From Paralysiella testudinis (lineage in GTDB: Bacteria; Pseudomonadota; Gammaproteobacteria; Burkholderiales; Neisseriaceae): 64,000 bases of DNA. The notes under the pieces were generated by a model that ran no database searches, had not been told where the DNA came from, and saw nothing but the letters and a program-made list of their open reading frames with translations. Shown here one piece after another: positions 1-64,000 of the stretch (the first letter of the stretch is position 1; every line of letters begins with the position of its first letter). The stretch lies in the NCBI RefSeq assembly GCF_016894345.1, contig NZ_CP069798.1:248001-312000 (forward strand), in the 5' to 3' direction. The translations under genes and the position numbers were made by a program.

Positions 1-1673
1 TGGAAAAAACCGCCCGCTCCAGCGTGTTCAATCTGGCACACGATTACAGCAATGCCCTATTCGACCACCTGCCGGAAATGATTTTGCAAGGCCAAGACAT
101 TCCGATTCACCTGGGCTCGCTAATGCCCGCCATGAAAGCGGTGGCCGAATACTTTGGCGACGACATCCATGAAGGCGATGTGATTTACCACAACGATCCC
201 GTCTACCAAGGCAGCCATATTCTCGACTGCTGCATGTATAAGCCGGTGTTCTACCACGGCGAGCTGGTGTTTTGGGCGGTGTGCAAAGGCCACGTTACCG
301 ATATCGGCGGCCCGGTGCCCGCAGGCTACAACCCCGATGCCAAAGAAATCTATGCCGAAGGGCTGCGCATTCCGCCGGTGAAGCTGTGGGACAAAGGCGT
401 GCGCCGCAATGACGTAATCAACTTGCTGCATTGCAATATGCGTTCGCGCCGCAATCAGGAAGGCGATTTAAACGCCCAATACGGCGCCTGCCGCGTGGGC
501 GAGCGCAATCTGATCCGCCTGCTCGATAAATACGGCGTGGCCACCGTACAAGCCGCCATTGCCGAATTGAAAAACATGGCCGACCGCCATATGCGCCACC
601 TGATTGCCACCATTCCCGATGGCGAATACCACGGCGAAGCGGTGCTGGAAGACTCCGGCCACGGCCTGGGCGCGCTCACCATCAGCGCCGACATCACCAT
701 TCGCGGCGACCATGTCCACATCGCCATTGCCAGCCCGCCGCAAGTGCCGTATTTCATCAATTCTTATGCGGGCAACTCCATGTCGGGCGTGCTGCTGGGG
801 CTGATGATGTTTGCGCAAGTGCCGCCGCCCTACAACGAAGGCCTCTACCGCTGCGTAAGCGTGGATTTGGGTGCCAAAGGCACTTTAGTGAACGCACAAG
901 AGCCTGCGCCACACGTAAACTGCACCACCACACCGATGGAAACACTCACCGATGCCGTGCGTACCGCGTTTGAAGCCGCCGCTCCGGATCGCGTTACCGC
1001 CTCGTGGGGACACGCCTCCGGCATCAATATTGCCGGCATCGACCCGCGCACCGGCGAGCAATACGTCACCATGGTATTGGCGTCGATTATTTCCGGCGCT
1101 GGTGCCACCCAGCACATGGACGGCTGGCACGCCTGCGGCCCCTTGTGCTGTTTTGGCGCACTCAGCTCCGGCGACATCGAATTGCTGGAATACCAATACC
1201 CGATTCTGATTCACAAATACGGCCTGGTGGAAGACAGCGGCGGTGCCGGACGCCAGCGTGGCGGCTGCGGCACCGAATGGCAAGTGGAGCCGCTGAATCA
1301 TGAAATGACCGTTATCGCTTTTGGCGAAGGCCGCCAAATTGCCACCATGGGCGCGGCCGGTGCCGAAGACAAGCTGCCTGAACGCAAACTGGGGCGGCTG
1401 AGCATTGCGCGCCACGGCGGCCACACCGAAACCCATATTCAAAACACCCTCACCACCATCAAACCGGGCGAGCGCGCCAGCAACATCAACCCCGGCGGCG
1501 GCGGCTACGGCCACCCTTTCCAGCGCCCGCTGAACGAAGTGGTGCAAGACGTGGCGCGCGGCTTGGTGTCGCGTCATGCCGCCGAGCAAGAATACGGCGT
1601 GGTGCTGCAAGCCGACAGCCTACAAGTAGACGAAGCCGCCACCGCCCGTTTGCGCCAGCAGCAGGCTGCCTGA
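1..1673 (+). CDS. hyuB: Hydantoinase B / oxoprolinase-type subunit, 5' end outside window
   Basis: This is the C-terminal ~557 residues of a HyuB-family subunit; the open frame runs back to the window edge (…EKTARSSVFN…), so the GTG at 24 is internal and the true start lies upstream. HyuB and HyuA form ATP-dependent amide hydrolases or carboxylases (N-methylhydantoinase, 5-oxoprolinase, acetone/acetophenone carboxylase relatives) acting in the cytoplasm. Seen here: GRQRGGCG near residue 400 and GGGGYGHP near residue 490, both typical of the family. The total length is shorter than acetone carboxylase alpha subunits, favouring a hydantoinase-like enzyme; the substrate cannot be read. The stop codon lies in an 11/12 match to the uptake sequence, which encodes the terminal Ala-Ala. 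hyuA follows after 69 bases. Confidence 0.9.
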   Translation, partial: EKTARSSVFNLAHDYSNALFDHLPEMILQGQDIPIHLGSLMPAMKAVAEYFGDDIHEGDVIYHNDPVYQGSHILDCCMYKPVFYHGELVFWAVCKGHVTDIGGPVPAGYNPDAKEIYAEGLRIPPVKLWDKGVRRNDVINLLHCNMRSRRNQEGDLNAQYGACRVGERNLIRLLDKYGVATVQAAIAELKNMADRHMRHLIATIPDGEYHGEAVLEDSGHGLGALTISADITIRGDHVHIAIASPPQVPYFINSYAGNSMSGVLLGLMMFAQVPPPYNEGLYRCVSVDLGAKGTLVNAQEPAPHVNCTTTPMETLTDAVRTAFEAAAPDRVTASWGHASGINIAGIDPRTGEQYVTMVLASIISGAGATQHMDGWHACGPLCCFGALSSGDIELLEYQYPILIHKYGLVEDSGGAGRQRGGCGTEWQVEPLNHEMTVIAFGEGRQIATMGAAGAEDKLPERKLGRLSIARHGGHTETHIQNTLTTIKPGERASNINPGGGGYGHPFQRPLNEVVQDVARGLVSRHAAEQEYGVVLQADSLQVDEAATARLRQQQAA

Positions 1674-1690
1674 TGTAAAAACAGCAAACA

Positions 1691-1717
1691 GGCTGCCTGA
1701 ACCCTTTTCAGGCAGCC
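1691..1717 (+). terminator. Inverted DUS pair between hyuB and hyuA
   Basis: Two uptake sequences in opposite orientation (AGGCTGCCTGAA at 1690-1701 and an 11/12 copy ending at 1718) form an 11-bp stem with a 5-base loop. There is no U-tract, so it may only weaken transcription into hyuA. Confidence 0.6.
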
Positions 1718-1742
1718 CACAAAACAAAGCAAAGGAAACCGC

Positions 1743-3821
1743 ATGAGAAACCAATTCCGCTTAGGCGTAGACGCCGGAGGCACTTTTACCGACTTTGTAC
1801 TGGCCGAACAAAACGGCCGCATCCACCTGTTTAAAAGCCCGTCCACTCCACACGATGGCACCGTGGCCATTGCCCACGGCCTGCAACAAATCAGCGAGAA
1901 ATTCCAGCGCTCGGTGGCCGACATCGTGCAAAACTGCGATTTGTGCATCAACGGCACCACTGTGGCGCTGAATGCCCTGATTGAGCTTAAAGGCGTAAAA
2001 GTGGGCCTGCTGGCCACCGCCGGACACGAAGACAGCATTGAAATCCGTCTCGGCCACAAAGAAGAAGGCTACCGCTACGACGCCAGCTACCCGCCCGCCC
2101 CGCAGCTGGCACCGCGCGAGCTGCGTTTCGGTGTGGGCGGGCGTATGCTGGCCGACGGCAGCGAACATACACCGCTCAATGAAGACGACATCCTCAAAGC
2201 CATCGAAGTATTCAAGCGCGAAGGCGTCAAAAGCGTGGCCATTTCCTTTGTGTGGGCCATCCGCAACCCGGCACACGAGCAACGCGCCCGCGCCCTGATT
2301 CAGCAGCACCTGCCCGACGTGTTTGTGTGCTGCGGCCACGAAGTCTACCCGCAAATCCGCGAATACACCCGCACCTCCACCACCTTGGTCAATGCCTACC
2401 TAAGCCCGGTGATGGCCGCTTATGTGCGCAAAATCGATCAGTATTTCCGCGACTTGGGCGCCGTACAGCCGGTGCGCTATTTCCAATCCAACGGCGGCTT
2501 GGCCGTAGGCGAAGTGATGCGAGAGCGCGCGGTAAACGCCATTAATTCCGGCCCCGCCTCCGCTCCGCAAGCCGGCCTGTTTATCGCCGCGCCGTTCGGC
2601 ATCGACAACGTGATTACCGTCGACATGGGCGGCACTTCCTTCGACATCACCTTGGCCAAAGGCGGCCAAACCAGCCTCAACCGCGACATCGACTTCTTGC
2701 GCAACCGCATCGGCGTGCCCATGATTCATGTGGAAACCTTGGGTGCGGGCGGCGGCTCCATCGCCCACATCAATACCTTCGGTATGCTCGAAGTAGGTCC
2801 GCAAAGCGCCGGCGCCAATCCCGGCCCCGCCTGCTACGGCAAAGGCGGTGAGCTGCCCACGGTTACCGATGCCAATATGGCACTGGGCTACCTGAAGCCC
2901 AATGCCGTGCTCGGCCAAAGCGTTACCCTTGATGCCGCGCGGGCGAATACTGCCATCGAAACCCATATTGCCGCACCTTTGGGGATTGATTTGGCGCACG
3001 CCGCCTACGGCATCAGCGCCATCGTCAACCAAAACATGGCCAACGGCATTCGCCGCATCACCATCGAGCAAGGCTACGACCCGCGCGATTTTGCCCTGAT
3101 TTGCGCCGGTGGTGCCGCCGGGATGCACATCATTGCGCTGGCCGAAGAAATGGGCATTGCCAAAATACTGGTGCCCAAATTCGCTTCCTGCCTGTGCGCT
3201 TTCGGGCAGATTATTTCCGACGTCAAATACACCTACCTGGCCACCGAAACCATGCTGATGCAGCACGATGCCGACTTGAGCAGCCTCAACGCCACCTTGG
3301 CGCGGCTGGAGCAAGAAGGCCGCCAACGCCTGCTGGCCGACGGCTTTGCCGATGACGACATCGTGATTGAGCGCAGCATGGAAATGCGCTACTTGGGGCA
3401 AATCCACGAATGTACCGTGCAAGTGCCCGGCGGCACAGTAGACGCCGCCTTGCTCGACGACATCCTCGCCGCCTTCCACGCCCGCCACGAAGCCCTGTTT
3501 ACCTATGCCGAGCCGGATAATCCGGTGGAGCTGGTCAACGTGGAAGTGGCCGTGAGCGGCAAAGTGTCTAAGCCGCAAATCCCGCAGCTGCCACACGCCC
3601 GCAGCGATGTGCGCGAGGCCAAAACCGGCGTGCGTAACATGATTTTCAACGCCGACTACACTTGGTACAGCACCCCCGTGTACGACGGCACCCGCCTTGC
3701 CGCCGGCCACCACATCCACGGCCCGGCACTGATTGAAGAGCCCACCACCACCATCGTTATCAAACCGGGCTGGCAAGCGCATCTGCATCAATCAGGCACC
3801 TACTTGCTGACAAAGGTTTAA
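1743..3821 (+). CDS. hyuA: Hydantoinase A / oxoprolinase-type subunit
   Basis: 692 residues, the normal length for HyuA. It is the ASKHA-fold ATP-binding partner of HyuB. The N-terminal domain carries GVDAGGTFTD (about residues 8-17), the phosphate-binding motif. The main domain has VDMGGTSFDI (about 294-303) and GAGGGSIA (about 336-343), as in hydantoinase/oxoprolinase families. The start ATG follows AAAGGAAA at good spacing. It is co-directional with hyuB and with the AraC regulator downstream, which suggests a small catabolic unit for a cyclic amide or ketone. I cannot separate N-methylhydantoinase from acetone-carboxylase-like activity from sequence alone; no third (gamma) carboxylase subunit is visible, which argues against the latter. 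Confidence 0.92.
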   Translation: MRNQFRLGVDAGGTFTDFVLAEQNGRIHLFKSPSTPHDGTVAIAHGLQQISEKFQRSVADIVQNCDLCINGTTVALNALIELKGVKVGLLATAGHEDSIEIRLGHKEEGYRYDASYPPAPQLAPRELRFGVGGRMLADGSEHTPLNEDDILKAIEVFKREGVKSVAISFVWAIRNPAHEQRARALIQQHLPDVFVCCGHEVYPQIREYTRTSTTLVNAYLSPVMAAYVRKIDQYFRDLGAVQPVRYFQSNGGLAVGEVMRERAVNAINSGPASAPQAGLFIAAPFGIDNVITVDMGGTSFDITLAKGGQTSLNRDIDFLRNRIGVPMIHVETLGAGGGSIAHINTFGMLEVGPQSAGANPGPACYGKGGELPTVTDANMALGYLKPNAVLGQSVTLDAARANTAIETHIAAPLGIDLAHAAYGISAIVNQNMANGIRRITIEQGYDPRDFALICAGGAAGMHIIALAEEMGIAKILVPKFASCLCAFGQIISDVKYTYLATETMLMQHDADLSSLNATLARLEQEGRQRLLADGFADDDIVIERSMEMRYLGQIHECTVQVPGGTVDAALLDDILAAFHARHEALFTYAEPDNPVELVNVEVAVSGKVSKPQIPQLPHARSDVREAKTGVRNMIFNADYTWYSTPVYDGTRLAAGHHIHGPALIEEPTTTIVIKPGWQAHLHQSGTYLLTKV

Positions 3822-3834
3822 AAACAGCTTATAT

Positions 3835-3870
3835 TGCCGCAACCTGCTGCAAAAACAGCATGTTGCGGCA
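3835..3870 (+). terminator. Strong hairpin behind hyuA
   Basis: The 9-bp arms TGCCGCAAC and GTTGCGGCA, continued after one mismatch by TGCTG/CAGCA around a 6-base loop, start 13 bases after the hyuA stop. No U-run follows, so it may be a pause or mRNA-stabilising structure. An exact DUS (3887-3898) follows. Confidence 0.5.
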
Positions 3871-3928
3871 CAGCATTTATTATATAAGGCTGCCTGAAAC
3901 TTCATTAATACCCGACAAGGAAAACCCC

Positions 3929-4897
3929 ATGTCCGGCCACTTCACCACCCGCAACACCGTATCGGTGCCGGGCAAACAAAACCAATGGCGTCAGGCCATC
4001 AGCGAAACCTATTTTCAGCTCGATGTGCGCTTTGCCAGCCACGAACACTTTGAAGGCAACCTGAACAGCTGGCAATTGGGCGACATCACCCTGTCGCAGC
4101 TGCAATCGGCACCGGCGGCCTATCTGCGCCTGCCGCAGCACTTGCAACACCTGCCCGGCGAAGAAGCATTTTTGCTCACCCTGCCACTGGATCAACCCGT
4201 GGCTTTCAGCCAAGTGCAACGGCAAATCGACTGCGCCGCCGGCAATTTTCTGTTGGAGCTGTCGCACGAGCCCTATCATTTCAGCTACGCCAAAGCCAAC
4301 CGCCTGTGGGTGCTGAAAATCCCCCATCCCGTTATCAGCCGCCACCTGCACCTGCCCGAGCGCTATGTGGCGCAAAGCTGGAGCGGGCGCGACGGCGTGG
4401 GGCTGTTGTTGCAGCAATACCTGCACATGTGCGGTCAGCAATTGCAATACAACACCGACCCTGCCAGCCGCCAGCTGATGGGCAAACAACTGCTGGAGCT
4501 GTTTACCCATCTGGTGCAGCAAAGCGAACAACGCCTGCTCAGCCCCGCCAGCGACACCCGCCGCGCACATTTGCAGCGCATCGAACATTATGTGCGCCAC
4601 CATCTAGACAATCCCGCATTGGATCCGCACACCGTGGCCGCCGCCTGCCATATATCCGTACGCTACCTGCACGACCTGTTCGGCGACACCGGCACCTCTT
4701 TCAGCCAATGGCTCAAACAACAGCGCCTGGCCACCGCCCACCACCTGCTCACCCGTCCCCATTTCCAGCAAACCCTGGCCGCCTTAGCCTACCAAGTGGG
4801 CTTCACCGATCAAGCCAACTTCTCCCGCGCCTTCAAACAGGCCTTCGGCCTCAGCCCCAAAGAAGTGCTGCAACAACAACGCACACAAACCGCCTGA
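3929..4897 (+). CDS. AraC-family transcriptional regulator
   Basis: 322 residues. The N-terminal half matches the AraC-binding-like domain of FeaR/XylS-type activators (opening WRQAISETYFQLDVRF, then LGDITLSQLQSAP). The C-terminal ~100 residues form the two helix-turn-helix units: HTVAAACHISVRYLHDLF, and QTLAALAYQVGFTDQANFSR followed by FGLSPKEV. I chose the ATG at 3929 because AAGGA lies upstream and the conserved domain begins just after it; an upstream in-frame ATG at 3860 would add residues with no similarity and overlap the DUS. It lies 107 bases behind hyuA on the same strand, so it most likely controls the hyu genes in response to their substrate (inference). Confidence 0.9.
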   Translation: MSGHFTTRNTVSVPGKQNQWRQAISETYFQLDVRFASHEHFEGNLNSWQLGDITLSQLQSAPAAYLRLPQHLQHLPGEEAFLLTLPLDQPVAFSQVQRQIDCAAGNFLLELSHEPYHFSYAKANRLWVLKIPHPVISRHLHLPERYVAQSWSGRDGVGLLLQQYLHMCGQQLQYNTDPASRQLMGKQLLELFTHLVQQSEQRLLSPASDTRRAHLQRIEHYVRHHLDNPALDPHTVAAACHISVRYLHDLFGDTGTSFSQWLKQQRLATAHHLLTRPHFQQTLAALAYQVGFTDQANFSRAFKQAFGLSPKEVLQQQRTQTA

Positions 4898-4907
4898 AGG
4901 CGGTTTT
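4887..4907 (+). terminator. Terminator overlapping the end of the AraC gene
   Basis: The stem AACCGCC-TGAA-GGCGGTT spans the stop codon and is followed by a short T-run (TTTTGCTGCTTT). Probably a weak intrinsic terminator. Confidence 0.6.
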
Positions 4908-5016
4908 GCTGCTTTACAGGCCAATCTAAACAATTAGGCTCAGCGCCCTTTTGCCCTAAGCCATTCATTTTGGCCACTTCATCACCGCCAACAACCTCGC
5001 AATTTGATGAATATCA

Positions 5017-5042
5017 GTATCATTGCAATCGAGCAATGATAC
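5017..5042. repeat. Perfect 10-bp inverted repeat at the broken end of a glycosyltransferase gene
   Basis: GTATCATTGC and GCAATGATAC are separated by 6 bases. The repeat sits where similarity to a GT8-like gene begins, so it may mark an old insertion or deletion junction. No full insertion sequence is visible. Confidence 0.4.
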
Positions 5043-5049
5043 AATTTGT

Positions 5050-5547
5050 CATTTTCAAGGTCGCGCCATTTATATGGATGCCGATATGCTGGTACTGAGT
5101 GATTTGGCTGAAATGTGGCGGCATCCGATTGAAGGAGAAGCCCTTGTGGCGGCAAAAGGCGGCAAGGAAATCGCCCGCTTGTGCACCAGTGTGTGGGATT
5201 GCGAAAAAGCGCGCCCATACTTGCCCAGTGTGCAAAATCAAATGGGTACTCAGCTCAGCCACAAATATTCCATTCCGCGCCTGCAAGCGGCTGGGCAAAA
5301 ACACTGGTTCGACGGTGCCTTGCTCACGCACCCGCGCCAAGATTTAACCGACTTGTTCGACCAGTATTACCAAGAAGCTTTGGCTGCCGGCTACCGCTTG
5401 GAAAATTATGCTATTGAGCCTTTTGGCCCCTTCCCCAAAAAATCACAAGCAAACTATACCGGCAACGATGTTACCCGTGTGCGCAAACAAAAATCTTGGG
5501 TGTCGCGTACGTGGAAAGACATCAAAGAAAGCGTACGCGGCCAGTAA
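5050..5547 (+). pseudogene. 3' fragment of a GT8-like glycosyltransferase gene
   Basis: About 165 codons that begin in the middle of a glycosyltransferase: GRAIYMDADMLVLSDLAEMW is the DxD metal/nucleotide-sugar site that in GT8-like enzymes lies about 100 residues from the N-terminus. Intact members are roughly 270-300 residues, so the donor-binding N-terminal third is absent; no remnant lies upstream. The only in-frame starts are a TTG at 5023 inside an inverted repeat and an ATG (5074) inside the motif. The rest (HKYSIP, HWFDGALLTHP) looks intact and has no internal stop. Most likely a decayed glycan-locus gene; an expressed short protein cannot be excluded. Confidence 0.65.
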
Positions 5548-5643
5548 ACAGACTCCCCATTCAGCACCCTAATCAGTTTCAAGGTGAACAGGCATCCATA
5601 CCGTTCACCTTGAAATTTATTGGCACTCAATTCAAAACTTGCT

Positions 5644-5655
5644 TTCAGGCAGCCT
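5644..5655 (-). repeat. DNA uptake sequence marking the edge of the DUS-poor block
   Basis: TTCAGGCAGCCT, an exact AG-simDUS. It is the last exact copy before the glycan locus; the only further exact copy up to 17.9 kb is at 10709-10720. Confidence 0.85.
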
Positions 5656-5684
5656 ACACATCATAAAATTTAGAGCCATACCGC

Positions 5685-6257
5685 ATGAAACAACCTTTAA
5701 CACACCCGTTTTTTATTATTGGCAATGCCGATGAACAACAGACACTCACCGAAACCGTCGGCGCCGATGATATTATTATTCGCTTCAACAACCCCAATCC
5801 CAGCTGCACCTTGCAGGCAGACTGGTTATTTCTGGCCAACGGCTATACCCAATGCCGTAAATTACAGCTGACCAACCAGCATTTGTTCAAGCCGGATATG
5901 GCCATTTTTTTCCGCTATTTCACCGCCGATATTCTTTATGGCCATTATCAGAATATTCCTTATAGCCGCCGCTTAAAGTATTTATTCCGCTTTCCTTCCT
6001 TCAAAAAACGTTATCAGCTGAATCAATATGAGCAAACCGTGGTGGCGAGCGATGTTTACCGCCATTGCGCCCAAATTATCGGTAATCGACAGCCCAGCAC
6101 CGGCTTGTTGGCCATTTATCATATCCTGGCCAACCATCCCCAGCACACGGTTTTTGTTCACAACTTCACCAATGAAGGCTGGGTTGGCCACGATTGGGAT
6201 GGAGAGCGGGTATTGATGCAGAAATTATTGCAAGAGCAAAAAATCATCGCCGTCTAA
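5685..6257 (+). CDS. GT29-like (sialyltransferase-like) protein
   Basis: 190 residues. The pattern FFIIGNA (residues 9-15), an acidic loop then IIIRFNN (about 30-36), PSTGLLAIYHIL (about 139-150) and a C-terminal FTNEGWVGHDW resembles the bacterial GT29/sialyltransferase-like family: an N-terminal Gly-Asn nucleotide loop, the I-RFN motif, and a late PSTG segment. Full-length relatives are often longer, but all these motifs are present in order. No signal peptide is seen, so it would act at the cytoplasmic face. It converges on the GT2 gene on the other strand and overlaps its 3' end by 14 bases. A sugar-transferring role in the local glycan is inferred; the donor (CMP-sialic acid or other) is unknown and no sialic-acid synthesis genes are in the window. 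Confidence 0.55.
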   Translation: MKQPLTHPFFIIGNADEQQTLTETVGADDIIIRFNNPNPSCTLQADWLFLANGYTQCRKLQLTNQHLFKPDMAIFFRYFTADILYGHYQNIPYSRRLKYLFRFPSFKKRYQLNQYEQTVVASDVYRHCAQIIGNRQPSTGLLAIYHILANHPQHTVFVHNFTNEGWVGHDWDGERVLMQKLLQEQKIIAV

Positions 6258-7239
6258 AAACATCAATAATGCTCATTTGCAGTGATTTAGCCACCAATTT
6301 TAGCGCTTTTGCCATCAACCCCTGCCGCCATAACAACACACAGATTTGCCTTTCATTCAGCTGTTTTTTAGCATATTCCGTTTGTAAAAAAACCAAAACT
6401 TGCTGATATTGCGCACCACTCAAATCACTGCGCTGCAAATTGCTGTGCATACGGTAATAATACATACAGGCTTTATACAACAAATAGGCATAAGCCCGCC
6501 CGGCACCCAACTGCTTGCGGGCATAATCCGCCTGTAATAAATAAGCAGTTAGACCGTAAACCTGTTTGAGGCCCACGGTTTGAGCAATGGAATCGCTGCG
6601 AATGCGATAATGCACCAAGGAGCGGGGCAGATAATAATAGCTTTGGCATTGATCCAGCAGAATCGGGGTATAAGCAATATCCTCGAATGCCGGAATCTGA
6701 AAATCCACCACCCCTTCAATACAGCGGCGCCGGAATACCTTGTTCCAAAAATAATGTTTGCCATCCATAATGGCCAGCTGGTAAAGCGCATGGTGGTGAT
6801 TGCCCACCAAACTGTTGGCCGTATCAATCGCCAGTTGTTCCTGCTTTTTCACCGCACCGCTGCCATCATAAAAAACCGTATAGTCAAACAACAACACATC
6901 AGGCTGATGCTCGGCCAGCACCGTTGCAATGGCGCTAATCGCATCGCCATCAATCAAATCATCCGAATCAACAAACCACACATATTCCGCTTGGCTGGCA
7001 TCCAACAGTGCCGCGCGCGCGCGGGTTAAGCCGATATTGTGCGGCGACCGGATTAGCCGAACCGACAGATGGGCATGGGCTGCCTGAAACTGCTGTATCA
7101 AGCGAACCGAGTCATCTGGTGAAGCATCATCAAAAAAAATCACCTCTGCCTGCTCCGGCAACGACAAAGACAATATTTCCAGCAATACGGGCAGATAGCG
7201 TGCCACACCATAAACGGGAATCAGAATACTCAATTGCAT
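6244..7239 (-). CDS. GT2-family glycosyltransferase
   Basis: 331 residues. The N-terminal GT-A fold is clear: MQLSILIPVYGVARYLPVLL at the start, FFDDASPDDS (about 35-44), and EYVWFVDSDD (about 85-94), the last carrying the metal-binding acidic motif. The C-terminal ~200 residues are variable, as usual for acceptor-binding parts. The ATG starts one base after the stop of the upstream GT2 gene, preceded by GGAAGAAG, so the two are translationally linked. It is the last gene of the leftward glycan operon. The sugar and acceptor cannot be predicted. Confidence 0.88.
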   Translation of the reverse strand: MQLSILIPVYGVARYLPVLLEILSLSLPEQAEVIFFDDASPDDSVRLIQQFQAAHAHLSVRLIRSPHNIGLTRARAALLDASQAEYVWFVDSDDLIDGDAISAIATVLAEHQPDVLLFDYTVFYDGSGAVKKQEQLAIDTANSLVGNHHHALYQLAIMDGKHYFWNKVFRRRCIEGVVDFQIPAFEDIAYTPILLDQCQSYYYLPRSLVHYRIRSDSIAQTVGLKQVYGLTAYLLQADYARKQLGAGRAYAYLLYKACMYYYRMHSNLQRSDLSGAQYQQVLVFLQTEYAKKQLNERQICVLLWRQGLMAKALKLVAKSLQMSIIDVFRRR

Positions 7240-7240
7240 G

Positions 7241-8251
7241 CTATTCGACTTCTTCCAATTGCAACATAATATGCCGTATTTCTTTTAATTTTTTATTAAC
7301 CGCATATAATCTAAATATATTTAGTCCTTTTGAATATTCATGATAGTAGCGCATAAACACATCATTATATTTATAATATATGTAGCATATTAACAATCTA
7401 TTATCCATTATTGCTTGCCTGTTTTTACCCAGTTCGGTAATTTGCCCCGCATAACGTTTAACAATTTTATATGCCAGATAATCTTCAAATTTATCTTGAT
7501 GATCCGGATACCACTGACGCCAGCGCTCCAGACGATTAATAAATGCCCCCAGATAATCGTCAATATATTGTTCATTAATGTTGGTCACAATTGACCCAGC
7601 CCTGACCCGATACGCAATTAATACATAATCACAATATACATAATTTCGGCATTTTTCAGCCAAATCGGTCATAAAATAGATATCTTCAAATTTTACGCCC
7701 TCCACAAAATCCAAACCGGCAATCAATTCATGCCGGTATATTTTGTTCCAAACATAGTTTTTATTGCTTTGGGTAATGTTCTTAAGGAAGCTACCTTGCT
7801 TGTTTTGAAACACTTTGCCTGCTGCTACACGACCAATAAACGACTTTTCCTGCCTCTTAATTCCCTTTCCTTCATCCCAGAAAAAATAATCCCCAATCAG
7901 CACATCCACCGGGGTGGCTTCAATTTGTGCCATCACCGTGCTTATGGCACCGGTACACATCACATCATCAGAATCAACAAACCAAATATATTCCCCTTGT
8001 GCCAGCTTTCGTAACGCATTACGTGTGGCGGACAAGCCTCGATTGCGTGGTGCATGCACAATGCTTACCCATGGGTGCGTGCTGTATTGCGCCACAATCT
8101 CGCCACTATTATCGGTTGACGCATCATTCATTAAAATCAATTCCGTCTGCTCATCCATTTGAGCCAGAATAGATTCGATGCACTCGGCCACATAGTGCTC
8201 AACATTGTATACCGGCACCAAAATACTCAATTTTTTAGATGCTTTATTCAT
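7241..8251 (-). CDS. GT2-family glycosyltransferase
   Basis: 336 residues from the ATG at 8251 (MNKASKKLSILVPVYNVEHY); an ATG three codons upstream (8260) is possible, but its GGAG would sit only one base away. GT-A motifs: LSILVPVYN, LILMNDASTDNSG and EYIWFVDSDD. It resembles the next gene downstream in layout but differs in its C-terminal half, so it probably adds a different sugar or linkage. The start overlaps the 3' end of the upstream beta-propeller gene by 8 bases, tying it into the operon. The coding sequence is AT-rich, unlike the flanking housekeeping genes. Confidence 0.87.
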   Translation of the reverse strand: MNKASKKLSILVPVYNVEHYVAECIESILAQMDEQTELILMNDASTDNSGEIVAQYSTHPWVSIVHAPRNRGLSATRNALRKLAQGEYIWFVDSDDVMCTGAISTVMAQIEATPVDVLIGDYFFWDEGKGIKRQEKSFIGRVAAGKVFQNKQGSFLKNITQSNKNYVWNKIYRHELIAGLDFVEGVKFEDIYFMTDLAEKCRNYVYCDYVLIAYRVRAGSIVTNINEQYIDDYLGAFINRLERWRQWYPDHQDKFEDYLAYKIVKRYAGQITELGKNRQAIMDNRLLICYIYYKYNDVFMRYYHEYSKGLNIFRLYAVNKKLKEIRHIMLQLEEVE

Positions 8252-9161
8252 AAACTCCATGCTCCGGCTTGGAAAGTTTTGTCCGCAGTTGTCTGAATTT
8301 TCTGATAAAAAAATTTAACGGTTGAAATACCCAGCGTTTGGCATCCACAATCAGATAATTTTTGCTGATATTCAGCGTATGAATCCCACTGGGATAATCC
8401 GAAGAGAAAGGAAGCAGGTGGGCCTCTGTGCTGCTGGTCATACCTTTATCATCCACTTTAATTTGTTTTAAATAAAGTGATTGGCCATATTCTTGGGCGC
8501 CACACTCCTGAAATGGCACATAAGCCATGCTGTTCTGATGCCAAACACCGCCGCCCGGCCGGGTATGCTGATTTTCAGAATCAACTTTACCTGTATAAGG
8601 CTGCCAGCCATGGGTTAGCTCGCGACTAAAGTAAACTGTTTGCCGGTTGGTTTTGTGCTCTGCCGAAATCAAATACAGTCCTTCCGGCCGTTGCCACAAA
8701 AAAGAATCCACTAATTTAATGCCTTCTATCAGTGTGGCGGTGTATTGCCATTTTTTGGGGAAATCAGTGGCTTTAAATAAAACGATTTTTCCCAACTCAT
8801 GCGCCTCAGGAATCATATACCATTGATTTTTATATTTAAATACAAATGGAAATGAAAGGTGGCAGCGTAAATCATTAACGCCTTCAATCTCAAAATCTTC
8901 CAACTCTTGCATTTTAGCGTTTAGCACCCTGCAGCGGATGCGGCCACGCACCCAATGATGATTCAGCGCCTCATAAAACACATACAGAAGCTCACCTTGC
9001 TGCACTGCAAACGGGTCAGCCTGAAAATGAAACCGCCGCGACAGCCAATAAACCGATGCCGAGGCCAATAAATCGGGCACGGCATTGATTGATGCTGTTT
9101 CAGGCAATGGCATAATGCCGATATTCCATTCTTCATGAAAAAAATATTTTTTCAATTTCAT
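8244..9161 (-). CDS. Beta-propeller sugar-enzyme-like protein (GINT1 N-terminal type)
   Basis: 305 residues. EEWNIGIM near the N-terminus, FQADPFAVQQGELLYVFYEA (about 45-64), FPFVFKYKNQWYMIPEA, and later DSFLWQRPEGLYLISAE and HTRPGGGVW repeat the pattern of a five-bladed propeller with GH43/GH32-like blades. The same module forms the N-terminal part of plant glucosamine inositolphosphorylceramide transferase and occurs alone or fused to formyl- or glycosyltransferases in bacterial polysaccharide loci. No hydrolase activity should be assumed; in these loci the module is thought to handle or modify a sugar. There is no signal peptide. It sits 5 bases behind the GT4 gene and overlaps the GT2 gene downstream, so it belongs to this pathway. 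Confidence 0.65.
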   Translation of the reverse strand: MKLKKYFFHEEWNIGIMPLPETASINAVPDLLASASVYWLSRRFHFQADPFAVQQGELLYVFYEALNHHWVRGRIRCRVLNAKMQELEDFEIEGVNDLRCHLSFPFVFKYKNQWYMIPEAHELGKIVLFKATDFPKKWQYTATLIEGIKLVDSFLWQRPEGLYLISAEHKTNRQTVYFSRELTHGWQPYTGKVDSENQHTRPGGGVWHQNSMAYVPFQECGAQEYGQSLYLKQIKVDDKGMTSSTEAHLLPFSSDYPSGIHTLNISKNYLIVDAKRWVFQPLNFFIRKFRQLRTKLSKPEHGVYE

Positions 9162-9166
9162 TGAAA

Positions 9167-10279
9167 TTACCGTTTCAAATCATCACAAGACAGCACCAAG
9201 CTGCGTAGTAAATCAGCATAGGCCTGAGCCATATGCTCTTTATCATAATATTGAGCCACTTTTGCCCGCCCACGCTCAGCGAGCGCATTAAACTGATCCG
9301 GTGCCTGTAAAATGGTTTTCAGTATTTTTGCCAATCCCTGTGCATCGTGCTCATCAAACAAAAAACCATCCACACCATCAATAATTAACTCACTAATGCC
9401 ATGCGTGCGGCTTGCCACCACCACACAGCCTGCAGCCATCGCTTCCAATACCGATAAGCTCAAGCCCTCACGCAAACTGGACAGTACAAAAATTTTATTT
9501 TGTGCCAGCAATGCTGCCACCTGGTTGCTGCGCCCGGCAAAATCAATTTGCTCCGCCACGCCCTGCGCCTGAGCCAATTGTTTTATTGCCTGTTGATAGC
9601 GCTGTTTGCCGCCGCCCACCAACATCAGCCGGGTATCGATTTTCCACTGCTTTAAATATGCCATGGCCTGCACAACTGTGGCATGGTCTTTGTCTTTGGC
9701 AAAACGAGCCACCATAATCAGATCATTTGGCCGCTTGGACAAATGAACAGCATCTTGACTCAGGTATTTTTCGGTTTCAATACCGTTGGGGACAGCCACT
9801 ATTTTTGGGGCGCGCAATTGCTGCGTTGCCAGTGTTTGCAGCACACCTTGGGACACCCCGATCACGCATGAACTGCGGGCACTCAAGTATCTGGATTGCC
9901 ACAAACGCCAACGGGTATAGCGCTCCTTGGTAGAGTGCTCCACTTGCACCAGGTGTGGCACTTTCGCCCATAAGCCAGCCCAGCGCCCGAGTAGGTGTTC
10001 GGGGAACCCATGCGCCACCAAGATATCGGGTTTCCAAGTTGTGCATAATTTCATCAATTGGTAAATGGTAAGCCAATGCATTGCACCGCTAACCAGATGG
10101 TAAGGAATCCCGCTTTGTTGCAATTGTTGCAAATGAGTGGCAGTGGTGGTTTTTTTTTGACGTAAAACCAATAAGCACACCATATCCGCCATTGAATTAT
10201 GTGCACCCACCAAATCAATCGCTACTTGGGTGGCACCTGAAAAACCGCCGGTTACAAAGTGTAAAACGCGTAAAGCCAT
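9167..10279 (-). CDS. GT4-family glycosyltransferase
   Basis: 370 residues, GT-B fold. The N-terminal Rossmann domain starts MALRVLHFVTGGFSGATQVA; the C-terminal donor domain begins near IVAVPNGIE (about 160-168), then MVARFAKDKDH, LMLVGGG and the signature SSLREGLSLSVLEAMAAG with the EX7E pair (about 280-297). These features define the glycogen synthase/WaaG-like GT4 group, which transfers from a nucleotide-activated sugar at the inner face of the membrane. It is the first gene after the ~530-base gap that holds a small inverted-repeat element, so a promoter may lie in that gap. The linkage formed is unknown. Confidence 0.88.
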   Translation of the reverse strand: MALRVLHFVTGGFSGATQVAIDLVGAHNSMADMVCLLVLRQKKTTTATHLQQLQQSGIPYHLVSGAMHWLTIYQLMKLCTTWKPDILVAHGFPEHLLGRWAGLWAKVPHLVQVEHSTKERYTRWRLWQSRYLSARSSCVIGVSQGVLQTLATQQLRAPKIVAVPNGIETEKYLSQDAVHLSKRPNDLIMVARFAKDKDHATVVQAMAYLKQWKIDTRLMLVGGGKQRYQQAIKQLAQAQGVAEQIDFAGRSNQVAALLAQNKIFVLSSLREGLSLSVLEAMAAGCVVVASRTHGISELIIDGVDGFLFDEHDAQGLAKILKTILQAPDQFNALAERGRAKVAQYYDKEHMAQAYADLLRSLVLSCDDLKR

Positions 10280-10337
10280 TTACCGTTACTCACATCAAAA
10301 GGTTTTTCGAAGATTAGCAAGAATCCGTTTAGGTGGT

Positions 10338-10496
10338 GTCCTGAAAAGTATGCTGCTGAGAAAAGCAAGAGCGAGCAAGGTAAAAGTCATGATTTAGGTA
10401 AATAGAAATTGTAGATAAACAGGAGTTTTTCTGTTTCGTTTATGTAAATAATGTCTTATTTTTTGCCTAAAATATAGGCAGCATACTTTTTAGGAC
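10338..10496. mobile_element. 159-bp MITE-like element inside the glycan locus
   Basis: The ends are a 19-bp inverted repeat with one mismatch: GTCCTGAAAAGTATGCTGC at 10338-10356 and the complement of GTCCTAAAAAGTATGCTGC at 10478-10496. The interior is AT-rich with no reading frame of note. The shape fits an internally deleted insertion sequence or MITE. I could not identify a convincing target duplication or parent transposase in the window. Confidence 0.65.
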
Positions 10497-10813
10497 GCTC
10501 CATCCGGAGATTAAAACTTGAGCACCATTAAATCTCAAATAATTTAATTGAAACTTATAAATATCTAATATTTGATTATCGTTTTGATGAATCGGCTCGT
10601 CCTGCGTACTATTGGGTATACATTCTATTATTCTATCCGTGTTTTAGGCTCAAATGCCAAACCAGCGCTAGTTTAAAAGGTATTTCACTTCGTTTTGAAT
10701 GCTATTTCAGGCTGCCTGAACACTATATTTGCATTTCATGCAGAAACATCTTTAAAAGTCAGCAAAAGATATGATCACACTTGAAATTCCATATTATTCC
10801 CATATGGCTATAT
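10497..10813. other. Intergenic stretch between MITE-like element and glf
   Basis: AT-rich with no supported gene. It contains one exact DUS at 10709-10720 (AGGCTGCCTGAA), the only exact copy between 5.66 and 17.9 kb. Promoters for the GT4 operon may lie here, but none is clear. Confidence 0.5.
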
Positions 10814-11917
10814 TTATTGGTTTTGAAATTCGTTTTTGACCGTTTTCAATGCAGACGCAATGACCTGATGCATATCATAATACCGATACTCAGCTAACCG
10901 ACCACCAAAGATAACTTTTTCAATCGTATCCGCCTTTGTTCTATATTGCTTATAAATACGTTGATTTTTATCATCATTTACAGGATAGTAAGCTTCTTTT
11001 TCGGGCGTCCAATTTTGCGGATATTCACGGGTGATAACGGTTTTTTCTTGCGTACCGAATTCAAAGTGCTTGTGCTCAATGATGCGAGTAAAGGGTATAT
11101 CGGCATCGTTATAATTAATCACCGCATTACCCTGGTAATTAGGCTGATTTAATAATTCGGTTTCAAACCTTAGGGACCGGTATTCTAATTGTCCAAATTC
11201 ATACGCAAAATATTCGTCAATTTTCCCTGTGTATACTACTTTTTCAGCCAAATTATCATAGTAAGTACGGTCAGCAAAATAATCCGCGTCGGTTAAAGTC
11301 TCGATTCCATCCAATAATCCATTAATCAGACCATTGTAACCTCCAATCGGAATACCCTGAAAACGATCATTAAAATAATTATTATCAAAGCGAAAACGTA
11401 CCGGTAAACGTTTGATAATAAAGCTCGGCAATTCAGTAGCCTTTTTCCCCCACTGTTTTTCAGTGTATTCTTTAATCAAGATGTCATATATATCTTTGCC
11501 AACCAATGACAATGCTTGCTCTTCTAAATTTTGCGGGTTGGGCACCCCATATTGTTCAATCTGATGTTGAAGTTTTTCAGCGGCCTCTGCCGGTGTTTTT
11601 ACACCCCACAGTTGATAAAACGTATTCATATTGAACGGCAGGTTATATAATTTCCCCTTAGCCAAGGCGACCGGGCTATTGACATAATTATTGAATTTTA
11701 CAAACTGGTTCACGTATTGCCAAATAGCTTCATCATTGGTATGAAAAATATGTGCGCCATATTTATGTACTTGAATGCCGGCAATATTTTCACAATAAAC
11801 ATTGCCACCCAAATGATTTCTTTTGTCAATAACCAAGCATTTTTTTCCACGCTTATTTGCTTCATGTGCAAAAACGCTGCCAAATAACCCGCTACCAACA
11901 ATTAAATAATCTTTCAT
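10814..11917 (-). CDS. glf: UDP-galactopyranose mutase
   Basis: 367 residues, the normal length. The flavoenzyme converts UDP-galactopyranose to UDP-galactofuranose in the cytoplasm, the donor for galactofuranose-containing glycans. The FAD-binding Rossmann motif opens the protein (YLIVGSGLFGSVFAHEA, then LVIDKRNHLGGN), followed by HKYGAHIFHT (about 50-60), KQWGKKATELP and the late TREYP segment, all hallmarks of bacterial Glf. The start ATG follows a weak AGGG. A galactofuranosyltransferase should be among the neighbouring GT2/GT4 genes, but none can be singled out. The codons are AT-rich compared with the window average. Confidence 0.96.
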   Translation of the reverse strand: MKDYLIVGSGLFGSVFAHEANKRGKKCLVIDKRNHLGGNVYCENIAGIQVHKYGAHIFHTNDEAIWQYVNQFVKFNNYVNSPVALAKGKLYNLPFNMNTFYQLWGVKTPAEAAEKLQHQIEQYGVPNPQNLEEQALSLVGKDIYDILIKEYTEKQWGKKATELPSFIIKRLPVRFRFDNNYFNDRFQGIPIGGYNGLINGLLDGIETLTDADYFADRTYYDNLAEKVVYTGKIDEYFAYEFGQLEYRSLRFETELLNQPNYQGNAVINYNDADIPFTRIIEHKHFEFGTQEKTVITREYPQNWTPEKEAYYPVNDDKNQRIYKQYRTKADTIEKVIFGGRLAEYRYYDMHQVIASALKTVKNEFQNQ

Positions 11918-11967
11918 TATTAACCCTATACTTTCTAGATTAATTATCTAACAATGATTTAAGTTTT

Positions 11968-13008
11968 TTATATTTTTTCTTTCCAGCTCAAACTTAAAAC
12001 CAGAAATATAAACATATTTTTTAAATTGCATTTTTTAATTGAAAATATTTTTTGTGCGAAACTATATTCATCAATATTTTTGTATTTATGGTATTTTTTA
12101 TCAACCATATTTTTGATGAATTTACTCTCAGGAAATAATTGCCGTAACCGATATTTATCAATAATATGCAAAGAAAATTGCAATATATCTTTGCGTTTTT
12201 CCGGAATGGCATGTTGATATGAAAACCAAAAATATGACTCAAACAACTGGGGAGCCAGTTTTTTCATAAAATCATCATACTTTATATTTAATCCAAAATA
12301 AGCCAGCACATTATCAAGAACCCTCAAATGGTCTATTGCTTTATCTGTGCCTCTAAAAGTATTAGCCATTATTGAATTATTACGCCGCAAATAATTGTAT
12401 AGCTTATTTTGAATAAAATAAGCTTTTTGCGCATTAGCCATGTATTTCCAATAAAATTCCGCATCTTCATACAACAGATGCTCGGGGAAATAAATTTGCT
12501 TTTCTAAAATGACTGCAGTTTTATAGACTTTATTCCAAGAAGATACATTTTCATGCAATAAAATTTGAGGCGTTAGCTCAACCAACCCATCTTGGCGAAC
12601 CGAATAATAGTCATCATCAGAATCCCATTTTATGGCATTGGTTTCTGTAACCACTTTGCAGCCAAAGAAAACCACATCCACATTTAACTGAAACAAAGGT
12701 ACACACAGTTGATAGGTTTCCGGATTAATAAAGTCATCCGAATCAAGAAATGTTAAAAATACACCTGTTGCACGCCTAATACCATTATTCCGGGTAATTG
12801 ATAACCCTGAGTTTTTCTGATGAATCACAATAATGCGCGGATCTTTTTGTGCGTAGGCTGCCAATATAGCAGCCGAATTATCTGTAGAGCCGTCATTGAT
12901 GCAAATAATTTCCAAATTGGAATAGGTTTGAGCCAATACGCTGTCTAAACATTTCTCCAGATATTTGCTCATATTGTATACTGGAATAATAACTGAAAGC
13001 TTTTCCAT
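11968..13008 (-). CDS. GT2-family glycosyltransferase (AT-rich)
   Basis: 346 residues from the ATG at 13008, which has AAAAGG about 10 bases upstream and starts two bases after the stop of the preceding GT2 remnant; an ATG 8 codons upstream would lack a site. GT-A motifs: LSVIIPVYNMSKYLEKCLDS, ICINDGSTDNSA and FLTFLDSDDF. The C-terminal half is very AT-rich and Lys/Ile/Phe-rich (for example KNMVDKKYHKYKNIDEY), unlike the GC-rich chromosome around it, a sign of transfer. It was presumably co-transcribed with the now split GT2 gene upstream; polarity from the insertion may reduce its expression. Confidence 0.88.
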   Translation of the reverse strand: MEKLSVIIPVYNMSKYLEKCLDSVLAQTYSNLEIICINDGSTDNSAAILAAYAQKDPRIIVIHQKNSGLSITRNNGIRRATGVFLTFLDSDDFINPETYQLCVPLFQLNVDVVFFGCKVVTETNAIKWDSDDDYYSVRQDGLVELTPQILLHENVSSWNKVYKTAVILEKQIYFPEHLLYEDAEFYWKYMANAQKAYFIQNKLYNYLRRNNSIMANTFRGTDKAIDHLRVLDNVLAYFGLNIKYDDFMKKLAPQLFESYFWFSYQHAIPEKRKDILQFSLHIIDKYRLRQLFPESKFIKNMVDKKYHKYKNIDEYSFAQKIFSIKKCNLKNMFIFLVLSLSWKEKI

Positions 13009-13010
13009 TT

Positions 13011-13696
13011 TCACAGAGCCTTTTTGCGCCATTTATATACAATTGGCAGATGCCGTATAAACCACATTTTTTTTCTTTTTCGAAAGGGGGTTACGTCTGC
13101 GTGAATCCGTTCAGCCAAAACGTCATCAGTGATGGTATTCCCCCATGCTTTTAAAAAACCCATTCGGTATTTAGGATGAATACGTGAATAATTCCATGAA
13201 TACGCACCAAATCTTAACATGGGAATATGATACTTTAAGCGTTGATAGATTTGCTCATGTTGTTTAGCGAATGACAAAATTTCATCATATTCGGTGCAAA
13301 CACAAAATACTTTATCTTTATTGTTAATCGAGGAATTGGCATTGTCTATACGGTAATTCAGTAAAGGCTGGTCAATAAACATAAATCGCTGGCAACATGC
13401 ATATACTTTAAAAGAAAACGAAGTATCCTGATAGGAAGCACCCGGTGTTTCTAAAAAACGGATATTGTTCTGATTAAGAAATTCCTTGCGATATAAGTTG
13501 ACCCAAATAGAAGGTGCTTGATAAAAGATGGCCGCTTCGTCTAAGGGACGAACCACAGTATCAACTGGAATATAGTGCAAATCCTGCTTAAACTTATCAT
13601 GCTGGGTGAAACAATAATAATTGCAACGGGCAACATCCAGATTCTGTGTTTTGGCTAAATGATAAAGGGTTTCAAACATGGTTGGCTCTATATAGT
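13011..13696 (-). pseudogene. 3' part of a GT2 glycosyltransferase gene split by IS481-family element
   Basis: The reading frame from the element edge to the TGA at 13011 encodes the C-terminal ~227 residues of a GT2 enzyme (YIEPTMFETLYHLAKTQNLD, later DVARCNYY, and MWFIRHLPIVYKWRKKAL at the end). The apparent 323-codon frame reaching 13982 is an artefact: its first ~95 codons read backwards through the insertion. The 5' part lies at 14706-14988. Removing 13697-14705 plus one copy of TATAGT joins the halves in frame: 963 bases, 321 codons, with the junction reading ESDDYIEPTM, a normal GT2 sequence. Confidence 0.9.
13691..13696. repeat. Left target-site duplication of IS481-family element
   Basis: TATAGT directly precedes the element end TGTTTA. 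The identical hexamer at 14706-14711 follows the other end TTAACA. Confidence 0.9.
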
Positions 13697-14705
13697 TGTT
13701 TAGTCCCTGAATTTTATGGAGTATCATTACCCCAATTAAAAGAGACCGACTTATGGCAAGCATATTGCATGGTAACGCCAAGACTACGCCTAGAATCAGA
13801 AAAGAAATACAAGAGTCTGAAGAGAGCATCGCAGCGTTAGCTAAAAATACAATATTAATTTCAAAACCGTTCTCTACTGGAAACACGCAGATTCGGTCGA
13901 AGATAAAAAGTCCGGCCCCAAAACCCGCCCCAGCGTGTTGACCGAATCGGAGCAGCAGGCAATCTGTACCGTCCGGCGACATCTGCGGCTGTCATTGGAC
14001 GAGCTGTATATCATCTTCAAGCCCAATATTCCAAAGCTGAGCCGCTCCAATCTGCACCGGTGCTTGCAACATCACGGATTGTCGCGCTTACCCAAGAATG
14101 AATCCGATGGCCAAAAAGGTAAAAAACATTCAAACAATATCCGGTTGGCTTTGTCCATATCGACATCACCGAGGTGCGTTGTGAAACCGGCAAGCTGTAC
14201 CTGTTTGTCGCCATCGACCGCAAAACCAAATATGTTTATGCAGAACTTCATCCGCGTATGACGCAGAAAACCGCCGTTTCTTTTCTGCGCAACCTACAAC
14301 AAGATTGTGTGTTTAAAATCACCCATATCCTAACGGACAACGGTGCGCAGTTTACCTACAACTTGCTGAGCCAAGCACAACGGCCTGATAAGGAGCATCC
14401 GTTTGACGAGCTTTGCCGGCATTTGGGCATTGAGCACCGTACCACGAAATTCCGTCATCCATGGACGAACGGGCAGGTGGAGATTACCAACAAGATGCTG
14501 AAAGAGGTAACGGTCAAACGCTTCCACTATGAGCATCCTGACGAACTTAAACGGCACTTGATGGTATTTTTGCTGTATTACAACCATCAACGCCCCTTAC
14601 GGTCGTTGAAGTACAAAACGCCTTGGCAGGCTTTGGAAGATTGCTATAATCTAGAGCCTGAATTGTTTCGTGAAAATCCATTCCAGAAGATTATGGGTCT
14701 TAACA
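13697..14705 (+). mobile_element. IS481-family insertion sequence, 1009 bp
   Basis: The ends are TGTTTAGTCCCTGAAT and the complement of TGTTAAGACCCATAAT, an imperfect inverted repeat (18 of 25 positions agree) starting TG and ending CA. The element is flanked by the 6-bp duplication TATAGT. The single transposase frame reads rightward and is typical of IS481 (HTH domain, then DDE integrase core). It interrupts a GT2 gene on the opposite strand. Confidence 0.92.
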
Positions 14706-14710
14706 TATAG
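13753..14710 (+). pseudogene. IS481-family transposase, two frameshifts
   Basis: The transposase can be followed across three frames. The N-terminal HTH part starts at 13753 (MASILHGNAKTTPRIRKE). A shift near 13845 in an A5 run moves to the frame encoding NINFKTVLYWKHADSVEDKK and VLTESEQQAICTVRRHLRLS. A second shift near 14125 in an A6 run moves to VHIDITEV, the catalytic core LYLFVAIDRKTKYVYAEL, ILTDNGAQFT, FRHPWTNGQVEITNKMLKE and YNHQRP. The C-terminal NPFQKIMGLN matches IS481 proteins. The stop TAG (14708-14710) is contributed by the duplicated target. Both shifts lie in homopolymers, so base-calling error is possible; if real, the element cannot move by itself. Confidence 0.85.
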
Positions 14711-14988
14711 TCATCCGATTCAACAATGCCGATATATTCGCCATTACATTGGCCAAGACCGATATTCATGGAATGCCCATAACCACTATTCGGTTTGTTG
14801 ATAATCCGAAACCGCGTATCCTGTTGGGCATAGTCTTCCAATATTGCTAAAGAAGTATCCGTAGAGCCGTCATTAATACAAATTACTTCAAAATTTTTAA
14901 ATGTCTGACTCTGGATACTGTCCAGACATTGGCGTAAGTATTTTTCAACATTGAATACCGGCACCAAAATTGAAATTGCAACAGCCAT
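14706..14988 (-). pseudogene. 5' part of the split GT2 glycosyltransferase gene
   Basis: Start ATG at 14988 with AGGAA upstream. It encodes MAVAISILVPVFNVEKYLRQ, then ICINDGSTDTSLA and EYIGIVESDDY, the GT-A donor and acidic motifs, and is cut right after the ESDD motif by the element. The frame then runs into the insertion and stops after about 20 foreign residues, so the product would be a ~114-residue fragment with a donor site but no acceptor domain. It was probably the first gene of this part of the glycan operon. Confidence 0.9.
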
Positions 14989-15067
14989 ACTTTTGTTCCT
15001 ATATTATTTGATAGTGTTTTTTGATTTTTTATTTAAAAAACTTATTAACTTAAATAAGTGTTTTTAT

Positions 15068-16852
15068 TTAACGTATATTTGATGAGTCTGCATCTGTTTT
15101 GGTTCCAAGAGGGTTAAACTGCATGGTATGCAAAGCAGCATAACGGCCTTTTTGTGCCAGCAGCGCTTCATGCTTACCTTGCTCAACAATCCTACCTTCA
15201 TGCATTACCACAATATTGTCTGCATTTTCAATCGTAGACAATCGATGTGCAATCACAATAGTGGTTCGATTACGCATTAAAATCTCCAGAGCTGCCTGAA
15301 CCAGACGTTCCGATTCCGTATCCAATGCGCTGGTTGCTTCATCTAAAATCAGGATAGGTGCATCTTTCAATAACGCCCGTGCAATGGCAATACGTTGGCG
15401 CTGACCACCCGACAATTTAAGCCCCTGATCGCCAATAGGTGTATGTAAACCATTGGGCATTTTCTCAATAAACTGCCACGCATTGGCTGCTTTTGCCGCC
15501 TCAATAATTTGCTCTTCCGCCACATCCACACGACCATAAGCAATATTGCTGGCAATAGTGTCGTTAAATAGTACGACGTCTTGGCTAACGAGTGACATTT
15601 GCGCACGTAAACTATTCAATTCAAATTCTTCTATATTAATACCGCCAATTTTTAATTGCCCACCACTAACATCATAAAATCGGGGAATCAAATTGGCAGT
15701 GGATGTTTTTCCACAGCCGGACTCACCCACCAACGCCACCACAGTACCTTGTTTGATGGTCAAATTCAGATGATCAATAGCATTTTTATCTGCATGTTGA
15801 TAACGCAGCACCACATTATTAAACTCAATATCGCCAATGGGTGCCGATGCTATTTTGCTTCCCGAATTTTTTTCTTCCGGTTCATCTAAAAAACGAAATA
15901 CACTGTCAGCCGCAATCAAGCCGCCTTGCAAAACGGAAGACATATTGGTAATACGCTTAAGCGGATCAAACATCATCAGCATGGCTGTTAAGAATGACAT
16001 AAAATCACCGGCGGTAAAACCGGCATGGGCAGCACGGTTGGCAGCCACATATAAAATAATGGATAACGAGGTAGCTACCATCAACTGCGTGACCGCACTA
16101 CCGATAGAGGTGTAGGATTGACGGCGTACCGCCAAATGTCTCAAATCTTTATTGGTTTTTTCCAAACGGTTTTGTTCGTAACGCTGGCCGCCATACACAC
16201 GCACAACCCGTGTACCATCAATTGATTCAGACAAAATTTGTATGACCTGGCCGATATTATTTTGGCTTTTGGCAGCCAAACTGCGGATGCGCTTATTAAC
16301 GGTTTTAACACACCACGCAATCAGCGGAATGGTAACAAAAGTAATTAAAGTTAGCTGCCAATCCAAATAAAATAGCCAAATTAGCAAACCCAATACAGTG
16401 ACACCATCTTTGGCAAAAATGGTAATCACATCAAACCCGGCAGCAGTAATGCCGCCCGCATCATTGGTGATGCGCGACATCATGCGCCCGCGGCTGTTTT
16501 CCTGATAATAACCCACCGGCAACATCATCATTTTGGCAAACAAATCGCGCTGTATGCTTTGCACCATCAAATTGGAAATATAGGCGCTGGTGTATTCATT
16601 GATGTAGTTGGCAATGCCGCGCAGAATAAACAAACCCACAATTTGAAACGGTACCCATTTCATGGCTTCTATGTTTTTGTCCACAAAGCCGTTATTGATA
16701 ATCGGTTTTAACAGGGAAGCAAATGCCGGTCCAGTGGCACCCACAATCACCATGGCAATCACCGAAATCACAAAGTATTTCAGCAAGCCACGCATATAGG
16801 GGAATAAGCGTTTGTATAGGTTTTTTTGCGAATAAGGGTCTTGCTGCTTCAT
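15068..16852 (-). CDS. msbA: Lipid A export ABC transporter MsbA
   Basis: 594 residues, a half-transporter with the membrane domain (residues ~1-315, six segments) fused to the ATPase. It flips lipid A-core across the inner membrane as a homodimer. Walker A is GESGCGKTS (about 378-386), the Q-loop lies in MSLVSQD, the signature is LSGGQRQR, Walker B is ILILDEATSALD, and the switch is IAHRLSTI. The ATG at 16852 is preferred to one two codons upstream because AGGA sits at proper spacing only for it. It is adjacent to the glycan locus on the same strand, so its substrate may carry the sugars made there, or it could serve as a dedicated glycolipid flippase (inference). Confidence 0.93.
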   Translation of the reverse strand: MKQQDPYSQKNLYKRLFPYMRGLLKYFVISVIAMVIVGATGPAFASLLKPIINNGFVDKNIEAMKWVPFQIVGLFILRGIANYINEYTSAYISNLMVQSIQRDLFAKMMMLPVGYYQENSRGRMMSRITNDAGGITAAGFDVITIFAKDGVTVLGLLIWLFYLDWQLTLITFVTIPLIAWCVKTVNKRIRSLAAKSQNNIGQVIQILSESIDGTRVVRVYGGQRYEQNRLEKTNKDLRHLAVRRQSYTSIGSAVTQLMVATSLSIILYVAANRAAHAGFTAGDFMSFLTAMLMMFDPLKRITNMSSVLQGGLIAADSVFRFLDEPEEKNSGSKIASAPIGDIEFNNVVLRYQHADKNAIDHLNLTIKQGTVVALVGESGCGKTSTANLIPRFYDVSGGQLKIGGINIEEFELNSLRAQMSLVSQDVVLFNDTIASNIAYGRVDVAEEQIIEAAKAANAWQFIEKMPNGLHTPIGDQGLKLSGGQRQRIAIARALLKDAPILILDEATSALDTESERLVQAALEILMRNRTTIVIAHRLSTIENADNIVVMHEGRIVEQGKHEALLAQKGRYAALHTMQFNPLGTKTDADSSNIR

Positions 16853-16956
16853 GGCCATCCTAAATGGTTTTCCAACCGTATTTATTTAAATTAAAATCAA
16901 TTAATTATAACTATCTGATTACAACAACTCTGTCTACAAACAAAACAACGTCATCA

Positions 16957-17913
16957 TTACAACCATCCCAAGCTGCGCAACAGCGCAATCCCAGCCGCGG
17001 CCACCGGCATGGCGCCGATGGTGGTGAGACCCACAATATTAGCGGCGGCCACGTCGTTGGCGCCCATGGCTTTGGCCATTACATAGCTGGCGGCGGCCAC
17101 AGGCGTAGCCATCATCATAAACAGCACGCCCATGGCGATGCCTTGCAGGCCAAATGCCCAGCCCACGGCCACCGCCACCAGCGGCGCACCAATCAGCCGC
17201 CCCAAGCTCGACCACAGGGAAATGTCCGACACTTTAAACAAGGATTTCACATCCAGCGCCGCGCCGGCGCAAATCAAGGCCAGCGGCAAGGCGATGATGG
17301 CCAGATAATGGCCGGTTTGCTGCAACAATAGCGGCACCGGTAACTGTACCGATTTTGCCAGCAAGGCCAACACAATAGCCAAAATCAGCGGATTGGTGGC
17401 GATTTGCCGTGCCATCAATAAGGGGTTGAAGCTGCCTGAACCGCTGGCACGGCTTAAGGTGAGCACCGCCAGCACATTATACAGCAAGGTCATCGCGCCG
17501 CCGTATACCGCCCCCACCGCCACACCTTCGCTGCCGTAAGCATTGGACACAAAAGCCAGCCCCACAATCATGGTGTTGGCGCGATACACGCCCTGCACAA
17601 ACACGCCCCGGTCGACCGGGGCTTTCACTGCGCGCGCGGCAATGATTTCCGCGCCCACAAACAGCAGCAAGCTGGCCACGGCACCGGCCAGCAGCAGCGG
17701 AACTTGGGCGCTGTAATCGGTTTCATTGGCATAAATGCTGAAAAACAGCAGCGCGGGCATGGAGTAGCGAAACACCAGCTTGGATGCTTGGTCGACAAAG
17801 CGGGCGTCCACTTGATCGGTGCGGCGCAAAAACCAGCCCAACACCAGCAGCAATACACTGGGCATGGTTACCGACAAAGCAAACCAAGCTGCATCCCAAA
17901 ACACGGCCGACAT
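16957..17913 (-). CDS. AEC-family (auxin efflux carrier-like) transporter
   Basis: 318 residues with about ten hydrophobic segments in the two-bundle layout of AEC/MdcF proteins; the conserved YRANTMIVGLAF (about 110-121) and the C-terminal MATPVAAASYVMAKAMGAN with its proline crossing region are typical. Bacterial members export or import malonate, malate or similar organic anions, but the substrate is not readable. The start has GGAAT upstream. It is divergent from rmuC, with an inverted DUS pair between them. Standalone gene, no operon partners. Confidence 0.85.
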   Translation of the reverse strand: MSAVFWDAAWFALSVTMPSVLLLVLGWFLRRTDQVDARFVDQASKLVFRYSMPALLFFSIYANETDYSAQVPLLLAGAVASLLLFVGAEIIAARAVKAPVDRGVFVQGVYRANTMIVGLAFVSNAYGSEGVAVGAVYGGAMTLLYNVLAVLTLSRASGSGSFNPLLMARQIATNPLILAIVLALLAKSVQLPVPLLLQQTGHYLAIIALPLALICAGAALDVKSLFKVSDISLWSSLGRLIGAPLVAVAVGWAFGLQGIAMGVLFMMMATPVAAASYVMAKAMGANDVAAANIVGLTTIGAMPVAAAGIALLRSLGWL

Positions 17914-17945
17914 ATCATTCCAAACTTATGGTGTTTATCAAAACC

Positions 17946-17988
17946 GGTTTTCAGGCAGCCTAAATTCATTTTAAGCTGCCTGAAAACC
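17946..17988. terminator. Inverted DUS pair between the AEC gene and rmuC
   Basis: A perfect 14-bp stem, GGTTTTCAGGCAGC and GCTGCCTGAAAACC, around a 15-base loop. It lies between divergent genes, so it may simply be a paired uptake sequence. Confidence 0.6.
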
Positions 17989-18092
17989 TAGCCGCCCATA
18001 TTAACACTTTACGCCGCCGCCCGCAGCGCCGCACCCTGGCCGCCGCGTGATACCATACGCACCTTCTTGCCACCTTCTTTATCATCTATTTT

Positions 18093-19727
18093 ATGCCTGC
18101 CGTTGCCCCCCTATATTGGTTTATTCTCGCCCTGGCCATCCTGATTGCCGCCCTGCTCGGCTGGCTATTGGCACGCAGCCGCTACAGTGCACAAGCGCAA
18201 CAGCAGCGCGATGCCCTGCACGCCGAGCTGAACAGCGCCCACACCGCACTGGCCCGCAGCCAAGAGCAACACCGCCACGCCGAGCAAGCACAACAACACA
18301 GCGCCGAACAACTGCAAAGCCTGCAACAACAGTTTCAGGCAGCCTTAACCCGCCTCACCAGCGCCGAAACCGAAAACCGCCAACTGTCGCCGCTGCAACA
18401 AGCCTTGCAGCAAGAGCAGCAGCACACGCGCAGCCTCACCACCCAACAACAACATCTGCACGGCCAGCTTACCGCGGCGCAACAGCAATTGCAGCACTGG
18501 CACAGCCGCGAAACCGAATGGCAGCAACTGAGCGACGATTACCGCCAGCTACAGCAACAATACGCCGACACCCAGCTGGCACACGAGCGCCTACACACCC
18601 AATTGCAGCAAGAGCGCGAAGCCCAAGCAGAAAAACTGGCGCTGCTCATCGAAGCGCGCGAAGCCTTGTCCAACCAATTCAAAAGCCTGGCCAACGACAT
18701 CTTGGAAGAAAAATCCAAACGCTTTGCCGAGCAAAACCAAACCAGCCTCGGCCTACTGCTCAACCCCCTACACGAGCGCATGCACGGCTTTAGCCAATTG
18801 ATTCAAAACACCTACGAAAAAGAAGCCAAAGAACGCAGCTCGCTGGAAACCGAGCTTAAGCGCCTGCAACTGCTCAACACCCAATTGCATACCGACGCCA
18901 AAGCCCTCACCAACGCCCTCACCGGCACCCAAAACAAAAATCAGGGCAACTGGGGTGAAATGATTTTGGAAAAAGTGTTGGAAAGCTCCGGCCTGCAAAA
19001 AGGGCGCGAATACTTCCTTCAGGCAGCCGCCAGCCACATCGACGAACACGGCCACACCCGCCGCCTGCAACCGGATGTTTTGGTCAACCTGCCCGACAAC
19101 AAGCAAATCATCATCGACGCCAAAGTGTCGCTCACCGCCTATGTGCGCTACACCCAAGCCACCGATGCCGACACCGCCGCGCGCGAGCTGGCCGCACATG
19201 TGCAGTCGGTGCGCACCCACATCCGCCAATTGTCGGCCAAGCAATACAGCGACATCGAAGGCCTCAACACCCTAGATTTCGTGTTTTTGTTTATTCCCGT
19301 AGAGCCCGCCTACCTGCTGGCCTTGCAGCAAGACAACCAATTGTTTGACGAATGCTTTAGCAAACGCATTATGCTGGTGGGCCCCAGCACCTTATTGGCC
19401 ACCTTGCGCACCGTGGCCAATATCTGGCGCAACGAGCAGCAAAACCAAAATGCCCTGCTGATTGCCAAAGAAGGCGGCAATCTTTACGATAAATTCGTCG
19501 GCTTTGTCAGCACACTGGAAAGCGTGGGCAAAAACATCGAGCAGGCGCAAAACCAGTATCAAGTAGCCATGAAGCAGCTTTCCAGCGGCCGCGGCAATCT
19601 GATTAACCGCGCCGATAAACTGCGCCAGCTTGGCGTAAAAGCCGCCAAAGCCCTGCCCAAAGAATACCAAGCTGAGAAAACAGATGAAGAAGAAAACGCC
19701 ATGCTGCCTGAAAATCTTGTTAACTGA
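18093..19727 (+). CDS. rmuC: DNA recombination protein RmuC
   Basis: 544 residues. An N-terminal membrane anchor (WFILALAILIAALLGWLLA, about 9-27) is followed by a long Gln-rich coiled coil to about residue 260, then the RmuC nuclease-like domain with GNWGEMILEKVLESSGL (about 288-304), DVLVNLPDNKQIIIDAKVSL and FVFLFIPVEPAYL. RmuC limits recombination at inverted repeats and DNA ends. The coiled coil is unusually Gln/His-rich, but the length is normal. The gene carries DUS copies within the coiled-coil and core coding sequence. No obvious ribosome site precedes the ATG. Monocistronic. Confidence 0.94.
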   Translation: MPAVAPLYWFILALAILIAALLGWLLARSRYSAQAQQQRDALHAELNSAHTALARSQEQHRHAEQAQQHSAEQLQSLQQQFQAALTRLTSAETENRQLSPLQQALQQEQQHTRSLTTQQQHLHGQLTAAQQQLQHWHSRETEWQQLSDDYRQLQQQYADTQLAHERLHTQLQQEREAQAEKLALLIEAREALSNQFKSLANDILEEKSKRFAEQNQTSLGLLLNPLHERMHGFSQLIQNTYEKEAKERSSLETELKRLQLLNTQLHTDAKALTNALTGTQNKNQGNWGEMILEKVLESSGLQKGREYFLQAAASHIDEHGHTRRLQPDVLVNLPDNKQIIIDAKVSLTAYVRYTQATDADTAARELAAHVQSVRTHIRQLSAKQYSDIEGLNTLDFVFLFIPVEPAYLLALQQDNQLFDECFSKRIMLVGPSTLLATLRTVANIWRNEQQNQNALLIAKEGGNLYDKFVGFVSTLESVGKNIEQAQNQYQVAMKQLSSGRGNLINRADKLRQLGVKAAKALPKEYQAEKTDEEENAMLPENLVN

Positions 19728-19795
19728 AGTTACGCACTCGTATAAAACACAGCCATTTACACATTATTTTGTTTAAGCTGCCTGAAACGAACAAT

Positions 19796-20016
19796 CCGTG
19801 CAGCCTTCCCCCTTGGCGCAGCCGAACGGAACGTGGTTTTGGCGGGAATAAGGGCGGTCCGGAGCGCAGCGACTAGCGTCCGCCGCCAAAAGCATGTGCA
19901 GTGAGGGAAGTTTGGCTTAGCCAAACCTGCAACCGGGGTCGCCTTTCTTTGCCTACTTTCTTTGGCGAAGCAAAGAAAGTAGGTGGCCGCGCGGCCATGA
20001 AGCGCAAAGCAAAACG
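19796..20016. repeat. Dispersed ~220-bp intergenic repeat, copy A
   Basis: Closely related in reverse orientation to 46947-47169. Shared blocks include ACCTGCAACCGGGGTCGCC and GTGGCCGCGCGGCCATGAAG, with several hairpin arms between them. A spurious 90-codon frame on the minus strand crosses it. The rest of the gap 19728-20197 holds an 11/12 DUS at 19778, a DUS hairpin and no gene. Confidence 0.75.
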
Positions 20017-20106
20017 ATAAAAAACGCATACAAATACAGCACCATGCAGTTTTGAACCAACATCAGATTCAAGAATCCGATTTGCGGCTGTTTTCTATAT
20101 TAGATT

Positions 20107-20145
20107 AGGCTGCCTGAAAACAGGCAATATTCTTTCAGGCAGCCT
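20107..20145 (+). terminator. Inverted DUS pair upstream of the Mpo1-like gene
   Basis: Two exact uptake sequences (20107-20118 and 20134-20145) in opposite orientation form a 12-bp stem. It may terminate read-through from rmuC. Confidence 0.6.
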
Positions 20146-20197
20146 TGAAACATCGCCACCTAATTTTGCTTACCCAAACACAAAAAGGAACCACGCC

Positions 20198-20731
20198 ATG
20201 CCTGCCGACACCCGCACCGTGAATGCCTTAAGCCAATACGCCGCCTATCATCGCGACCAGCGCAATATCGGCACCCATTTTGTCGGCATTCCGCTGATTT
20301 GGCTGGCGATTGCGGTGTTATTGTCACGCCCGGCTTGGGGCAGCGCGCCATTATTGCTGTCGCCGCTGCTGCTGGTGGGCGTATTGCTGAGCGTGTATTA
20401 TTTCCGCCTGCAAAAAACATTGGGCTGGCTGATGCTGGCGGTGATGCTGCTCACCTATGCCGCCGCCCAAACGCTGGCCGCCCAAAGCACCACCGTATGG
20501 CTGGGCAGCGCCGTGGGCATGTTTGCCCTAGGCTGGGCGATTCAATTTATCGGCCATTACTACGAACAACGCAAACCGGCTTTTTTCGACGACATCCGCG
20601 GCCTGATTATCGGCCCCGTGTTTATGGTGGCCGAAGCCTGTTTTTTACTCGGCAAACTGCCGGAGCTGAACGCCGCCATTGAAGCCCAAGTGGGGCCTAC
20701 GCTCATCAAACCGCGCCCGTCCAAACCTTAA
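20198..20731 (+). CDS. Mpo1-like (DUF962/YGL010w) membrane protein
   Basis: 177 residues with four or five hydrophobic segments. The family signatures are present: YHRDQRNIGTHFVGIPLIW (about 13-31) and WAIQFIGHYYEQRKPAFFDD (about 111-130), each with conserved histidines. In yeast Mpo1 these histidines bind iron and the enzyme removes one carbon from 2-hydroxy fatty acids in sphingolipid turnover. The bacterial role is unproved; a membrane lipid oxygenase is the reasonable guess. ampG follows 60 bases downstream on the same strand with one DUS between, so they may be co-transcribed. Confidence 0.85.
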   Translation: MPADTRTVNALSQYAAYHRDQRNIGTHFVGIPLIWLAIAVLLSRPAWGSAPLLLSPLLLVGVLLSVYYFRLQKTLGWLMLAVMLLTYAAAQTLAAQSTTVWLGSAVGMFALGWAIQFIGHYYEQRKPAFFDDIRGLIIGPVFMVAEACFLLGKLPELNAAIEAQVGPTLIKPRPSKP

Positions 20732-20791
20732 TTTCCAAACCTTAATTTATTTTCAGGCAGCCTTTAATCCGCCGCCAACTCAGGATTCACC

Positions 20792-22117
20792 GTGACCGCA
20801 TCCGCTTACACCCCGCCGCAAAGCCCCTCAGAGCCGCCCGCCCCTTCGCTGTGGCAACAGATTTTCAGCCGCCGCATGTTGGTGTGCGTGTTCACCGGTT
20901 TTACGTCCGGCCTGCCGTTGTATTTCCTTATCAACCTGATTCCGGCATGGCTGCGCAGCGAACACATCGACTTGAAAACCATCGGCCTGTTTGCGCTGAT
21001 CGGCCTGCCGTTTACGTGGAAATTTGTCTGGTCGCCGTTGATGGACGCCGTCAAACTGCCCTTTCTGGGGCGGCGGCGCGGCTGGATGCTGGTAACCCAA
21101 ATCGGACTGATGGTGGCACTGGCGCTGTATGCCCTGCTCAATCCGCAGCAGCATATCCAGTGGATTATGGGTTTGTCGGTACTGGTGGCGTTTTTCTCCG
21201 CCAGCCAAGACATTGTGCTGGACGCCTTTCGCCGCGAAATTTTGCCCGATAACGAGCTGGGGCTGGGCAATGCCATTCATGTGAATGCCTACCGCATTGC
21301 CGCGCTGGTGCCCGGCTCCCTGTCGCTGGTGCTGGCCGACATCTATCCCTGGCCCACCGTATTTATGATTACCGCCCTGTTTATGCTGCCCGGCCTGTTG
21401 ATGACGCTGTTGTTGGCGCAAGAGCCGCAATTGCCGCCCAAAGCACCCAAAACCCTGCGCCAAACCATTGTCGAGCCGTTTAACGAATTTTTCTCACGCA
21501 AAGGCGTGCGCCGCGCGTTATTGGTGCTGCTGTTTATCTTCTTCTACAAACTGGGCGACAGCATGGCCACCGCCTTGGCCACGCCGTTTTATCTGGACAT
21601 GGGCTATTCCAAAACCGACATCGGCCTGATTGCCAAAAACGCCGGTTTGTGGCCGGCGGTGATTTTCGGCATTGTGGGCGGCATCTGGATGCTCAAGCTG
21701 GGCATCAACAAAGCGCTGTGGCTGTTTGGCTTGGTGCAGATTGTCACCATTTTGGGTTTTGCCTGGCTGGCCGGTTTCGGCCATTTCGACACCATCACCG
21801 CCACCGAACGCTGGATGCTGGCCGGGGTGATTGGCGCCGAAGCCGTGGGCGTGGGCTTGGGCACCGCCGCTTTTGTGGCCTATATGGCGCGCGAAACCAA
21901 TCCCGCGTTTACCGCCACCCAGCTGGCGCTGTTCACCAGCCTGGCCGCCGTGCCGCGCACCTTTATCAACGCCACCACCGGCTATTTGATTGAATGGCTG
22001 GGCTATGTGCCGTTTTTCTGGCTGTGCTTTTTTCTGGCGGTGCCGGGCATGTTGCTGCTGTATTGGGTGGCACCATGGCACGGCGATGCCGCGCCCCAAG
22101 CCGCCGGTAAAGCCTAA
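20792..22117 (+). CDS. ampG: AmpG-like muropeptide MFS transporter
   Basis: 441 residues, 12 predicted membrane segments. AmpG imports GlcNAc-anhydroMurNAc peptides for peptidoglycan recycling. Family features: FTGFTSGLPLYFLINLIPAW near residue 35, LGRRRGWM after segment 3, FSASQDIVLDAFRREILPD (about 131-149) and NAYRIAALVPGSLSL. The start is a GTG at 20792 with AGGA upstream. The bestrophin-like gene begins 20 bases after the stop. AmpG-like MFS proteins also transport other substrates, so the exact cargo is inferred. Confidence 0.87.
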   Translation: MTASAYTPPQSPSEPPAPSLWQQIFSRRMLVCVFTGFTSGLPLYFLINLIPAWLRSEHIDLKTIGLFALIGLPFTWKFVWSPLMDAVKLPFLGRRRGWMLVTQIGLMVALALYALLNPQQHIQWIMGLSVLVAFFSASQDIVLDAFRREILPDNELGLGNAIHVNAYRIAALVPGSLSLVLADIYPWPTVFMITALFMLPGLLMTLLLAQEPQLPPKAPKTLRQTIVEPFNEFFSRKGVRRALLVLLFIFFYKLGDSMATALATPFYLDMGYSKTDIGLIAKNAGLWPAVIFGIVGGIWMLKLGINKALWLFGLVQIVTILGFAWLAGFGHFDTITATERWMLAGVIGAEAVGVGLGTAAFVAYMARETNPAFTATQLALFTSLAAVPRTFINATTGYLIEWLGYVPFFWLCFFLAVPGMLLLYWVAPWHGDAAPQAAGKA

Positions 22118-22137
22118 ACCATGCCAAGCCGCCCATC

Positions 22138-23058
22138 ATGATTGTTCGCGAAAAACCGCCTTCCCTCTGGAAGCTATTCATCACCCTGCAAGGATCGGTG
22201 GTGCCCAAAATATGGAAGCGGGTGCTGTTTTTTGATTTACTGGCGGTGGCCGTGTGCGTGCTGCACCTGCATTACGGCTGGCACTTTATCAACCTCACCG
22301 TGGCACCGTTTACCATTATCGGCTTGGTGATTGGCCTGTTTCTCGGCTTTCGCAACAGCGTGGGCTACGAACGCTATTGGGAAGCACGCACCTTGTGGGG
22401 CGGCTGCCTGATTGCCTGCCGCAACCTCACCCGCCAAGTCTTGGTATTCGGCCACACCAGCGCCCCGGAAGCCAACCGCCGCCGTGTGTATTTGCTGATT
22501 GCCTTCGCCCACGCCTTGCGCCACCGCTTGCGCGGCAGCGACGGCAGCGCCGATTTGCAACGCTGGCTGTCGGCCGCCGATTACGCCACCGTGTCTGCTT
22601 CGCCCAGCCCCGCCAACACATTACTCACCCTGATTGGCCATGCCTTTTACCAGCTACACCAAACACAGGGGCTGCAATCGCCGCTAATGGCAAATATTGA
22701 TGCCCAAATCAGCGAATTAAGCCATATTCTGGGCGCCTGCGAACGCATCCGCACCACGCCCATTCCCTATGCCTATTTATTGCTGCTGCACCGCACCGTG
22801 TATGTGTATTGCTTTTTGTTGCCCTTCGGCTTGGTTAGCAGCGTGGGCTATATGACGCCGGTGGTGGTGAGCTTTATGGCCTATGCCTTTTTGGGGCTGG
22901 ACGCGCTGGGCGACGAAATCACCAACCCTTTCGCCCAAGAGCCCAATGCCCTGGCGCTGGACAGCATTTGCCGCACCATCGAAAGCCATTGCCTGGCCGA
23001 ATTGGGCGAAACCTGGCCGCCACCTTTATTGCCCGACCGCAAAGGTGTGTTGATGTAA
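22138..23058 (+). CDS. Bestrophin-family (UPF0187/YneE) channel protein
   Basis: 306 residues. It opens VREKPPSLWKLFITLQGSVVP, followed by two hydrophobic segments and GLFLGFRNSVGYERYWEART (about 63-82), the most conserved part of bestrophin-like proteins, with a second pair of segments near 220-260 (FGLVSSVGYMTPVVVSFMAY) and an acidic LDALGDEITNPFA. Bacterial members form pentameric ion channels; KpBest conducts cations and others anions. The gene lies 20 bases behind ampG and ends in a strong hairpin, so 20198-23058 looks like one transcription unit. Confidence 0.87.
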   Translation: MIVREKPPSLWKLFITLQGSVVPKIWKRVLFFDLLAVAVCVLHLHYGWHFINLTVAPFTIIGLVIGLFLGFRNSVGYERYWEARTLWGGCLIACRNLTRQVLVFGHTSAPEANRRRVYLLIAFAHALRHRLRGSDGSADLQRWLSAADYATVSASPSPANTLLTLIGHAFYQLHQTQGLQSPLMANIDAQISELSHILGACERIRTTPIPYAYLLLLHRTVYVYCFLLPFGLVSSVGYMTPVVVSFMAYAFLGLDALGDEITNPFAQEPNALALDSICRTIESHCLAELGETWPPPLLPDRKGVLM

Positions 23059-23071
23059 TATCAAAGCAAAA

Positions 23072-23112
23072 AAGGCTGCCTGAAAACATTTAATGTGTTT
23101 TCAGGCAGCCTT
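23072..23112. terminator. DUS-pair terminator between convergent genes
   Basis: A perfect 17-bp stem, AAGGCTGCCTGAAAACA and its complement, between the bestrophin-like gene and the convergent hydrolase gene; likely bidirectional. Confidence 0.8.
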
Positions 23113-23132
23113 ATCTTGATAATCCAAGCACA

Positions 23133-23768
23133 TCAGCGCAAAAACGGATTGTGTCTTTTTTCGTGGCCAATGGTGGTCATGGCGCCGTGGCCGGTAATTA
23201 CCCGTGTATCGTCCGGCAAAACCAGAATTTTTTCACGGATGTTGCGGATTAAGTCGGCATGGTTGCCGCGCGGAAAATCAGTGCGGCCGATAGACTCCAA
23301 AAACAACACATCACCGGCCACCAGCAATTTGGCCGCGGCGCAATACAACACCACATGCCCGGGCGTGTGGCCGGGAATGTGCAGCACTTCAAACACATGC
23401 TCGCCCAAGGTGAGCGTGTCGCCTTCGTTAAGCCAGCGGGTGGGTGTAAACGGCGGGCTGAAAGGAAAGCGGTAAGCCTGCGTAATCGCGGGCAATTGCT
23501 GAATCCAGAAGTCATCGTCGGCATGCGGGCCCAGCACCGGCACATCTACCTGCTTGGTCAAATCCACCACCCCGCCCACATGGTCAACATGGCCGTGGGT
23601 GAGCCACACCGCCTGCAAATCCAAACCACGCGCGGCCACTTCGCCCAGCAGCCGCTCGGTTTCACCACCCACATCGGTGAGCACCGCCGCGCGGCTTTGT
23701 TCATCCCATAACAAAGTGCAGTTTTGCATAAACGGTGTTACCGGCAACAATTCAAATTGTAAAGCCAT
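23133..23768 (-). CDS. Metallo-beta-lactamase-fold hydrolase (glyoxalase II-like, YcbL type)
   Basis: 211 residues, the length of the short GloB-like family. Metal ligands are visible: THGHVDH (about 56-62), H in HIPGHTPGH (about 129-137), D in VAGDVLF (about 151-157) and the late H in TGHGAMT. Such enzymes hydrolyse thioesters such as S-lactoylglutathione; related short members act on persulfides, so the substrate is inferred. The start ATG has AAAAGGAAA upstream. It is monocistronic and convergent with the bestrophin-like gene. Confidence 0.9.
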   Translation of the reverse strand: MALQFELLPVTPFMQNCTLLWDEQSRAAVLTDVGGETERLLGEVAARGLDLQAVWLTHGHVDHVGGVVDLTKQVDVPVLGPHADDDFWIQQLPAITQAYRFPFSPPFTPTRWLNEGDTLTLGEHVFEVLHIPGHTPGHVVLYCAAAKLLVAGDVLFLESIGRTDFPRGNHADLIRNIREKILVLPDDTRVITGHGAMTTIGHEKRHNPFLR

Positions 23769-23940
23769 GAACTTTTTTCCTTTTCTGGTGTCTGCGCATT
23801 AACGTTAGCAATACATATATGAAATTATTTTGTCATAATTTTTACCATAGCCAATCAATTTGGATTATGATAAACCCACAGTAACCCAAACAACAATAAA
23901 CATTAATCACAAATCAATGATTTACCCGCGGAGATTCACC

Positions 23941-24129
23941 ATGTCCAACCAATATATTATCCGGCTCTCGCCTCAGCACGTGCCTACCGGCGCTTCTTTG
24001 CAACTGATTGCCGCCATTCCCAAGCGCATGTTGCGCAAGCTAGATACCGAAAGCATCAAACGCTATGTGGCATCACAGCATAATCTGGCGTATGAACAAA
24101 TTGAATCTATGGAGCCATTTTACCGCTGA
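23941..24129 (+). CDS. Small hypothetical protein, 62 residues
   Basis: MSNQYIIRLSPQHVPTGASL opens a 62-residue protein that ends ESMEPFYR. The ATG at 23941 has GCGGAG at the right spacing; an upstream in-frame start (23860) lacks a site. An AT-rich -10-like TATGAT lies near 23867, and a perfect terminator follows directly. No known domain is recognised; the protein is basic in the middle (PKRMLRKL) with a soluble character. Its own promoter, ribosome site and terminator make it a credible gene. Confidence 0.7.
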   Translation: MSNQYIIRLSPQHVPTGASLQLIAAIPKRMLRKLDTESIKRYVASQHNLAYEQIESMEPFYR

Positions 24130-24154
24130 GTACCCTTTTGCGGTATCTTCATAC

Positions 24155-24189
24155 ACAAAACCGGCACAGAATTTCTGTGCCGGTTTTGT
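24155..24189. terminator. Strong bidirectional intrinsic terminator
   Basis: A perfect 16-bp stem (ACAAAACCGGCACAGA and its complement) with a 3-base loop, between the small gene and the convergent pagP-like gene. Confidence 0.9.
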
Positions 24190-24208
24190 ATGGTGGCCGG
24201 CCACCAAA

Positions 24209-24895
24209 TCAATCAAGCCGGTATTTCGCCCAAAAAAAAGCAATATTGCCATTGCCTTTACTGCCGGGGAAATACATGCCTTGCAGTGAAAATTTGCGAT
24301 AACTATACGCCACATACGGCCACGCCACCGGAATCGGCGCGTAGGGGCCGATGTCGGAACGGGCGGTTACCCCTACAAAACCGCCAGCAGCCAGCTTTTG
24401 GTGCTGGCTGATGGGCCAATTTTTTTGCCAAGTGTAGGCCACAAAAGGCTCTGGGTCGTTATGTGAATCCATAAACACCATGCCGCCGATTCCGTGGGTG
24501 GTGTTGTATTCGGTATCACGGTATTTACCAAAGCCGATGCCCCAGGCATTTTCGTTAAATTCTTTGATTTTTTCTTTGCTGTAGGTGCTGCGGTTATGCC
24601 AGGCATACAGGGGCAGATAAAGCTCGTAGCGGTCGCTGGCCCAAGTGGCGGCCACCTGCTCTTTGGTGTTTTGCCACCAGCCGCCTGCCCGTGGCTCGGC
24701 AGCTTGGTGCTTGCCGTCCGCGGCGATGGCGTCGGCGGGGTGATGCTGGGTGGCAGTCATAGGCGCAGCTTCGCCCGGTGTTAGCGTGGGCTCAGCTGCA
24801 GGGATGGCGGCTGTATCCATATTGTCGGCTAGAGTAGCCGCACCGGCAGAGGTGCATAAGCAAGCGGTGATTAAGAATAGATTTTTTGCATTCAT
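24209..24895 (-). CDS. pagP: Lipid A palmitoyltransferase, PagP family
   Basis: 228 residues. PagP is an outer-membrane eight-strand barrel that transfers palmitate from phospholipid to lipid A. The barrel domain starts near residue 85: YELYLPLYAWHNRSTY carries the active-site His, GFGKYRD the usual first turn, FMDSHNDPEP the catalytic Asp-Ser pair, and GGFVGVTAR and FSLQGMYFPGSKGNGN the later conserved strands. I start at the ATG 24895 (MNAKNLFLITACLCTSAGAA, a clean signal peptide); a TTG four codons upstream is possible. Unlike the E. coli enzyme, about 50 Ala/Pro/His-rich residues separate signal and barrel. Monocistronic, ending at a terminator. Confidence 0.88.
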   Translation of the reverse strand: MNAKNLFLITACLCTSAGAATLADNMDTAAIPAAEPTLTPGEAAPMTATQHHPADAIAADGKHQAAEPRAGGWWQNTKEQVAATWASDRYELYLPLYAWHNRSTYSKEKIKEFNENAWGIGFGKYRDTEYNTTHGIGGMVFMDSHNDPEPFVAYTWQKNWPISQHQKLAAGGFVGVTARSDIGPYAPIPVAWPYVAYSYRKFSLQGMYFPGSKGNGNIAFFWAKYRLD

Positions 24896-25062
24896 TTTAT
24901 CTATCAATTCATTATCAGAATGGTTGAATGATTAAATCAATCCATTTAAAAATCATGTATTTAAAAAGGCTGCCTGAAAAACAATGCGTTTGCCAAAGCA
25001 GATAGGGTGATATGGATATAGCCCACATTGTAATTCAGGCAGCATTGAGCATCACTTCGCCA

Positions 25063-26640
25063 TCAATGACGGAAATGGCGCACGCCGGTGAGCACCATGG
25101 CAATGCCGTGCTCATTGGCAGCGGCAATCACTTCTTCGTCACGCACGGAGCCGCCGGGGTGAATAATCGCCTTAATGCCTTGCTCGGCAATCACATCAAT
25201 GCCGTCGCGAAAGGGGAAGAAGGCATCGGATGCGGCGCAGGCACCGTTTAAATCAAAGCCGCCGTCTTGTGCCTTGCGTGCGGCAATGCGGGTGGAATCC
25301 ACCCGGCTCATCTGCCCGGCACCAATGCCGTAGGTTTGGCCGCCTTTGCCGAACACGATGGCATTGGATTTAACGTATTGCGCCACATGCCACACAAACA
25401 GCAAATCCTGCCATTCCTGTTCGCTGGGTGCGCGTTGTGACACCACTTGCACCTCGGCACGGTTTAAGCGGTGGGTGTCGGGGGTTTGCACCAGCAAGCC
25501 GCCGCCCACGCGCTTGAGTTCAAAGCGGTTGGCACCGGCCAGCAGCGGCACTTCCAATACGCGCACGTTTTTCTTGGCGGCAATAATCGTGCGGGCTTCG
25601 GCACTGAATTTGGGTGCCATCAACACTTCCACAAATTGGCCGGTAACGGCTTCTACGGTAGCAGCGTCCACTTCACGATTAAAGGCGATGATGCCGCCAA
25701 AGGCGCTGGTGGTGTCGGTGGCCAGCGCCAAGCGGTAGGCGCTCAGCGTATCGGCAGCCACGGCCACGCCGCAGGGGTTGGCGTGTTTCACAATCACGCA
25801 GGCGGGTGCGTCAAATGCCTTAACGGCTTCCCATGCTGCATCGGCATCGGCAATGTTGTTATACGACAATTCTTTGCCTTGCAACTGGCTATACGCAGCC
25901 AGGCTGCCTGAAGCCGGGTAGATGTCGCGGTAAAACGCCGCTTGTTGGTGCGGGTTTTCGCCGTAGCGCAGATCTTGCACTTTGAGCCAGCTTTGGTTGA
26001 ACTGCTGTGGGAACGCCTGCATGTGCGGCTCGCCGCTTAATACGCTGTCGTCCACGCTGGTGAGGTAGTTGGAAATCATGCCATCGTATTCAGCGGTGTG
26101 CGAAAAAGCTTTGCGCGACAAATTAAAGCGGGTTTTATCACTCAGGCTGCCTGAAGCGGCTTGCAACTCATTGACCACGGTTTCGTAATCGCGGCTGTCG
26201 GTCACAATCGCCACATGCTGCCAGTTTTTAGCAGCGGAGCGCACCATGGTGGGGCCGCCGATGTCGATGTTTTCAATCGCATCTTCCAGTGTGCAGCCGG
26301 GCTTGGCCACGGTGGCGGCAAAGGGGTAGAGGTTCACGCACACCAAGTCGATATTGCCGATGTCGTGCTCGGCCATTTTGTCCACATGCGCGGCCAAATC
26401 GCGACGGCCCAAAATACCGCCGTGGATTTTGGGGTGCAGGGTTTTCACGCGCCCGTCGAGCATTTCCGGAAAGCCGGTGTAATCAGCCACTTCAATCACC
26501 GCAATGCCGGCATCGGCCAGCAATTTGGCGGTGCCGCCGGTAGACAGCAATTCCACGCCCATGTGTGCCAGCGCACGGGCAAAATCCACTACGCCGGTTT
26601 TGTCAGACACGCTTAACAGCGCACGTTTTACCACAGCCAT
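25063..26640 (-). CDS. purH: Bifunctional AICAR formyltransferase / IMP cyclohydrolase
   Basis: 525 residues, full length. It carries out the last two steps of IMP synthesis in the cytoplasm. The N-terminal MGS-like cyclohydrolase domain (1-~195) has [11 protein letters not shown] and [13 protein letters not shown]; the C-terminal transformylase has [10 protein letters not shown]-type [10 protein letters not shown] (about 279-288), [12 protein letters not shown] and the final [14 protein letters not shown]. The ATG follows AAGGAT. It is the last of dusB-fis-purH on this strand, the order known from Neisseria and relatives. Two exact DUS copies lie inside the coding sequence near 25901 and 26143. 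Confidence 0.97.
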
Positions 26641-26677
26641 ATCGGTTTTATCCTTATCTTGGAAGATTGGGTTGGGA

Positions 26678-26917
26678 TTACAGCAAATTGTATTGGGTCA
26701 ATTTTTTACGCAGGGTATTGCGGTTTAAGCCCAGCATCTGCGCCGCACGGGTCTGATTGTTTTCGCACGCCTGCATCACGCAGCGCAACAGCGGCTCTTC
26801 TACCTGATGCAGCACCATATCGTAAACGCCGCACGGGGTTTCGCCATCCAAATCGGCAAAATACTGCTGTAGGCTGTTTTCGATGCACAAGGCAATGTTG
26901 TTGTTTTTATTCGGCAT
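26678..26917 (-). CDS. fis: Fis-family DNA-binding protein
   Basis: 79 residues, shorter than the 98 of E. coli Fis but typical for beta-proteobacteria. The C-terminal helix-turn-helix is clear: [20 protein letters not shown] (about 53-72). Fis bends DNA and adjusts rRNA, supercoiling and recombination as a dimer. The N-terminal beta-hairpin arms of the enteric protein are reduced. The gene follows dusB, as in many proteobacteria, and precedes purH by 37 bases; the operon probably starts at dusB. Confidence 0.93.
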
Positions 26918-26968
26918 GATGAAATTCTTTGAAAATATCGGGTTGGTTGAATCGCCGCCGCCACCCTT

Positions 26969-27988
26969 TCAGGCAGCCGCACCAAATGCAGGCCGATATG
27001 CACACGGCCATGCGTTTAAGGTTTGCACTTGTACATCCAAATACGCCGCCAAGGCATCGTATTGCGCCGCGGCGCTGTCAAGCCGGTTAACGGCGCGGCG
27101 GAAGCCTTCGCCGCCGGGCAGCGCCGCCACATACCAGCCGATGTGTTTGCGTGCCACCCGCACGCCGGTGGTTTCGCCGTAAAACACATGCATGGCAGCA
27201 ATGTGCTGCAACACCATCTCAGCATGTTCGGCCACACTCAAGGCTTCAGGCAGCCTGCCATATTGGCGGTAGTGTGCCAAATCGCGAAACAGCCACGGCT
27301 GTCCTTGGGCACCACGGCCAATCATCACCCCGTCGGCTTGGGTATAGCGCCACACCGCCATGGCCTGCTGCGGGCTGCTTAAATCGCCATTCACCCACAG
27401 CGGCATTTGCACTGTTTGTTTCACTGCGGCAATCAAATCATAGCTGGCCCGGCCTTGGTACATTTGCGTGCGCGTGCGCCCGTGAATGGCCAAAGCGGCA
27501 ATACCGGCATCCTCGGCCAGCCGGGCAATGGTGGCGATATTGCGGTTGTCATCGTTCCAGCCCAAGCGTGTTTTCAACGTTACCGGCACCGGCACCGCCC
27601 GCACCACCGCGTGCAAAATAGCGGCCACTAAGGCTTCGTTTTGCAATAAAGCGCTGCCCGCCTGCACATGGCAGACTTTCTTGGCCGGACAGCCCATATT
27701 GATGTCGATTACCTGCGCACCGCGCGCCACATTGTATTGCGCCGCCGCCGCGAGCTGCTGCGGATCACTGCCGGCAATCTGCACCGCAATCACCCCGGCT
27801 TCACCCGCATGATCGGCGCGGCTGAGGGTTTTTTTGCTGTGCTGCAAGGAAGGGTCGCTGGTGATCATCTCGCTCACCGCCCAGCCCGCCCCCATGCGGC
27901 GGCACAACTGGCGGAACGGTTTATCGGTAATGCCCGCCATCGGCGCCAAGGCCAAGGGCGTGGCAATAGAATAAGGGCCAATTTGCAT
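26969..27988 (-). CDS. dusB: tRNA-dihydrouridine synthase B
   Basis: 339 residues from the ATG at 27988 (MQIGPYSIATPLALAPMAGI); a TTG 13 codons upstream adds unrelated residues. It is a flavin TIM-barrel enzyme that reduces uridine in the tRNA D-loop. Motifs: APMAGITDKPFR, VQIAGSDP, INMGCPAKKV with the catalytic Cys (about 106), LKTRLGWN, IHGRTR, NGDL and MIGRGAQGQPW. The C-terminal helical domain is complete. First gene of the dusB-fis-purH unit. An exact DUS lies within the coding sequence near 27245. Confidence 0.95.
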   Translation of the reverse strand: MQIGPYSIATPLALAPMAGITDKPFRQLCRRMGAGWAVSEMITSDPSLQHSKKTLSRADHAGEAGVIAVQIAGSDPQQLAAAAQYNVARGAQVIDINMGCPAKKVCHVQAGSALLQNEALVAAILHAVVRAVPVPVTLKTRLGWNDDNRNIATIARLAEDAGIAALAIHGRTRTQMYQGRASYDLIAAVKQTVQMPLWVNGDLSSPQQAMAVWRYTQADGVMIGRGAQGQPWLFRDLAHYRQYGRLPEALSVAEHAEMVLQHIAAMHVFYGETTGVRVARKHIGWYVAALPGGEGFRRAVNRLDSAAAQYDALAAYLDVQVQTLNAWPCAYRPAFGAAA

Positions 27989-28122
27989 TTTCAGGCACAC
28001 GCCGCCAACAAAAAACGCATTGTACAATTTTTAGGCAACGCTTCCAATCTTAACCCGTGTGCAAATGCAAAAATCAGCGCCCAGCATTGATTTTCTGTTT
28101 TCAGGCAGCCTGTAATTCATTA

Positions 28123-28174
28123 GAGCCTGTTCACAATCTTTTTTGTAGCTGGTTTCCATCACATAAACAGGCTC
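28123..28174. mobile_element. 52-bp mini inverted-repeat element
   Basis: GAGCCTGTT and its complement AACAGGCTC bound 52 bp, flanked on both sides by TTA. The end resembles that of the element at 38150 (G-R-G-Y-CTGTTCACA). It lies in the 240-base gap between dusB and the phosphopantetheinyl transferase, which otherwise holds one DUS near 28099 and no gene. Confidence 0.5.
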
Positions 28175-28228
28175 TTAGGCCAACATCACACCCAGCGATA
28201 TTGGCGTTTAGCGCGGCCACACTTTATC

Positions 28229-28975
28229 ATGGCGATTCATTTTACACCTTACACCGCCAAAACCATGATGCCGCTCACCCTATTGCTGGCCGGCCCCGAC
28301 TGCGTCCACCGCTACCGCCACGCCTTGCTGGATGCTGCCGACCATTTGCGCTGCCAGCAACAGCCTGCGCTGGCGCAACGCATCGATTGGCAAAGCAGCC
28401 GTTTTTTAAAGCAGCAACGCCGCCGGTTGGCGCCGAACACCCTGACCACACTCAGCCACAGCCATGGCTATGCCGCCCTGCTGTACGGCCAGCAAGATGC
28501 TTTGGGTGTGGATTTAGAGCAGATGCGCCCGCGTAACTTTGTCGCTCTGCTGCCTTGGTGCGCGCGCGATGAAGAAATACAGTGGTGGCAACAACAGCCC
28601 AGCCCTACTCTGGCGTTTTATCGCCTGTGGACCTTAAAGGAAGCCTTAATCAAAGCCGCCAATTTGGATTTTCCTGCCGATTTGCGCCGCACCGGCTTAT
28701 TTAGGCTGCCTGAAGGCGGTTGGCGTATCGGCATTGATCATCCGCAATGCCATCCATGCTGGCACGGCTTTAGCCATGCTGTTAGCACGCACATGATGTT
28801 GTCTTGCGTGTGGCCGCAAGCCAATGCACCGCAAACGCTGTTTTGGCAAGGCTATGGGCAAACGGTTTGGGATTTACCGCCCGGCACAGATAACGGCGTG
28901 CTATTGCGCCGATTACCCGAAGATGGCGCCATGCCTAAACAACAAAACCAGCAAACACGCACAGATGGCTGTTGA
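28229..28975 (+). CDS. 4'-phosphopantetheinyl transferase superfamily protein
   Basis: 248 residues. The Sfp/AcpT-type signatures are present: SHSHGYAALL then ALGVDLEQMRPR (about 90-101, Mg-binding Asp and Glu) and FYRLWTLKEALIKAANLDFP (about 130-149). These enzymes attach phosphopantetheine from CoA to carrier proteins. An internal ATG at 28262 or 28265 (MPLTLLLAGPD) would fit family N-termini equally well, and neither candidate has a good ribosome site. Its carrier protein is not in the window. A DUS lies in the coding sequence near 28706. The C-terminal ~40 residues (Gln/Thr-rich) look unconserved. Confidence 0.83.
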   Translation: MAIHFTPYTAKTMMPLTLLLAGPDCVHRYRHALLDAADHLRCQQQPALAQRIDWQSSRFLKQQRRRLAPNTLTTLSHSHGYAALLYGQQDALGVDLEQMRPRNFVALLPWCARDEEIQWWQQQPSPTLAFYRLWTLKEALIKAANLDFPADLRRTGLFRLPEGGWRIGIDHPQCHPCWHGFSHAVSTHMMLSCVWPQANAPQTLFWQGYGQTVWDLPPGTDNGVLLRRLPEDGAMPKQQNQQTRTDGC

Positions 28976-29124
28976 TTAATACCGCCAAACGTTAGCCCGT
29001 GTAGTGTCATGTAAAAGGCCGCAAATCCAGCACCCGTTTGGAACAAGGTGGTGATAATAAGGGTCTGTGCTGCCATGTATCCCATACCGGCATACCCGAT
29101 CTATCCAGACACAGAAAGGATTTG

Positions 29125-29331
29125 ATGATGAAAACCACTTTGAGCAAAACCTTATTATTAATCACCGTAGCCGCTTCCTTAAGCGCCTGTGCCAATCTCT
29201 CGCGCCAACAGCAAAACACCGCCACCGGCGCCGTTATCGGCGGTGTGGCCGGTAATTTGATTGGCGGCGACACCGGCTCTACCTTGGGCGGTGCTGCTCT
29301 AGGCGGCGTGATTGGCAGCCAGGTTCACTAA
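29125..29331 (+). CDS. Small glycine-zipper lipoprotein (OsmB-like)
   Basis: 68 residues. A lipoprotein signal ends in LSAC (Cys about 22), followed by a short polar stretch and a glycine-zipper hairpin, GAVIGGVAGNLIGGDTG then STLGGAALGGVIGSQ. This resembles OsmB and other outer-membrane glycine-zipper lipoproteins. The ATG at 29125 (or 29128) has AAAGGA upstream; longer readings from 29038 lack any signal. Own strong terminator, so monocistronic. Role in envelope stress is inferred only from family resemblance. Confidence 0.85.
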   Translation: MMKTTLSKTLLLITVAASLSACANLSRQQQNTATGAVIGGVAGNLIGGDTGSTLGGAALGGVIGSQVH

Positions 29332-29348
29332 GAAAGCCCCGCGCAGCA

Positions 29349-29377
29349 AAACGGCCTGCATTGTATGCAGGCCGTTT
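29349..29377. terminator. Intrinsic terminator between convergent genes
   Basis: Stem AAACGGCCTGCA and its complement, 5-base loop, then GTTTTAT. It serves the small lipoprotein gene and probably the convergent terC-like gene. Confidence 0.85.
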
Positions 29378-29398
29378 GTTTTATGGCTGATAGCGTGA

Positions 29399-30967
29399 TT
29401 AAGCTTCGTCTTCAGGCGGTGCACGGGTAATGCGCACACGCTCGATGCGGCGGTTTTCCTTGCTCAACACCTCAAAGCGGTAGCCGTAAAAGTCCACAAA
29501 ATCGCCTTCATTGGGAATGGTTTGCAGCTCTTCCATCATCAAACCGGCCACGGTGTGGTAGTCGGCGTCTTCCGGCAAGGGCGGCAGGTCGATTTCTTGC
29601 GCCAGATTGGTGTATTCCAACCCGCCGTCCACGGTGAGGCTTTGATCGGCCTCATTGGTTTCAATACTGGGCGCTTCTTCGCGCTCGTATTCTTCGGGGA
29701 AATCACCGGCAATGGTTTCCATCAAATCTTTCATGGTCACCATGCCCAAAATGGCACCGAACTCATCCACCACTAAAGACAAATCGGCACTGCGGGCGCG
29801 AAACAATTCCATCGCATCCAATACGGTGCTGGAGTCGGGCAGCACCAGCGGCTGCTTTAAGGCTGCCTGAATATTCAATTCGCCGTTGTTTAACAACTGC
29901 GCCAGCAGGTCTTTTTTATTGATGTAGCCCAAAGGCTCGTCGATGCCCGCCTTGCCCACCACCATCAGCCGTGAAAACGGCGTATTTTGCAACTGGGCAA
30001 ACTGCTGCTCGCGGCTTTGTGAAATGTCCAGCCGTTCAATATCGCTGCGCGGCGTCATCACCCCCAAAATCGGCCGCTCGGCCAAGGTGAGCACGCTGCG
30101 GATCATCGATTTTTCGTTTTCTTCAAAATGGGTGTCGTCGCCCGCACCGTCACCGGCTCTGGCCAACACCGACTCCCGCATCCCCATCATGCCCAGCACG
30201 CTTTCGGCAGTGCGGTGGCGCCAAGTGCGGCCAATCATGTCGTTGCGGCGGCTGTTGCGTGAGGAAATCTGGTTAAACACCTCAATCAAAATCGAGAAGG
30301 CGATGGCGGCATACAGATAGCCTTTGGGAATATGGAAATGCAGGCCTTCGGCAATCAGGCTGAAACCAATCATCAGCAAAAAGCCTAAGCACAACATCAC
30401 CACCGTGGGGTGTTTGCCCACAAATTCGGTGAGCGGGCGGCTGGCCCAAATCATAATCGCCATCGCCACCACCACCGCGGCCATCGCCACCACCACATGC
30501 TCTACCATGGCCACGGCAGTAATCACCGAATCAATCGAGAATACCGCATCCAGCACCAGAATTTGCAACACCACGCCCCAAAACGGCGCAAAGTGTTTTA
30601 CCTGCCCCATATCAGCAAATTGGGCATGGCCTTCCAGCCGCTCGTGCAACTCAGTGGTGGCTTTGTAGAGCAGAAACAGACCACCAAAAAACATAATCAA
30701 GTCTTTGCCGGAAACCGCAAATTCGCCCACGAAAAACAGCGGATGAGTGAGGGTGATGATGTAAGACATCAAGCCCAACATAATGATGCGGATGACTACT
30801 GCCAAGCTCAGCCCCACCAAACGGGCGCGATCACGGTATTGGGGTTTGACTTTATTGGCCAAAATGGCAATGAACACCAAGTTATCGATGCCCAGCACCA
30901 CCTCCAGCACCAGCAAGGTTGCAAAGCCTATCCATGTGGTCGGCTCGGCCAGCCAGCTGAAATCCAT
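29399..30967 (-). CDS. TerC-family membrane protein with CBS pair and CorC domain
   Basis: 522 residues, the architecture of E. coli YoaE/YegH. The N-terminal TerC domain (1-~240, seven segments) has the metal-site motifs VLGIDNLVFIAIL (about 24-36) and VFSIDSVITAVAM. A CBS pair follows (about 300-420; VMTPRSDIERLD, LVVDEFGAILGMVTMKDL), then the CorC_HlyC domain to the end (YHTVAGLMMEEL, FEVLSKENRRIERVRI). TerC proteins export manganese and help load metal into secreted proteins; the CBS/CorC part suggests nucleotide or ion sensing. The start has AAGGGAT. A DUS lies in the linker region near 29861. Confidence 0.9.
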   Translation of the reverse strand: MDFSWLAEPTTWIGFATLLVLEVVLGIDNLVFIAILANKVKPQYRDRARLVGLSLAVVIRIIMLGLMSYIITLTHPLFFVGEFAVSGKDLIMFFGGLFLLYKATTELHERLEGHAQFADMGQVKHFAPFWGVVLQILVLDAVFSIDSVITAVAMVEHVVVAMAAVVVAMAIMIWASRPLTEFVGKHPTVVMLCLGFLLMIGFSLIAEGLHFHIPKGYLYAAIAFSILIEVFNQISSRNSRRNDMIGRTWRHRTAESVLGMMGMRESVLARAGDGAGDDTHFEENEKSMIRSVLTLAERPILGVMTPRSDIERLDISQSREQQFAQLQNTPFSRLMVVGKAGIDEPLGYINKKDLLAQLLNNGELNIQAALKQPLVLPDSSTVLDAMELFRARSADLSLVVDEFGAILGMVTMKDLMETIAGDFPEEYEREEAPSIETNEADQSLTVDGGLEYTNLAQEIDLPPLPEDADYHTVAGLMMEELQTIPNEGDFVDFYGYRFEVLSKENRRIERVRITRAPPEDEA

Positions 30968-30996
30968 GGGTTTATCCCTTTATACAAAACGAAAAC

Positions 30997-31027
30997 AGGC
31001 AGCCTGAGCATATCTCAGGCTGCCTGA
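30997..31027. terminator. Inverted DUS pair behind ccsB
   Basis: A perfect 13-bp stem, CAGGCAGCCTGAG and its complement, 5-base loop; between ccsB's 3' side and the terC-like start. Confidence 0.65.
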
Positions 31028-31171
31028 AAAATCACCAGCACCAAAAAACGGGATTGCCACTATTGTGGCAACTCGAGTCCGCGTCTTTCATGTGGGTGTA
31101 TCCTTCATTATTCAATGCCGCCAAGTTTAGCAGCTTGTTTTAAAAAATCAACTTTGCTAAGCGTTAGTTTT

Positions 31172-32359
31172 TTACAGCGTGCCGTAAGAATGCAGGCCGC
31201 TCAAAAACATATTCACGCCCAAAAAGGCAAACGCGGTGATAAACACGCCGATAACCGCCCACCACGCCAACACCTTGCCGCGCCAGCCCGCCACCAGGCG
31301 CATATGCAGCCACACGGCGTAATTCAACCACACAATAAATGCCCAAGTTTCTTTCGGATCCCAACTCCAGTAGCGCCCCCACGCATCGGCTGCCCATAAT
31401 GCACCCAATACAGTGGCAATGGTGAAAAACAGAAAACCCACGGCAATGGCTTTGTACATCACTTCTTCAATCGCCGCGGCTTCAGGCAGCCATGTGGCCT
31501 GCGGGCGCTTGATTTTCCATAATTCGGCCACGCCGAACATGGCCGCCATACAAAATGCGCCATAGCCGATAAAATTGGTGGGCACATGGATTTTCATCCA
31601 CCACGATTGCAGCGCCGGAATCAGCGGCTGGATTTGATGCGCATCGCGGGCAAAGCTGTACCACAGCACAAAGCCCACCAATACCGCCATAAAGAAATAC
31701 ACAAACGCGCCCAGCCGCTGCATATGGAAGCGGCCTTCGTAATACAAGTGCATTAGGCCGGTAATCACCATAAACAGGATGAAGACTTCATACAGATTGG
31801 ATACCGGAATATGCCCCGCATCCGGGCGCAGCAAATAGCTTTCGTGCCAGCGCACCAATAAGCCCACCAAGCCCATCACCGCCGCCGCCCATGCCAAGCC
31901 TGTGCCGATGTCCAAGAAAGCATTGCCGCTCTTGTGTTGGCGCCAAGCGCTCAGCGTGCCCGCCACATAGCAAAACAAAGCCAGAAAAATCAACGCGCAT
32001 TGCCACATAATCGCCGATTGGCTGGCCAGAAAATAGCGCAACAAAAATTTCTCGCTGCCCGCATCAAAACGGCCGCCATAGAGCGTTACCGACACAAAGG
32101 CCAGCAACACCACCAGCGGCACATACCAGCGCAAGGGTTTGAAAAACCAGCCCAGCCACACCGTGCCGATGACAGTGCCCCACAAAATGGCCACTTCGTA
32201 GCCGTCCATATGGTGTTCGCTGAACACAAATTGGGCATACAGCCCCATGGCTACCACGGCCACCGCAAACAACCAATCCCACCCATTCAGACGCGCCCAC
32301 AGGCTGCGCTCGGTAAGCAGTTCGTGTTGCGGCAAAGCGCCGGTTTTAGTGCTATTCAT
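31172..32359 (-). CDS. ccsB: Cytochrome c biogenesis protein CcsB (CcsA/ResC-type haem handling)
   Basis: 395 residues with about eight membrane segments. With ResB it forms the System II cytochrome c synthetase that moves haem to the periplasm and attaches it to CXXCH. The tryptophan-rich WWD motif is seen as WGRYWSWDPKETWAF (about 320-334), and conserved His residues flank it (RWHESY, QSWWMKIHVPTNF). The start overlaps the end of resB by 8 bases, so translation is coupled. The nearby cytochrome c4 is a likely client. Confidence 0.94.
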   Translation of the reverse strand: MNSTKTGALPQHELLTERSLWARLNGWDWLFAVAVVAMGLYAQFVFSEHHMDGYEVAILWGTVIGTVWLGWFFKPLRWYVPLVVLLAFVSVTLYGGRFDAGSEKFLLRYFLASQSAIMWQCALIFLALFCYVAGTLSAWRQHKSGNAFLDIGTGLAWAAAVMGLVGLLVRWHESYLLRPDAGHIPVSNLYEVFILFMVITGLMHLYYEGRFHMQRLGAFVYFFMAVLVGFVLWYSFARDAHQIQPLIPALQSWWMKIHVPTNFIGYGAFCMAAMFGVAELWKIKRPQATWLPEAAAIEEVMYKAIAVGFLFFTIATVLGALWAADAWGRYWSWDPKETWAFIVWLNYAVWLHMRLVAGWRGKVLAWWAVIGVFITAFAFLGVNMFLSGLHSYGTL

Positions 32360-34379
32360 GAGATAAATCCTTGGCCAATTGCGTTAATTTTGCCACATGT
32401 TGGGGAAATTCGCTGTCCAAATCACGCTGGTGGCGGGTGGCGCTCATGGCCAAGCGCATGCCGTCGTGGCCAAACAACGCCCAAATGCGTTTTTCGCGCA
32501 CATAAAACATAAAAATCGAGCCCAAAATCAACAACACCGAGCCCAAATACACCAAGCTCTGGCCGGGCGAGCGGGTCATTTGCAGGCCGGAAGAGCGCAC
32601 TTCTTTAAACGCATCCAACTGCATCAGCAGCGGTGCCGAAAAGCGGGTGAGGCCGGTGTAGCCATCCAAACTGTTGAGCAAAAAGCGGTTGCGCACGTCA
32701 TCGCTGGCCGGCCACGGCGCTTGCCCTTGTGCCTGCACGGCTTCATCCAGCGCTAGGCTGGTGGCACCATAAAGCACCTGATAGAAAAAATCGCGCATGC
32801 GGTCTTGCTCGGCGGCGGGAATTTTTTCTTGCACAAAATCGTTGAGCGCCACATAGCCGCCTTCGCTAAACAGGCGCAACACATTGCGCACGGCTTCGCC
32901 AAAGGCTGCCTGCATTTGCGGATCCACCCCTTTAACCGCTTCGGCAGCCAGTTTGTCGCGCATCTCGGGGTTTTGCAGAATTTGGCGCAAATGCATAAAA
33001 GTGGTTAATTTGCCGTCGCGGTCGGCCGGCAACATTAGCCAACGGAAATCGGCACCGATGCCGCTGCGCTCGCCGGTGGCGTAAAACCAGTCGCCATCGC
33101 GTTGCAGTGGGAACATATAGTTCATGTATTCGTGTGCTTGGCCTGCATTGTCGCGGATTTTATAGGTGATGGTGGGGCCGACATTGCGGGCGGTTTTTTC
33201 TTTTTTCACGCTGCGCACATCGTGCATTTTCTGCTGCCAACCGCTCGCTTTGGTGCTGTGTTCGGTGTCTTCCACATTGATGGGGCGAAATTCGTCGAAT
33301 TCGAGCCGGTATTGCTGCTCGCGCAAGGCCAGCGGAAAGGCATTCATCGATACCGCTTTTAACGCCACCGATTCCGGGCTGCTGCTGCCCAAATCCCAGC
33401 TTTGGAAGCGCAAATCAGAGCCGCCGTCGCCAAAGCTGGCCTGATAAATGGTAACGCCATCCACGGTGAGCGGGTGATTTACTTTGATGGTGGCTTCTTG
33501 TTTGGCGCCGGTTTTTTTATCGATTACAGTGATGTCGCTGGCAAAGTTTTTAGGCATGCCGGTGTCGTAGTAATCCACATGGAATTTACGCAGCTCCACC
33601 GAAAACGGCAAATCCTGCACCAAAAAACCTTTGCCGGTGTTTAAAAACACCACGTCTGCGCCTTGGCCTTCATTGATGTTGACATCACCGCGAAACGACA
33701 ATGTATTGCTGCTTAGCTTACTGTGCGGCTGGAAATCCTTGGCCATAATGGTGTCGGCATCCGGCACCAAGCGCCCGCTGAGCACGCCCAGTTTCAAGCC
33801 CATATTGCTGTCGATCAAGCCACCCAAACAAATCACAATAATGGCCATATGGGCGCAGATATAACCAAGCTTGCTGGCACTGCCCTTTTTTGCCGCCAGC
33901 AATACATCGCCGTTGTCACGTTGCTGCGTTTTTACTGTAAAGCCGGATACTTCAAAATAGCGGCGCACCACCTCTGCGGTGGGCGGTGCCGCCAGCAAAG
34001 CATTGTGCTGCATATTGGCCAACGATTGGCGCGTGGCCTTGATGCGGAAAGAGCGCATTTCGCGCACGAACGGCGGGATATTGCGCCATAAGCATAAGCC
34101 GGTGGACAACACCAAAAACAGCATAATCACCACAAACCACGATGAGGAATACACATCGTAGAGGCCAAGGAAATCAAAAATGGGGTGCCAGAAGGGGCCA
34201 AATTTGGCCAGATAGCCGCTCATCGGCTCATTTTGCTTCAGCACTGTGCCGATAACCGAGGCAATGCCGAGCAAACACAACAAAGCCACCGCAAAACGCA
34301 TGGAGCTTAAAAAAGCAAACCATGGGCGCCGGATTAAAGGCACTGAAGCGGCCGATTTAGCCGGAGAAGATTTAGCCAT
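32352..34379 (-). CDS. resB: Cytochrome c biogenesis protein ResB
   Basis: 675 residues from the ATG at 34379 (MAKSSPAKSAASVPLIRRPW); a TTG ten codons upstream is less likely. Domain order: two N-terminal membrane segments (about 27-110), a third near 155-175, a large periplasmic domain, and a final segment near 600-620 (LVYLGSVLLILGSIFMFYV). The opening SSMRFAVALLCLLGIASVIG and KFGPFWHPIFDFLGLYDVYS are characteristic of ResB/Ccs1. It chaperones apocytochrome and, with CcsB, ligates haem. First gene of resB-ccsB. Confidence 0.94.
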   Translation of the reverse strand: MAKSSPAKSAASVPLIRRPWFAFLSSMRFAVALLCLLGIASVIGTVLKQNEPMSGYLAKFGPFWHPIFDFLGLYDVYSSSWFVVIMLFLVLSTGLCLWRNIPPFVREMRSFRIKATRQSLANMQHNALLAAPPTAEVVRRYFEVSGFTVKTQQRDNGDVLLAAKKGSASKLGYICAHMAIIVICLGGLIDSNMGLKLGVLSGRLVPDADTIMAKDFQPHSKLSSNTLSFRGDVNINEGQGADVVFLNTGKGFLVQDLPFSVELRKFHVDYYDTGMPKNFASDITVIDKKTGAKQEATIKVNHPLTVDGVTIYQASFGDGGSDLRFQSWDLGSSSPESVALKAVSMNAFPLALREQQYRLEFDEFRPINVEDTEHSTKASGWQQKMHDVRSVKKEKTARNVGPTITYKIRDNAGQAHEYMNYMFPLQRDGDWFYATGERSGIGADFRWLMLPADRDGKLTTFMHLRQILQNPEMRDKLAAEAVKGVDPQMQAAFGEAVRNVLRLFSEGGYVALNDFVQEKIPAAEQDRMRDFFYQVLYGATSLALDEAVQAQGQAPWPASDDVRNRFLLNSLDGYTGLTRFSAPLLMQLDAFKEVRSSGLQMTRSPGQSLVYLGSVLLILGSIFMFYVREKRIWALFGHDGMRLAMSATRHQRDLDSEFPQHVAKLTQLAKDLSHE

Positions 34380-34485
34380 TGAGCACTTATAATCACAAAC
34401 TTGAAACAATAGTGTACGCTACATAAACAACCGCACACGATAACAAAATCACCCATCACGGCGGGCTTTTTTGCACAGCTTAACT

Positions 34486-34595
34486 TATAGTAAAGAAACT
34501 AAATAATCCTAGGGCGTTGGCCCGCCTAGCCGTACTAGGTGTACTGTCTTCGGCTCGCCGCCTTGTTATCTTATTTTTTAGAATGGGTATTATTA
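34486..34595 (+). repeat. Correia-like repeat, short form, copy 1
   Basis: Starts TATAGTAAAGAAACTAAATA and contains GGCGTTGGCCCGCCTAGCC, GTACTAGGTGTACTGTCTTC and GGCTCGCCGCCTTG, the landmarks of Neisseria Correia elements (CREE/NEMIS). The ends are degenerate. It lies upstream of resB. The same 390-base gap also holds a terminator and a variant uptake sequence at 34700, and no gene. Confidence 0.7.
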
Positions 34596-34699
34596 GGGTG
34601 CGGGCGCACCAAACAAATCAGCTCGGCCTTGTATGATTTATTTATTTTTTACTACTATATTATAGCTTTTACTAATTAACATTTATTATTCAATTTACC

Positions 34700-34711
34700 A
34701 GGCTACCTGAA
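34700..34711 (+). repeat. Variant uptake sequence AGGCTACCTGAA
   Basis: One base different from the local dialect and identical to the word I know as the Eikenella-type DUS. It may be a point mutation or imported DNA. Confidence 0.6.
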
Positions 34712-34712
34712 C

Positions 34713-34762
34713 CATAAAATAACCGCACCCACCTTAATTGGTGGCCGTGCGGTTATTTTATG
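34713..34762 (-). terminator. Intrinsic terminator of the cytochrome c4 gene
   Basis: A perfect 16-bp outer stem (CATAAAATAACCGCAC and its complement) plus an inner CCACC/GGTGG, directly behind the c4 stop. Confidence 0.85.
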
Positions 34763-34770
34763 GCATGAAT

Positions 34771-35406
34771 TTAGTGCAAACCTTGGATAAAGTTACCCAC
34801 CGCATTGATTTCATCAGCCGACATGCGTTTGGCGATGTCCACCATAATCGGATTGGTGCGTTGCCCGTTTTGGTAAGCTTTCAGCTGCTCCACCACATAG
34901 GCTTTGTGCTGGCCGCCCAAACGCGGATAGGCCACAATGCCGTCTTTGGCAGTGGAGCCGCCGGGCATACCGGCACCGTTGGGGCCGTGGCAAGACATAC
35001 AGGCGGGCAGTTTTTTATCGGCCAAGCCGCCGCGGAAAATGCGCGCGCCCAGCTCGGGGTTTTCTTTGGGGTTGGCTTCGCCCGCTTTGGGTTGTTGTTT
35101 TTGGAAATAGGCGGCCACATTGCGGATGTCGTCATCCGACAAAGATTGCACCAAGGGCATCATGGTACCTGCCGCACCGGTGGTGCGCTTGCCGTCTTTA
35201 ATTAAATGGGTTTCCAAAATAATGTATTCGGCATCCTGAGCGGCCAAGCGCGGATACATGGCAATGCCACTGTTGCCGTCGGCAGCGTGGCAGGCCGCAC
35301 AAACGGTATTGGCAATTTGCTCACCACGCGCCACATCGGCTTTGGGCTGAGCCGCCGCCAAGCCGGACACCGCCACGGCCAAACTCAGTAGGGTTAAACG
35401 TTTCAT
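34771..35406 (-). CDS. Dihaem cytochrome c4
   Basis: 211 residues. A signal peptide ([19 protein letters not shown]) is followed by two c-type domains with haem sites CAACH (about 36-40) and CMSCH (about 137-141), and axial Met candidates in [15 protein letters not shown] and [17 protein letters not shown]. Cytochrome c4 carries electrons from the bc1 complex to terminal oxidases in the periplasm. The ATG at 35406 has CAGGAG upstream; the TTG directly before it is not needed. Divergent from engB, an arrangement also seen in Neisseria. Confidence 0.93.
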
Positions 35407-35607
35407 CAAGCGCTCCTGGTTGTCAGCATTGCCCGGTTTTGTTCCGGCAACCGCCTTATTATCATCAATACCACCCGCCGGGGAAATGCGCCTTGTGGGC
35501 TTGGGTTTTCCGAACGGGTATTACTCAACAGGCAGATTTTAACCTGCCCAAACCGATATTTTCATAAACATGGTATTCTATACCAAAATACAGCCAAGAT
35601 TCCAGAC

Positions 35608-36240
35608 ATGAACCTTTTTCAGAACGCAAAATTTTACACCACCGTCAACCATTTAAAGGATTTGCCCGCCACGCGAGCGGAAATTGCCTTTGTGGGGCGC
35701 AGCAATGCCGGTAAATCCAGTGCCATCAACACGCTAACCAACCACACCCGGCTGGCTTATGTATCCAAAACGCCCGGGCGCACCCAGCACATCAATTTTT
35801 TCGAGCTGGCCAACGGCGCTTTTATGGTGGACTTGCCCGGCTACGGCTATGCGCAGGTGCCTGAAGCCATCCGCACCCATTGGGTACGGCTATTGGGCGA
35901 TTACCTGCAACACCGCGCGCAACTTATCGGCCTGGTGATGATTATGGACATCCGCCATCCCTTAAAGGCGTTGGACGTGCAAATGCTGGACTTCTTTGCG
36001 CTCACCGGCAGGCCGGTGCATATTTTGCTCTCCAAAGCCGATAAATTATCCAAGAACGACCAAATCAAATCCTTGTCGACGGTCAAACAAGCCCTAAAAC
36101 CGTTTACCGAACGCCAACAAGTGAGCGTGCAGTTGTTTTCCAGCCTCAAAAAGCAAGGCATGGCCGAAGTGGAAACCGTGGTGGCCGGCTGGTTTGCCGA
36201 TTTTACACCGACAGACGAGGCGGAGCTTCCAGCAGTCTGA
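35608..36240 (+). CDS. engB: Ribosome biogenesis GTPase EngB (YihA/YsxC)
   Basis: 210 residues, full length. G motifs: GRSNAGKSS (G1, about 30-38), the TPGRTQ switch I segment, DLPGYG (G3, about 75-80), and LSKADKL (G4). EngB is an essential GTPase for assembly of the large ribosomal subunit in the cytoplasm. Divergent from cytochrome c4 with a 200-base gap. Ends at a strong terminator. The C-terminal ~15 acidic residues are a variable tail. Confidence 0.95.
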
Positions 36241-36246
36241 TATCAA

Positions 36247-36282
36247 AAAACAGCCGTCATGGTATGCCATGGCGGCTGTTTT
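36247..36282 (+). terminator. Intrinsic terminator of engB
   Basis: Stem AAAACAGCCG…CGGCTGTTTT with inner CATGG/CCATG, starting 7 bases after the stop, then GATTTAAT. Confidence 0.85.
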
Positions 36283-36407
36283 GATTTAATAAAATCAATA
36301 TTAGCTAATCAACTGGATTGCCAAATCCAGTTAGGTTGTTTTGTAGAATTGATATTACCTTTCAGGCAGCCTTTAACCAGCAGGCGCGTCACTTCAATCA
36401 AGCAGCG

Positions 36408-37718
36408 TTACACCACCACCCCAATCAGCATCGCCCCCAACAAGGTGAGCAGCGACAAGCCCCAAATCCAGAAAAACGAATAGCGGATATGGGCGCCCAT
36501 CGACAGGCGCGCCAAGCCCAAACCCATCCACAAGGCGGGTGACAAGGGAGTAACAAAGGTGCCCACAATGCTGCCAATCAGCATGGCATAACCGGCCGAT
36601 TGCGGTGCCACGCCCACTTGCGAGGTGATTTGCTCCACCACCGGCAACAAGCCGAAGTAATAAGCATCCGTGCTCAACACCAACTCCAGCGGCACCCCAA
36701 AAATACCGATAATAATATGCAGATAAGGCAGTAAAGCATCAGGCAGCAAATACACCATGTTTTTGGCAATCGCATCAAGCATGCCGGAATTTTTCAAAAT
36801 CCCCAAGAAGGTACCAGCGGCCAAAATAATGGTGGCCATCATAATCGCCCCGCCGGCATGGGCGTTGATGCGTTCCATTTGCAGGTGCGGCTTGCGGTAG
36901 TTCAGCAGCAAAGCCAATGTGGTGGCCAGCATAAACACATAGCCCGCCGGCAGCAACCCGGCAAACAGTACCGTCATGGTGAGTAAAAACAGCACCACAT
37001 TGGCCCAGAAATACTGTGGCCGTGCCAAGGCTTCGGCACTGGCGCGATCAATAATCTCGTCTGCCGAAGCCGCATCGTCAAACTGCAAGGTGCCATACTC
37101 GCGCAAAATACGGCGCTTTTCACGCACACCCAGAAATGCAGCCAAGGCCAAGGTGAGCACCAAACCAATGATTTGCACCGCAAACAAGGGGCGGTAGAGC
37201 TCACCCACATCCATTTCCAGCACTGTGGCCACACGCCCGGTGGGGCCGCCCCATGGCAGCATATTGACCAAGCCGGCGCTGGCCGCCAGCAGTAAAAACA
37301 GCAAATACGGGTTCATACGCAGGCGTTTGTATAAAGGCAGCAAAGGCGGCACCACCAGCAGGAAAGTAGTGGCACCGGCACCATCCAATTGTGCCACAAT
37401 CGAAATCAACACCGTGCCCACCGCCACCGCCACCACATTGCCGCGTGTGAGCTTCACCAGCCCGTCGATTAAAGGTTTGAACAAACCCGCATCGCTCATG
37501 ATGCCGAAAAACAGAATGGCAAACACAAACATGATGACGATTTGCAATACCGAACGGGTGCCGTCTTGATAAAACTGCTTGATTTCCTCAAAAGAAAACC
37601 CAGCCAAGAGTGCGCCGATAAACGGCACCAAAATCATGGCAATAATGGGTGATACTTTTTCAGTGAGCAGTAGCACCACAATAATCACAATAATCGACAA
37701 ACCAATGGCTGTCAGCAT
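36408..37718 (-). CDS. CitMHS-family citrate-type transporter
   Basis: 436 residues from the ATG at 37718, which has GGAAAGGA upstream; 13 codons of extra frame before it are unlikely. About 11 membrane segments; the pattern LTRGNVVAVAVGTVLISIVA and LDGAGATTFLLVVPPLLPLY (about 110-130), MLPWGGPTGRVATVLEMD and VPLELVLSTDAYYFGLLPV fits the CitMHS group, which imports citrate complexed with Mg2+ or another divalent metal with protons. No citrate lyase genes are nearby. Monocistronic, preceded by a bidirectional terminator. Confidence 0.88.
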   Translation of the reverse strand: MLTAIGLSIIVIIVVLLLTEKVSPIIAMILVPFIGALLAGFSFEEIKQFYQDGTRSVLQIVIMFVFAILFFGIMSDAGLFKPLIDGLVKLTRGNVVAVAVGTVLISIVAQLDGAGATTFLLVVPPLLPLYKRLRMNPYLLFLLLAASAGLVNMLPWGGPTGRVATVLEMDVGELYRPLFAVQIIGLVLTLALAAFLGVREKRRILREYGTLQFDDAASADEIIDRASAEALARPQYFWANVVLFLLTMTVLFAGLLPAGYVFMLATTLALLLNYRKPHLQMERINAHAGGAIMMATIILAAGTFLGILKNSGMLDAIAKNMVYLLPDALLPYLHIIIGIFGVPLELVLSTDAYYFGLLPVVEQITSQVGVAPQSAGYAMLIGSIVGTFVTPLSPALWMGLGLARLSMGAHIRYSFFWIWGLSLLTLLGAMLIGVVV

Positions 37719-37817
37719 AGCCGAACGTCCTTTCCGGTGGTGGTTAAATTTTGACAAAGTGGGCGTATTACCAGCCTTCGCAAAGTTAATGCCAAATCAG
37801 CCCTAAAAATCAACAAA

Positions 37818-37851
37818 GCCGCAACGCCTTAGAGCGTTGCGGCGGGTTTTT
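37818..37851. terminator. Bidirectional intrinsic terminator upstream of the CitMHS gene
   Basis: Perfect 10-bp stem GCCGCAACGC/GCGTTGCGGC, 6-base loop, T-run on the plus side. It isolates the transporter gene from the ABC genes upstream on the minus strand. The rest of 37852-38148 holds two DUS copies (near 38034 and 38131) and no supported gene. Confidence 0.75.
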
Positions 37852-38149
37852 GGAGTAATAAATCCAATTAAATAAAACAAACGCAATGTAACACCACCAA
37901 CCCAACTAGGCAATCTTTAATCTTGATAACATCTGATTATCATTGGCATGTGCGCCATTCTCAAGACTTGATTACTGCCAAGGTATATCAGGCAAGCAAA
38001 CTGGCAAAAGCAAAGGCAAGCCAATGCTTGCTCAGGCAGCCTGAATAAGCAGCACGAAAACAAATATGCAACTATATTCATCAGAATATTTTTCTGAATG
38101 CTCAAGGCACCGGTGCTGAAAATAATGCATTTCAGGCAGCCTGAGTCTA

Positions 38150-38308
38150 GGGTCTGTTCACATTTTAGCCGTGCACCGGATTTTGAGCAGAAAAGTCTGC
38201 GTTCAAGGCGAAAAGCACAGCAAGGTTGAACACCTTGCGCGCATTTTCAACGCAGAAAGCGGGCTTTTAAGCCAAAATAGGGCCACGCGATGAAATGTGA
38301 ACAGACCC
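38150..38308. mobile_element. ~160-bp MITE with perfect terminal inverted repeats
   Basis: AGGGTCTGTTCACATTT at 38149-38165 is repeated exactly inverted at 38293-38309. Flanking TA on both sides suggests a TA target duplication. An inner inverted repeat (TCTGCGTT / AACGCAGA) makes the interior fold. No coding potential. It ends 14 bases before the ABC ATPase gene stop at 38323. Confidence 0.8.
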
Positions 38309-38322
38309 TAATACAACGCAAA

Positions 38323-39129
38323 TCAGCGCGCGCTTTGCATAAATTCGGCCACATAATCATCGGCCGGGTGATGGCGCAATTCTGTCGGGGTGCCCACTTG
38401 CACCAACCGCCCAGCATTGAGCATGGCGATGCGGCTGCCCATCAGCATGGCTTCTTCAATGTCGTGGGTGATGAACACAATGGTTTTATTGAGCCGTGCC
38501 TGTAAATCGAGCACTTGCTGTTGCAGCTTTTGACGAATTAAGGGATCGAGGGCGGAAAACGGCTCGTCCATCAGCACAATATCGGTGTCGGCAGCCAAGG
38601 CGCGCGCCAAGCCCACGCGCTGACGCATGCCACCGGAGAGCTGGTCGGGATAATGCTGCTCGTAGCCGCCCAGGCCCACTTCACCCAGCCAATAAACGGC
38701 CTGCTCGGCTTGTTGCGGCGGCGGCACGCCACGCACACGCAAGGCGTATTCGGCATTTTGCTGCACGGTGAGGTGCGGCAGCAGGCCAAAGTGCTGGAAC
38801 ACCATGCTCACACGGCGGCGGCGGTATTCGCGCAAACCGGCGGCATCCAGCGCAGTGACGTTTAAATCGCCCACATGCACGCTGCCGCAGCTGGGATCGA
38901 TTAAGCGGTTGATGTGGCGCACCAGCGTGGATTTGCCTGAGCCGGACAAGCCCATCATGCAAAACACCTCGCCCGCCGGAATGTGCAGATTGATGTCGTA
39001 CAGCCCCACTTGGCAGCCGGTGGCGGCCAGCACTTCGCGGCTGCTCATGCCTTGCGCCAGCAGCGGCAACACGCGTAGGCCGTTTTTGCCGTAGATTTTG
39101 CTGATGCCGGCCAGATGAATATCGCTCAT
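38323..39129 (-). CDS. proV: Glycine betaine/proline-type ABC transporter ATPase
   Basis: 268 residues from the ATG at 39129, which overlaps the permease stop as ATGA. Upstream in-frame codons to 39834 are the antisense shadow of the permease gene. Walker A is GLSGSGKST (about 59-67), the signature LSGGMRQR, Walker B IVLMDEPFSALD, H-loop ITHD. The N-terminal NGLRVLPLLAQGMSSREVLA insertion before Walker A is typical of ProV/OpuAA; the usual C-terminal CBS domains are absent, making it a short member. It energises uptake through the fused permease encoded just upstream. Confidence 0.9.
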   Translation of the reverse strand: MSDIHLAGISKIYGKNGLRVLPLLAQGMSSREVLAATGCQVGLYDINLHIPAGEVFCMMGLSGSGKSTLVRHINRLIDPSCGSVHVGDLNVTALDAAGLREYRRRRVSMVFQHFGLLPHLTVQQNAEYALRVRGVPPPQQAEQAVYWLGEVGLGGYEQHYPDQLSGGMRQRVGLARALAADTDIVLMDEPFSALDPLIRQKLQQQVLDLQARLNKTIVFITHDIEEAMLMGSRIAMLNAGRLVQVGTPTELRHHPADDYVAEFMQSAR

Positions 39130-40988
39130 GAGTGTTCGCCTGTTTGTTTTTGCCGTTTGGAGCGCCCGTAGGCTTGGGTGATGCGGTCGATCACAATCGC
39201 CACCACCACAATGGCCGCGCCCGCTTCCAGCCCTTGGCCGATATTGAGGGTTTGAATCGCCTGTAACACCGGCTCGCCCAAGCCCGGTGCGCCAATCATC
39301 GAAGCCAGCACCACCATCGACAGCGACATCATCACCGCTTGGTTTACCCCGGCCATGATGCTGGGCTTGGCCAAGGGCAGCACCACCCACAACAACATCT
39401 GCCAGCGGCTGCTGCCAAACGATTGCGCCGCTTCGGTGAGCTGCGGGCTCACTTGGCGGATACCCAAGGCGGTGAGGCGCACCAAGGGCGCCAGCGCATA
39501 CACCACGGTGGCAAACAGCGCCGGCACTTTGCCCAAGCCAAACAACATCAACACCGGAATCAGATACACAAAGCTGGGCATGGTTTGCATCACATCCAAC
39601 ACCGGCGACACGATTTGGTGCACGCGGCGGCTGCGCGCCATCACAATCCCCAACGGAACGCCCAATACCACGGTGATGCCCACTGCCACCACCAACAAGG
39701 CCATGGTTTGCAATAACGACGGCCACAAACCAAATGCCCCAATTAAAAACAGCCCTACCGTACAACCCATCACAAACAGCCAACGGCGGGTGGCATGCCA
39801 AGCCAACACCGACACCAGCCCCAGCAGCAGCCACGGCGGCATTGCCGCCAGCAGCCGCTCAATCGGCAACAGCAAGCCATGAAGGGTAAACTGGCTGATG
39901 TGGCGGAAATAGTCGCCGTAGTCGCGCACCAGCAGATTGAGCCAGCGGTTAAACCCGCCCGCCACCGACCATTGCGGGAAGAAGCCGCTTTGTGCCTGTG
40001 CATCTCGGTTTAAAAACGCATCCATGCGCAACGCCGCTTCCGGGCTGAGCCAAGGGCGCCACACCTCAGGCTGTTCGCGCAGAAAAATCTGTGCCTGCGC
40101 GTGGCCGCTGCGCTGATGTTCGCTCATGGCCAAAATGGCGCTATTCAGCTGTTGCGGGGTGAATTGCACCCGCGCAAACAGCGCGGCCAAATCGCCATGT
40201 TGCTGCACAAACGGGGTGGAAACCGCAATCGCCAATTGCGAAGTGGGCATGCCAGAAACGCAGCTGCTGCGGCCGTCGGCACGCAATAAATCCTGCCAAC
40301 AAGCATCGTTGTAGGCAGGCAGCGGGATTGGCTTGAGGTCGTATTTGGCCATCAGGCCGGTGGGCTGCCAGTAGTAGAACAGCAGCGGTTTTTGTTGCGC
40401 ATAAGCGGCGGCAATGGTGGCATCCAGCGCCGCACCGGTGCCGGGGTGAACATTATTAAACTGGGCATCCAGCCCGCTGTTGCGCAACAGGCGGGTGTTG
40501 AACACCTCGCAAATCCAGCCGCTGGGGCAATTCACAAACCGGGCACGGCCGGGGTTTTCCGGGTCGGCAAATAAATGTGCAAAACGCGGCAAATCACGGT
40601 AGCTCTGTAAATCGGGATTTTGCGCCAACACATAGGCAGGCACATACCAGCCCTGCTCGGCACCGCCTTGTAAGGTGTCGCCAATCACCGCCACCTTGCC
40701 CGCATCCACCGCTTGCTGCAAAGCGGGCGAGCGCCCCACCCATTGCTCGCCAATCACTTGGATATCGTCTTGCGCCAACGCCGCTTCCAGCGCCGGATTG
40801 GCACCGGGCACTTCTTCGGTGGCGCAGCCATAGCCCTCTTCCACCAAGGTGCGCAATACGGCACTGGTAAACTGGCCGCTTTCCCACGTGAGCGCGCCAA
40901 ATTTAATCGGCTTTTCGCAAGCCGCCCACAGCCAGGGCGACAACAGTAAACCCAGCAGCATTAGCCCAACGCGCGGTATCAAGCGCAT
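39126..40988 (-). CDS. Fused substrate-binding protein and permease of a betaine-type ABC transporter
   Basis: 620 residues. A signal peptide or anchor (MRLIPRVGLMLLGLLLSPWLWA) leads to a ProX/OpuAC-type binding domain (about 24-320; IKFGALTWESGQFTSAVL, QPTGLMAKYDLKPIPLP). From ~365 there is a ProW-type permease (VLGVPLGIVMARSRRVHQ, VLDVMQTMPSFVYLIPVLM, and the EAA loop EAAQSFGSSRWQMLLWVVLP). The order binding domain then permease is the reverse of Lactococcus OpuABC, where the binding domain is C-terminal. Likely an osmoprotectant importer; the ligand-cage aromatics cannot be assigned here. Co-translated with the ATPase. Confidence 0.9.
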   Translation of the reverse strand: MRLIPRVGLMLLGLLLSPWLWAACEKPIKFGALTWESGQFTSAVLRTLVEEGYGCATEEVPGANPALEAALAQDDIQVIGEQWVGRSPALQQAVDAGKVAVIGDTLQGGAEQGWYVPAYVLAQNPDLQSYRDLPRFAHLFADPENPGRARFVNCPSGWICEVFNTRLLRNSGLDAQFNNVHPGTGAALDATIAAAYAQQKPLLFYYWQPTGLMAKYDLKPIPLPAYNDACWQDLLRADGRSSCVSGMPTSQLAIAVSTPFVQQHGDLAALFARVQFTPQQLNSAILAMSEHQRSGHAQAQIFLREQPEVWRPWLSPEAALRMDAFLNRDAQAQSGFFPQWSVAGGFNRWLNLLVRDYGDYFRHISQFTLHGLLLPIERLLAAMPPWLLLGLVSVLAWHATRRWLFVMGCTVGLFLIGAFGLWPSLLQTMALLVVAVGITVVLGVPLGIVMARSRRVHQIVSPVLDVMQTMPSFVYLIPVLMLFGLGKVPALFATVVYALAPLVRLTALGIRQVSPQLTEAAQSFGSSRWQMLLWVVLPLAKPSIMAGVNQAVMMSLSMVVLASMIGAPGLGEPVLQAIQTLNIGQGLEAGAAIVVVAIVIDRITQAYGRSKRQKQTGEHS

Positions 40989-41047
40989 GTGCGGCTCCCC
41001 GTTTGTAATGATGTGCCGCCATCATAGCAGAGTGAATGTTCTGCTAC

Positions 41048-41090
41048 AGATAAAAGGCTGCCTGAAAGCATTTCAGGCAGCCTTTTATCT
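41048..41090. terminator. DUS-pair terminator upstream of the ABC operon
   Basis: A perfect 20-bp stem (AGATAAAAGGCTGCCTGAAA and its complement) with a 3-base loop. It lies 20 bases behind the secreted hypothetical gene and acts as its terminator. Confidence 0.85.
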
Positions 41091-41109
41091 AGCAAAAACA
41101 GTGTGTGTT

Positions 41110-41946
41110 TTAAAAATCCGCACCCGCCAGTGGGCTGGATTTAGGCTCGCGGTATTGACCGGCGGCGCGATCAAAGGGGATGCGCACCACTTGGTTGCGG
41201 TATTTTTTGCTGCCGGAAAAGCCGTTGACGGTGAGCTGCAAGGGATAAAGCCCCGCTACAAGCGTGCCGCCATGATCTATGTTCAGGCGGCTGGTGATGG
41301 TTTCAAGGCGCTGGCGGCAATCTTGGCGCTCGGCTGCGCTTTCAAAGCCCATGTCGGCGCTGCAATCACCTAATGCGCCGCTATTATCGGATTCGGCCGT
41401 AATCTGGCTTATGCTGATTTTATTGCCCAGCGGCAATAAAATGATATGGCGGCTACCGGCATAACCTTGGTGCATATCGCCGCTTTGGTTGATAAAGCCC
41501 CAGGTATCGGGGCCGAATTGGTGCAGCGCCCAGTTTTGCGGCGCACTGCCAAAAGCGCCCACCGGCATGCCGGTGTTGGCGGCCACGGTTTGCCAGCCGC
41601 CATCGGCACGTGCTTTGAGCACCAGCATGCCCACCGCACCCGCATCCACATGGGCGGTTTGCCATTCGCCGGTTTTCAGGTCGATGCCCTTACCGGTAAG
41701 CAAGATATAGTGCATTTTGCCCTGCGCGGTATTCACGGTTTGCTGGGCATCAATGGTAAAGCAATAATCGCCGCGCACGGAGGCGTTGCCACTGTAATAA
41801 CGAAAGCTTTTGCCAAGCAGACATTGGTTTTGCGTATTCTGGCGCGGATAGTGCTGCTTTACTATTTGCTCGATGCTTTGCGCGGCAGCGGTTTGCCACA
41901 ACAAGCAGCATGCGATGGCGGCAGCGGTTTGGCTGAATCGTTTCAT
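41110..41946 (-). CDS. Secreted protein of unknown function
   Basis: 278 residues from the ATG at 41946, chosen for its AGGAG and because the signal peptide MKRFSQTAAAIACCLLWQTA AAQS starts there; the frame continues 42 codons upstream without meaning. The mature part has five or more Cys (QNQCLLGK, GDYCFTID, GDCSADMGF, RQDCRQRL), possibly two disulfides, and segments such as MHYILLTGKGIDLKTGEW and QFGPDTWGFINQSGDMHQGY. I do not recognise the family. It is monocistronic and ends in a DUS-pair terminator. Periplasmic location is the only firm inference. Confidence 0.75.
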   Translation of the reverse strand: MKRFSQTAAAIACCLLWQTAAAQSIEQIVKQHYPRQNTQNQCLLGKSFRYYSGNASVRGDYCFTIDAQQTVNTAQGKMHYILLTGKGIDLKTGEWQTAHVDAGAVGMLVLKARADGGWQTVAANTGMPVGAFGSAPQNWALHQFGPDTWGFINQSGDMHQGYAGSRHIILLPLGNKISISQITAESDNSGALGDCSADMGFESAAERQDCRQRLETITSRLNIDHGGTLVAGLYPLQLTVNGFSGSKKYRNQVVRIPFDRAAGQYREPKSSPLAGADF

Positions 41947-42109
41947 GTTGACAGCTCCTGTGATGGCGGATTTACCCGCCGCCACAGTAGCGTAAAAACA
42001 ATGCCGAATCAATAGCCTGAATCTTTTTTTCATCCCCTCATTCAGCTTGCCATGGCAGCCGCTCCATGCCAATAAATCACCAGCGTGGTTTGGCGCACCA
42101 AAATCATGT

Positions 42110-42121
42110 TTCAGGTAGCCT
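42110..42121 (-). repeat. Variant uptake sequence (AGGCTACCTGAA on minus strand)
   Basis: TTCAGGTAGCCT, one base different from the local DUS and the same variant as at 34700. Confidence 0.6.
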
Positions 42122-42197
42122 GAAGTGAGCCACGGCTGTTTTCATATCTGCTTTCATTTCCCTGCTTTTGAGAAACTGCTAACATCCGCCCTGCGGT

Positions 42198-42256
42198 GGC
42201 ACCTTGATGGTGCCGTGTTTCAAGCGCCGCTACCGGACTTTACTTCCGGCAGCGGC
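42198..42256 (+). promoter_or_regulatory. Structured leader upstream of gltS
   Basis: Two hairpins in tandem: GGCACC-ttgat-GGTGCC (42198-42214) and a longer one with arms GCCGCT-A-CCGGA and TCCGG-C-AGCGGC (42226-42256), ending 11 bases before the AAGGAG of gltS. No U-run follows the second. They could be an mRNA regulatory structure; I cannot assign a known riboswitch. The remainder of 41947-42197 holds the variant DUS and no gene. Confidence 0.4.
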
Positions 42257-42282
42257 AGTGGTTTTGCAAGGAGCAAGTGCGT

Positions 42283-43560
42283 ATGACGATTGAACTGAAC
42301 GGTTATTACACCCTGATTTTGGCCACACTGGTGCTGCTGTTGGGGCGCTTTTTGGTGGTGAAGGTCAAATTTTTATCTAATTTCAATATTCCCGAGCCGG
42401 TGGCGGGCGGCTTGGTGGCCGGGGTGGTGGTGTATCTGCTCAATTTGCTGTTTGGGCTCACGTTTCAGTTTCAGCAGCAATTGCAAACCGCGTTTATGCT
42501 GATGTTTTTCTCTTCCATCGGTTTGAGTGCCGACTTCAGCCGCCTGAAAGCCGGCGGTAAGCCTTTGGTGGTGTTTTTGATGGTGGTAGCGGGCTACATC
42601 ATGGTGCAAAACACCGTGGGCGTGAGCTTGGCGGCCATGCTGGGGCTGGATCCCTTAATCGGCCTAGTAACCGGCTCGATTACACTCACCGGCGGCCACG
42701 GCACGGCCGGGGCATGGGGGCCGGTGTTGGAAAACAAATACGGCGTGGTGGGCGCCACCACCTTGGGCATTGCCACCGCCACTTTCGGCTTGGTGGCTGG
42801 CGGCTTGATCGGCGGTCCGGTGGCCAAGTATCTGATTAAAAAAATCCACCACCCGCGCCTGCCACAAATAAGCGCTCAAACCCATCTGGAATCGGTGGCG
42901 GCGGCGCAGTCTTTGTACAGCACCCGCCACACCGAAACCGACGACCGCAGCAACGACGCCATGTTCGACAAACCGGACGAAATCCGCCTGATTACCGCCT
43001 CCTCCGCGATTGAAACTATGGCTTTGTTTGCCGGCTGTATGGCTTTTGCCGGGGTGATGACCACTGTGGCCAAAGGCTCGATATTTGAGCTGCCCACTTT
43101 TGTGTGGGCGCTGGCCGGCGGGGTGATTATCCGCAATGTGCTCACTCATTTCTTTAACTTCGATATGTTCGACCGCGCCATTGATGTGTTCGGCAATGCT
43201 TCTTTGTCGCTGTTTTTGGCCATGGCGCTGCTGTCGTTGCGCTTGTGGGAGCTTACCAGCCTGGCCTTGCCGGTGATGCTGATTCTGGCGGTGCAGGTGG
43301 CGGTGATGATGATGTATGCCACTTGGGTAACATTCCGGGTGATGGGACGCGATTACGATGCCGCCGTGCTGGCCGCCGGCCATTGCGGCTTCGGCATGGG
43401 CGCCACACCCACCGCCATTGCCAATATGCAGGCGATTACCGACCGCTACGGCCCTTCGTATAAAGCATTTTTGATTGTGCCGATGGTGGGCGCGTTTTTT
43501 GTGGACTTGGTGAACGCTTCTATTTTGCAGCTGTTTACCCAACTGCCGTTTTTGCAATAG
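42283..43560 (+). CDS. gltS: Sodium/glutamate symporter GltS
   Basis: 425 residues from the ATG at 42283, 9 bases after AAGGAG; the GTG at 42277 would be too close. GltS takes up glutamate with Na+. The two inverted halves are visible: the first re-entrant loop with LTGGHGTAGAWGPVLE (about 137-152) and the second with AGHCGFGMGATPTAIANMQ (about 367-385). About ten membrane segments. Monocistronic, with a structured leader upstream and a terminator behind. Confidence 0.94.
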   Translation: MTIELNGYYTLILATLVLLLGRFLVVKVKFLSNFNIPEPVAGGLVAGVVVYLLNLLFGLTFQFQQQLQTAFMLMFFSSIGLSADFSRLKAGGKPLVVFLMVVAGYIMVQNTVGVSLAAMLGLDPLIGLVTGSITLTGGHGTAGAWGPVLENKYGVVGATTLGIATATFGLVAGGLIGGPVAKYLIKKIHHPRLPQISAQTHLESVAAAQSLYSTRHTETDDRSNDAMFDKPDEIRLITASSAIETMALFAGCMAFAGVMTTVAKGSIFELPTFVWALAGGVIIRNVLTHFFNFDMFDRAIDVFGNASLSLFLAMALLSLRLWELTSLALPVMLILAVQVAVMMMYATWVTFRVMGRDYDAAVLAAGHCGFGMGATPTAIANMQAITDRYGPSYKAFLIVPMVGAFFVDLVNASILQLFTQLPFLQ

Positions 43561-43607
43561 GGCTGCCTGAAAACCCGTATCGCTCACCCTTAATGATTTT
43601 GAATCAA

Positions 43608-43643
43608 AAAACGGTGACACCCATTATCGGGTGCCACCGTTTT
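43608..43643. terminator. Bidirectional terminator between gltS and ubiJ-like gene
   Basis: Stem AAAACGGTG(A)CACCC with GGGTG(C)CACCGTTTT, T-runs on both sides. Serves two convergent genes. Confidence 0.8.
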
Positions 43644-43662
43644 ATTTTGCCCAGCGCCAGCG

Positions 43663-44220
43663 CTATTTTTGTGCCAAGCGCGCCAAGCGCGCCGACAGCC
43701 GTGCGGTGTCGTCGCGCAAGGTGGCCACGGCGTCGGCAAAGCGGGCGAATTGTTGGCGGTGCACCACCGCCGCATCGGCCTCTTGCGCGTAATCGCTGAT
43801 GTGAGCGGCCACGGTTTGCGCCAGCTCGGCGGCGCTGTGTTTCAGGCTGCCTGAAACCCTCAGCCATTCGCCCGCAGCGGCATCGCCAAACAGGCGGGCG
43901 ATGTCGTCGTTGGCCCAATAGCGCAAGCCGCCCAGCAGCGGCAGCAAGGCCATGCCCAGCGCTTGGTCGCCCGCCACCGCCACATCGCCCACGCCGGGCG
44001 TATCGCCTTGCAGGCGCTTTTGTAGCGCACTATTGTGGAAAGTGAGCGTGGTTTCCGGCGCAGCGTCGCTGTGGCGCCAATAGCCTTCTTCGTCGATGCT
44101 GGCGGTGAAGGCCAACATCGGCAAAGCCAAGCGTACGCAGCGGCCGCCATGAGCTTGCATTTGGGCGCGGATTTCGGGGTTTTGTTGCAATAAATGGTTT
44201 AGCACGGCCAATGCGGGCAT
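43663..44220 (-). CDS. ubiJ: SCP2-domain protein, UbiJ-like ubiquinone accessory factor
   Basis: 185 residues. An SCP2 lipid-binding domain (about 1-110; LALPMLAFTASIDEEGYW, DVAVAGDQALGMALLPLLGG) is followed by the C-terminal coiled coil usual for UbiJ (HRQQFARFADAVATLRDD then TARLSARLARLAQK). UbiJ binds the ubiquinone precursor and helps organise the Ubi complex with UbiK. The ATG has CGGAG at good spacing and begins 2 bases after the SDR stop, so the three genes 45589-43663 form an operon. ubiE/ubiB are not in the window. Confidence 0.75.
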   Translation of the reverse strand: MPALAVLNHLLQQNPEIRAQMQAHGGRCVRLALPMLAFTASIDEEGYWRHSDAAPETTLTFHNSALQKRLQGDTPGVGDVAVAGDQALGMALLPLLGGLRYWANDDIARLFGDAAAGEWLRVSGSLKHSAAELAQTVAAHISDYAQEADAAVVHRQQFARFADAVATLRDDTARLSARLARLAQK

Positions 44221-44222
44221 GG

Positions 44223-44996
44223 TTAGTTCTCCGTAAACACCGCGTCAAAATCGCTGTAGGCGCTGCGCACGATTTTGCCGCTGCATGCGTGGTCTTGCGG
44301 GTCGAATAAGGGCGCCACCACACCCAAGCGCTCGGCCTCAGCACCATAAAATTGCCGTTTGGGCGGGTGTTGCGGTGCCACCAAATTGCGCACGCGCACG
44401 CCGCCGGGCTGCGCAATCGCCTGCAATAGTACCGCTACGGCTTGCTGTTGCGACAGCATATTCACCGGCTGTGCACCGCCGCCATTAAGCGGCTTTTTTT
44501 GCAGGCTGAACAGCGGATGGCGGCCATCCGAATAAAGCCCGCCCAAGCGCAACACATCCACATTGGCCACGCCGCTGGCTAAAAAAGCCGTTTCTGCGGC
44601 CGCCACTTTGCGGGCGCTGTCGGTTTGCGGCTGCACCGGCGAGTGCTCATCGCAATGCCCTTGTGCGGTGCCATAAACCGAAATGCTGCTGCTGTAAATC
44701 ACTTGGCGCACGCCCAACGCACGCGCCTGTTGCAGCCAATGGCTCAGCCCGGCCACATAATCGGGGCTCCCTGAAGGCGGCAGCAGACACACCCACACTG
44801 GATAGCCCGCCCACGCCGACCAATCATGAGCGGCGGCGTGGCCGATGTCCACTGTTTGCAGTGCAAACGGCAGCGCTTGCGGCGGCACACTGCGCCGTGC
44901 CGCCAGCAGCGGATGGCCGCGCCGATGCAACGCTTCGGCCAGCGGCAAGCCTAAATAGCCCAGCCCCAAAATGGCCACGCCCGGCGGCTGGCTCAT
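44223..44996 (-). CDS. NAD(P)-dependent SDR-family epimerase-like protein (YeeZ type)
   Basis: 257 residues from the ATG at 44996, which overlaps the LOG-family stop as ATGA; a longer frame upstream is read in the neighbour. The Rossmann motif is GLGYLGLPLAEAL (about 10-22), slightly unlike the classic GxxGxxG. VIYSSSISVYG (about 100-110) holds the SDR Ser and Tyr region, and RLGGLYSDGRHP the later conserved block. YeeZ-like proteins are extended SDRs of unknown substrate. Cytoplasmic. Confidence 0.8.
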   Translation of the reverse strand: MSQPPGVAILGLGYLGLPLAEALHRRGHPLLAARRSVPPQALPFALQTVDIGHAAAHDWSAWAGYPVWVCLLPPSGSPDYVAGLSHWLQQARALGVRQVIYSSSISVYGTAQGHCDEHSPVQPQTDSARKVAAAETAFLASGVANVDVLRLGGLYSDGRHPLFSLQKKPLNGGGAQPVNMLSQQQAVAVLLQAIAQPGGVRVRNLVAPQHPPKRQFYGAEAERLGVVAPLFDPQDHACSGKIVRSAYSDFDAVFTEN

Positions 44997-45589
44997 GCTT
45001 GTTTCCAGCTGGGTTGCACCCATTTCACCGCATCTTGCGCTTGCCACGCGGCCATTTTGGCCAATAAGGCCGGGGCGCTATCGGCCACGCACAGCAGGCT
45101 TAAATTGGCCTCGGGCATAAAGCCGTGGCGTACGGTGTCGCGCAGCAGCGCCAAGAGCGGATCAAAAAAGCCGGCCACATTGAGTACGCCCACCGGATGC
45201 GGATGCAGGCGCAATTGCGCTTGCGACAGCACTTCAAACAATTCTTCATAAGTGCCCAAGCCGCCGGGCAAGGCGATAAAGCCGGAAGCCAGCGCAATCA
45301 TGGTGTTTTTGCGGCTGGTCATGTCGGCGGTTTCAATCAGCTCGGTTAAGCCCAAATGCGCCACTTCTTTTTGCTTCAGAAACGTGGGAATCACGCCAAT
45401 CACCTTGCCGCCGTGGGCCAGCACCGCATCGGCCACGGTGCCCATCAGGCCAACATTGCCGCCGCCATACACCAAGGTGTGGCCGTTGTCGGCCAAGGTC
45501 TGCCCCAGCGCTTGCGCCGCGGCAAAAAAAGCCGGATTTTCGCCCCAATTGGAGCCGCAATAGACCACGATGTTGTTGAGTTTATTCAT
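44993..45589 (-). CDS. LOG-family (TIGR00730) nucleotide 5'-monophosphate ribohydrolase
   Basis: 198 residues. Motifs: VVYCGSNWGENPAF, LVYGGGNVGLMGTVADAV (about 40-57), TSRKNTMIALASGFIALPGG and GLGTYEELFEVL, i.e. the PGGxGTxxE signature (about 107-115). The LOG group cleaves cytokinin riboside monophosphates in plants; bacterial members (PpnN-like, YvdD) hydrolyse nucleotide monophosphates. Substrate inferred. It is the first gene of a three-gene operon with the SDR and UbiJ-like genes. Confidence 0.88.
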   Translation of the reverse strand: MNKLNNIVVYCGSNWGENPAFFAAAQALGQTLADNGHTLVYGGGNVGLMGTVADAVLAHGGKVIGVIPTFLKQKEVAHLGLTELIETADMTSRKNTMIALASGFIALPGGLGTYEELFEVLSQAQLRLHPHPVGVLNVAGFFDPLLALLRDTVRHGFMPEANLSLLCVADSAPALLAKMAAWQAQDAVKWVQPSWKQA

Positions 45590-45653
45590 AATATTCTAAA
45601 GTTTATTGTACTTTCAGGCAGCCTGAAGGCGCATCCTACGATGTAAACGGCAT

Positions 45654-46730
45654 TCACAACACCGCCAGCGGATACGAACCAATCAGCTTCATAAACGCCG
45701 CCTGCGCCGACAAATCCTGCAAGGCTGCCTGAATTTTGGCGTCGTCGGCATGGCCTTCGATGTCGATAAAGAATACATAGTCCCACAAACCGGCGCGGCT
45801 GGGGCGGCTTTCCAATTTGGTCATCGACACGCCGTGGGCGGAAAACGGCTGCAACAGCCCGTGCACCGCCCCGGCTTTGTTGGGCGCAGACACGATCAGC
45901 GAGGTTTTGTCGCGCCCGGTGGGGTCGGTGCCTTGATGCCCCAACACCAAAAAGCGGGTGGTGTTGTTGGGCTCGTCTTCGATATTGGCCGCCAATTTAA
46001 TCAGGCCGTAGCGCTCGGCGGCAGCCTGTGAGGCAATGGCGGCGGCGTGGCTGTCTTCCGCTGCCAGCCGCGCTGCTTCGGCATTGCTGGACACGGAAAT
46101 GCGCGCCACCTGCTCGGGCAGGTTTTTATTCAGCCATTCGTGGCATTGCGCCAAGGCCTGCGCATGGGCGTATACGGTGCGGATGCCGTCTTTTTCCGGC
46201 AGCTTGCGCAATAAATGGTGATGAATGCGCAACACCACTTCGCCGCAGGCTTTCAACGGCGACGACACCAGCAAATCCAAGCTGCGCCCCACCGAGCCTT
46301 CGGTGGAGTTTTCCACCGGTGCCACCACATAATCGGCCTGCCGCGCTTCCACCAAGCGGAAACATTCGTCGATGGTGGCGCAAGGCAAGGTATGGGCGGC
46401 ATGGCCGAAATGCTTGATGGCCGCTTGCTGGGTAAACGTGCCCGCCGGGCCCAAATAAGTAATGGTGAGCGGGCGCTCCACCGCCAAGCATTCGCTCATC
46501 ACCTCGCGAAACAACCGCGCCACCGCCTCGTTGGGCAAAGGGCCGCGGTTTAAATCTTGAATGCGCTGCAACACCGCCGCCTCACGCTCAGGACGGTACA
46601 CCACACCGGTGCCTTTGAGCTCGCCAATGGCGCGGGCGTGGCCGGCGCGGCGGTTGAGCAAATCCAGTACAGTGGCGTCTATTTCATCAATGGCATCACG
46701 ATGGGGCTTGAGTTTGTCGTTGTCGGACAT
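45654..46730 (-). CDS. pheA: Bifunctional chorismate mutase / prephenate dehydratase
   Basis: 358 residues. It makes phenylpyruvate for phenylalanine synthesis in the cytoplasm. The N-terminal AroQ mutase (1-~85) has HRDAIDEIDATVLDLLNRRA; the dehydratase has YLGPAGTFTQQAA, VENSTEGSVGRSLDLL and NNTTRFLVLG (about 259-268); the C-terminal ACT domain has the Phe-binding ESRPSR (about 311-316). Start with GGAAAA upstream. An exact DUS lies in the last codons near 45722. Confidence 0.96.
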   Translation of the reverse strand: MSDNDKLKPHRDAIDEIDATVLDLLNRRAGHARAIGELKGTGVVYRPEREAAVLQRIQDLNRGPLPNEAVARLFREVMSECLAVERPLTITYLGPAGTFTQQAAIKHFGHAAHTLPCATIDECFRLVEARQADYVVAPVENSTEGSVGRSLDLLVSSPLKACGEVVLRIHHHLLRKLPEKDGIRTVYAHAQALAQCHEWLNKNLPEQVARISVSSNAEAARLAAEDSHAAAIASQAAAERYGLIKLAANIEDEPNNTTRFLVLGHQGTDPTGRDKTSLIVSAPNKAGAVHGLLQPFSAHGVSMTKLESRPSRAGLWDYVFFIDIEGHADDAKIQAALQDLSAQAAFMKLIGSYPLAVL

Positions 46731-46946
46731 GGTGTTTTCCGGATAGGGATTTGGGTTTGAGATAAGGCAAGCCGACCGATTCTAGCCTAAATGGACGGCA
46801 GCGGGTAGGCTGGAAGGCGGCTTATGTATGGAAGCGGCACATCTGCCGACAAAGGCTGCCTGAAATGCAAAACCGTCATTGCCGAGCTGGATTCGGCAAT
46901 CCATTGTTCAGATTAAAGTAAGCTGCATTTTTATGCGTTTTCTTAC

Positions 46947-47169
46947 CGTTTTACTTTGCGCTTCATGGCCGCGCGGCCACTTACTTTTTTTGCTTCGCCA
47001 AAATAAGTAAGCAAAAAAAGGCGACCCCGGTTGCAGGTTTGCTGCGCAAACTTCCCTCATCTACACGAATTTTAGCGGCGGGTGCGAACTCGCTGCGCTC
47101 AAACACAGCGCACCCTTCTCCCGCTAAAATCCGCTCCGATTCGGCTGCGCCAGGGGATGGCTGCACAGA
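46947..47169. repeat. Dispersed ~220-bp intergenic repeat, copy B
   Basis: The reverse-oriented relative of 19796-20016. Both share ACCTGCAACCGGGGTCGCC and GTGGCCGCGCGGCCATGAAG and the outer CGCAGCCGAA block. DUS copies flank it (near 46853 and 47178). The gap 46731-47227 holds no supported gene. Confidence 0.75.
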
Positions 47170-47227
47170 TTATGCGTTTCAGGCAGCCTAAATATAAAAA
47201 ACAAATTAATTTTCAAGTACATGTAAA

Positions 47228-48451
47228 TTAAAAAGCATTATCTGGGCGGCTCAACCACACCCGCCGCGAAAACAGCCACAGCAATGCCATGCCGCACACA
47301 GTGGCGCTGAGCATCATCAGCGGCATCATCTGTGCGGTGCCGTTGTGCGCCTGCGTGGTGAGCCAGCCCACAGCGGCGGCAATCAGAAATTGCAGCGTGC
47401 CCAGCACCGCATTGGCGCTGCCGCCTTCGGCCTTGAAATAGCTCATATAACAAGCCTGTGTGTTGGCCACAATCAGCCCTTGGGTGCCCACCGAAGTCAT
47501 CAACAGCGCCAGCAGCAACGCAAACGGCGGCAGCGGCCACAGCCACACCAGCACACACAAAGCCAAATTGCAGGCAAACTGCACCGCCACGCCCGACAAC
47601 AAAATACGATGAGCATCGCTGCGGCGCAAACGCCAGGCGGTGATGCGGTTAAACAGCATCATGGTGATGATGTTGGCGCCAAACGCCCATGCATACTGGT
47701 GGGCGCTTAAGCCGTAGAGCTCCATATACACAAACGACGATTCGGTCAGAAACACAAACATCGATGAAAAGCTGAAAGCCTGAAAAAACAAAAAGCCCAA
47801 GGCCTGAGGCTGCCTGAACACGCGCGCATAATTGGCGGCAATGGCGGGCACAAAATCGCGGCCAAACGGGCGCGGCGGCTGTGCATCTGCCGGCATACGC
47901 CAATAGAGCAACAAAGCCACCGCCGCCGCATACAGCGCCAGAAACACAAAAATGGCACGCCAGCCGCCTAGGTTTTTCAGCAGCGCCCCCAACATGGGCG
48001 CGGCCAGGGGTGCTGCCATCATGATAATGCCAATAAGCGCAAACATCTGCGCCGCCTCACGCCCGCCAAAGCGATCGCGCACCAACGCCGCCACCGTCAC
48101 CGTGGCCATGCCGCCGCCCAGCGCCTGCACCCCGCGCCACAGCAACAAATGCGCCACCGTGTCCGTCCACAACAAGGCCACGGTGGCCGTCACATACACC
48201 GCCAGCCCGAACAAAGCCACTTTGCGGCGGCCTTTTAAATCCGACACCGGCCCGCCCACCAATTGCCCCAGCGCCACCCCCAGCAAAAACACACTCAGGC
48301 TTTGCTCGATTTGGTGGATATCGGCACTCAGCGCCGCCGCCATTTGCGGCATCGCGGGCAAATAGGCATCGATGGAAAACGGCATCACCGCCACCAATAA
48401 GGCCAGCATTAAGGCCAAACGTTTGCGCCCGGCGGGGGTAGAAGTATTCAT
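47228..48451 (-). CDS. Bcr/CflA-family multidrug MFS transporter
   Basis: 407 residues, 12 predicted segments. The opening MLALLVAVMPFSIDAYLPAM and the loop motif GGPVSDLKGRRKVALFG (about 68-84) are typical of Bcr/CflA drug:H+ antiporters, as is the motif C-like APLAAPMLGALL in segment 5. Members export bicyclomycin, chloramphenicol, sulfonamides or dipeptides; the cargo is unknown. Stands alone, preceded by a dyad and an inverted DUS pair. Confidence 0.88.
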   Translation of the reverse strand: MNTSTPAGRKRLALMLALLVAVMPFSIDAYLPAMPQMAAALSADIHQIEQSLSVFLLGVALGQLVGGPVSDLKGRRKVALFGLAVYVTATVALLWTDTVAHLLLWRGVQALGGGMATVTVAALVRDRFGGREAAQMFALIGIIMMAAPLAAPMLGALLKNLGGWRAIFVFLALYAAAVALLLYWRMPADAQPPRPFGRDFVPAIAANYARVFRQPQALGFLFFQAFSFSSMFVFLTESSFVYMELYGLSAHQYAWAFGANIITMMLFNRITAWRLRRSDAHRILLSGVAVQFACNLALCVLVWLWPLPPFALLLALLMTSVGTQGLIVANTQACYMSYFKAEGGSANAVLGTLQFLIAAAVGWLTTQAHNGTAQMMPLMMLSATVCGMALLWLFSRRVWLSRPDNAF

Positions 48452-48562
48452 GGGGTTTTATTCGTTAACATCTCGGATGTATTGGTTTTTTACGGCTAGG
48501 CTGCCTGAAATATCGTTTTGCGTATATCGGACTCAAGAATCCGATATACATTAAAATCGGAA

Positions 48563-48593
48563 AAGGCTGCCTGAACCGCTTTCAGGCAGCCTT
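48563..48593. terminator. DUS-pair hairpin behind argF
   Basis: 13-bp stem AAGGCTGCCTGAA/TTCAGGCAGCCTT with a 5-base loop, 19 bases after the argF stop. A separate perfect dyad (GTATATCGGA / TCCGATATAC, 48521-48548) lies just beyond. Confidence 0.75.
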
Positions 48594-48611
48594 GATATCA
48601 TCAGGCATACA

Positions 48612-49610
48612 TCACGCCGCCAGCAGCGCCACCAGCACGGCTTTGATGGTGTGCATGCGGTTTTCGGCTTGGTCGAACACAATGCTGGCCGGGCTTTCAA
48701 ATACCGCTTCGCTCACTTCCACGCCGTCGAGGCCGAATTCCTGATACAGCCATTCGCCAATCTGGGTTTCGCGGTTGTGAATGGCGGGCAGGCAGTGCAT
48801 AAATTTTACCGCCGGGTTGCCGCTGGCGGCCATCAGCGCCGTATCCACGCGGTAAGGCTTGAGAATGCCGATGCGCTCGGCCCACACTTCTTTAGGCTCG
48901 CCCATGCTCACCCACACATCGGTGTGGATATAGTCCACGCCGCGCACGGCGGCTGCGACGTCTTCGGTAAGGGTGATGCGGGCGCCGGTTTCGCGGGCGA
49001 TGTCGCGGCATTGCGCCACCAAATGCTCTTCCGGCCACAAATGCTGCGGTGCGCCAAAACGCACGTCCATGCCCAATTTGGCGCCCACCACCAGCAGCGA
49101 ATTGCCCATATTGTAGCGGGCGTCGCCCACATAGGCGTAGGCAAGCTGATGCAAGGGCTTGGCGCAATGTTCGCGCATGGTGAGCACATCGGCCAGCATT
49201 TGCGTGGGGTGGAATTCATCGGTGAGGCCGTTGAACACCGGCACGCCGGCATAGGCCGCCAATTCTTCCACCACTGCTTGGCCGTGGCCGCGGTATTCGA
49301 TGCCGTCATACATGCGCCCCAGCACGCGGGCGGTGTCTTTCATGCTTTCTTTGTGGCCGATTTGGCTGCCTGAAGGGCCTAAATAAGTGACCCGCGCGCC
49401 TTGGTCGTAAGCGGCCACTTCAAAAGCGCAACGGGTGCGGGTGGAGGCTTTTTCAAAAATCAATGCAATGTTTTTGCCCGCCAAACGCGGCACTTCGGTG
49501 CCCGCCTTTTTGGCGGCTTTCAGCTCGGCAGCCAAATCCAGCAAGGCCACAATTTCGGCGGGGCTGTAGTCCAGCAGCTTGAGGAAATGGGGTTGTGATA
49601 TCGGTTTCAT
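48612..49610 (-). CDS. argF: Ornithine carbamoyltransferase
   Basis: 332 residues. It forms citrulline from ornithine and carbamoyl phosphate. Carbamoyl-phosphate motif [12 protein letters not shown] (about 53-64), the [11 protein letters not shown] segment, the ornithine loop VSMGEP (about 235-240) and MHCLPAIH with the catalytic Cys (about 272-279). Codons for GPSGSQ overlap a near-DUS. Biosynthetic rather than arcB: no arcA/arcC neighbours are seen, but the assignment between the two isoforms is by context. Confidence 0.95.
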
Positions 49611-49642
49611 CGTAGTGTTCGTTTCAATGCCTATTTAACAAT

Positions 49643-50800
<1,158 letters not shown>

Positions 50801-50837
50801 TCAGGCAGCCTTGTAACAAGTGCTGCCTGAAAAGATA

Positions 50838-50990
50838 TATAGTGAAATGTATAAAAAAGTGCTACGGCGTTGGCTCGCCTACGCGCAAAGCGAACGATTT
50901 TGTAAGGCGCTAAAGCGCCAACAAAAATCTGTTCCGTACTATGTGTACTGTCTGCGGCTCGCCGCCTTGTATCACTTTATTCTACACTCC
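50838..50990 (+). repeat. Correia-like repeat, full form, copy 2
   Basis: Starts TATAGTGAAATGTATAAAAA and carries all internal landmarks of a Correia element in order: TACGGCGTTGGCTCGCCTAC, the CAAAGCGAACGATT block, GGCGCTAAAGCGCC, TCTGTTCCGTACTATG and GTACTGTCTGCGGCTCGCC. It lies between dapE and the ABC lipoprotein gene. The remaining bases of the 280-base gap hold two DUS copies and no gene. Confidence 0.85.
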
Positions 50991-51055
50991 ACTTCAAACA
51001 AAGCCAAAACGCTTTTATAACCTGTTTGGGCGATGGTTGCCAATAGTGGCGTGTT

Positions 51056-52060
51056 TTAAGGCTGCCCCACCACTTCTTTGGCTTCTTTCACCACCGCTTC
51101 GGGCAGGGTAAAGCCCAATGCCGCCGCCGCAGTGGGGTTTACCACCAAATGGCCGCTTTTGGGGTGTTCGGGCATGATGGTGCCCGGCTGCTCGCCTTTT
51201 AAAATCCGCGCCACCATATGGCCGGTTTGCACGCCCAAGTCATAGAAATCGGGGCCATAGGCGGCCATAGCACCGCGGCGCACGGTGCCGGTGTCGGCCG
51301 CCACCAGCGGCAGCTTGATTTCGGTGGCCACTTTGTATACCGATTCATAGGTGGATACCACGCCGTTGTCAAACGAGGTGTAGAGCAAATCCACTTTGCC
51401 GTTGAGGCTGCGCACGGCGGCGGCCACATCGGTGGTTCGCGGCGCGGCCACGGCCAGCACTTCGATGTTTTTCGGCGCCAGATAAGCCTGCATCCGTGCC
51501 AGCATGGTGGTGGAATTGATTTCGCCGGGGCTGTATACATAGCCGATGCGTTTCAGATTGGGCATCAGCTTTTGCATCAGCTCAAACTGCGGCTCAAACG
51601 GGATGTAGTCGGACATACCGGTTACATTGGTGCCGGAAGGCGCTTCCATGCTCGGCACCAATTTGGCCGCCACCGGGTCGATAATGGCGTTGAACACCAC
51701 CGGCACGTCTTTAACCGTGGCCACCACCGGCTGGGCGCTGGGGGTGGAAATGGCCACAATCACATCGGGCTTGTCGGCGGCAAATTTTTTGGCAATCTGA
51801 CCGGCGGTGGCGGTGCTGCCTTGGGCATTTTGATAGTCGATTTTGAGATTGTCGCCCACTTTAAATCCGGCTTCGGCCAAACCGGCCTCAATGCCTTTGC
51901 GCGAAGCGTCCAGCGCCGGATGTTCCACAATTTGGGTGATGGCCACGGTTTTCACCACCGGCGCTGCCGCAGCGGAAGCAGGCTGTTGCGATGAAGACGA
52001 GGGCGAGCAGGCGGCCAGCAAAGTGGCGGCCAAAACGGTGATGGCCAGAGCGGTACGCAT
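51056..52060 (-). CDS. ABC transporter substrate-binding lipoprotein (TrpX-like)
   Basis: 334 residues. Lipoprotein signal ending LLAAC (Cys 18), then a Ser/Ala-rich linker and the PF04392-type periplasmic binding fold: ITQIVEHPALDASRKGIEAG (about 43-62), YIPFEPQFELMQKLMPNLKR, VYSPGEINSTTMLA and YDLGVQTGHMVARILKGEQP. Members bind tryptophan or related amino acids or purines in streptococci. Start with AAGGAAA. The permease and ATPase are not adjacent in this window, which is unusual for the family. Confidence 0.87.
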   Translation of the reverse strand: MRTALAITVLAATLLAACSPSSSSQQPASAAAAPVVKTVAITQIVEHPALDASRKGIEAGLAEAGFKVGDNLKIDYQNAQGSTATAGQIAKKFAADKPDVIVAISTPSAQPVVATVKDVPVVFNAIIDPVAAKLVPSMEAPSGTNVTGMSDYIPFEPQFELMQKLMPNLKRIGYVYSPGEINSTTMLARMQAYLAPKNIEVLAVAAPRTTDVAAAVRSLNGKVDLLYTSFDNGVVSTYESVYKVATEIKLPLVAADTGTVRRGAMAAYGPDFYDLGVQTGHMVARILKGEQPGTIMPEHPKSGHLVVNPTAAAALGFTLPEAVVKEAKEVVGQP

Positions 52061-52348
52061 CGGGTTTCCTTGGGTTGGGATTGAGTGTAAATAACAGCAA
52101 AGCGGCGATGATAATCAAAAACCGTGCGTCCGTGGGTAGGCCGTATCGGGCAAATCGGCGTCATCGAAGCACAAAAATAGCGCCAAAGCGCCATCAAGAA
52201 AATTTAAATCAGCCAAATTCAGATAAAAGGCTTATAAAATGACCCGCAAGCCATTTAATATGAAATGAATGGGTTAATTTAATGGCCACATGATTCAGGC
52301 AGCCTTATCACTATAGGCTGCCTGAAAACAGCAATAAGCAATATAGGG

Positions 52349-52777
52349 CTAAAACCAATCCAGCCGCCCTTGCACCATTTTTTTGTAGTAATTGCGATTG
52401 GCCAGCATCGACAAGCCCGCCGCCACGCCAACCCCCGCCGCATTGCCGGTGTTGATCTGAAACAGGCTTTCAATCACCCCCAGCAGTATCCCCACCAGCA
52501 GGGCAACCCCGAGCCATGCCAATGCAAACTTCCACATGCCCTTAATCAGCAAATAAATCGGCCCGAACAAAAACGCCCAAACATTGAAATTCACGCTCAT
52601 GCGCTCGCGGAAACTCAATTCTTTCAAGCGCGGCAATTTTATGCCGCCGGCTTTTTCAATCAAATGAAAGCGTTTTTTCCATGTGTCCGACACCGCCAAT
52701 TGGTCAATTTGCGTCGATAGCGTTTCGGCAGCCGATTGCGGTGGCTGGTATGGATTGGAATTTAATGGCTGATTCAT
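52349..52777 (-). CDS. DUF2628 membrane protein
   Basis: 142 residues from the ATG at 52777 (MNQPLNSNPYQPPQ); 17 further codons upstream are doubtful. A polar N-terminal 45 residues precede the DUF2628 region: FRERMSVNFNVWAFLFGPIY and two or three hydrophobic segments (FALAWLGVALLVGILLGVIE), ending ANRNYYKKMVQGRLDWF. The function is unknown in all bacteria I know of. Monocistronic; two DUS copies lie 3' of it (near 52291 and 52314). Confidence 0.8.
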   Translation of the reverse strand: MNQPLNSNPYQPPQSAAETLSTQIDQLAVSDTWKKRFHLIEKAGGIKLPRLKELSFRERMSVNFNVWAFLFGPIYLLIKGMWKFALAWLGVALLVGILLGVIESLFQINTGNAAGVGVAAGLSMLANRNYYKKMVQGRLDWF

Positions 52778-52958
52778 CAGCGTTTGCTCTCTTTGAATAA
52801 AGTGAATAACTAAGCACTCAGGCTTCATGACTTAATGGCAGGCTGCCTGAACCTTATCATACGCCTGCTTAACCTGTTTTTACAACCAAGCCGTGATGGG
52901 CAAATTTTGCCAGCCAACGCAAGCGCTTGCAAAATGAGCGTTCACCTGGGTTTGTTTT

Positions 52959-52973
52959 TGTTATATCATAACA
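52959..52973. promoter_or_regulatory. Zur-like operator before the DUF4198 gene
   Basis: TGTTATATCATAACA is a perfect dyad of 6-bp arms around three bases. It agrees at every position with the meningococcal Zur box TGTTATDNHATAACA as I recall it. It lies 31 bases upstream of the start codon, where a repressor would block transcription. Confidence 0.65.
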
Positions 52974-53004
52974 TTTGATTATTTTACCCACCTAAGGACA
53001 TCCC

Positions 53005-53808
53005 ATGAACAAAACCGCCCTTTTCACCTTGCTAGCACTGGCCTGCACCAGCGCCCATGCCCACCGCGTGTGGGTGAGCACCAACCACACCCACGGCGGT
53101 GATATTCTAAAAACAGAGCTGGGCTACGGCGAATTTCCGCACGCCGAGCCAATTGTGGCCGACCGCCTGCATATTTTCAGCAAGCCCATGCAGCTAATCA
53201 GCGGCAAAAACCGTCAAAACCTGGTGCAAAAAGGCGAGCACAATTATCAATACCAAAGCGCCAAGCCCGTGGCCGAGGGCAGCTATCTGGTTACTGCCGA
53301 ATACCAGCCCACGTTTTGGTCTAAAAACGCCGCAGGTTGGCAAAAAACCGACATGACCAAAATGACCGACGCCACCTATTGCGAACAAACGCGCATGTAC
53401 GGCAAAAACATTGTGAATGTGGGTCACGACAGCGCCGACACCGCGCCCATTATCCAGCCGGTAGGTCAAATGCTGGAAATCGTGCCGCTGGACAACCCGG
53501 CCAATGTGCAAGTGGGCCAGCGCTTTAAAGTAAAAGTGCTGTTTAAAGGCGAGCCGCTGGCGGGCGCCACCCTCACCGCCACCTTCGATGGCTTTGACAG
53601 CGCCGACCACAGCAAAACCCATAAAGTGGAAGCCCAAGCCTTTTCCGACACCACCGCTGCCGACGGCACAGTGAGCATCATCCCGCTGCGCCAAGGCTTC
53701 TGGAAAGCCAATGTGGAACACAAAGCCGATTATCCGGATCAAAAAGTGTGCCAAAAACTGGCCAACTACAGCACGCTCACCTTTGAAATCGGCCACGGCC
53801 ATCATTAA
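53005..53808 (+). CDS. Periplasmic DUF4198 protein (metal-uptake associated)
   Basis: 267 residues. A signal peptide (MNKTALFTLLALACTSAHA) leads directly into HRVWVSTNHTHGGD, the usual DUF4198 beginning with a potential N-terminal His metal site, and the end is GHGHH. The domain is beta-rich (HNYQYQSAKPVAEGSYLVTA, VQVGQRFKVKVLFKGEPLAG). DUF4198 proteins are linked to nickel or cobalt import operons. The Zur-like operator upstream suggests that here it responds to zinc. Start with AAGGA; ends at a DUS-pair terminator. Confidence 0.85.
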   Translation: MNKTALFTLLALACTSAHAHRVWVSTNHTHGGDILKTELGYGEFPHAEPIVADRLHIFSKPMQLISGKNRQNLVQKGEHNYQYQSAKPVAEGSYLVTAEYQPTFWSKNAAGWQKTDMTKMTDATYCEQTRMYGKNIVNVGHDSADTAPIIQPVGQMLEIVPLDNPANVQVGQRFKVKVLFKGEPLAGATLTATFDGFDSADHSKTHKVEAQAFSDTTAADGTVSIIPLRQGFWKANVEHKADYPDQKVCQKLANYSTLTFEIGHGHH

Positions 53809-53823
53809 AAGTACGCTGATATA

Positions 53824-53870
53824 AAAAGGCTGCCTGAAAACCTGGCAATGGGTTTTCAGGCAGCCTTTTA
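53824..53870. terminator. DUS-pair terminator between convergent genes
   Basis: 19-bp stem AAAAGGCTGCCTGAAAACC and its complement with an 8-base loop, between the DUF4198 gene and the convergent luciferase-like gene. Confidence 0.85.
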
Positions 53871-53906
53871 TTGTGACCGCATGTGAATCAGCTCAAATTC
53901 ATCAGC

Positions 53907-54902
53907 TCAAACGGCCTCTACCGCTTCTTTAAATAAACGGTAAGAAGCAAACTGCAAAGCTTCATCATAAATATAGCTCACCGCCATGTATTCATTGGCA
54001 CGCAGGCGCGTGTGCAGCTCGCTAAATTGCGCCGCCAAGGTGGCGGGGCCGCCGATTAAAGAACAAGCAGTCATGCTGTTTACCGTGTGTTGCTCCATCT
54101 CGTTCCAGCGCCCGGCCATGCTGTTTACCGGCGGCGACAGCGGCATGCGGCTGTTGCGCACCACGTTGAGAAAAAATTGCTGCTGGCTGGTGGCCAGATA
54201 TTGCGCGGCTTGATCATCATCGGCGCCAATCACATTAAGCGCCACCATCACATACGGCTGCGCCAAAGTTGGCGAAGGCTGGAAATGGCTGCGGTAAATC
54301 GCCAGCGCCTCTTCGAGCATGCGCGGCGCAAAATGGGCGGCAAACACATACGGCAGCCCTTTTTCGGCGGCCAGATAAGCGCTTTCGGTGCTGGAGCCGA
54401 GGATATACAGCGGCACATGGGTGCCGATGCCGGGAAAGGCTTTCACATAACCTTGCCCGGCCGCATCGCCCAAATAACGCTGCAAAGCGGCCACATCTTC
54501 GGGAAAATCAAGCGAAGTTTCACGCTCGGCGCGACGCAAGGCTTGGGCAGTGAGGCGGTCGGTGCCGGGGGCGCGCCCCAAGCCCAAATCCACGCGCTCG
54601 GGATACAGTGTGGCCAGGGTGCCGTATTGTTCGGCCACAATCAGCGGGCTGTGATTGGGCAGCATCACGCCGCCGGAGCCCACGCGGATGCGCTTGGTGT
54701 GTTGCAGCGTGTGGCTGATTAAAATCGAAGTGGCGGAGCTGGCGAGCGAGGTGGTGTTGTGGTGCTCGGCAATCCAATAACGGCGATAGCCCAAGGCTTC
54801 GGTGTGCTGCGCCAGCGCCACCATGCTTGCCAAAGCCTGCTCGGTAGTGTGTCCGGCGCGCACGGGCACGAGGTTGAGCGCGGATACGGCGGGTGTGGTC
54901 AT
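53907..54902 (-). CDS. LLM-class flavin-dependent oxidoreductase (YhbW type)
   Basis: 331 residues, full-length TIM-barrel of the luciferase-like monooxygenase group. Family segments: [32 protein letters not shown] (about 39-50), [20 protein letters not shown] (about 67-86) and [14 protein letters not shown] (about 103-116). It binds FMN and oxidises an unknown substrate with a reductase partner. Start with AAAGGAAA. It follows the arsR gene by 157 bases, with a dyad identical in form to the one before arsR, so it is probably the target of that repressor. Confidence 0.9.
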
Positions 54903-54932
54903 TATTTTTTTCCTTTCAACGGCAACCTTCTT

Positions 54933-54944
54933 TTCAGACGGCCT
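54933..54944 (-). repeat. Uptake sequence of a different dialect (AGGCCGTCTGAA)
   Basis: TTCAGACGGCCT is the AG-DUS of other Neisseria species, two bases different from the local word. Its site just before the oxidoreductase start hints at imported DNA. Confidence 0.65.
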
Positions 54945-54981
54945 GTTGGGTTCAATTTACAATTCAGCGATAATTTCTTAT

Positions 54982-54997
54982 ATCTAAAAATATAGAT
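54982..54997. promoter_or_regulatory. Putative ArsR operator 1 (before the LLM gene)
   Basis: ATCTA-AAAATA-TAGAT, a dyad with 5-bp arms and a 6-base spacer, 80 bases upstream of the start. Matches operator 2. Confidence 0.6.
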
Positions 54998-55059
54998 TGG
55001 ATAAAAGCAAAATAATCCCGCGGCGGCGGGAAAGCAAGCAGGGTTTGCGCCCTGCCCGC

Positions 55060-55371
55060 TTAAATCTGTTCGCGCAATTGCTGCAATAAAGCTTCCACGC
55101 CGGCGCGATGGTAGCGGTAATAGGTCCATTTGCCGATGCGGCGCGATTCAAGCAAACCGGCTTTTTTTAAGGTGTTCAGATAGCCAGACACCACCGATTG
55201 CGCCAGCCCGGCTTTTTCGGCAATCAGCCCCACGCACACGCCGCCGGCAAAATCGTGCGCCACATCACAATGCATGTGTGCGGCAAAATGTTGCTGCGGG
55301 TTTTTCAGCCACAGCAGCATTTGGTAGCGGTATTCGTTGGCTAAGGCTTTGAAGGTGTCGGTGGGGTTCAT
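55060..55371 (-). CDS. ArsR-family transcriptional repressor
   Basis: 103 residues. A winged HTH: FKALANEYRYQMLLWL at the start, then GLIAEKAGLAQSVVSGYLNT (about 48-67, recognition helix) and LKKAGLLESRRIGKWTYYRY (wing). Between helices, MHCDVAHDFAGGVCVG holds two Cys that could sense metal or redox state. ArsR repressors usually bind dyads at their own promoter; such a dyad covers the region 15-30 bases before the ATG. No ribosome site is evident. Likely regulates itself and the LLM oxidoreductase downstream. Confidence 0.88.
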   Translation of the reverse strand: MNPTDTFKALANEYRYQMLLWLKNPQQHFAAHMHCDVAHDFAGGVCVGLIAEKAGLAQSVVSGYLNTLKKAGLLESRRIGKWTYYRYHRAGVEALLQQLREQI

Positions 55372-55385
55372 GGGCGCAATAATAA

Positions 55386-55401
55386 ATCTAGGTTTATAGA
55401 T
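55386..55401. promoter_or_regulatory. Putative ArsR operator 2 (arsR promoter)
   Basis: ATCTA-GGTTTA-TAGAT, the same arms and spacer as operator 1, 15 bases upstream of the arsR start. Confidence 0.65.
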
Positions 55402-55423
55402 ATGTCAATACATAGTCAACATA

Positions 55424-55465
55424 AAGGCTGCCTGAAAACAATGCAATCCGTTTTCAGGCAGCCTT
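55424..55465. terminator. DUS-pair terminator behind alr
   Basis: 16-bp stem AAGGCTGCCTGAAAAC and its complement with a 10-base loop, 24 bases after the alr stop. Confidence 0.8.
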
Positions 55466-55488
55466 ATATCGCGGATTAAATGGCGGTC

Positions 55489-56547
55489 TTATTCTTCATA
55501 AACAAAATGCGCCCGCTTCACATTGCACAGCAGCTCATAGGCAATGGTGCCGGCGGCAGCGGCCACTTCGTTGATGTGTATTACATCGCCCCACAGCTCC
55601 ACTTCGCTGCCGATGCCTTGGTGGTGGTCGGCCAGTTGCACGGTCATCATGTCCATGGATACGCGCCCGAGCAGGCGGCTGCGTTCGCCATCAATGGCCA
55701 CGGGCGTGCCGGTGCCGGCGTGGCGCGGGTAGCCGTCGGCATAGCCGCAAGCAATCAGGCCTGCGCGGGTGGATTGCGGGGTAACGAAGGCGGCGCCGTA
55801 GCCTATGGGCTCGCCCGGCGGCAATACGCGTTCGCCAAACACTTTGCTGCTCAGGCGCATCACCGGCAAAAAGCGGCTGTCGGCACCACCCAAGGGCGAG
55901 ACGCCGTAGAGCGCAATACCGGTGCGCCCCCAGTGTCGATGCGCGTTGGGGTGCGCCAAAATGGCGGCGGAATTGGCCACGCTGATGTCGCCGGGCAAAT
56001 CGGCCACCGCCAAGTCAAACACCGCCATTTGCTCGGCAGTCATGTTTTTGTGCGGCTCGTCGGCGCAGGCGAAGTGGGTCATGTTCACCACGGCCGCCAC
56101 TTGCGGGCTTTGGCTGAGCGCTTGGTGGGCGGGGGCGTAGTCGTGCGGGAAAAAACCGGCGCGGTGCATGCCGGAATCCATTTTCAGCCACACGGTGACC
56201 GGATGTTGCCAGCAGTGCGCCAGCAAGGCTTCCAGCTGCCAGGCGTTTTGCACCACCGGCCACAGGCGGTGTTGATCGACCAGGGCATACTCGGCAGCTT
56301 CAAACACGCCTTCCAGCAACACAATCGGCTGGGTAATGCCGGCTTCGCGCAAGGTGAGCGCTTCTTCAATGGCGGCCACGGCAAAGCCGTCGGCCAAATC
56401 GGCCAGTGCTTGGGCGCAGCGCACGGCACCATGGCCGTAGGCATTGGCTTTGAGCACCGCCAGCATTTTGCCGCCGTGCATGGCTTTGAGGGTTTGGTAG
56501 TTTTGGCGCAAATGGTTTAAGCGGATATGGGCAATCAGCGGGCGCAT
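55489..56547 (-). CDS. alr: Alanine racemase
   Basis: 352 residues from the ATG at 56547 (MRPLIAHIRLNHLRQN); a TTG 12 codons upstream is less likely. A PLP enzyme that interconverts L- and D-alanine for the cell wall. The lysine is in VLKANAYGHG (about 32-41), GMHRAGF and TGIALYGVSP follow, and the opposing catalytic Tyr lies in PIGYGAAF (about 250-257) with SMDMMTV beyond. Lies 71 bases beyond the dadA stop on the same strand, with a DUS-pair hairpin between them. In many bacteria dadA and a catabolic alr (dadX) are linked as here, so this may be the catabolic enzyme. Confidence 0.94.
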   Translation of the reverse strand: MRPLIAHIRLNHLRQNYQTLKAMHGGKMLAVLKANAYGHGAVRCAQALADLADGFAVAAIEEALTLREAGITQPIVLLEGVFEAAEYALVDQHRLWPVVQNAWQLEALLAHCWQHPVTVWLKMDSGMHRAGFFPHDYAPAHQALSQSPQVAAVVNMTHFACADEPHKNMTAEQMAVFDLAVADLPGDISVANSAAILAHPNAHRHWGRTGIALYGVSPLGGADSRFLPVMRLSSKVFGERVLPPGEPIGYGAAFVTPQSTRAGLIACGYADGYPRHAGTGTPVAIDGERSRLLGRVSMDMMTVQLADHHQGIGSEVELWGDVIHINEVAAAAGTIAYELLCNVKRAHFVYEE

Positions 56548-56592
56548 GGGCAGATACTCGGTGTGGGTGGTGAATACAGACAAATCGGTATT

Positions 56593-56647
56593 AAAACCCT
56601 TTCAGGCAGCCTTATCTTATACAAAATAGGCTGCCTGAAAGGGTTTT
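56593..56647. terminator. DUS-pair terminator between dadA and alr
   Basis: Perfect 20-bp stem AAAACCCTTTCAGGCAGCCT and its complement, 15-base loop, just behind the dadA stop. It would separate dadA from alr transcription. Confidence 0.85.
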
Positions 56648-56653
56648 TAACAT

Positions 56654-57913
56654 TTAAACATAGCGCACCAGCGACAAATCGCTGGTTTCGATTTCCGGCT
56701 TCACACCGCCAATCAAATCGGCCAGAATTTTGCCCGAGCCTAAGCTCATGGTCCAGCCCAAGGTGCCGTGGCCGGTGTTGAGCGATAAGTTGGCATAGCG
56801 GGTGGCGCCGATTAAAGGGGTGCTGTCCGGTGTCATCGGGCGCAGGCCGCTCCAGAAGGTGGCGGCTTCGGTGTTGCCCGCACCGGGGAATAAATCGTTG
56901 ACCACCAAATCCAGCGTGGCTTTGCGTTTGGGGTTCAGGCGGATGGGATAGCCGGACAATTCGGCCATGCCGCCCACGCGGATGCGTTGGTCGAAGCGGG
57001 TAATCGCCACTTTATAGGTTTCGTCGAGCACGGTAGACACCGGCGCGGCCGCTTCGTTGGTAATCGGCAGGGTAATCGAATAGCCTTTTACCGGATACAC
57101 CGGCACATTGATGTGCAGGGTTTTGAGCAGCGGGCGGCTAAAGCTGCCCAAGGCGCAAACGTAGTGGTCGGCCTCGAAGCGCTGGCCATTGGCCACCACG
57201 GCTTTAATGTGGGTGCCGTCGGCTTCGATGGCATCAATACGGTGGCGGTACAGAAAAGTAACACCCGCTGCCGCGCATTTGGCCGCCAAGCGCTGGGTAA
57301 ACATATGGCAGTCGCCAGTGGCATCGTTGGGCAAGTGCAAAGCACCGGCCAGCTTGCCCGCCACCGCCGCCAGTGCAGGCTCATATTGCGCCACATCGGC
57401 CGGGTTGTTTACCACCGTGAGCGGCACACCGTATTCTTGCAGCACCGCAATGTCTTTTTTGGCGGCGTTCACTTCTTTTTCGGTGCGGAAAATCTGCAAC
57501 GTGCCGCGATGGCGGCCTTCAAAGCTTAAATCCGGCTGCTCTGCGGCCATGCGGCGGAACATTTCACGGCTGTATTCCGACACACGCACCATGCGCTCTT
57601 TATTGGTGGTGTAGCGGCGGGTATTGCAGTTTTGCCACATCTGCCACAGCCATTGCCATTGATACAGGCTGCCATCGGGGCGCAGCAGCAGCGGCGAATG
57701 CGGCTTGGTCATCCATTTCAGCGCTTTTTGCGGCATTCCCGGCGCCGCCCACGGCGTGGTGTAGCCGTAAGACAACTGCCCGGCATTGGCAAAGCTGGTT
57801 TCCATCGCCGCCTGGTCTTCGCGCTCCAACACCGTAACCTCATGCCCGGCCTGCGCCAAATACCACGCCGTGCTCACGCCCACCACACCGGCGCCCAGTA
57901 TCAATACTTTCAT
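56654..57913 (-). CDS. dadA: D-amino acid dehydrogenase small subunit
   Basis: 419 residues. An FAD enzyme at the inner membrane that oxidises D-alanine and other D-amino acids to keto acids, passing electrons to quinone. Seen: [20 protein letters not shown] (FAD fold), [20 protein letters not shown] (about 38-57), [14 protein letters not shown], and the C-terminal [14 protein letters not shown] and [20 protein letters not shown]. Start with AAGGAG. Divergent from lrp; the usual pathway is Alr then DadA under Lrp control. Confidence 0.95.
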
Positions 57914-58005
57914 CTCATCTCCTTATGATGCGTGTCTGTTATTATTATTTTGTGCCCTGCACAAATTACGCTAGTGAAAGCATATAGTGTAAAATGTTTA
58001 TTTGA

Positions 58006-58016
58006 GTGAATTTCAC
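58006..58016. promoter_or_regulatory. Dyad between dadA and lrp, possible Lrp site
   Basis: GTGAA-T-TTCAC, a perfect dyad in an AT-rich intergenic region, with partial GTGAAA copies near 57974 and 58036. Placement between divergent dadA and lrp suggests an Lrp-type operator; the consensus is weak, so this is tentative. Confidence 0.4.
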
Positions 58017-58081
58017 CATATTTACACCAAAAATAGTGAAATTGATTTTATTAACCACCCAAAAACAGGATTTTTATCAAA

Positions 58082-58546
58082 ATGCACGCTTGCGACAAAA
58101 TCGACCTTAAAATTTTGACTTTACTGCAAAAAAACGCCCGCATCACCATGACCGAGCTGGCCGAAAGCGTGGGTTTGTCCACCACTCCGGTAACCGAGCG
58201 CGTGCGGCGCATGGAGCGCGACGGCGTAATCAGCGGCTACCACGCCCGCCTCAACCCGCAGGCGCTGGGGCAGCATTTGTTGGTGTTTGTGGAAATCAAG
58301 CTGCGTTCCAAATCGGGCAATATTTTTGAAGACTTCCGCCGCGAAGTGATGCACATCCCGCAAATTATGGAATGCCACTTGGTTTCCGGCGAATACGACT
58401 ACTTAATCAAAGTGCGCCTGCCCAATATGAATGCCTACCGCGATATGCTGGGCAGCATTTTGCTGCAACTGCCCGCCGCTGCGGAGAGCCGCAGCTATGT
58501 GGTGATGGAAGAAGTGAAAGAGGATTTTTTCTTGAATTTGGGGTAA
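58082..58546 (+). CDS. lrp: Lrp/AsnC-family regulator
   Basis: 154 residues. N-terminal HTH: DLKILTLLQKNARITMTELA then VGLSTTPVTERVRRMERDGV (about 26-45) and ISGYHARLNP; the C-terminal RAM ligand-binding domain runs from ~65 (VFVEIKLRSKS, MECHLVSGEYDYLIKVRLPN). It resembles Lrp-type activators of dadA that sense alanine or leucine. Divergent from dadA with a 168-base shared promoter region. A Correia-like repeat begins right after its stop. Confidence 0.93.
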   Translation: MHACDKIDLKILTLLQKNARITMTELAESVGLSTTPVTERVRRMERDGVISGYHARLNPQALGQHLLVFVEIKLRSKSGNIFEDFRREVMHIPQIMECHLVSGEYDYLIKVRLPNMNAYRDMLGSILLQLPAAAESRSYVVMEEVKEDFFLNLG

Positions 58547-58547
58547 A

Positions 58548-58655
58548 GATAGTGAAATGAAGAATAAAGTGATACAAGGCGCGAAGCCGCAGACAGTACA
58601 GGTAGTACGGCAAGGCACAGCAACGCTGTAGCACTTTGTTATGCATTTTACTATA
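58548..58655 (-). repeat. Correia-like repeat, short form, copy 3
   Basis: 108 bp with inverted ends (TAGTGAAATGAAGAATAAAG on the left; the right end complement begins TATAGTAAAATGCATAAC; 21 of 26 aligned positions agree). Contains GGCGCGAAGCCGCAGACAGT and ACAGGTAGTACGGCAAGGC, i.e. a Correia core in reverse orientation. Lies between lrp and the convergent Kef-type gene. Confidence 0.85.
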
Positions 58656-58657
58656 GT

Positions 58658-58706
58658 GAAAAGGCTGCCTGAAAACACCATTAATACCGTTTCAGGCAGC
58701 CTTTTC
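58658..58706. terminator. DUS-pair terminator between convergent genes
   Basis: 17-bp stem GAAAAGGCTGCCTGAAA and its complement, 15-base loop, serving the Kef-type gene. Confidence 0.8.
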
Positions 58707-58738
58707 AATCATCGCGGCAATGAGATTTGGCTAATGAT

Positions 58739-60571
58739 TTATTTTTCCGGCCACGCCACCACCTCGCCGCGCAAAGCTGCCTGAATGGCGGTTTCGGCCT
58801 TGGTGTCTTCCAGATGGGCCACACGCATCATTTCTTTGTTGTCAAATCGCGCCATGCCCGGCTGGTACACTTTGGCCATGGCGGCCACGCTGTTGCGGTC
58901 GAGGCAGAAAAACAGATCGCCAATTTCTTCGGCCTTGGTTTTGGGCATCCCCAATGCTTCGAGCGAACGCTTGCCGGTACGCACGGCGGCATCGAAGGTT
59001 TCGCGGATGGCATCGTCGGCGCCGGCATGGTGCACTTTAAAGGTATGAATGCGGTCGTAGGCACGGGCGATGATTTTGATGCCGGGGTTTACTTTGCGGG
59101 CAAACTCAATAATGTGCAAAGCCTCTTCGGGCTGATCAATCGCCACCACCAACAAACGCGCTTTTTCCAGCCCGGCGGTAAGCAGCAACTCCGGGCGCGC
59201 GGCATCGCCGAAATAGGTTTTCACCCCATATTGATTCATGCCCGCCACCGTGGCCGGATCGCGGTCGATGATGGTGAGCGCATGGCCGCACATGCGCAAT
59301 AGATCCGACACAATCTGCCCGAAGCGCCCCATGCCGATAATCATCACCGCTTGCTGTTCGTGAATTTCTTCATCCGGCAGGCTGCCTGAAACATCGGCCA
59401 AGCGCGGCTCAATCCATTGGCCATACACAATCAGCATCATCGGCGTGAGCACCATCGACAACACCACTATCGCCGTCATATTGGCATGCACCGTGGCATT
59501 AATGACCCCTTGGCTGGCCGCCGCGGCAAACAGCACAAAAGCAAATTCACCGCCCTGCGCCATCATCACCGCCCGCTGCGCTGCTTGCTGGCGGCTGCTT
59601 TTGGCCAAGCGCGCCACCACAAAAATCACCACCGCCTTGGCCGCCATCAGCGCCAACACCCCGGCCACAATCAAGCCCCAGTTGCGGGCAACCACATTCA
59701 AATCCAGCGACATGCCCACGCCTAAGAAAAACAGCCCCAGCAACAGGCCGCGAAAAGGCTCGATATCGGCTTCCAGCTGGTGGCGAAAAGCCGATTCCGA
59801 CAACAACACCCCGGCAATAAACGCGCCCATCGCCATCGACAAACCACCCGCTTCCATCAATAAGGCCGCGCCCAACACCACCAGCAAAGCCGCCGCCGTC
59901 ATCACTTCGCGCGCCTTGGATTTGGCCAGCACCTGAAACAAGGGGTTGAGCAACCAGCGCCCGGCCGCCACCAACGCCGCCACTGCCAGCAAAGCGATGC
60001 CCAGGCTTTGCCACAAAGGCTTGGTGACCACCACCGACTCAGCCGTGGTGGGTGCCAAAAAGGCCACAATCGCCAACAAGGGCACAATCAGCAAGTCTTC
60101 AAACAGCAAAATCGACACTATTTGCTGCCCGCCCGGGCTATTCAATTCGTTGCGCTCGCCCAAAACCTGCATCACAATCGCCGTGGAGGTCAGCACAAAG
60201 CCGGCGGCGCACACAAACGCCACTTGCCACGGAAAACCAAACGCAATGCCCACCACCGTGAGCGCAGCGGCCGCCAACACCACCTGCATGCTGCCCAAGC
60301 CGAAAATCTGGCGGCGCAACGCCCACAAATGCGACGGCTTCATTTCCAGGCCGATGATAAACAAAAACATCACCACCCCCAATTCGGCCACATGGATGAT
60401 GGCATTGGGGTCGTTAAACAGCTTCAGCCCAAACGGGCCGATTGCCAGCCCCGCCGCCAAATAGCCAAGCACCGATCCCAAGCCGATGCGCTTGAATAAA
60501 GGCACCGCCACCACCGCCGCCGCCAGCAAAGTCACAACGCCCACCAGTTGGCTTGCATTTTCCGCCGCCAT
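58739..60571 (-). CDS. Kef-type monovalent cation:proton antiporter with TrkA-N domain
   Basis: 610 residues from the ATG at 60571 (MAAENASQLVGVVTLLAAAV) with GGAG upstream; 24 codons before it are doubtful. The CPA2 membrane domain (~12 segments, 1-~370) includes LGYLAAGLAIGPFGLKLF, GFVLTSTAIVMQVLGERNEL, FEDLLIVPLL (acidic transport site) and GALLMEAGGLSMAMGAFIAG. The C-terminal NAD-binding TrkA-N domain has MIIGMGRFGQIVSDLL (about 404-419) and FGDAARPELL. KefB/C export K+ under glutathione-adduct control; no kefF/kefG partner is adjacent, so gating ligand is unknown. DUS copy inside near 59380. Confidence 0.9.
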   Translation of the reverse strand: MAAENASQLVGVVTLLAAAVVAVPLFKRIGLGSVLGYLAAGLAIGPFGLKLFNDPNAIIHVAELGVVMFLFIIGLEMKPSHLWALRRQIFGLGSMQVVLAAAALTVVGIAFGFPWQVAFVCAAGFVLTSTAIVMQVLGERNELNSPGGQQIVSILLFEDLLIVPLLAIVAFLAPTTAESVVVTKPLWQSLGIALLAVAALVAAGRWLLNPLFQVLAKSKAREVMTAAALLVVLGAALLMEAGGLSMAMGAFIAGVLLSESAFRHQLEADIEPFRGLLLGLFFLGVGMSLDLNVVARNWGLIVAGVLALMAAKAVVIFVVARLAKSSRQQAAQRAVMMAQGGEFAFVLFAAAASQGVINATVHANMTAIVVLSMVLTPMMLIVYGQWIEPRLADVSGSLPDEEIHEQQAVMIIGMGRFGQIVSDLLRMCGHALTIIDRDPATVAGMNQYGVKTYFGDAARPELLLTAGLEKARLLVVAIDQPEEALHIIEFARKVNPGIKIIARAYDRIHTFKVHHAGADDAIRETFDAAVRTGKRSLEALGMPKTKAEEIGDLFFCLDRNSVAAMAKVYQPGMARFDNKEMMRVAHLEDTKAETAIQAALRGEVVAWPEK

Positions 60572-61117
60572 ATATGCTCCAATCACCAGAATTAAGTTAC
60601 GCCATAACATGCCCGCCATTGGCTGGGATAACCAGCAATACAATGCGGCGGTTCATGCGCGAATTTGCGCCAGATAATACGACAAGGCAAGCCTTGGCAG
60701 TGAAATTGTTGTAGCAAATATTGCGAATGGCGGGGATACGGTGTTTTTGTATTTGAAGCTACACCTGAGCGATGGGCAAAAAAATGCGCACACCGATTCG
60801 GTATGCGCCAAGTCTACAAAGGAGAAATAGAGGAGAAACTGTTAAATGGCCGAAGCCACCCAACGAAGTGAATAATACAAAAACGAAAATAAACAGTCAA
60901 GAATATGTTCTAAATTTAATATTTTTTTAACAATTTTATTTCGTTTAGTGCAAAAAAGAACATTTACACCACATGCCTTCACCAAAACGCTCACCTAAGT
61001 AAAATAGAGCATACTTGGCTGTGAGCTAAAAACAGCACCCATTCACAACCGCGCCGTACACAATTGTTTGCTTGGCGCTCAGACAAGCCAACGCCATAAG
61101 ATTATTGCGTTTTTGGG
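60572..61117. other. Intergenic stretch without a firm gene
   Basis: Holds a small hairpin (GCGCA/TGCGC near 60786-60808), purine-rich ribosome-site-like sequence near 60818-60838 and an AT-rich tract at 60890-60960. No coding sequence of credible length; no DUS. It may contain the Kef-type gene promoter. Confidence 0.5.
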
Positions 61118-61537
61118 CTATATTTTGGGCAAGAACGACAAATCCATCACGTAATTTTTCGGGTTGTCGGTATCCACGGTAACATTGACGGCGGCGGGCA
61201 AATGCGCTTGCGGGTTTTGGCGCAAGGGCGGGCTGACAAAGCGCACCATCTGGCCGTTGTGCGGATTCGGCCACAGAGCAATGATTTCGTAGTTGTCTTC
61301 GTAGTTGCCGTCGCCCACTTTGCGCTGCCAGTGGCGCACTTCGGCCACCGCCGCGGCTACGGTTTGGCCATGCGCCAGCGCTTGCTGCTCGCCTTGGTAT
61401 TTGGGCAACAGCACCAGAAAAAACAGCGCCGCCATTACCGCGGCCATCAGCCAAGTAATCGGGTGCGGCAGCACCCAGCACAATACCAGCAAGGCGGCCA
61501 AGATTAAGCCGGCAATAATCAGGGTAATCAAGCTCAT
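61118..61537 (-). CDS. Small membrane protein, DUF3592-like
   Basis: 139 residues. Two N-terminal hydrophobic segments (LITLIIAGLILAALLVLCWV and WLMAAVMAALFFLVLL, about 3-46) are followed by a soluble domain with VAAAVAEVRHWQRKVGDGNY, MVRFVSPPLRQNPQAHLPAA and VTVDTDNPKNYVMDLSFL, which looks like the DUF3592-type beta domain. Function unknown. It begins 9 bases after pyrI on the same strand, so it is the last gene of the pyrB operon. I see no motif to link it to pyrimidine synthesis. Confidence 0.7.
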   Translation of the reverse strand: MSLITLIIAGLILAALLVLCWVLPHPITWLMAAVMAALFFLVLLPKYQGEQQALAHGQTVAAAVAEVRHWQRKVGDGNYEDNYEIIALWPNPHNGQMVRFVSPPLRQNPQAHLPAAVNVTVDTDNPKNYVMDLSFLPKI

Positions 61538-61546
61538 CGCACGCGC

Positions 61547-62005
61547 TCAGGCTTCGGCCACGGTTTCGCGGGCGTAGGTTTTTTCGCAGTAATGGCATTT
61601 CAGCCGGGTGCTGCCGTGTTTTTCGCGCACGTAAAAGCGGCTGGCCACCGGCTCGCCGTGGCTGGCGCATTGGGGGTTGGGGCAGCGGAATACTTCGCTG
61701 ATGGTGTCAGGCAGGGTGAGCGCTTTTTTGGCCACCACGGCAAAGTCGGCAATCACGTTAACCGTGGCATTAGGCGCAAATAAGGCCAAGCGGTTGGCGG
61801 CGGCATCGTCTAGATGCACATTGGCAATTTTGATGATGTCTTTGCTGCCTGCGCTTTTGCTGGGCAGGTTAAAGCCCACGGTAACGGCGCTGCCGTAGTG
61901 CAACAGTTTAAATTGGCGCAAAATGGCCAAGCCTTGGCCGGCGGGAATGTGGTCGATAACGGTGCCGTCTTTAATCGCTTCGACGCTCATTTTTTGATTG
62001 GGCAT
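61547..62005 (-). CDS. pyrI: Aspartate carbamoyltransferase regulatory subunit
   Basis: 152 residues, full length. The N-terminal allosteric domain ([35 protein letters not shown]) binds CTP/ATP; the C-terminal zinc domain shows all four Cys: FRCPNPQC (about 108-114) and [10 protein letters not shown] (about 136-145). It associates with PyrB as the (c3)2(r2)3 enzyme, which controls the first committed step of pyrimidine synthesis. In this operon a thioesterase gene separates it from pyrB, unlike the direct pyrBI arrangement of enterics. Confidence 0.96.
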
Positions 62006-62032
62006 GGAAATTCCGTTTCTGGGTTGGGTTTG

Positions 62033-62059
62033 TTCAGGCAGCCTTTTAGGCTGCCTGAA
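62033..62059. terminator. DUS-pair hairpin at the end of the thioesterase gene
   Basis: Two exact uptake sequences in opposite orientation (62033-62044 and 62048-62059) with only three bases between; 12-bp stem overlapping the stop codon. It lies inside the operon before pyrI, so it might attenuate rather than stop transcription. Confidence 0.7.
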
Positions 62060-62600
62060 AGCGGTTTTCGCCGCGCTGCAACAGCTGTTTCATCAGCGCG
62101 CTATTGTCGGCCAATAAGGTTTCGTCGGCCGCTTCTGTGGGGGCGAATTGCAGGCCGGTGGCGGCCAAAATATCGTCCAGTGCTAAGGTATTGCCCTGCT
62201 GCACCACCCGCACCTCCATAATCGCAATCGCGTAGAGCCGGCCTTGACGGCTGATGCTGTGCTCGATAAACAGGCTGTTGCCTTGCCGGTGCACCAATTG
62301 GGTATCGACGCAAAAGGTTTGCAAGGGGCCGAGCGAGCGGCGGTAAACAATGGCAGTGTTGAGTACCGGCGCCATGATTTTGTGCTTGAGGGCGTATTTC
62401 AAAAAGCCGGAGCGGATGTTCAAATCCCAACGCGCCAGCTCCATATAATTCAGGTAGCGGCTGTTGTTCATGTGCAGATTTTCATCCAAATCCAGCGGCC
62501 ACACAAAAAAGCGGTGCTGCAAGGGCGCGGCCAAATCGGTGATGCGCGGTTTGCTAAAGCTCGCGAGCCACAGCCACAGTTTTAAAATCGCTAAGCCCAT
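62046..62600 (-). CDS. Acyl-CoA thioesterase-like hotdog protein
   Basis: 184 residues. The segment [20 protein letters not shown] (about 33-52) with its Asp and His-Met-Asn-Asn is characteristic of 4HBT/THEM6-like thioesterases, followed by [13 protein letters not shown] and the [11 protein letters not shown] beta-strands. It would hydrolyse acyl-CoA or acyl-ACP thioesters; substrate unknown. An N-terminal hydrophobic helix ([13 protein letters not shown]) suggests membrane attachment. The ATG starts one base after pyrB's stop, so the gene is translationally linked to pyrimidine genes. Its last codons, Gln-Ala-Ala, are an uptake sequence. Confidence 0.83.
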
Positions 62601-62601
62601 T

Positions 62602-63522
62602 TTAGACTTCCTCGTTCAAAATCAGCGATAAAATCGCCTGCCGCGCAAACACGCCATTGGTGGCCTGCTCGAAATAATGGGCATGGGCGGTGGCGTCGAC
62701 ATCGGGGTGGATTTCGTCTACCCGTGGCAGCGGGTGCAGGATGCGCATATTGCTGCGTGCGCCTGCCAACATATCGGCGTGCAAATTGAAACGGCCTTGA
62801 ATTTTGGCAAACTCTTGCTCGTCGAAGCGCTCGCGTTGCACGCGGGTCATGTAAACGATGTCGGCCCAGGCCAGCGCTTCTTCTAAAGTGTCGCATTTTT
62901 GGTGGCGGATGCCGCCATCGTCGAGCTGCTCGCCGATGTAGTCGGGCATGGCTAAGCTTGGCGGCGACACAAAGGCAAATTCGCAACCCCAGCGGCTTAA
63001 GGCTTGTGCCAGTGAATGCACGGTGCGGCCGTATTTTAAGTCGCCCACCAGCGCCACTTTCAGCTTATCCAAGCGGCCTTGGGTTTCGAAAATGGTGAGT
63101 AAATCGAGCAGGGTTTGCGATGGGTGTTGGTTGGTGCCGTCGCCCGCGTTAATCACCGGCACGGCGGAAAATTCGCTCAACACGCGCGCGGCGCCATCTT
63201 TGGGGTGGCGCATCACAATGGCATCGGTGTAGCTGCTGATGATGCGGGCAGTGTCGGCCAGGGTTTCGCCTTTTTTGGCGCTGGTGTTGGCGCCGTCGGC
63301 AAAGCCGATAACCTTACCACCCAGCCGCTGTACGGCGGTTTCAAACGACAGCCGTGTACGGGTAGACGGCTCAAAAAAGCAGGAGCCAATCAGCTTGCCC
63401 GCCAGCAAATCCGGCTGCGGCGTGTGCTTGAGCTTCAGCGCGGTGTGCAGCAGCAGCTCGAGCTGGGCAGTGCTGAGGTCGTTGATGGAAATCAGGTGTT
63501 GTTGGTAGAGCAAGTTGGCCAT
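62602..63522 (-). CDS. pyrB: Aspartate carbamoyltransferase catalytic subunit
   Basis: 306 residues, full length. Carbamoyl-phosphate site [11 protein letters not shown] (about 52-62), the [16 protein letters not shown] segment with catalytic Lys, [10 protein letters not shown] (about 131-140), and the aspartate loop [10 protein letters not shown] (about 264-273). It carbamoylates aspartate in pyrimidine synthesis. Start with AAAAGG upstream. First gene of pyrB-thioesterase-pyrI-61118. The region 5' of it (63523-63830) has a GGGC/GCCC hairpin around a T6 run (63546-63562), but no classical pyrBI leader peptide was found. Confidence 0.97.
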
Positions 63523-63830
63523 ACGGTAAACCTTTTACGGATGTGGGCGTAAAAAAGCCCGTGGGTGCGGACAGCAAAACGGCTGTGGTGCGGTGTGGTT
63601 TTATTGATACCAAGCCTGCGCTTACGAGCCAAAGATTTGCAAAGTTTGCCAAACCTTTTCTGGCCAGCAATGCAAGCATCAAATCTTGCGGCATCAGAAA
63701 GTTTGTCGAATGCCCTGCGGATAAAACGCGCACTGTACCCCTAAGCTTATGAGCTTATGATTGATAAATAGGGTTTTAAATCCATGCAATGCATAAAGTG
63801 TTCAGTGGTGTATGGCGCGAATAAAAATGT
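63523..63830. other. Upstream region of pyrB
   Basis: No supported gene. A short frame at 63543-63752 on the plus strand is convergent with no ribosome site and no similarity I can recognise. It contains the small hairpin near 63546 and presumably the pyrB promoter. Confidence 0.5.
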
Positions 63831-64000
63831 TTATTGCGTGGATGGGTTTTTTTCAAGCAAAAAATAGGTTAAATCATCTTGGGGGAAATTTTTATCCCCT
63901 TTGTACATAAAACCGTAATTAATCAGTTTCATTTGCGGGTAGCTGGCCATAATTTCCCCGGCAAAATCACGTTTGTACAAACGTTCGCTATGCCCCCGGT
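63831..64000 (-). CDS. 3' end of a gene running off the window
   Basis: The minus-strand frame from the window edge to the TAA at 63831 encodes 55 residues: RGHSERLYKRDFAGEIMASY early, then PQMKLINYGFMYKGDKNFPQ and DDLTYFLLEKNPSTQ at the end. The composition looks like a real protein (even charge, aromatic pattern). The pattern E-R-Y…F…DDLTYFLLEKN is reminiscent of the C-terminus of some class I SAM-dependent methyltransferases, but this is a guess. Confidence 0.6.
   Translation of the reverse strand, partial: RGHSERLYKRDFAGEIMASYPQMKLINYGFMYKGDKNFPQDDLTYFLLEKNPSTQ

Follow-up and report, generated by a model that had tools for sequence, protein, structure and literature searches.

The closest described systems are PyeR and CyeR. 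PyeR (PA4354) of Pseudomonas aeruginosa is described as an ArsR-family autorepressor whose gene shares the operon pyeR-pyeM-xenB with those for an MFS pump and for a xenobiotic reductase of the flavin type. It is reported to repress its own pyeRM-xenB operon, which is induced by HOCl and protects against it (PMC7950407). In Corynebacterium glutamicum, CyeR is an ArsR-type redox sensor that controls the OYE-family gene cye1 (OYE, Old Yellow Enzyme) through one Cys equivalent to Cys41 of RexT, and RexT of Nostoc carries this reactive, peroxidatic Cys41 on helix 3, close beside the wing (PMC8960804). On the enzyme side, E. coli YhbW is reported to rise about 77-fold in vanillin and to belong to the SoxRS regulon; in the same source, the effect of its knockout is small and the purified protein was inactive on vanillin in the assay (PMC6561319).

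Here we compare these systems with a gene pair in a stretch of 64,000 nucleotides from Paralysiella testudinis (the window). On the minus strand, arsR (55060..55371) encodes an ArsR/SmtB-family repressor of 103 aa. It is followed on the same strand, after 157 bp, by a gene for an MsnO8-family LLM class oxidoreductase of 331 aa (luciferase-like, YhbW-related; 53907..54902; TIGR03558). The repressor belongs to the ArsR/SmtB family, as its winged-helix ArsR domain scores over the curated cut-offs, just passing NF033788 (metalloregulator ArsR/SmtB family; 59.1 bits, cut-off 55) and passing Pfam HTH_5 (24.5, cut-off 22). Its fold matches are headed by ArsR-family structures, and its recognition helix reads GLAQSVVSGYL. 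The NCBIfam equivalog for the BigR/SqrR sulfide sensors (BigR) is not reached (24.3 bits, cut-off 155), and the SdpR cut-off is also far away. The enzyme scores 413.2 bits against TIGR03558 (MsnO8 LLM; curated cut-off 166.95) and 358.5 bits against the YhbW equivalog PRK10508, below the cut-off of 540 and thus outside that equivalog. Around the pair, a DUF4198 protein gene (53005-53808) is convergent with the LLM gene, and genes for an alanine racemase, a D-amino acid dehydrogenase and an Lrp-like regulator (55489-58546) likely form a D-alanine catabolism cluster.

The first-pass annotation of this DNA had pointed out an exact ATCTA-N6-TAGAT dyad before each of the two genes, and both were found again. 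Predicted operator 1 (55386..55401; ATCTAGGTTTATAGAT on the plus and ATCTATAAACCTAGAT on the minus strand) lies before arsR, and predicted operator 2 (54982..54997; ATCTAAAAATATAGAT on the plus and ATCTATATTTTTAGAT on the minus strand) before the LLM gene. Their placement stands, whereas the spacings given at that time, 15 and 80 bases, need correction, since the gaps to the start codons measure 14 bases for arsR and 79 for the LLM gene. No other exact copy (0 mismatches) occurs in the window. Only the exact copies are informative there, because dyads with up to two mismatches number 10 against 7.3 expected from shuffles. The genome-wide search for further sites that had been suggested was carried out over 2,905,699 bases; it returned three exact dyads, hence one extra, and no copy of the reversed control motif. 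The third dyad (G000:C1:224665; L001 1501-1516) is located 17 bp before an ORF of 129 aa, for which Pfam gave no match at 1e-5. In genome G037 (L181), a similar ORF is preceded by the near-identical dyad ATCTACATTTGTAGAT, also at 17 bp. The third site therefore looks like an operator that belongs to this small, unrelated ORF itself, likely another repressor, and was rejected as a member of the regulon.

Across 83 genomes of the window's family, the seven with a strong arsR homologue contain 16 exact dyads, of which 11 fall at arsR loci; the 76 genomes without this arsR contain 96, a background of about 1.3 per genome. In one genome with this arsR, a further ORF is preceded by an exact dyad at a distance of 89 bp (L184; G020:C1:6987). 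We take this ORF to resemble a sugar O-acetyltransferase, and it is possibly an extra target of the repressor. Our literature search, which included the motif itself, returned no description of the operator motif; an earlier account may exist in the original PyeR and CyeR papers.

Both dyad positions were followed through 88 loci, comprising the closest 80 of 200 related loci and 8 loci of the window's family. One of the latter (L004) is the window itself, so that 87 of the 88 are other places. The closest 80 of 200 stem from Moraxella, Bacillales, Actinomycetes, Selenomonas and one Erysipelotrichaceae MAG, and 33 of them from Paenibacillus. The 130 bp upstream of arsR contain a dyad with no more than one mismatch in 72 of these 88 loci and lack one at this stringency in 16 (51 exact, 21 with one mismatch, 10 with two, 6 with more), while dinucleotide shuffles gave a mean of 0.9 and a maximum of 4. 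Just after arsR, between 20 bases before and 320 bases after its stop, a second dyad with at most one mismatch is present in 51 loci of the same set and absent in 37 (shuffle mean 1.8, maximum 6). Outside the window's family, again within the closest 80 of 200, at least one locus carries operator 1 in 18 of 23 genus groups and operator 2 in 16 of 23. The nearest relative (L005, from genome G047) has an arsR that is 83% identical and an LLM gene that is 89% identical to those of the window; its gap between the two genes is more than 200 bp longer, and both dyads are kept with one mismatch each.

Two sets of controls address how specific the dyad is. Among 15 ArsR matches in the family, seven were weak (E 3e-5 to 7e-4) and were treated as paralogues; they serve as controls here, together with three further ArsR-type genes of the window's own genome. 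None of these ten has a dyad with up to one mismatch in the 400 bp upstream, and we thus reject the dyad as a general feature of ArsR genes. The LLM control started from the 32 genomes of the family in which an LLM was matched, and 30 loci were scanned (matches without a locus were omitted). Here, the dyad is present in both arsR-linked loci, at -95 in one and -86 in the other, as opposed to one of 28 LLM genes without a linked arsR (L136, at -235; within 250 bp), so that a dyad at every LLM gene is likewise rejected.

A consensus scan places the arsR promoter at 55379..55408 on the minus strand (TTGACA, an 18-nt spacer and TATTAT, matching 11 of 12 consensus positions); sites of this grade arise 0.9 times on average in shuffles of the region. 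Operator 1 sits between its TTGACA and TATTAT. In most Bacillales loci, TTTACA and TATAAT flank the dyad, which takes up the whole spacer. With the upstream dyad between the -35 and -10 hexamers, autorepression of arsR is therefore the natural reading. The end of operator 2 overlaps a -10-like hexamer, TATAAG, and a hexamer of this kind (TATAAG/TATAAA) abuts the second dyad in the window as well as in L005. This second promoter candidate has a poor -35 and was missed by the consensus scan. Between arsR and operator 2 lies a weak terminator-like hairpin, TCCCGCCGCCGCGGGA then TTATTTTGCT (55016..55031, minus strand); four terminator-like sites were found in the region against 1.3 expected.

In its 5' leader, the LLM gene carries an uptake-sequence-like 12-mer, AGGCCGTCTGAA (54933..54944, minus strand), in a dialect unlike the usual one of the genome, which holds 25 copies of it on both strands against 2028 of AGGCTGCCTGAA. 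Genome G047 has just 9 copies of AGGCTGCCTGAA, and AGGCCGTCTGAA is present at its arsR-LLM locus. If the two words represent two uptake-sequence dialects, as we assume, a bacterium using the other dialect is a possible source of the cassette, and AGGCCGTCTGAA may be a mark of this DNA transfer. Separately, an inverted pair of AGGCTGCCTGAA words lies between arsR and the alanine racemase gene (55424-55466) and is likely a terminator-type uptake-sequence hairpin.

What the repressor might sense can be narrowed down from its cysteines. Two had been proposed to detect an electrophile or a metal. Both are present, but only Cys46 is conserved: in an ArsR alignment of 89 rows, which counts the window twice, it occurs in 88 rows (Ser replaces it in L009), whereas Cys35 is found in only 3, and a two-cysteine sensor is rejected on this ground. 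In an alignment with Lmo1102, Cys46 falls on the first Cys of that protein's CVC metal motif. The second CVC Cys corresponds to Gly48, which is shared by 85 of the 89 rows, and the CXC-type Cys pair of classical metal sensors is absent from helix 3 (C46-V47-G48). In a structure model (pLDDT 91.1), Cys46 directly precedes helix 47-54. The repressor thus has the one conserved Cys at helix 3 of PyeR/CyeR-type sensors, the equivalence to the Cys of CyeR being taken from PMC8960804. The near-invariant Cys46, the unconserved Cys35 and Gly48 favour the electrophile part of the original proposal over its metal or arsenical part, and this residue pattern points to a one-Cys thiol/electrophile sensor resembling PyeR and CyeR.

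The genes that accompany the repressor vary. In the 88 loci (closest 80 of 200 plus 8 of the family), the next same-strand gene encodes an MFS protein in 49 cases, an OYE in 8, an MsnO8 LLM in 5, a radical SAM protein in 4, a TIGR03571 LLM in 2, a DsbA-like protein in 2 and others in 6; in 10 loci the next gene is on the opposite strand and in 2 there is none. Partners were clustered via BLAST and the cluster names rest on tested members (one for MFS, four for OYE, seven for MsnO8 LLM and one for each of the others), the one MFS member tested being nearest to Cmx/CmrA, under the cut-off. A nitroreductase gene is found near arsR in L020 and L025. We also considered a more distant same-class set of 14 genomes besides the window's own, defined by a best listed match of E <1e-18; a second such match in G244 (C11) and all weaker matches were left out of the counts, L152 and L153 having been inspected in the LLM scan only. 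In 8 of these 14 loci an OYE gene is adjacent, and two others of the class have a TIGR03571-like LLM nearby (L170) or an MDR-type dehydrogenase (L169). Plasmid relatives, of which 5 of 322 records were examined (L103-L107), neighbour an alkene reductase (L105), a zinc-dependent alcohol dehydrogenase (L103) or an MDR oxidoreductase (L104), with no such partner among the listed genes of L106 and L107. The window arsR has no linked OYE or MFS gene. Testing of the partners turned up neither an arsenical nor a metal transporter, nor was any partner identified as a thioredoxin gene. Because the two-site arrangement recurs in distant bacteria with varied detoxifying enzymes and pumps, we see in the pair a seemingly genuine stress-response unit, of a kind already known in part.

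The positions of the dyads, the overlap with the arsR promoter, the conservation and the single conserved Cys lead us to regard the locus as, quite probably, an autoregulated thiol-sensing stress module. The idea that matched operators link the repressor to the enzyme is strongly supported by the conservation of the sites, their position nested in a promoter and the ArsR and LLM controls. A reduced ArsR dimer would bind both dyads and block RNA polymerase both at the arsR promoter and at another one that would serve the LLM gene. Oxidation or alkylation of Cys46, at the start of helix 3, would loosen DNA binding, upon which arsR and the LLM gene would both be expressed. The flavin-type enzyme might then help to remove or tolerate the reactive compound, perhaps a quinone, an enone, an aldehyde or an HOCl-type oxidant; detoxification by the LLM enzyme is plausible. 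Operator 2 would provide the LLM gene with its own repressible promoter, beyond the weak hairpin between the genes.

Could the dyads have arisen by chance? Exact sites do occur about 1.3 times per genome even where this arsR is missing. Their conservation before and after arsR over several phyla, far above the shuffle maxima, makes chance untenable as an explanation, as the first-pass annotation had anticipated, and we assign it a negligible probability. The second dyad has an alternative reading. It may be a secondary operator of one arsR-LLM transcript, acting as a roadblock or through looping without any second promoter. The poor -35 at this site and the short distance between two genes on the same strand would fit such an arrangement. 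Against it speak the hairpin between the genes and the -10-like hexamer, which directly adjoins the dyad in L005 as it does in the window. We consider a single transcript possible, if on balance doubtful.

The nature of the signal offers two further alternatives. A classical ArsR/SmtB metalloregulator would bind As(III), Zn or Cd through a Cys pair, and both the NF033788 match, just above its cut-off, and the alignment of Cys46 with the CVC motif lean in this direction. Against this, the second CVC position is a Gly, Cys35 is hardly ever shared, and the partner genes encode flavin reductases, MFS pumps and DsbA-like proteins with no arsenical or metal transporter among those tested, which makes metal or metalloid sensing highly improbable. 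Multidrug regulators usually bind ligands, and an MFS exporter is the commonest next gene. The repressor might thus be a two-site autoregulator with a pocket for a non-reactive xenobiotic on which the pump or enzyme acts, and with Cys46 in a structural role. A near-invariant single Cys next to flavin and thiol-redox enzymes suits reactive compounds better, and we regard a non-reactive ligand as unlikely, albeit less so than a metal.

Residue 60, in the recognition helix of the repressor, may bear on operator choice. Among 107 loci, the 83 with V60 comprise 72 with ATCTA/TAGAT (up to one mismatch), 10 with ATCG/CGAT-like sites and 1 with neither, whereas the 24 with T60 comprise 16 with ATCG-N8-CGAT, none with ATCTA/TAGAT and 8 with neither. 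This split was found post hoc and tracks phylogeny and taxonomy, and we therefore put it forward as a hypothesis on DNA recognition and not as proof. A joint reading would be a cross-phylum family of one-Cys ArsR repressors with a fixed cassette, in which V60 or T60 switches between the ATCTA/TAGAT and ATCG/CGAT operator classes. The cassette would consist of a promoter-embedded operator, the repressor, another operator similar to the first and an exchangeable gene for detoxification (LLM, OYE, a nitroreductase nearby, DsbA-like or a pump). We see this joint reading as evenly poised between right and wrong.

Many repressors of a widespread group bear no annotation beyond ArsR, and for this group the analysis predicts the operator, the promoter and the residue that does the sensing. 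It would also tie the MsnO8/YhbW LLM family to the defence against electrophiles and oxidants. A swappable effector behind fixed operators would make the regulons of such repressors readable from sequence.

How does the locus compare with the described systems? Like PyeR, same-class relatives of the window ArsR often stand beside an OYE; unlike PyeR, the window has an MsnO8 LLM as effector and no pump behind it. CyeR relies on one Cys, as proposed here, but controls a different enzyme, and it is reported to form a disulfide between this Cys and another one at a distance of seven residues (PMC8960804), whereas the second Cys of the window repressor is unconserved. RexT has the ArsR fold in common with our repressor; it is thioredoxin-linked and carries the vicinal pair Cys40-Cys41 where the window protein has a single conserved Cys. 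YhbW is placed under SoxRS in PMC6561319, while the window LLM lies beside a linked ArsR. The operator class of the window, ATCTA/TAGAT, also differs from the ATCG/CGAT of the S57/T60 relatives. The locus is thus close in kind to PyeR and CyeR, and what is new is the LLM effector, the twin operators across phyla and a residue, V60/T60, that tracks the operator class.
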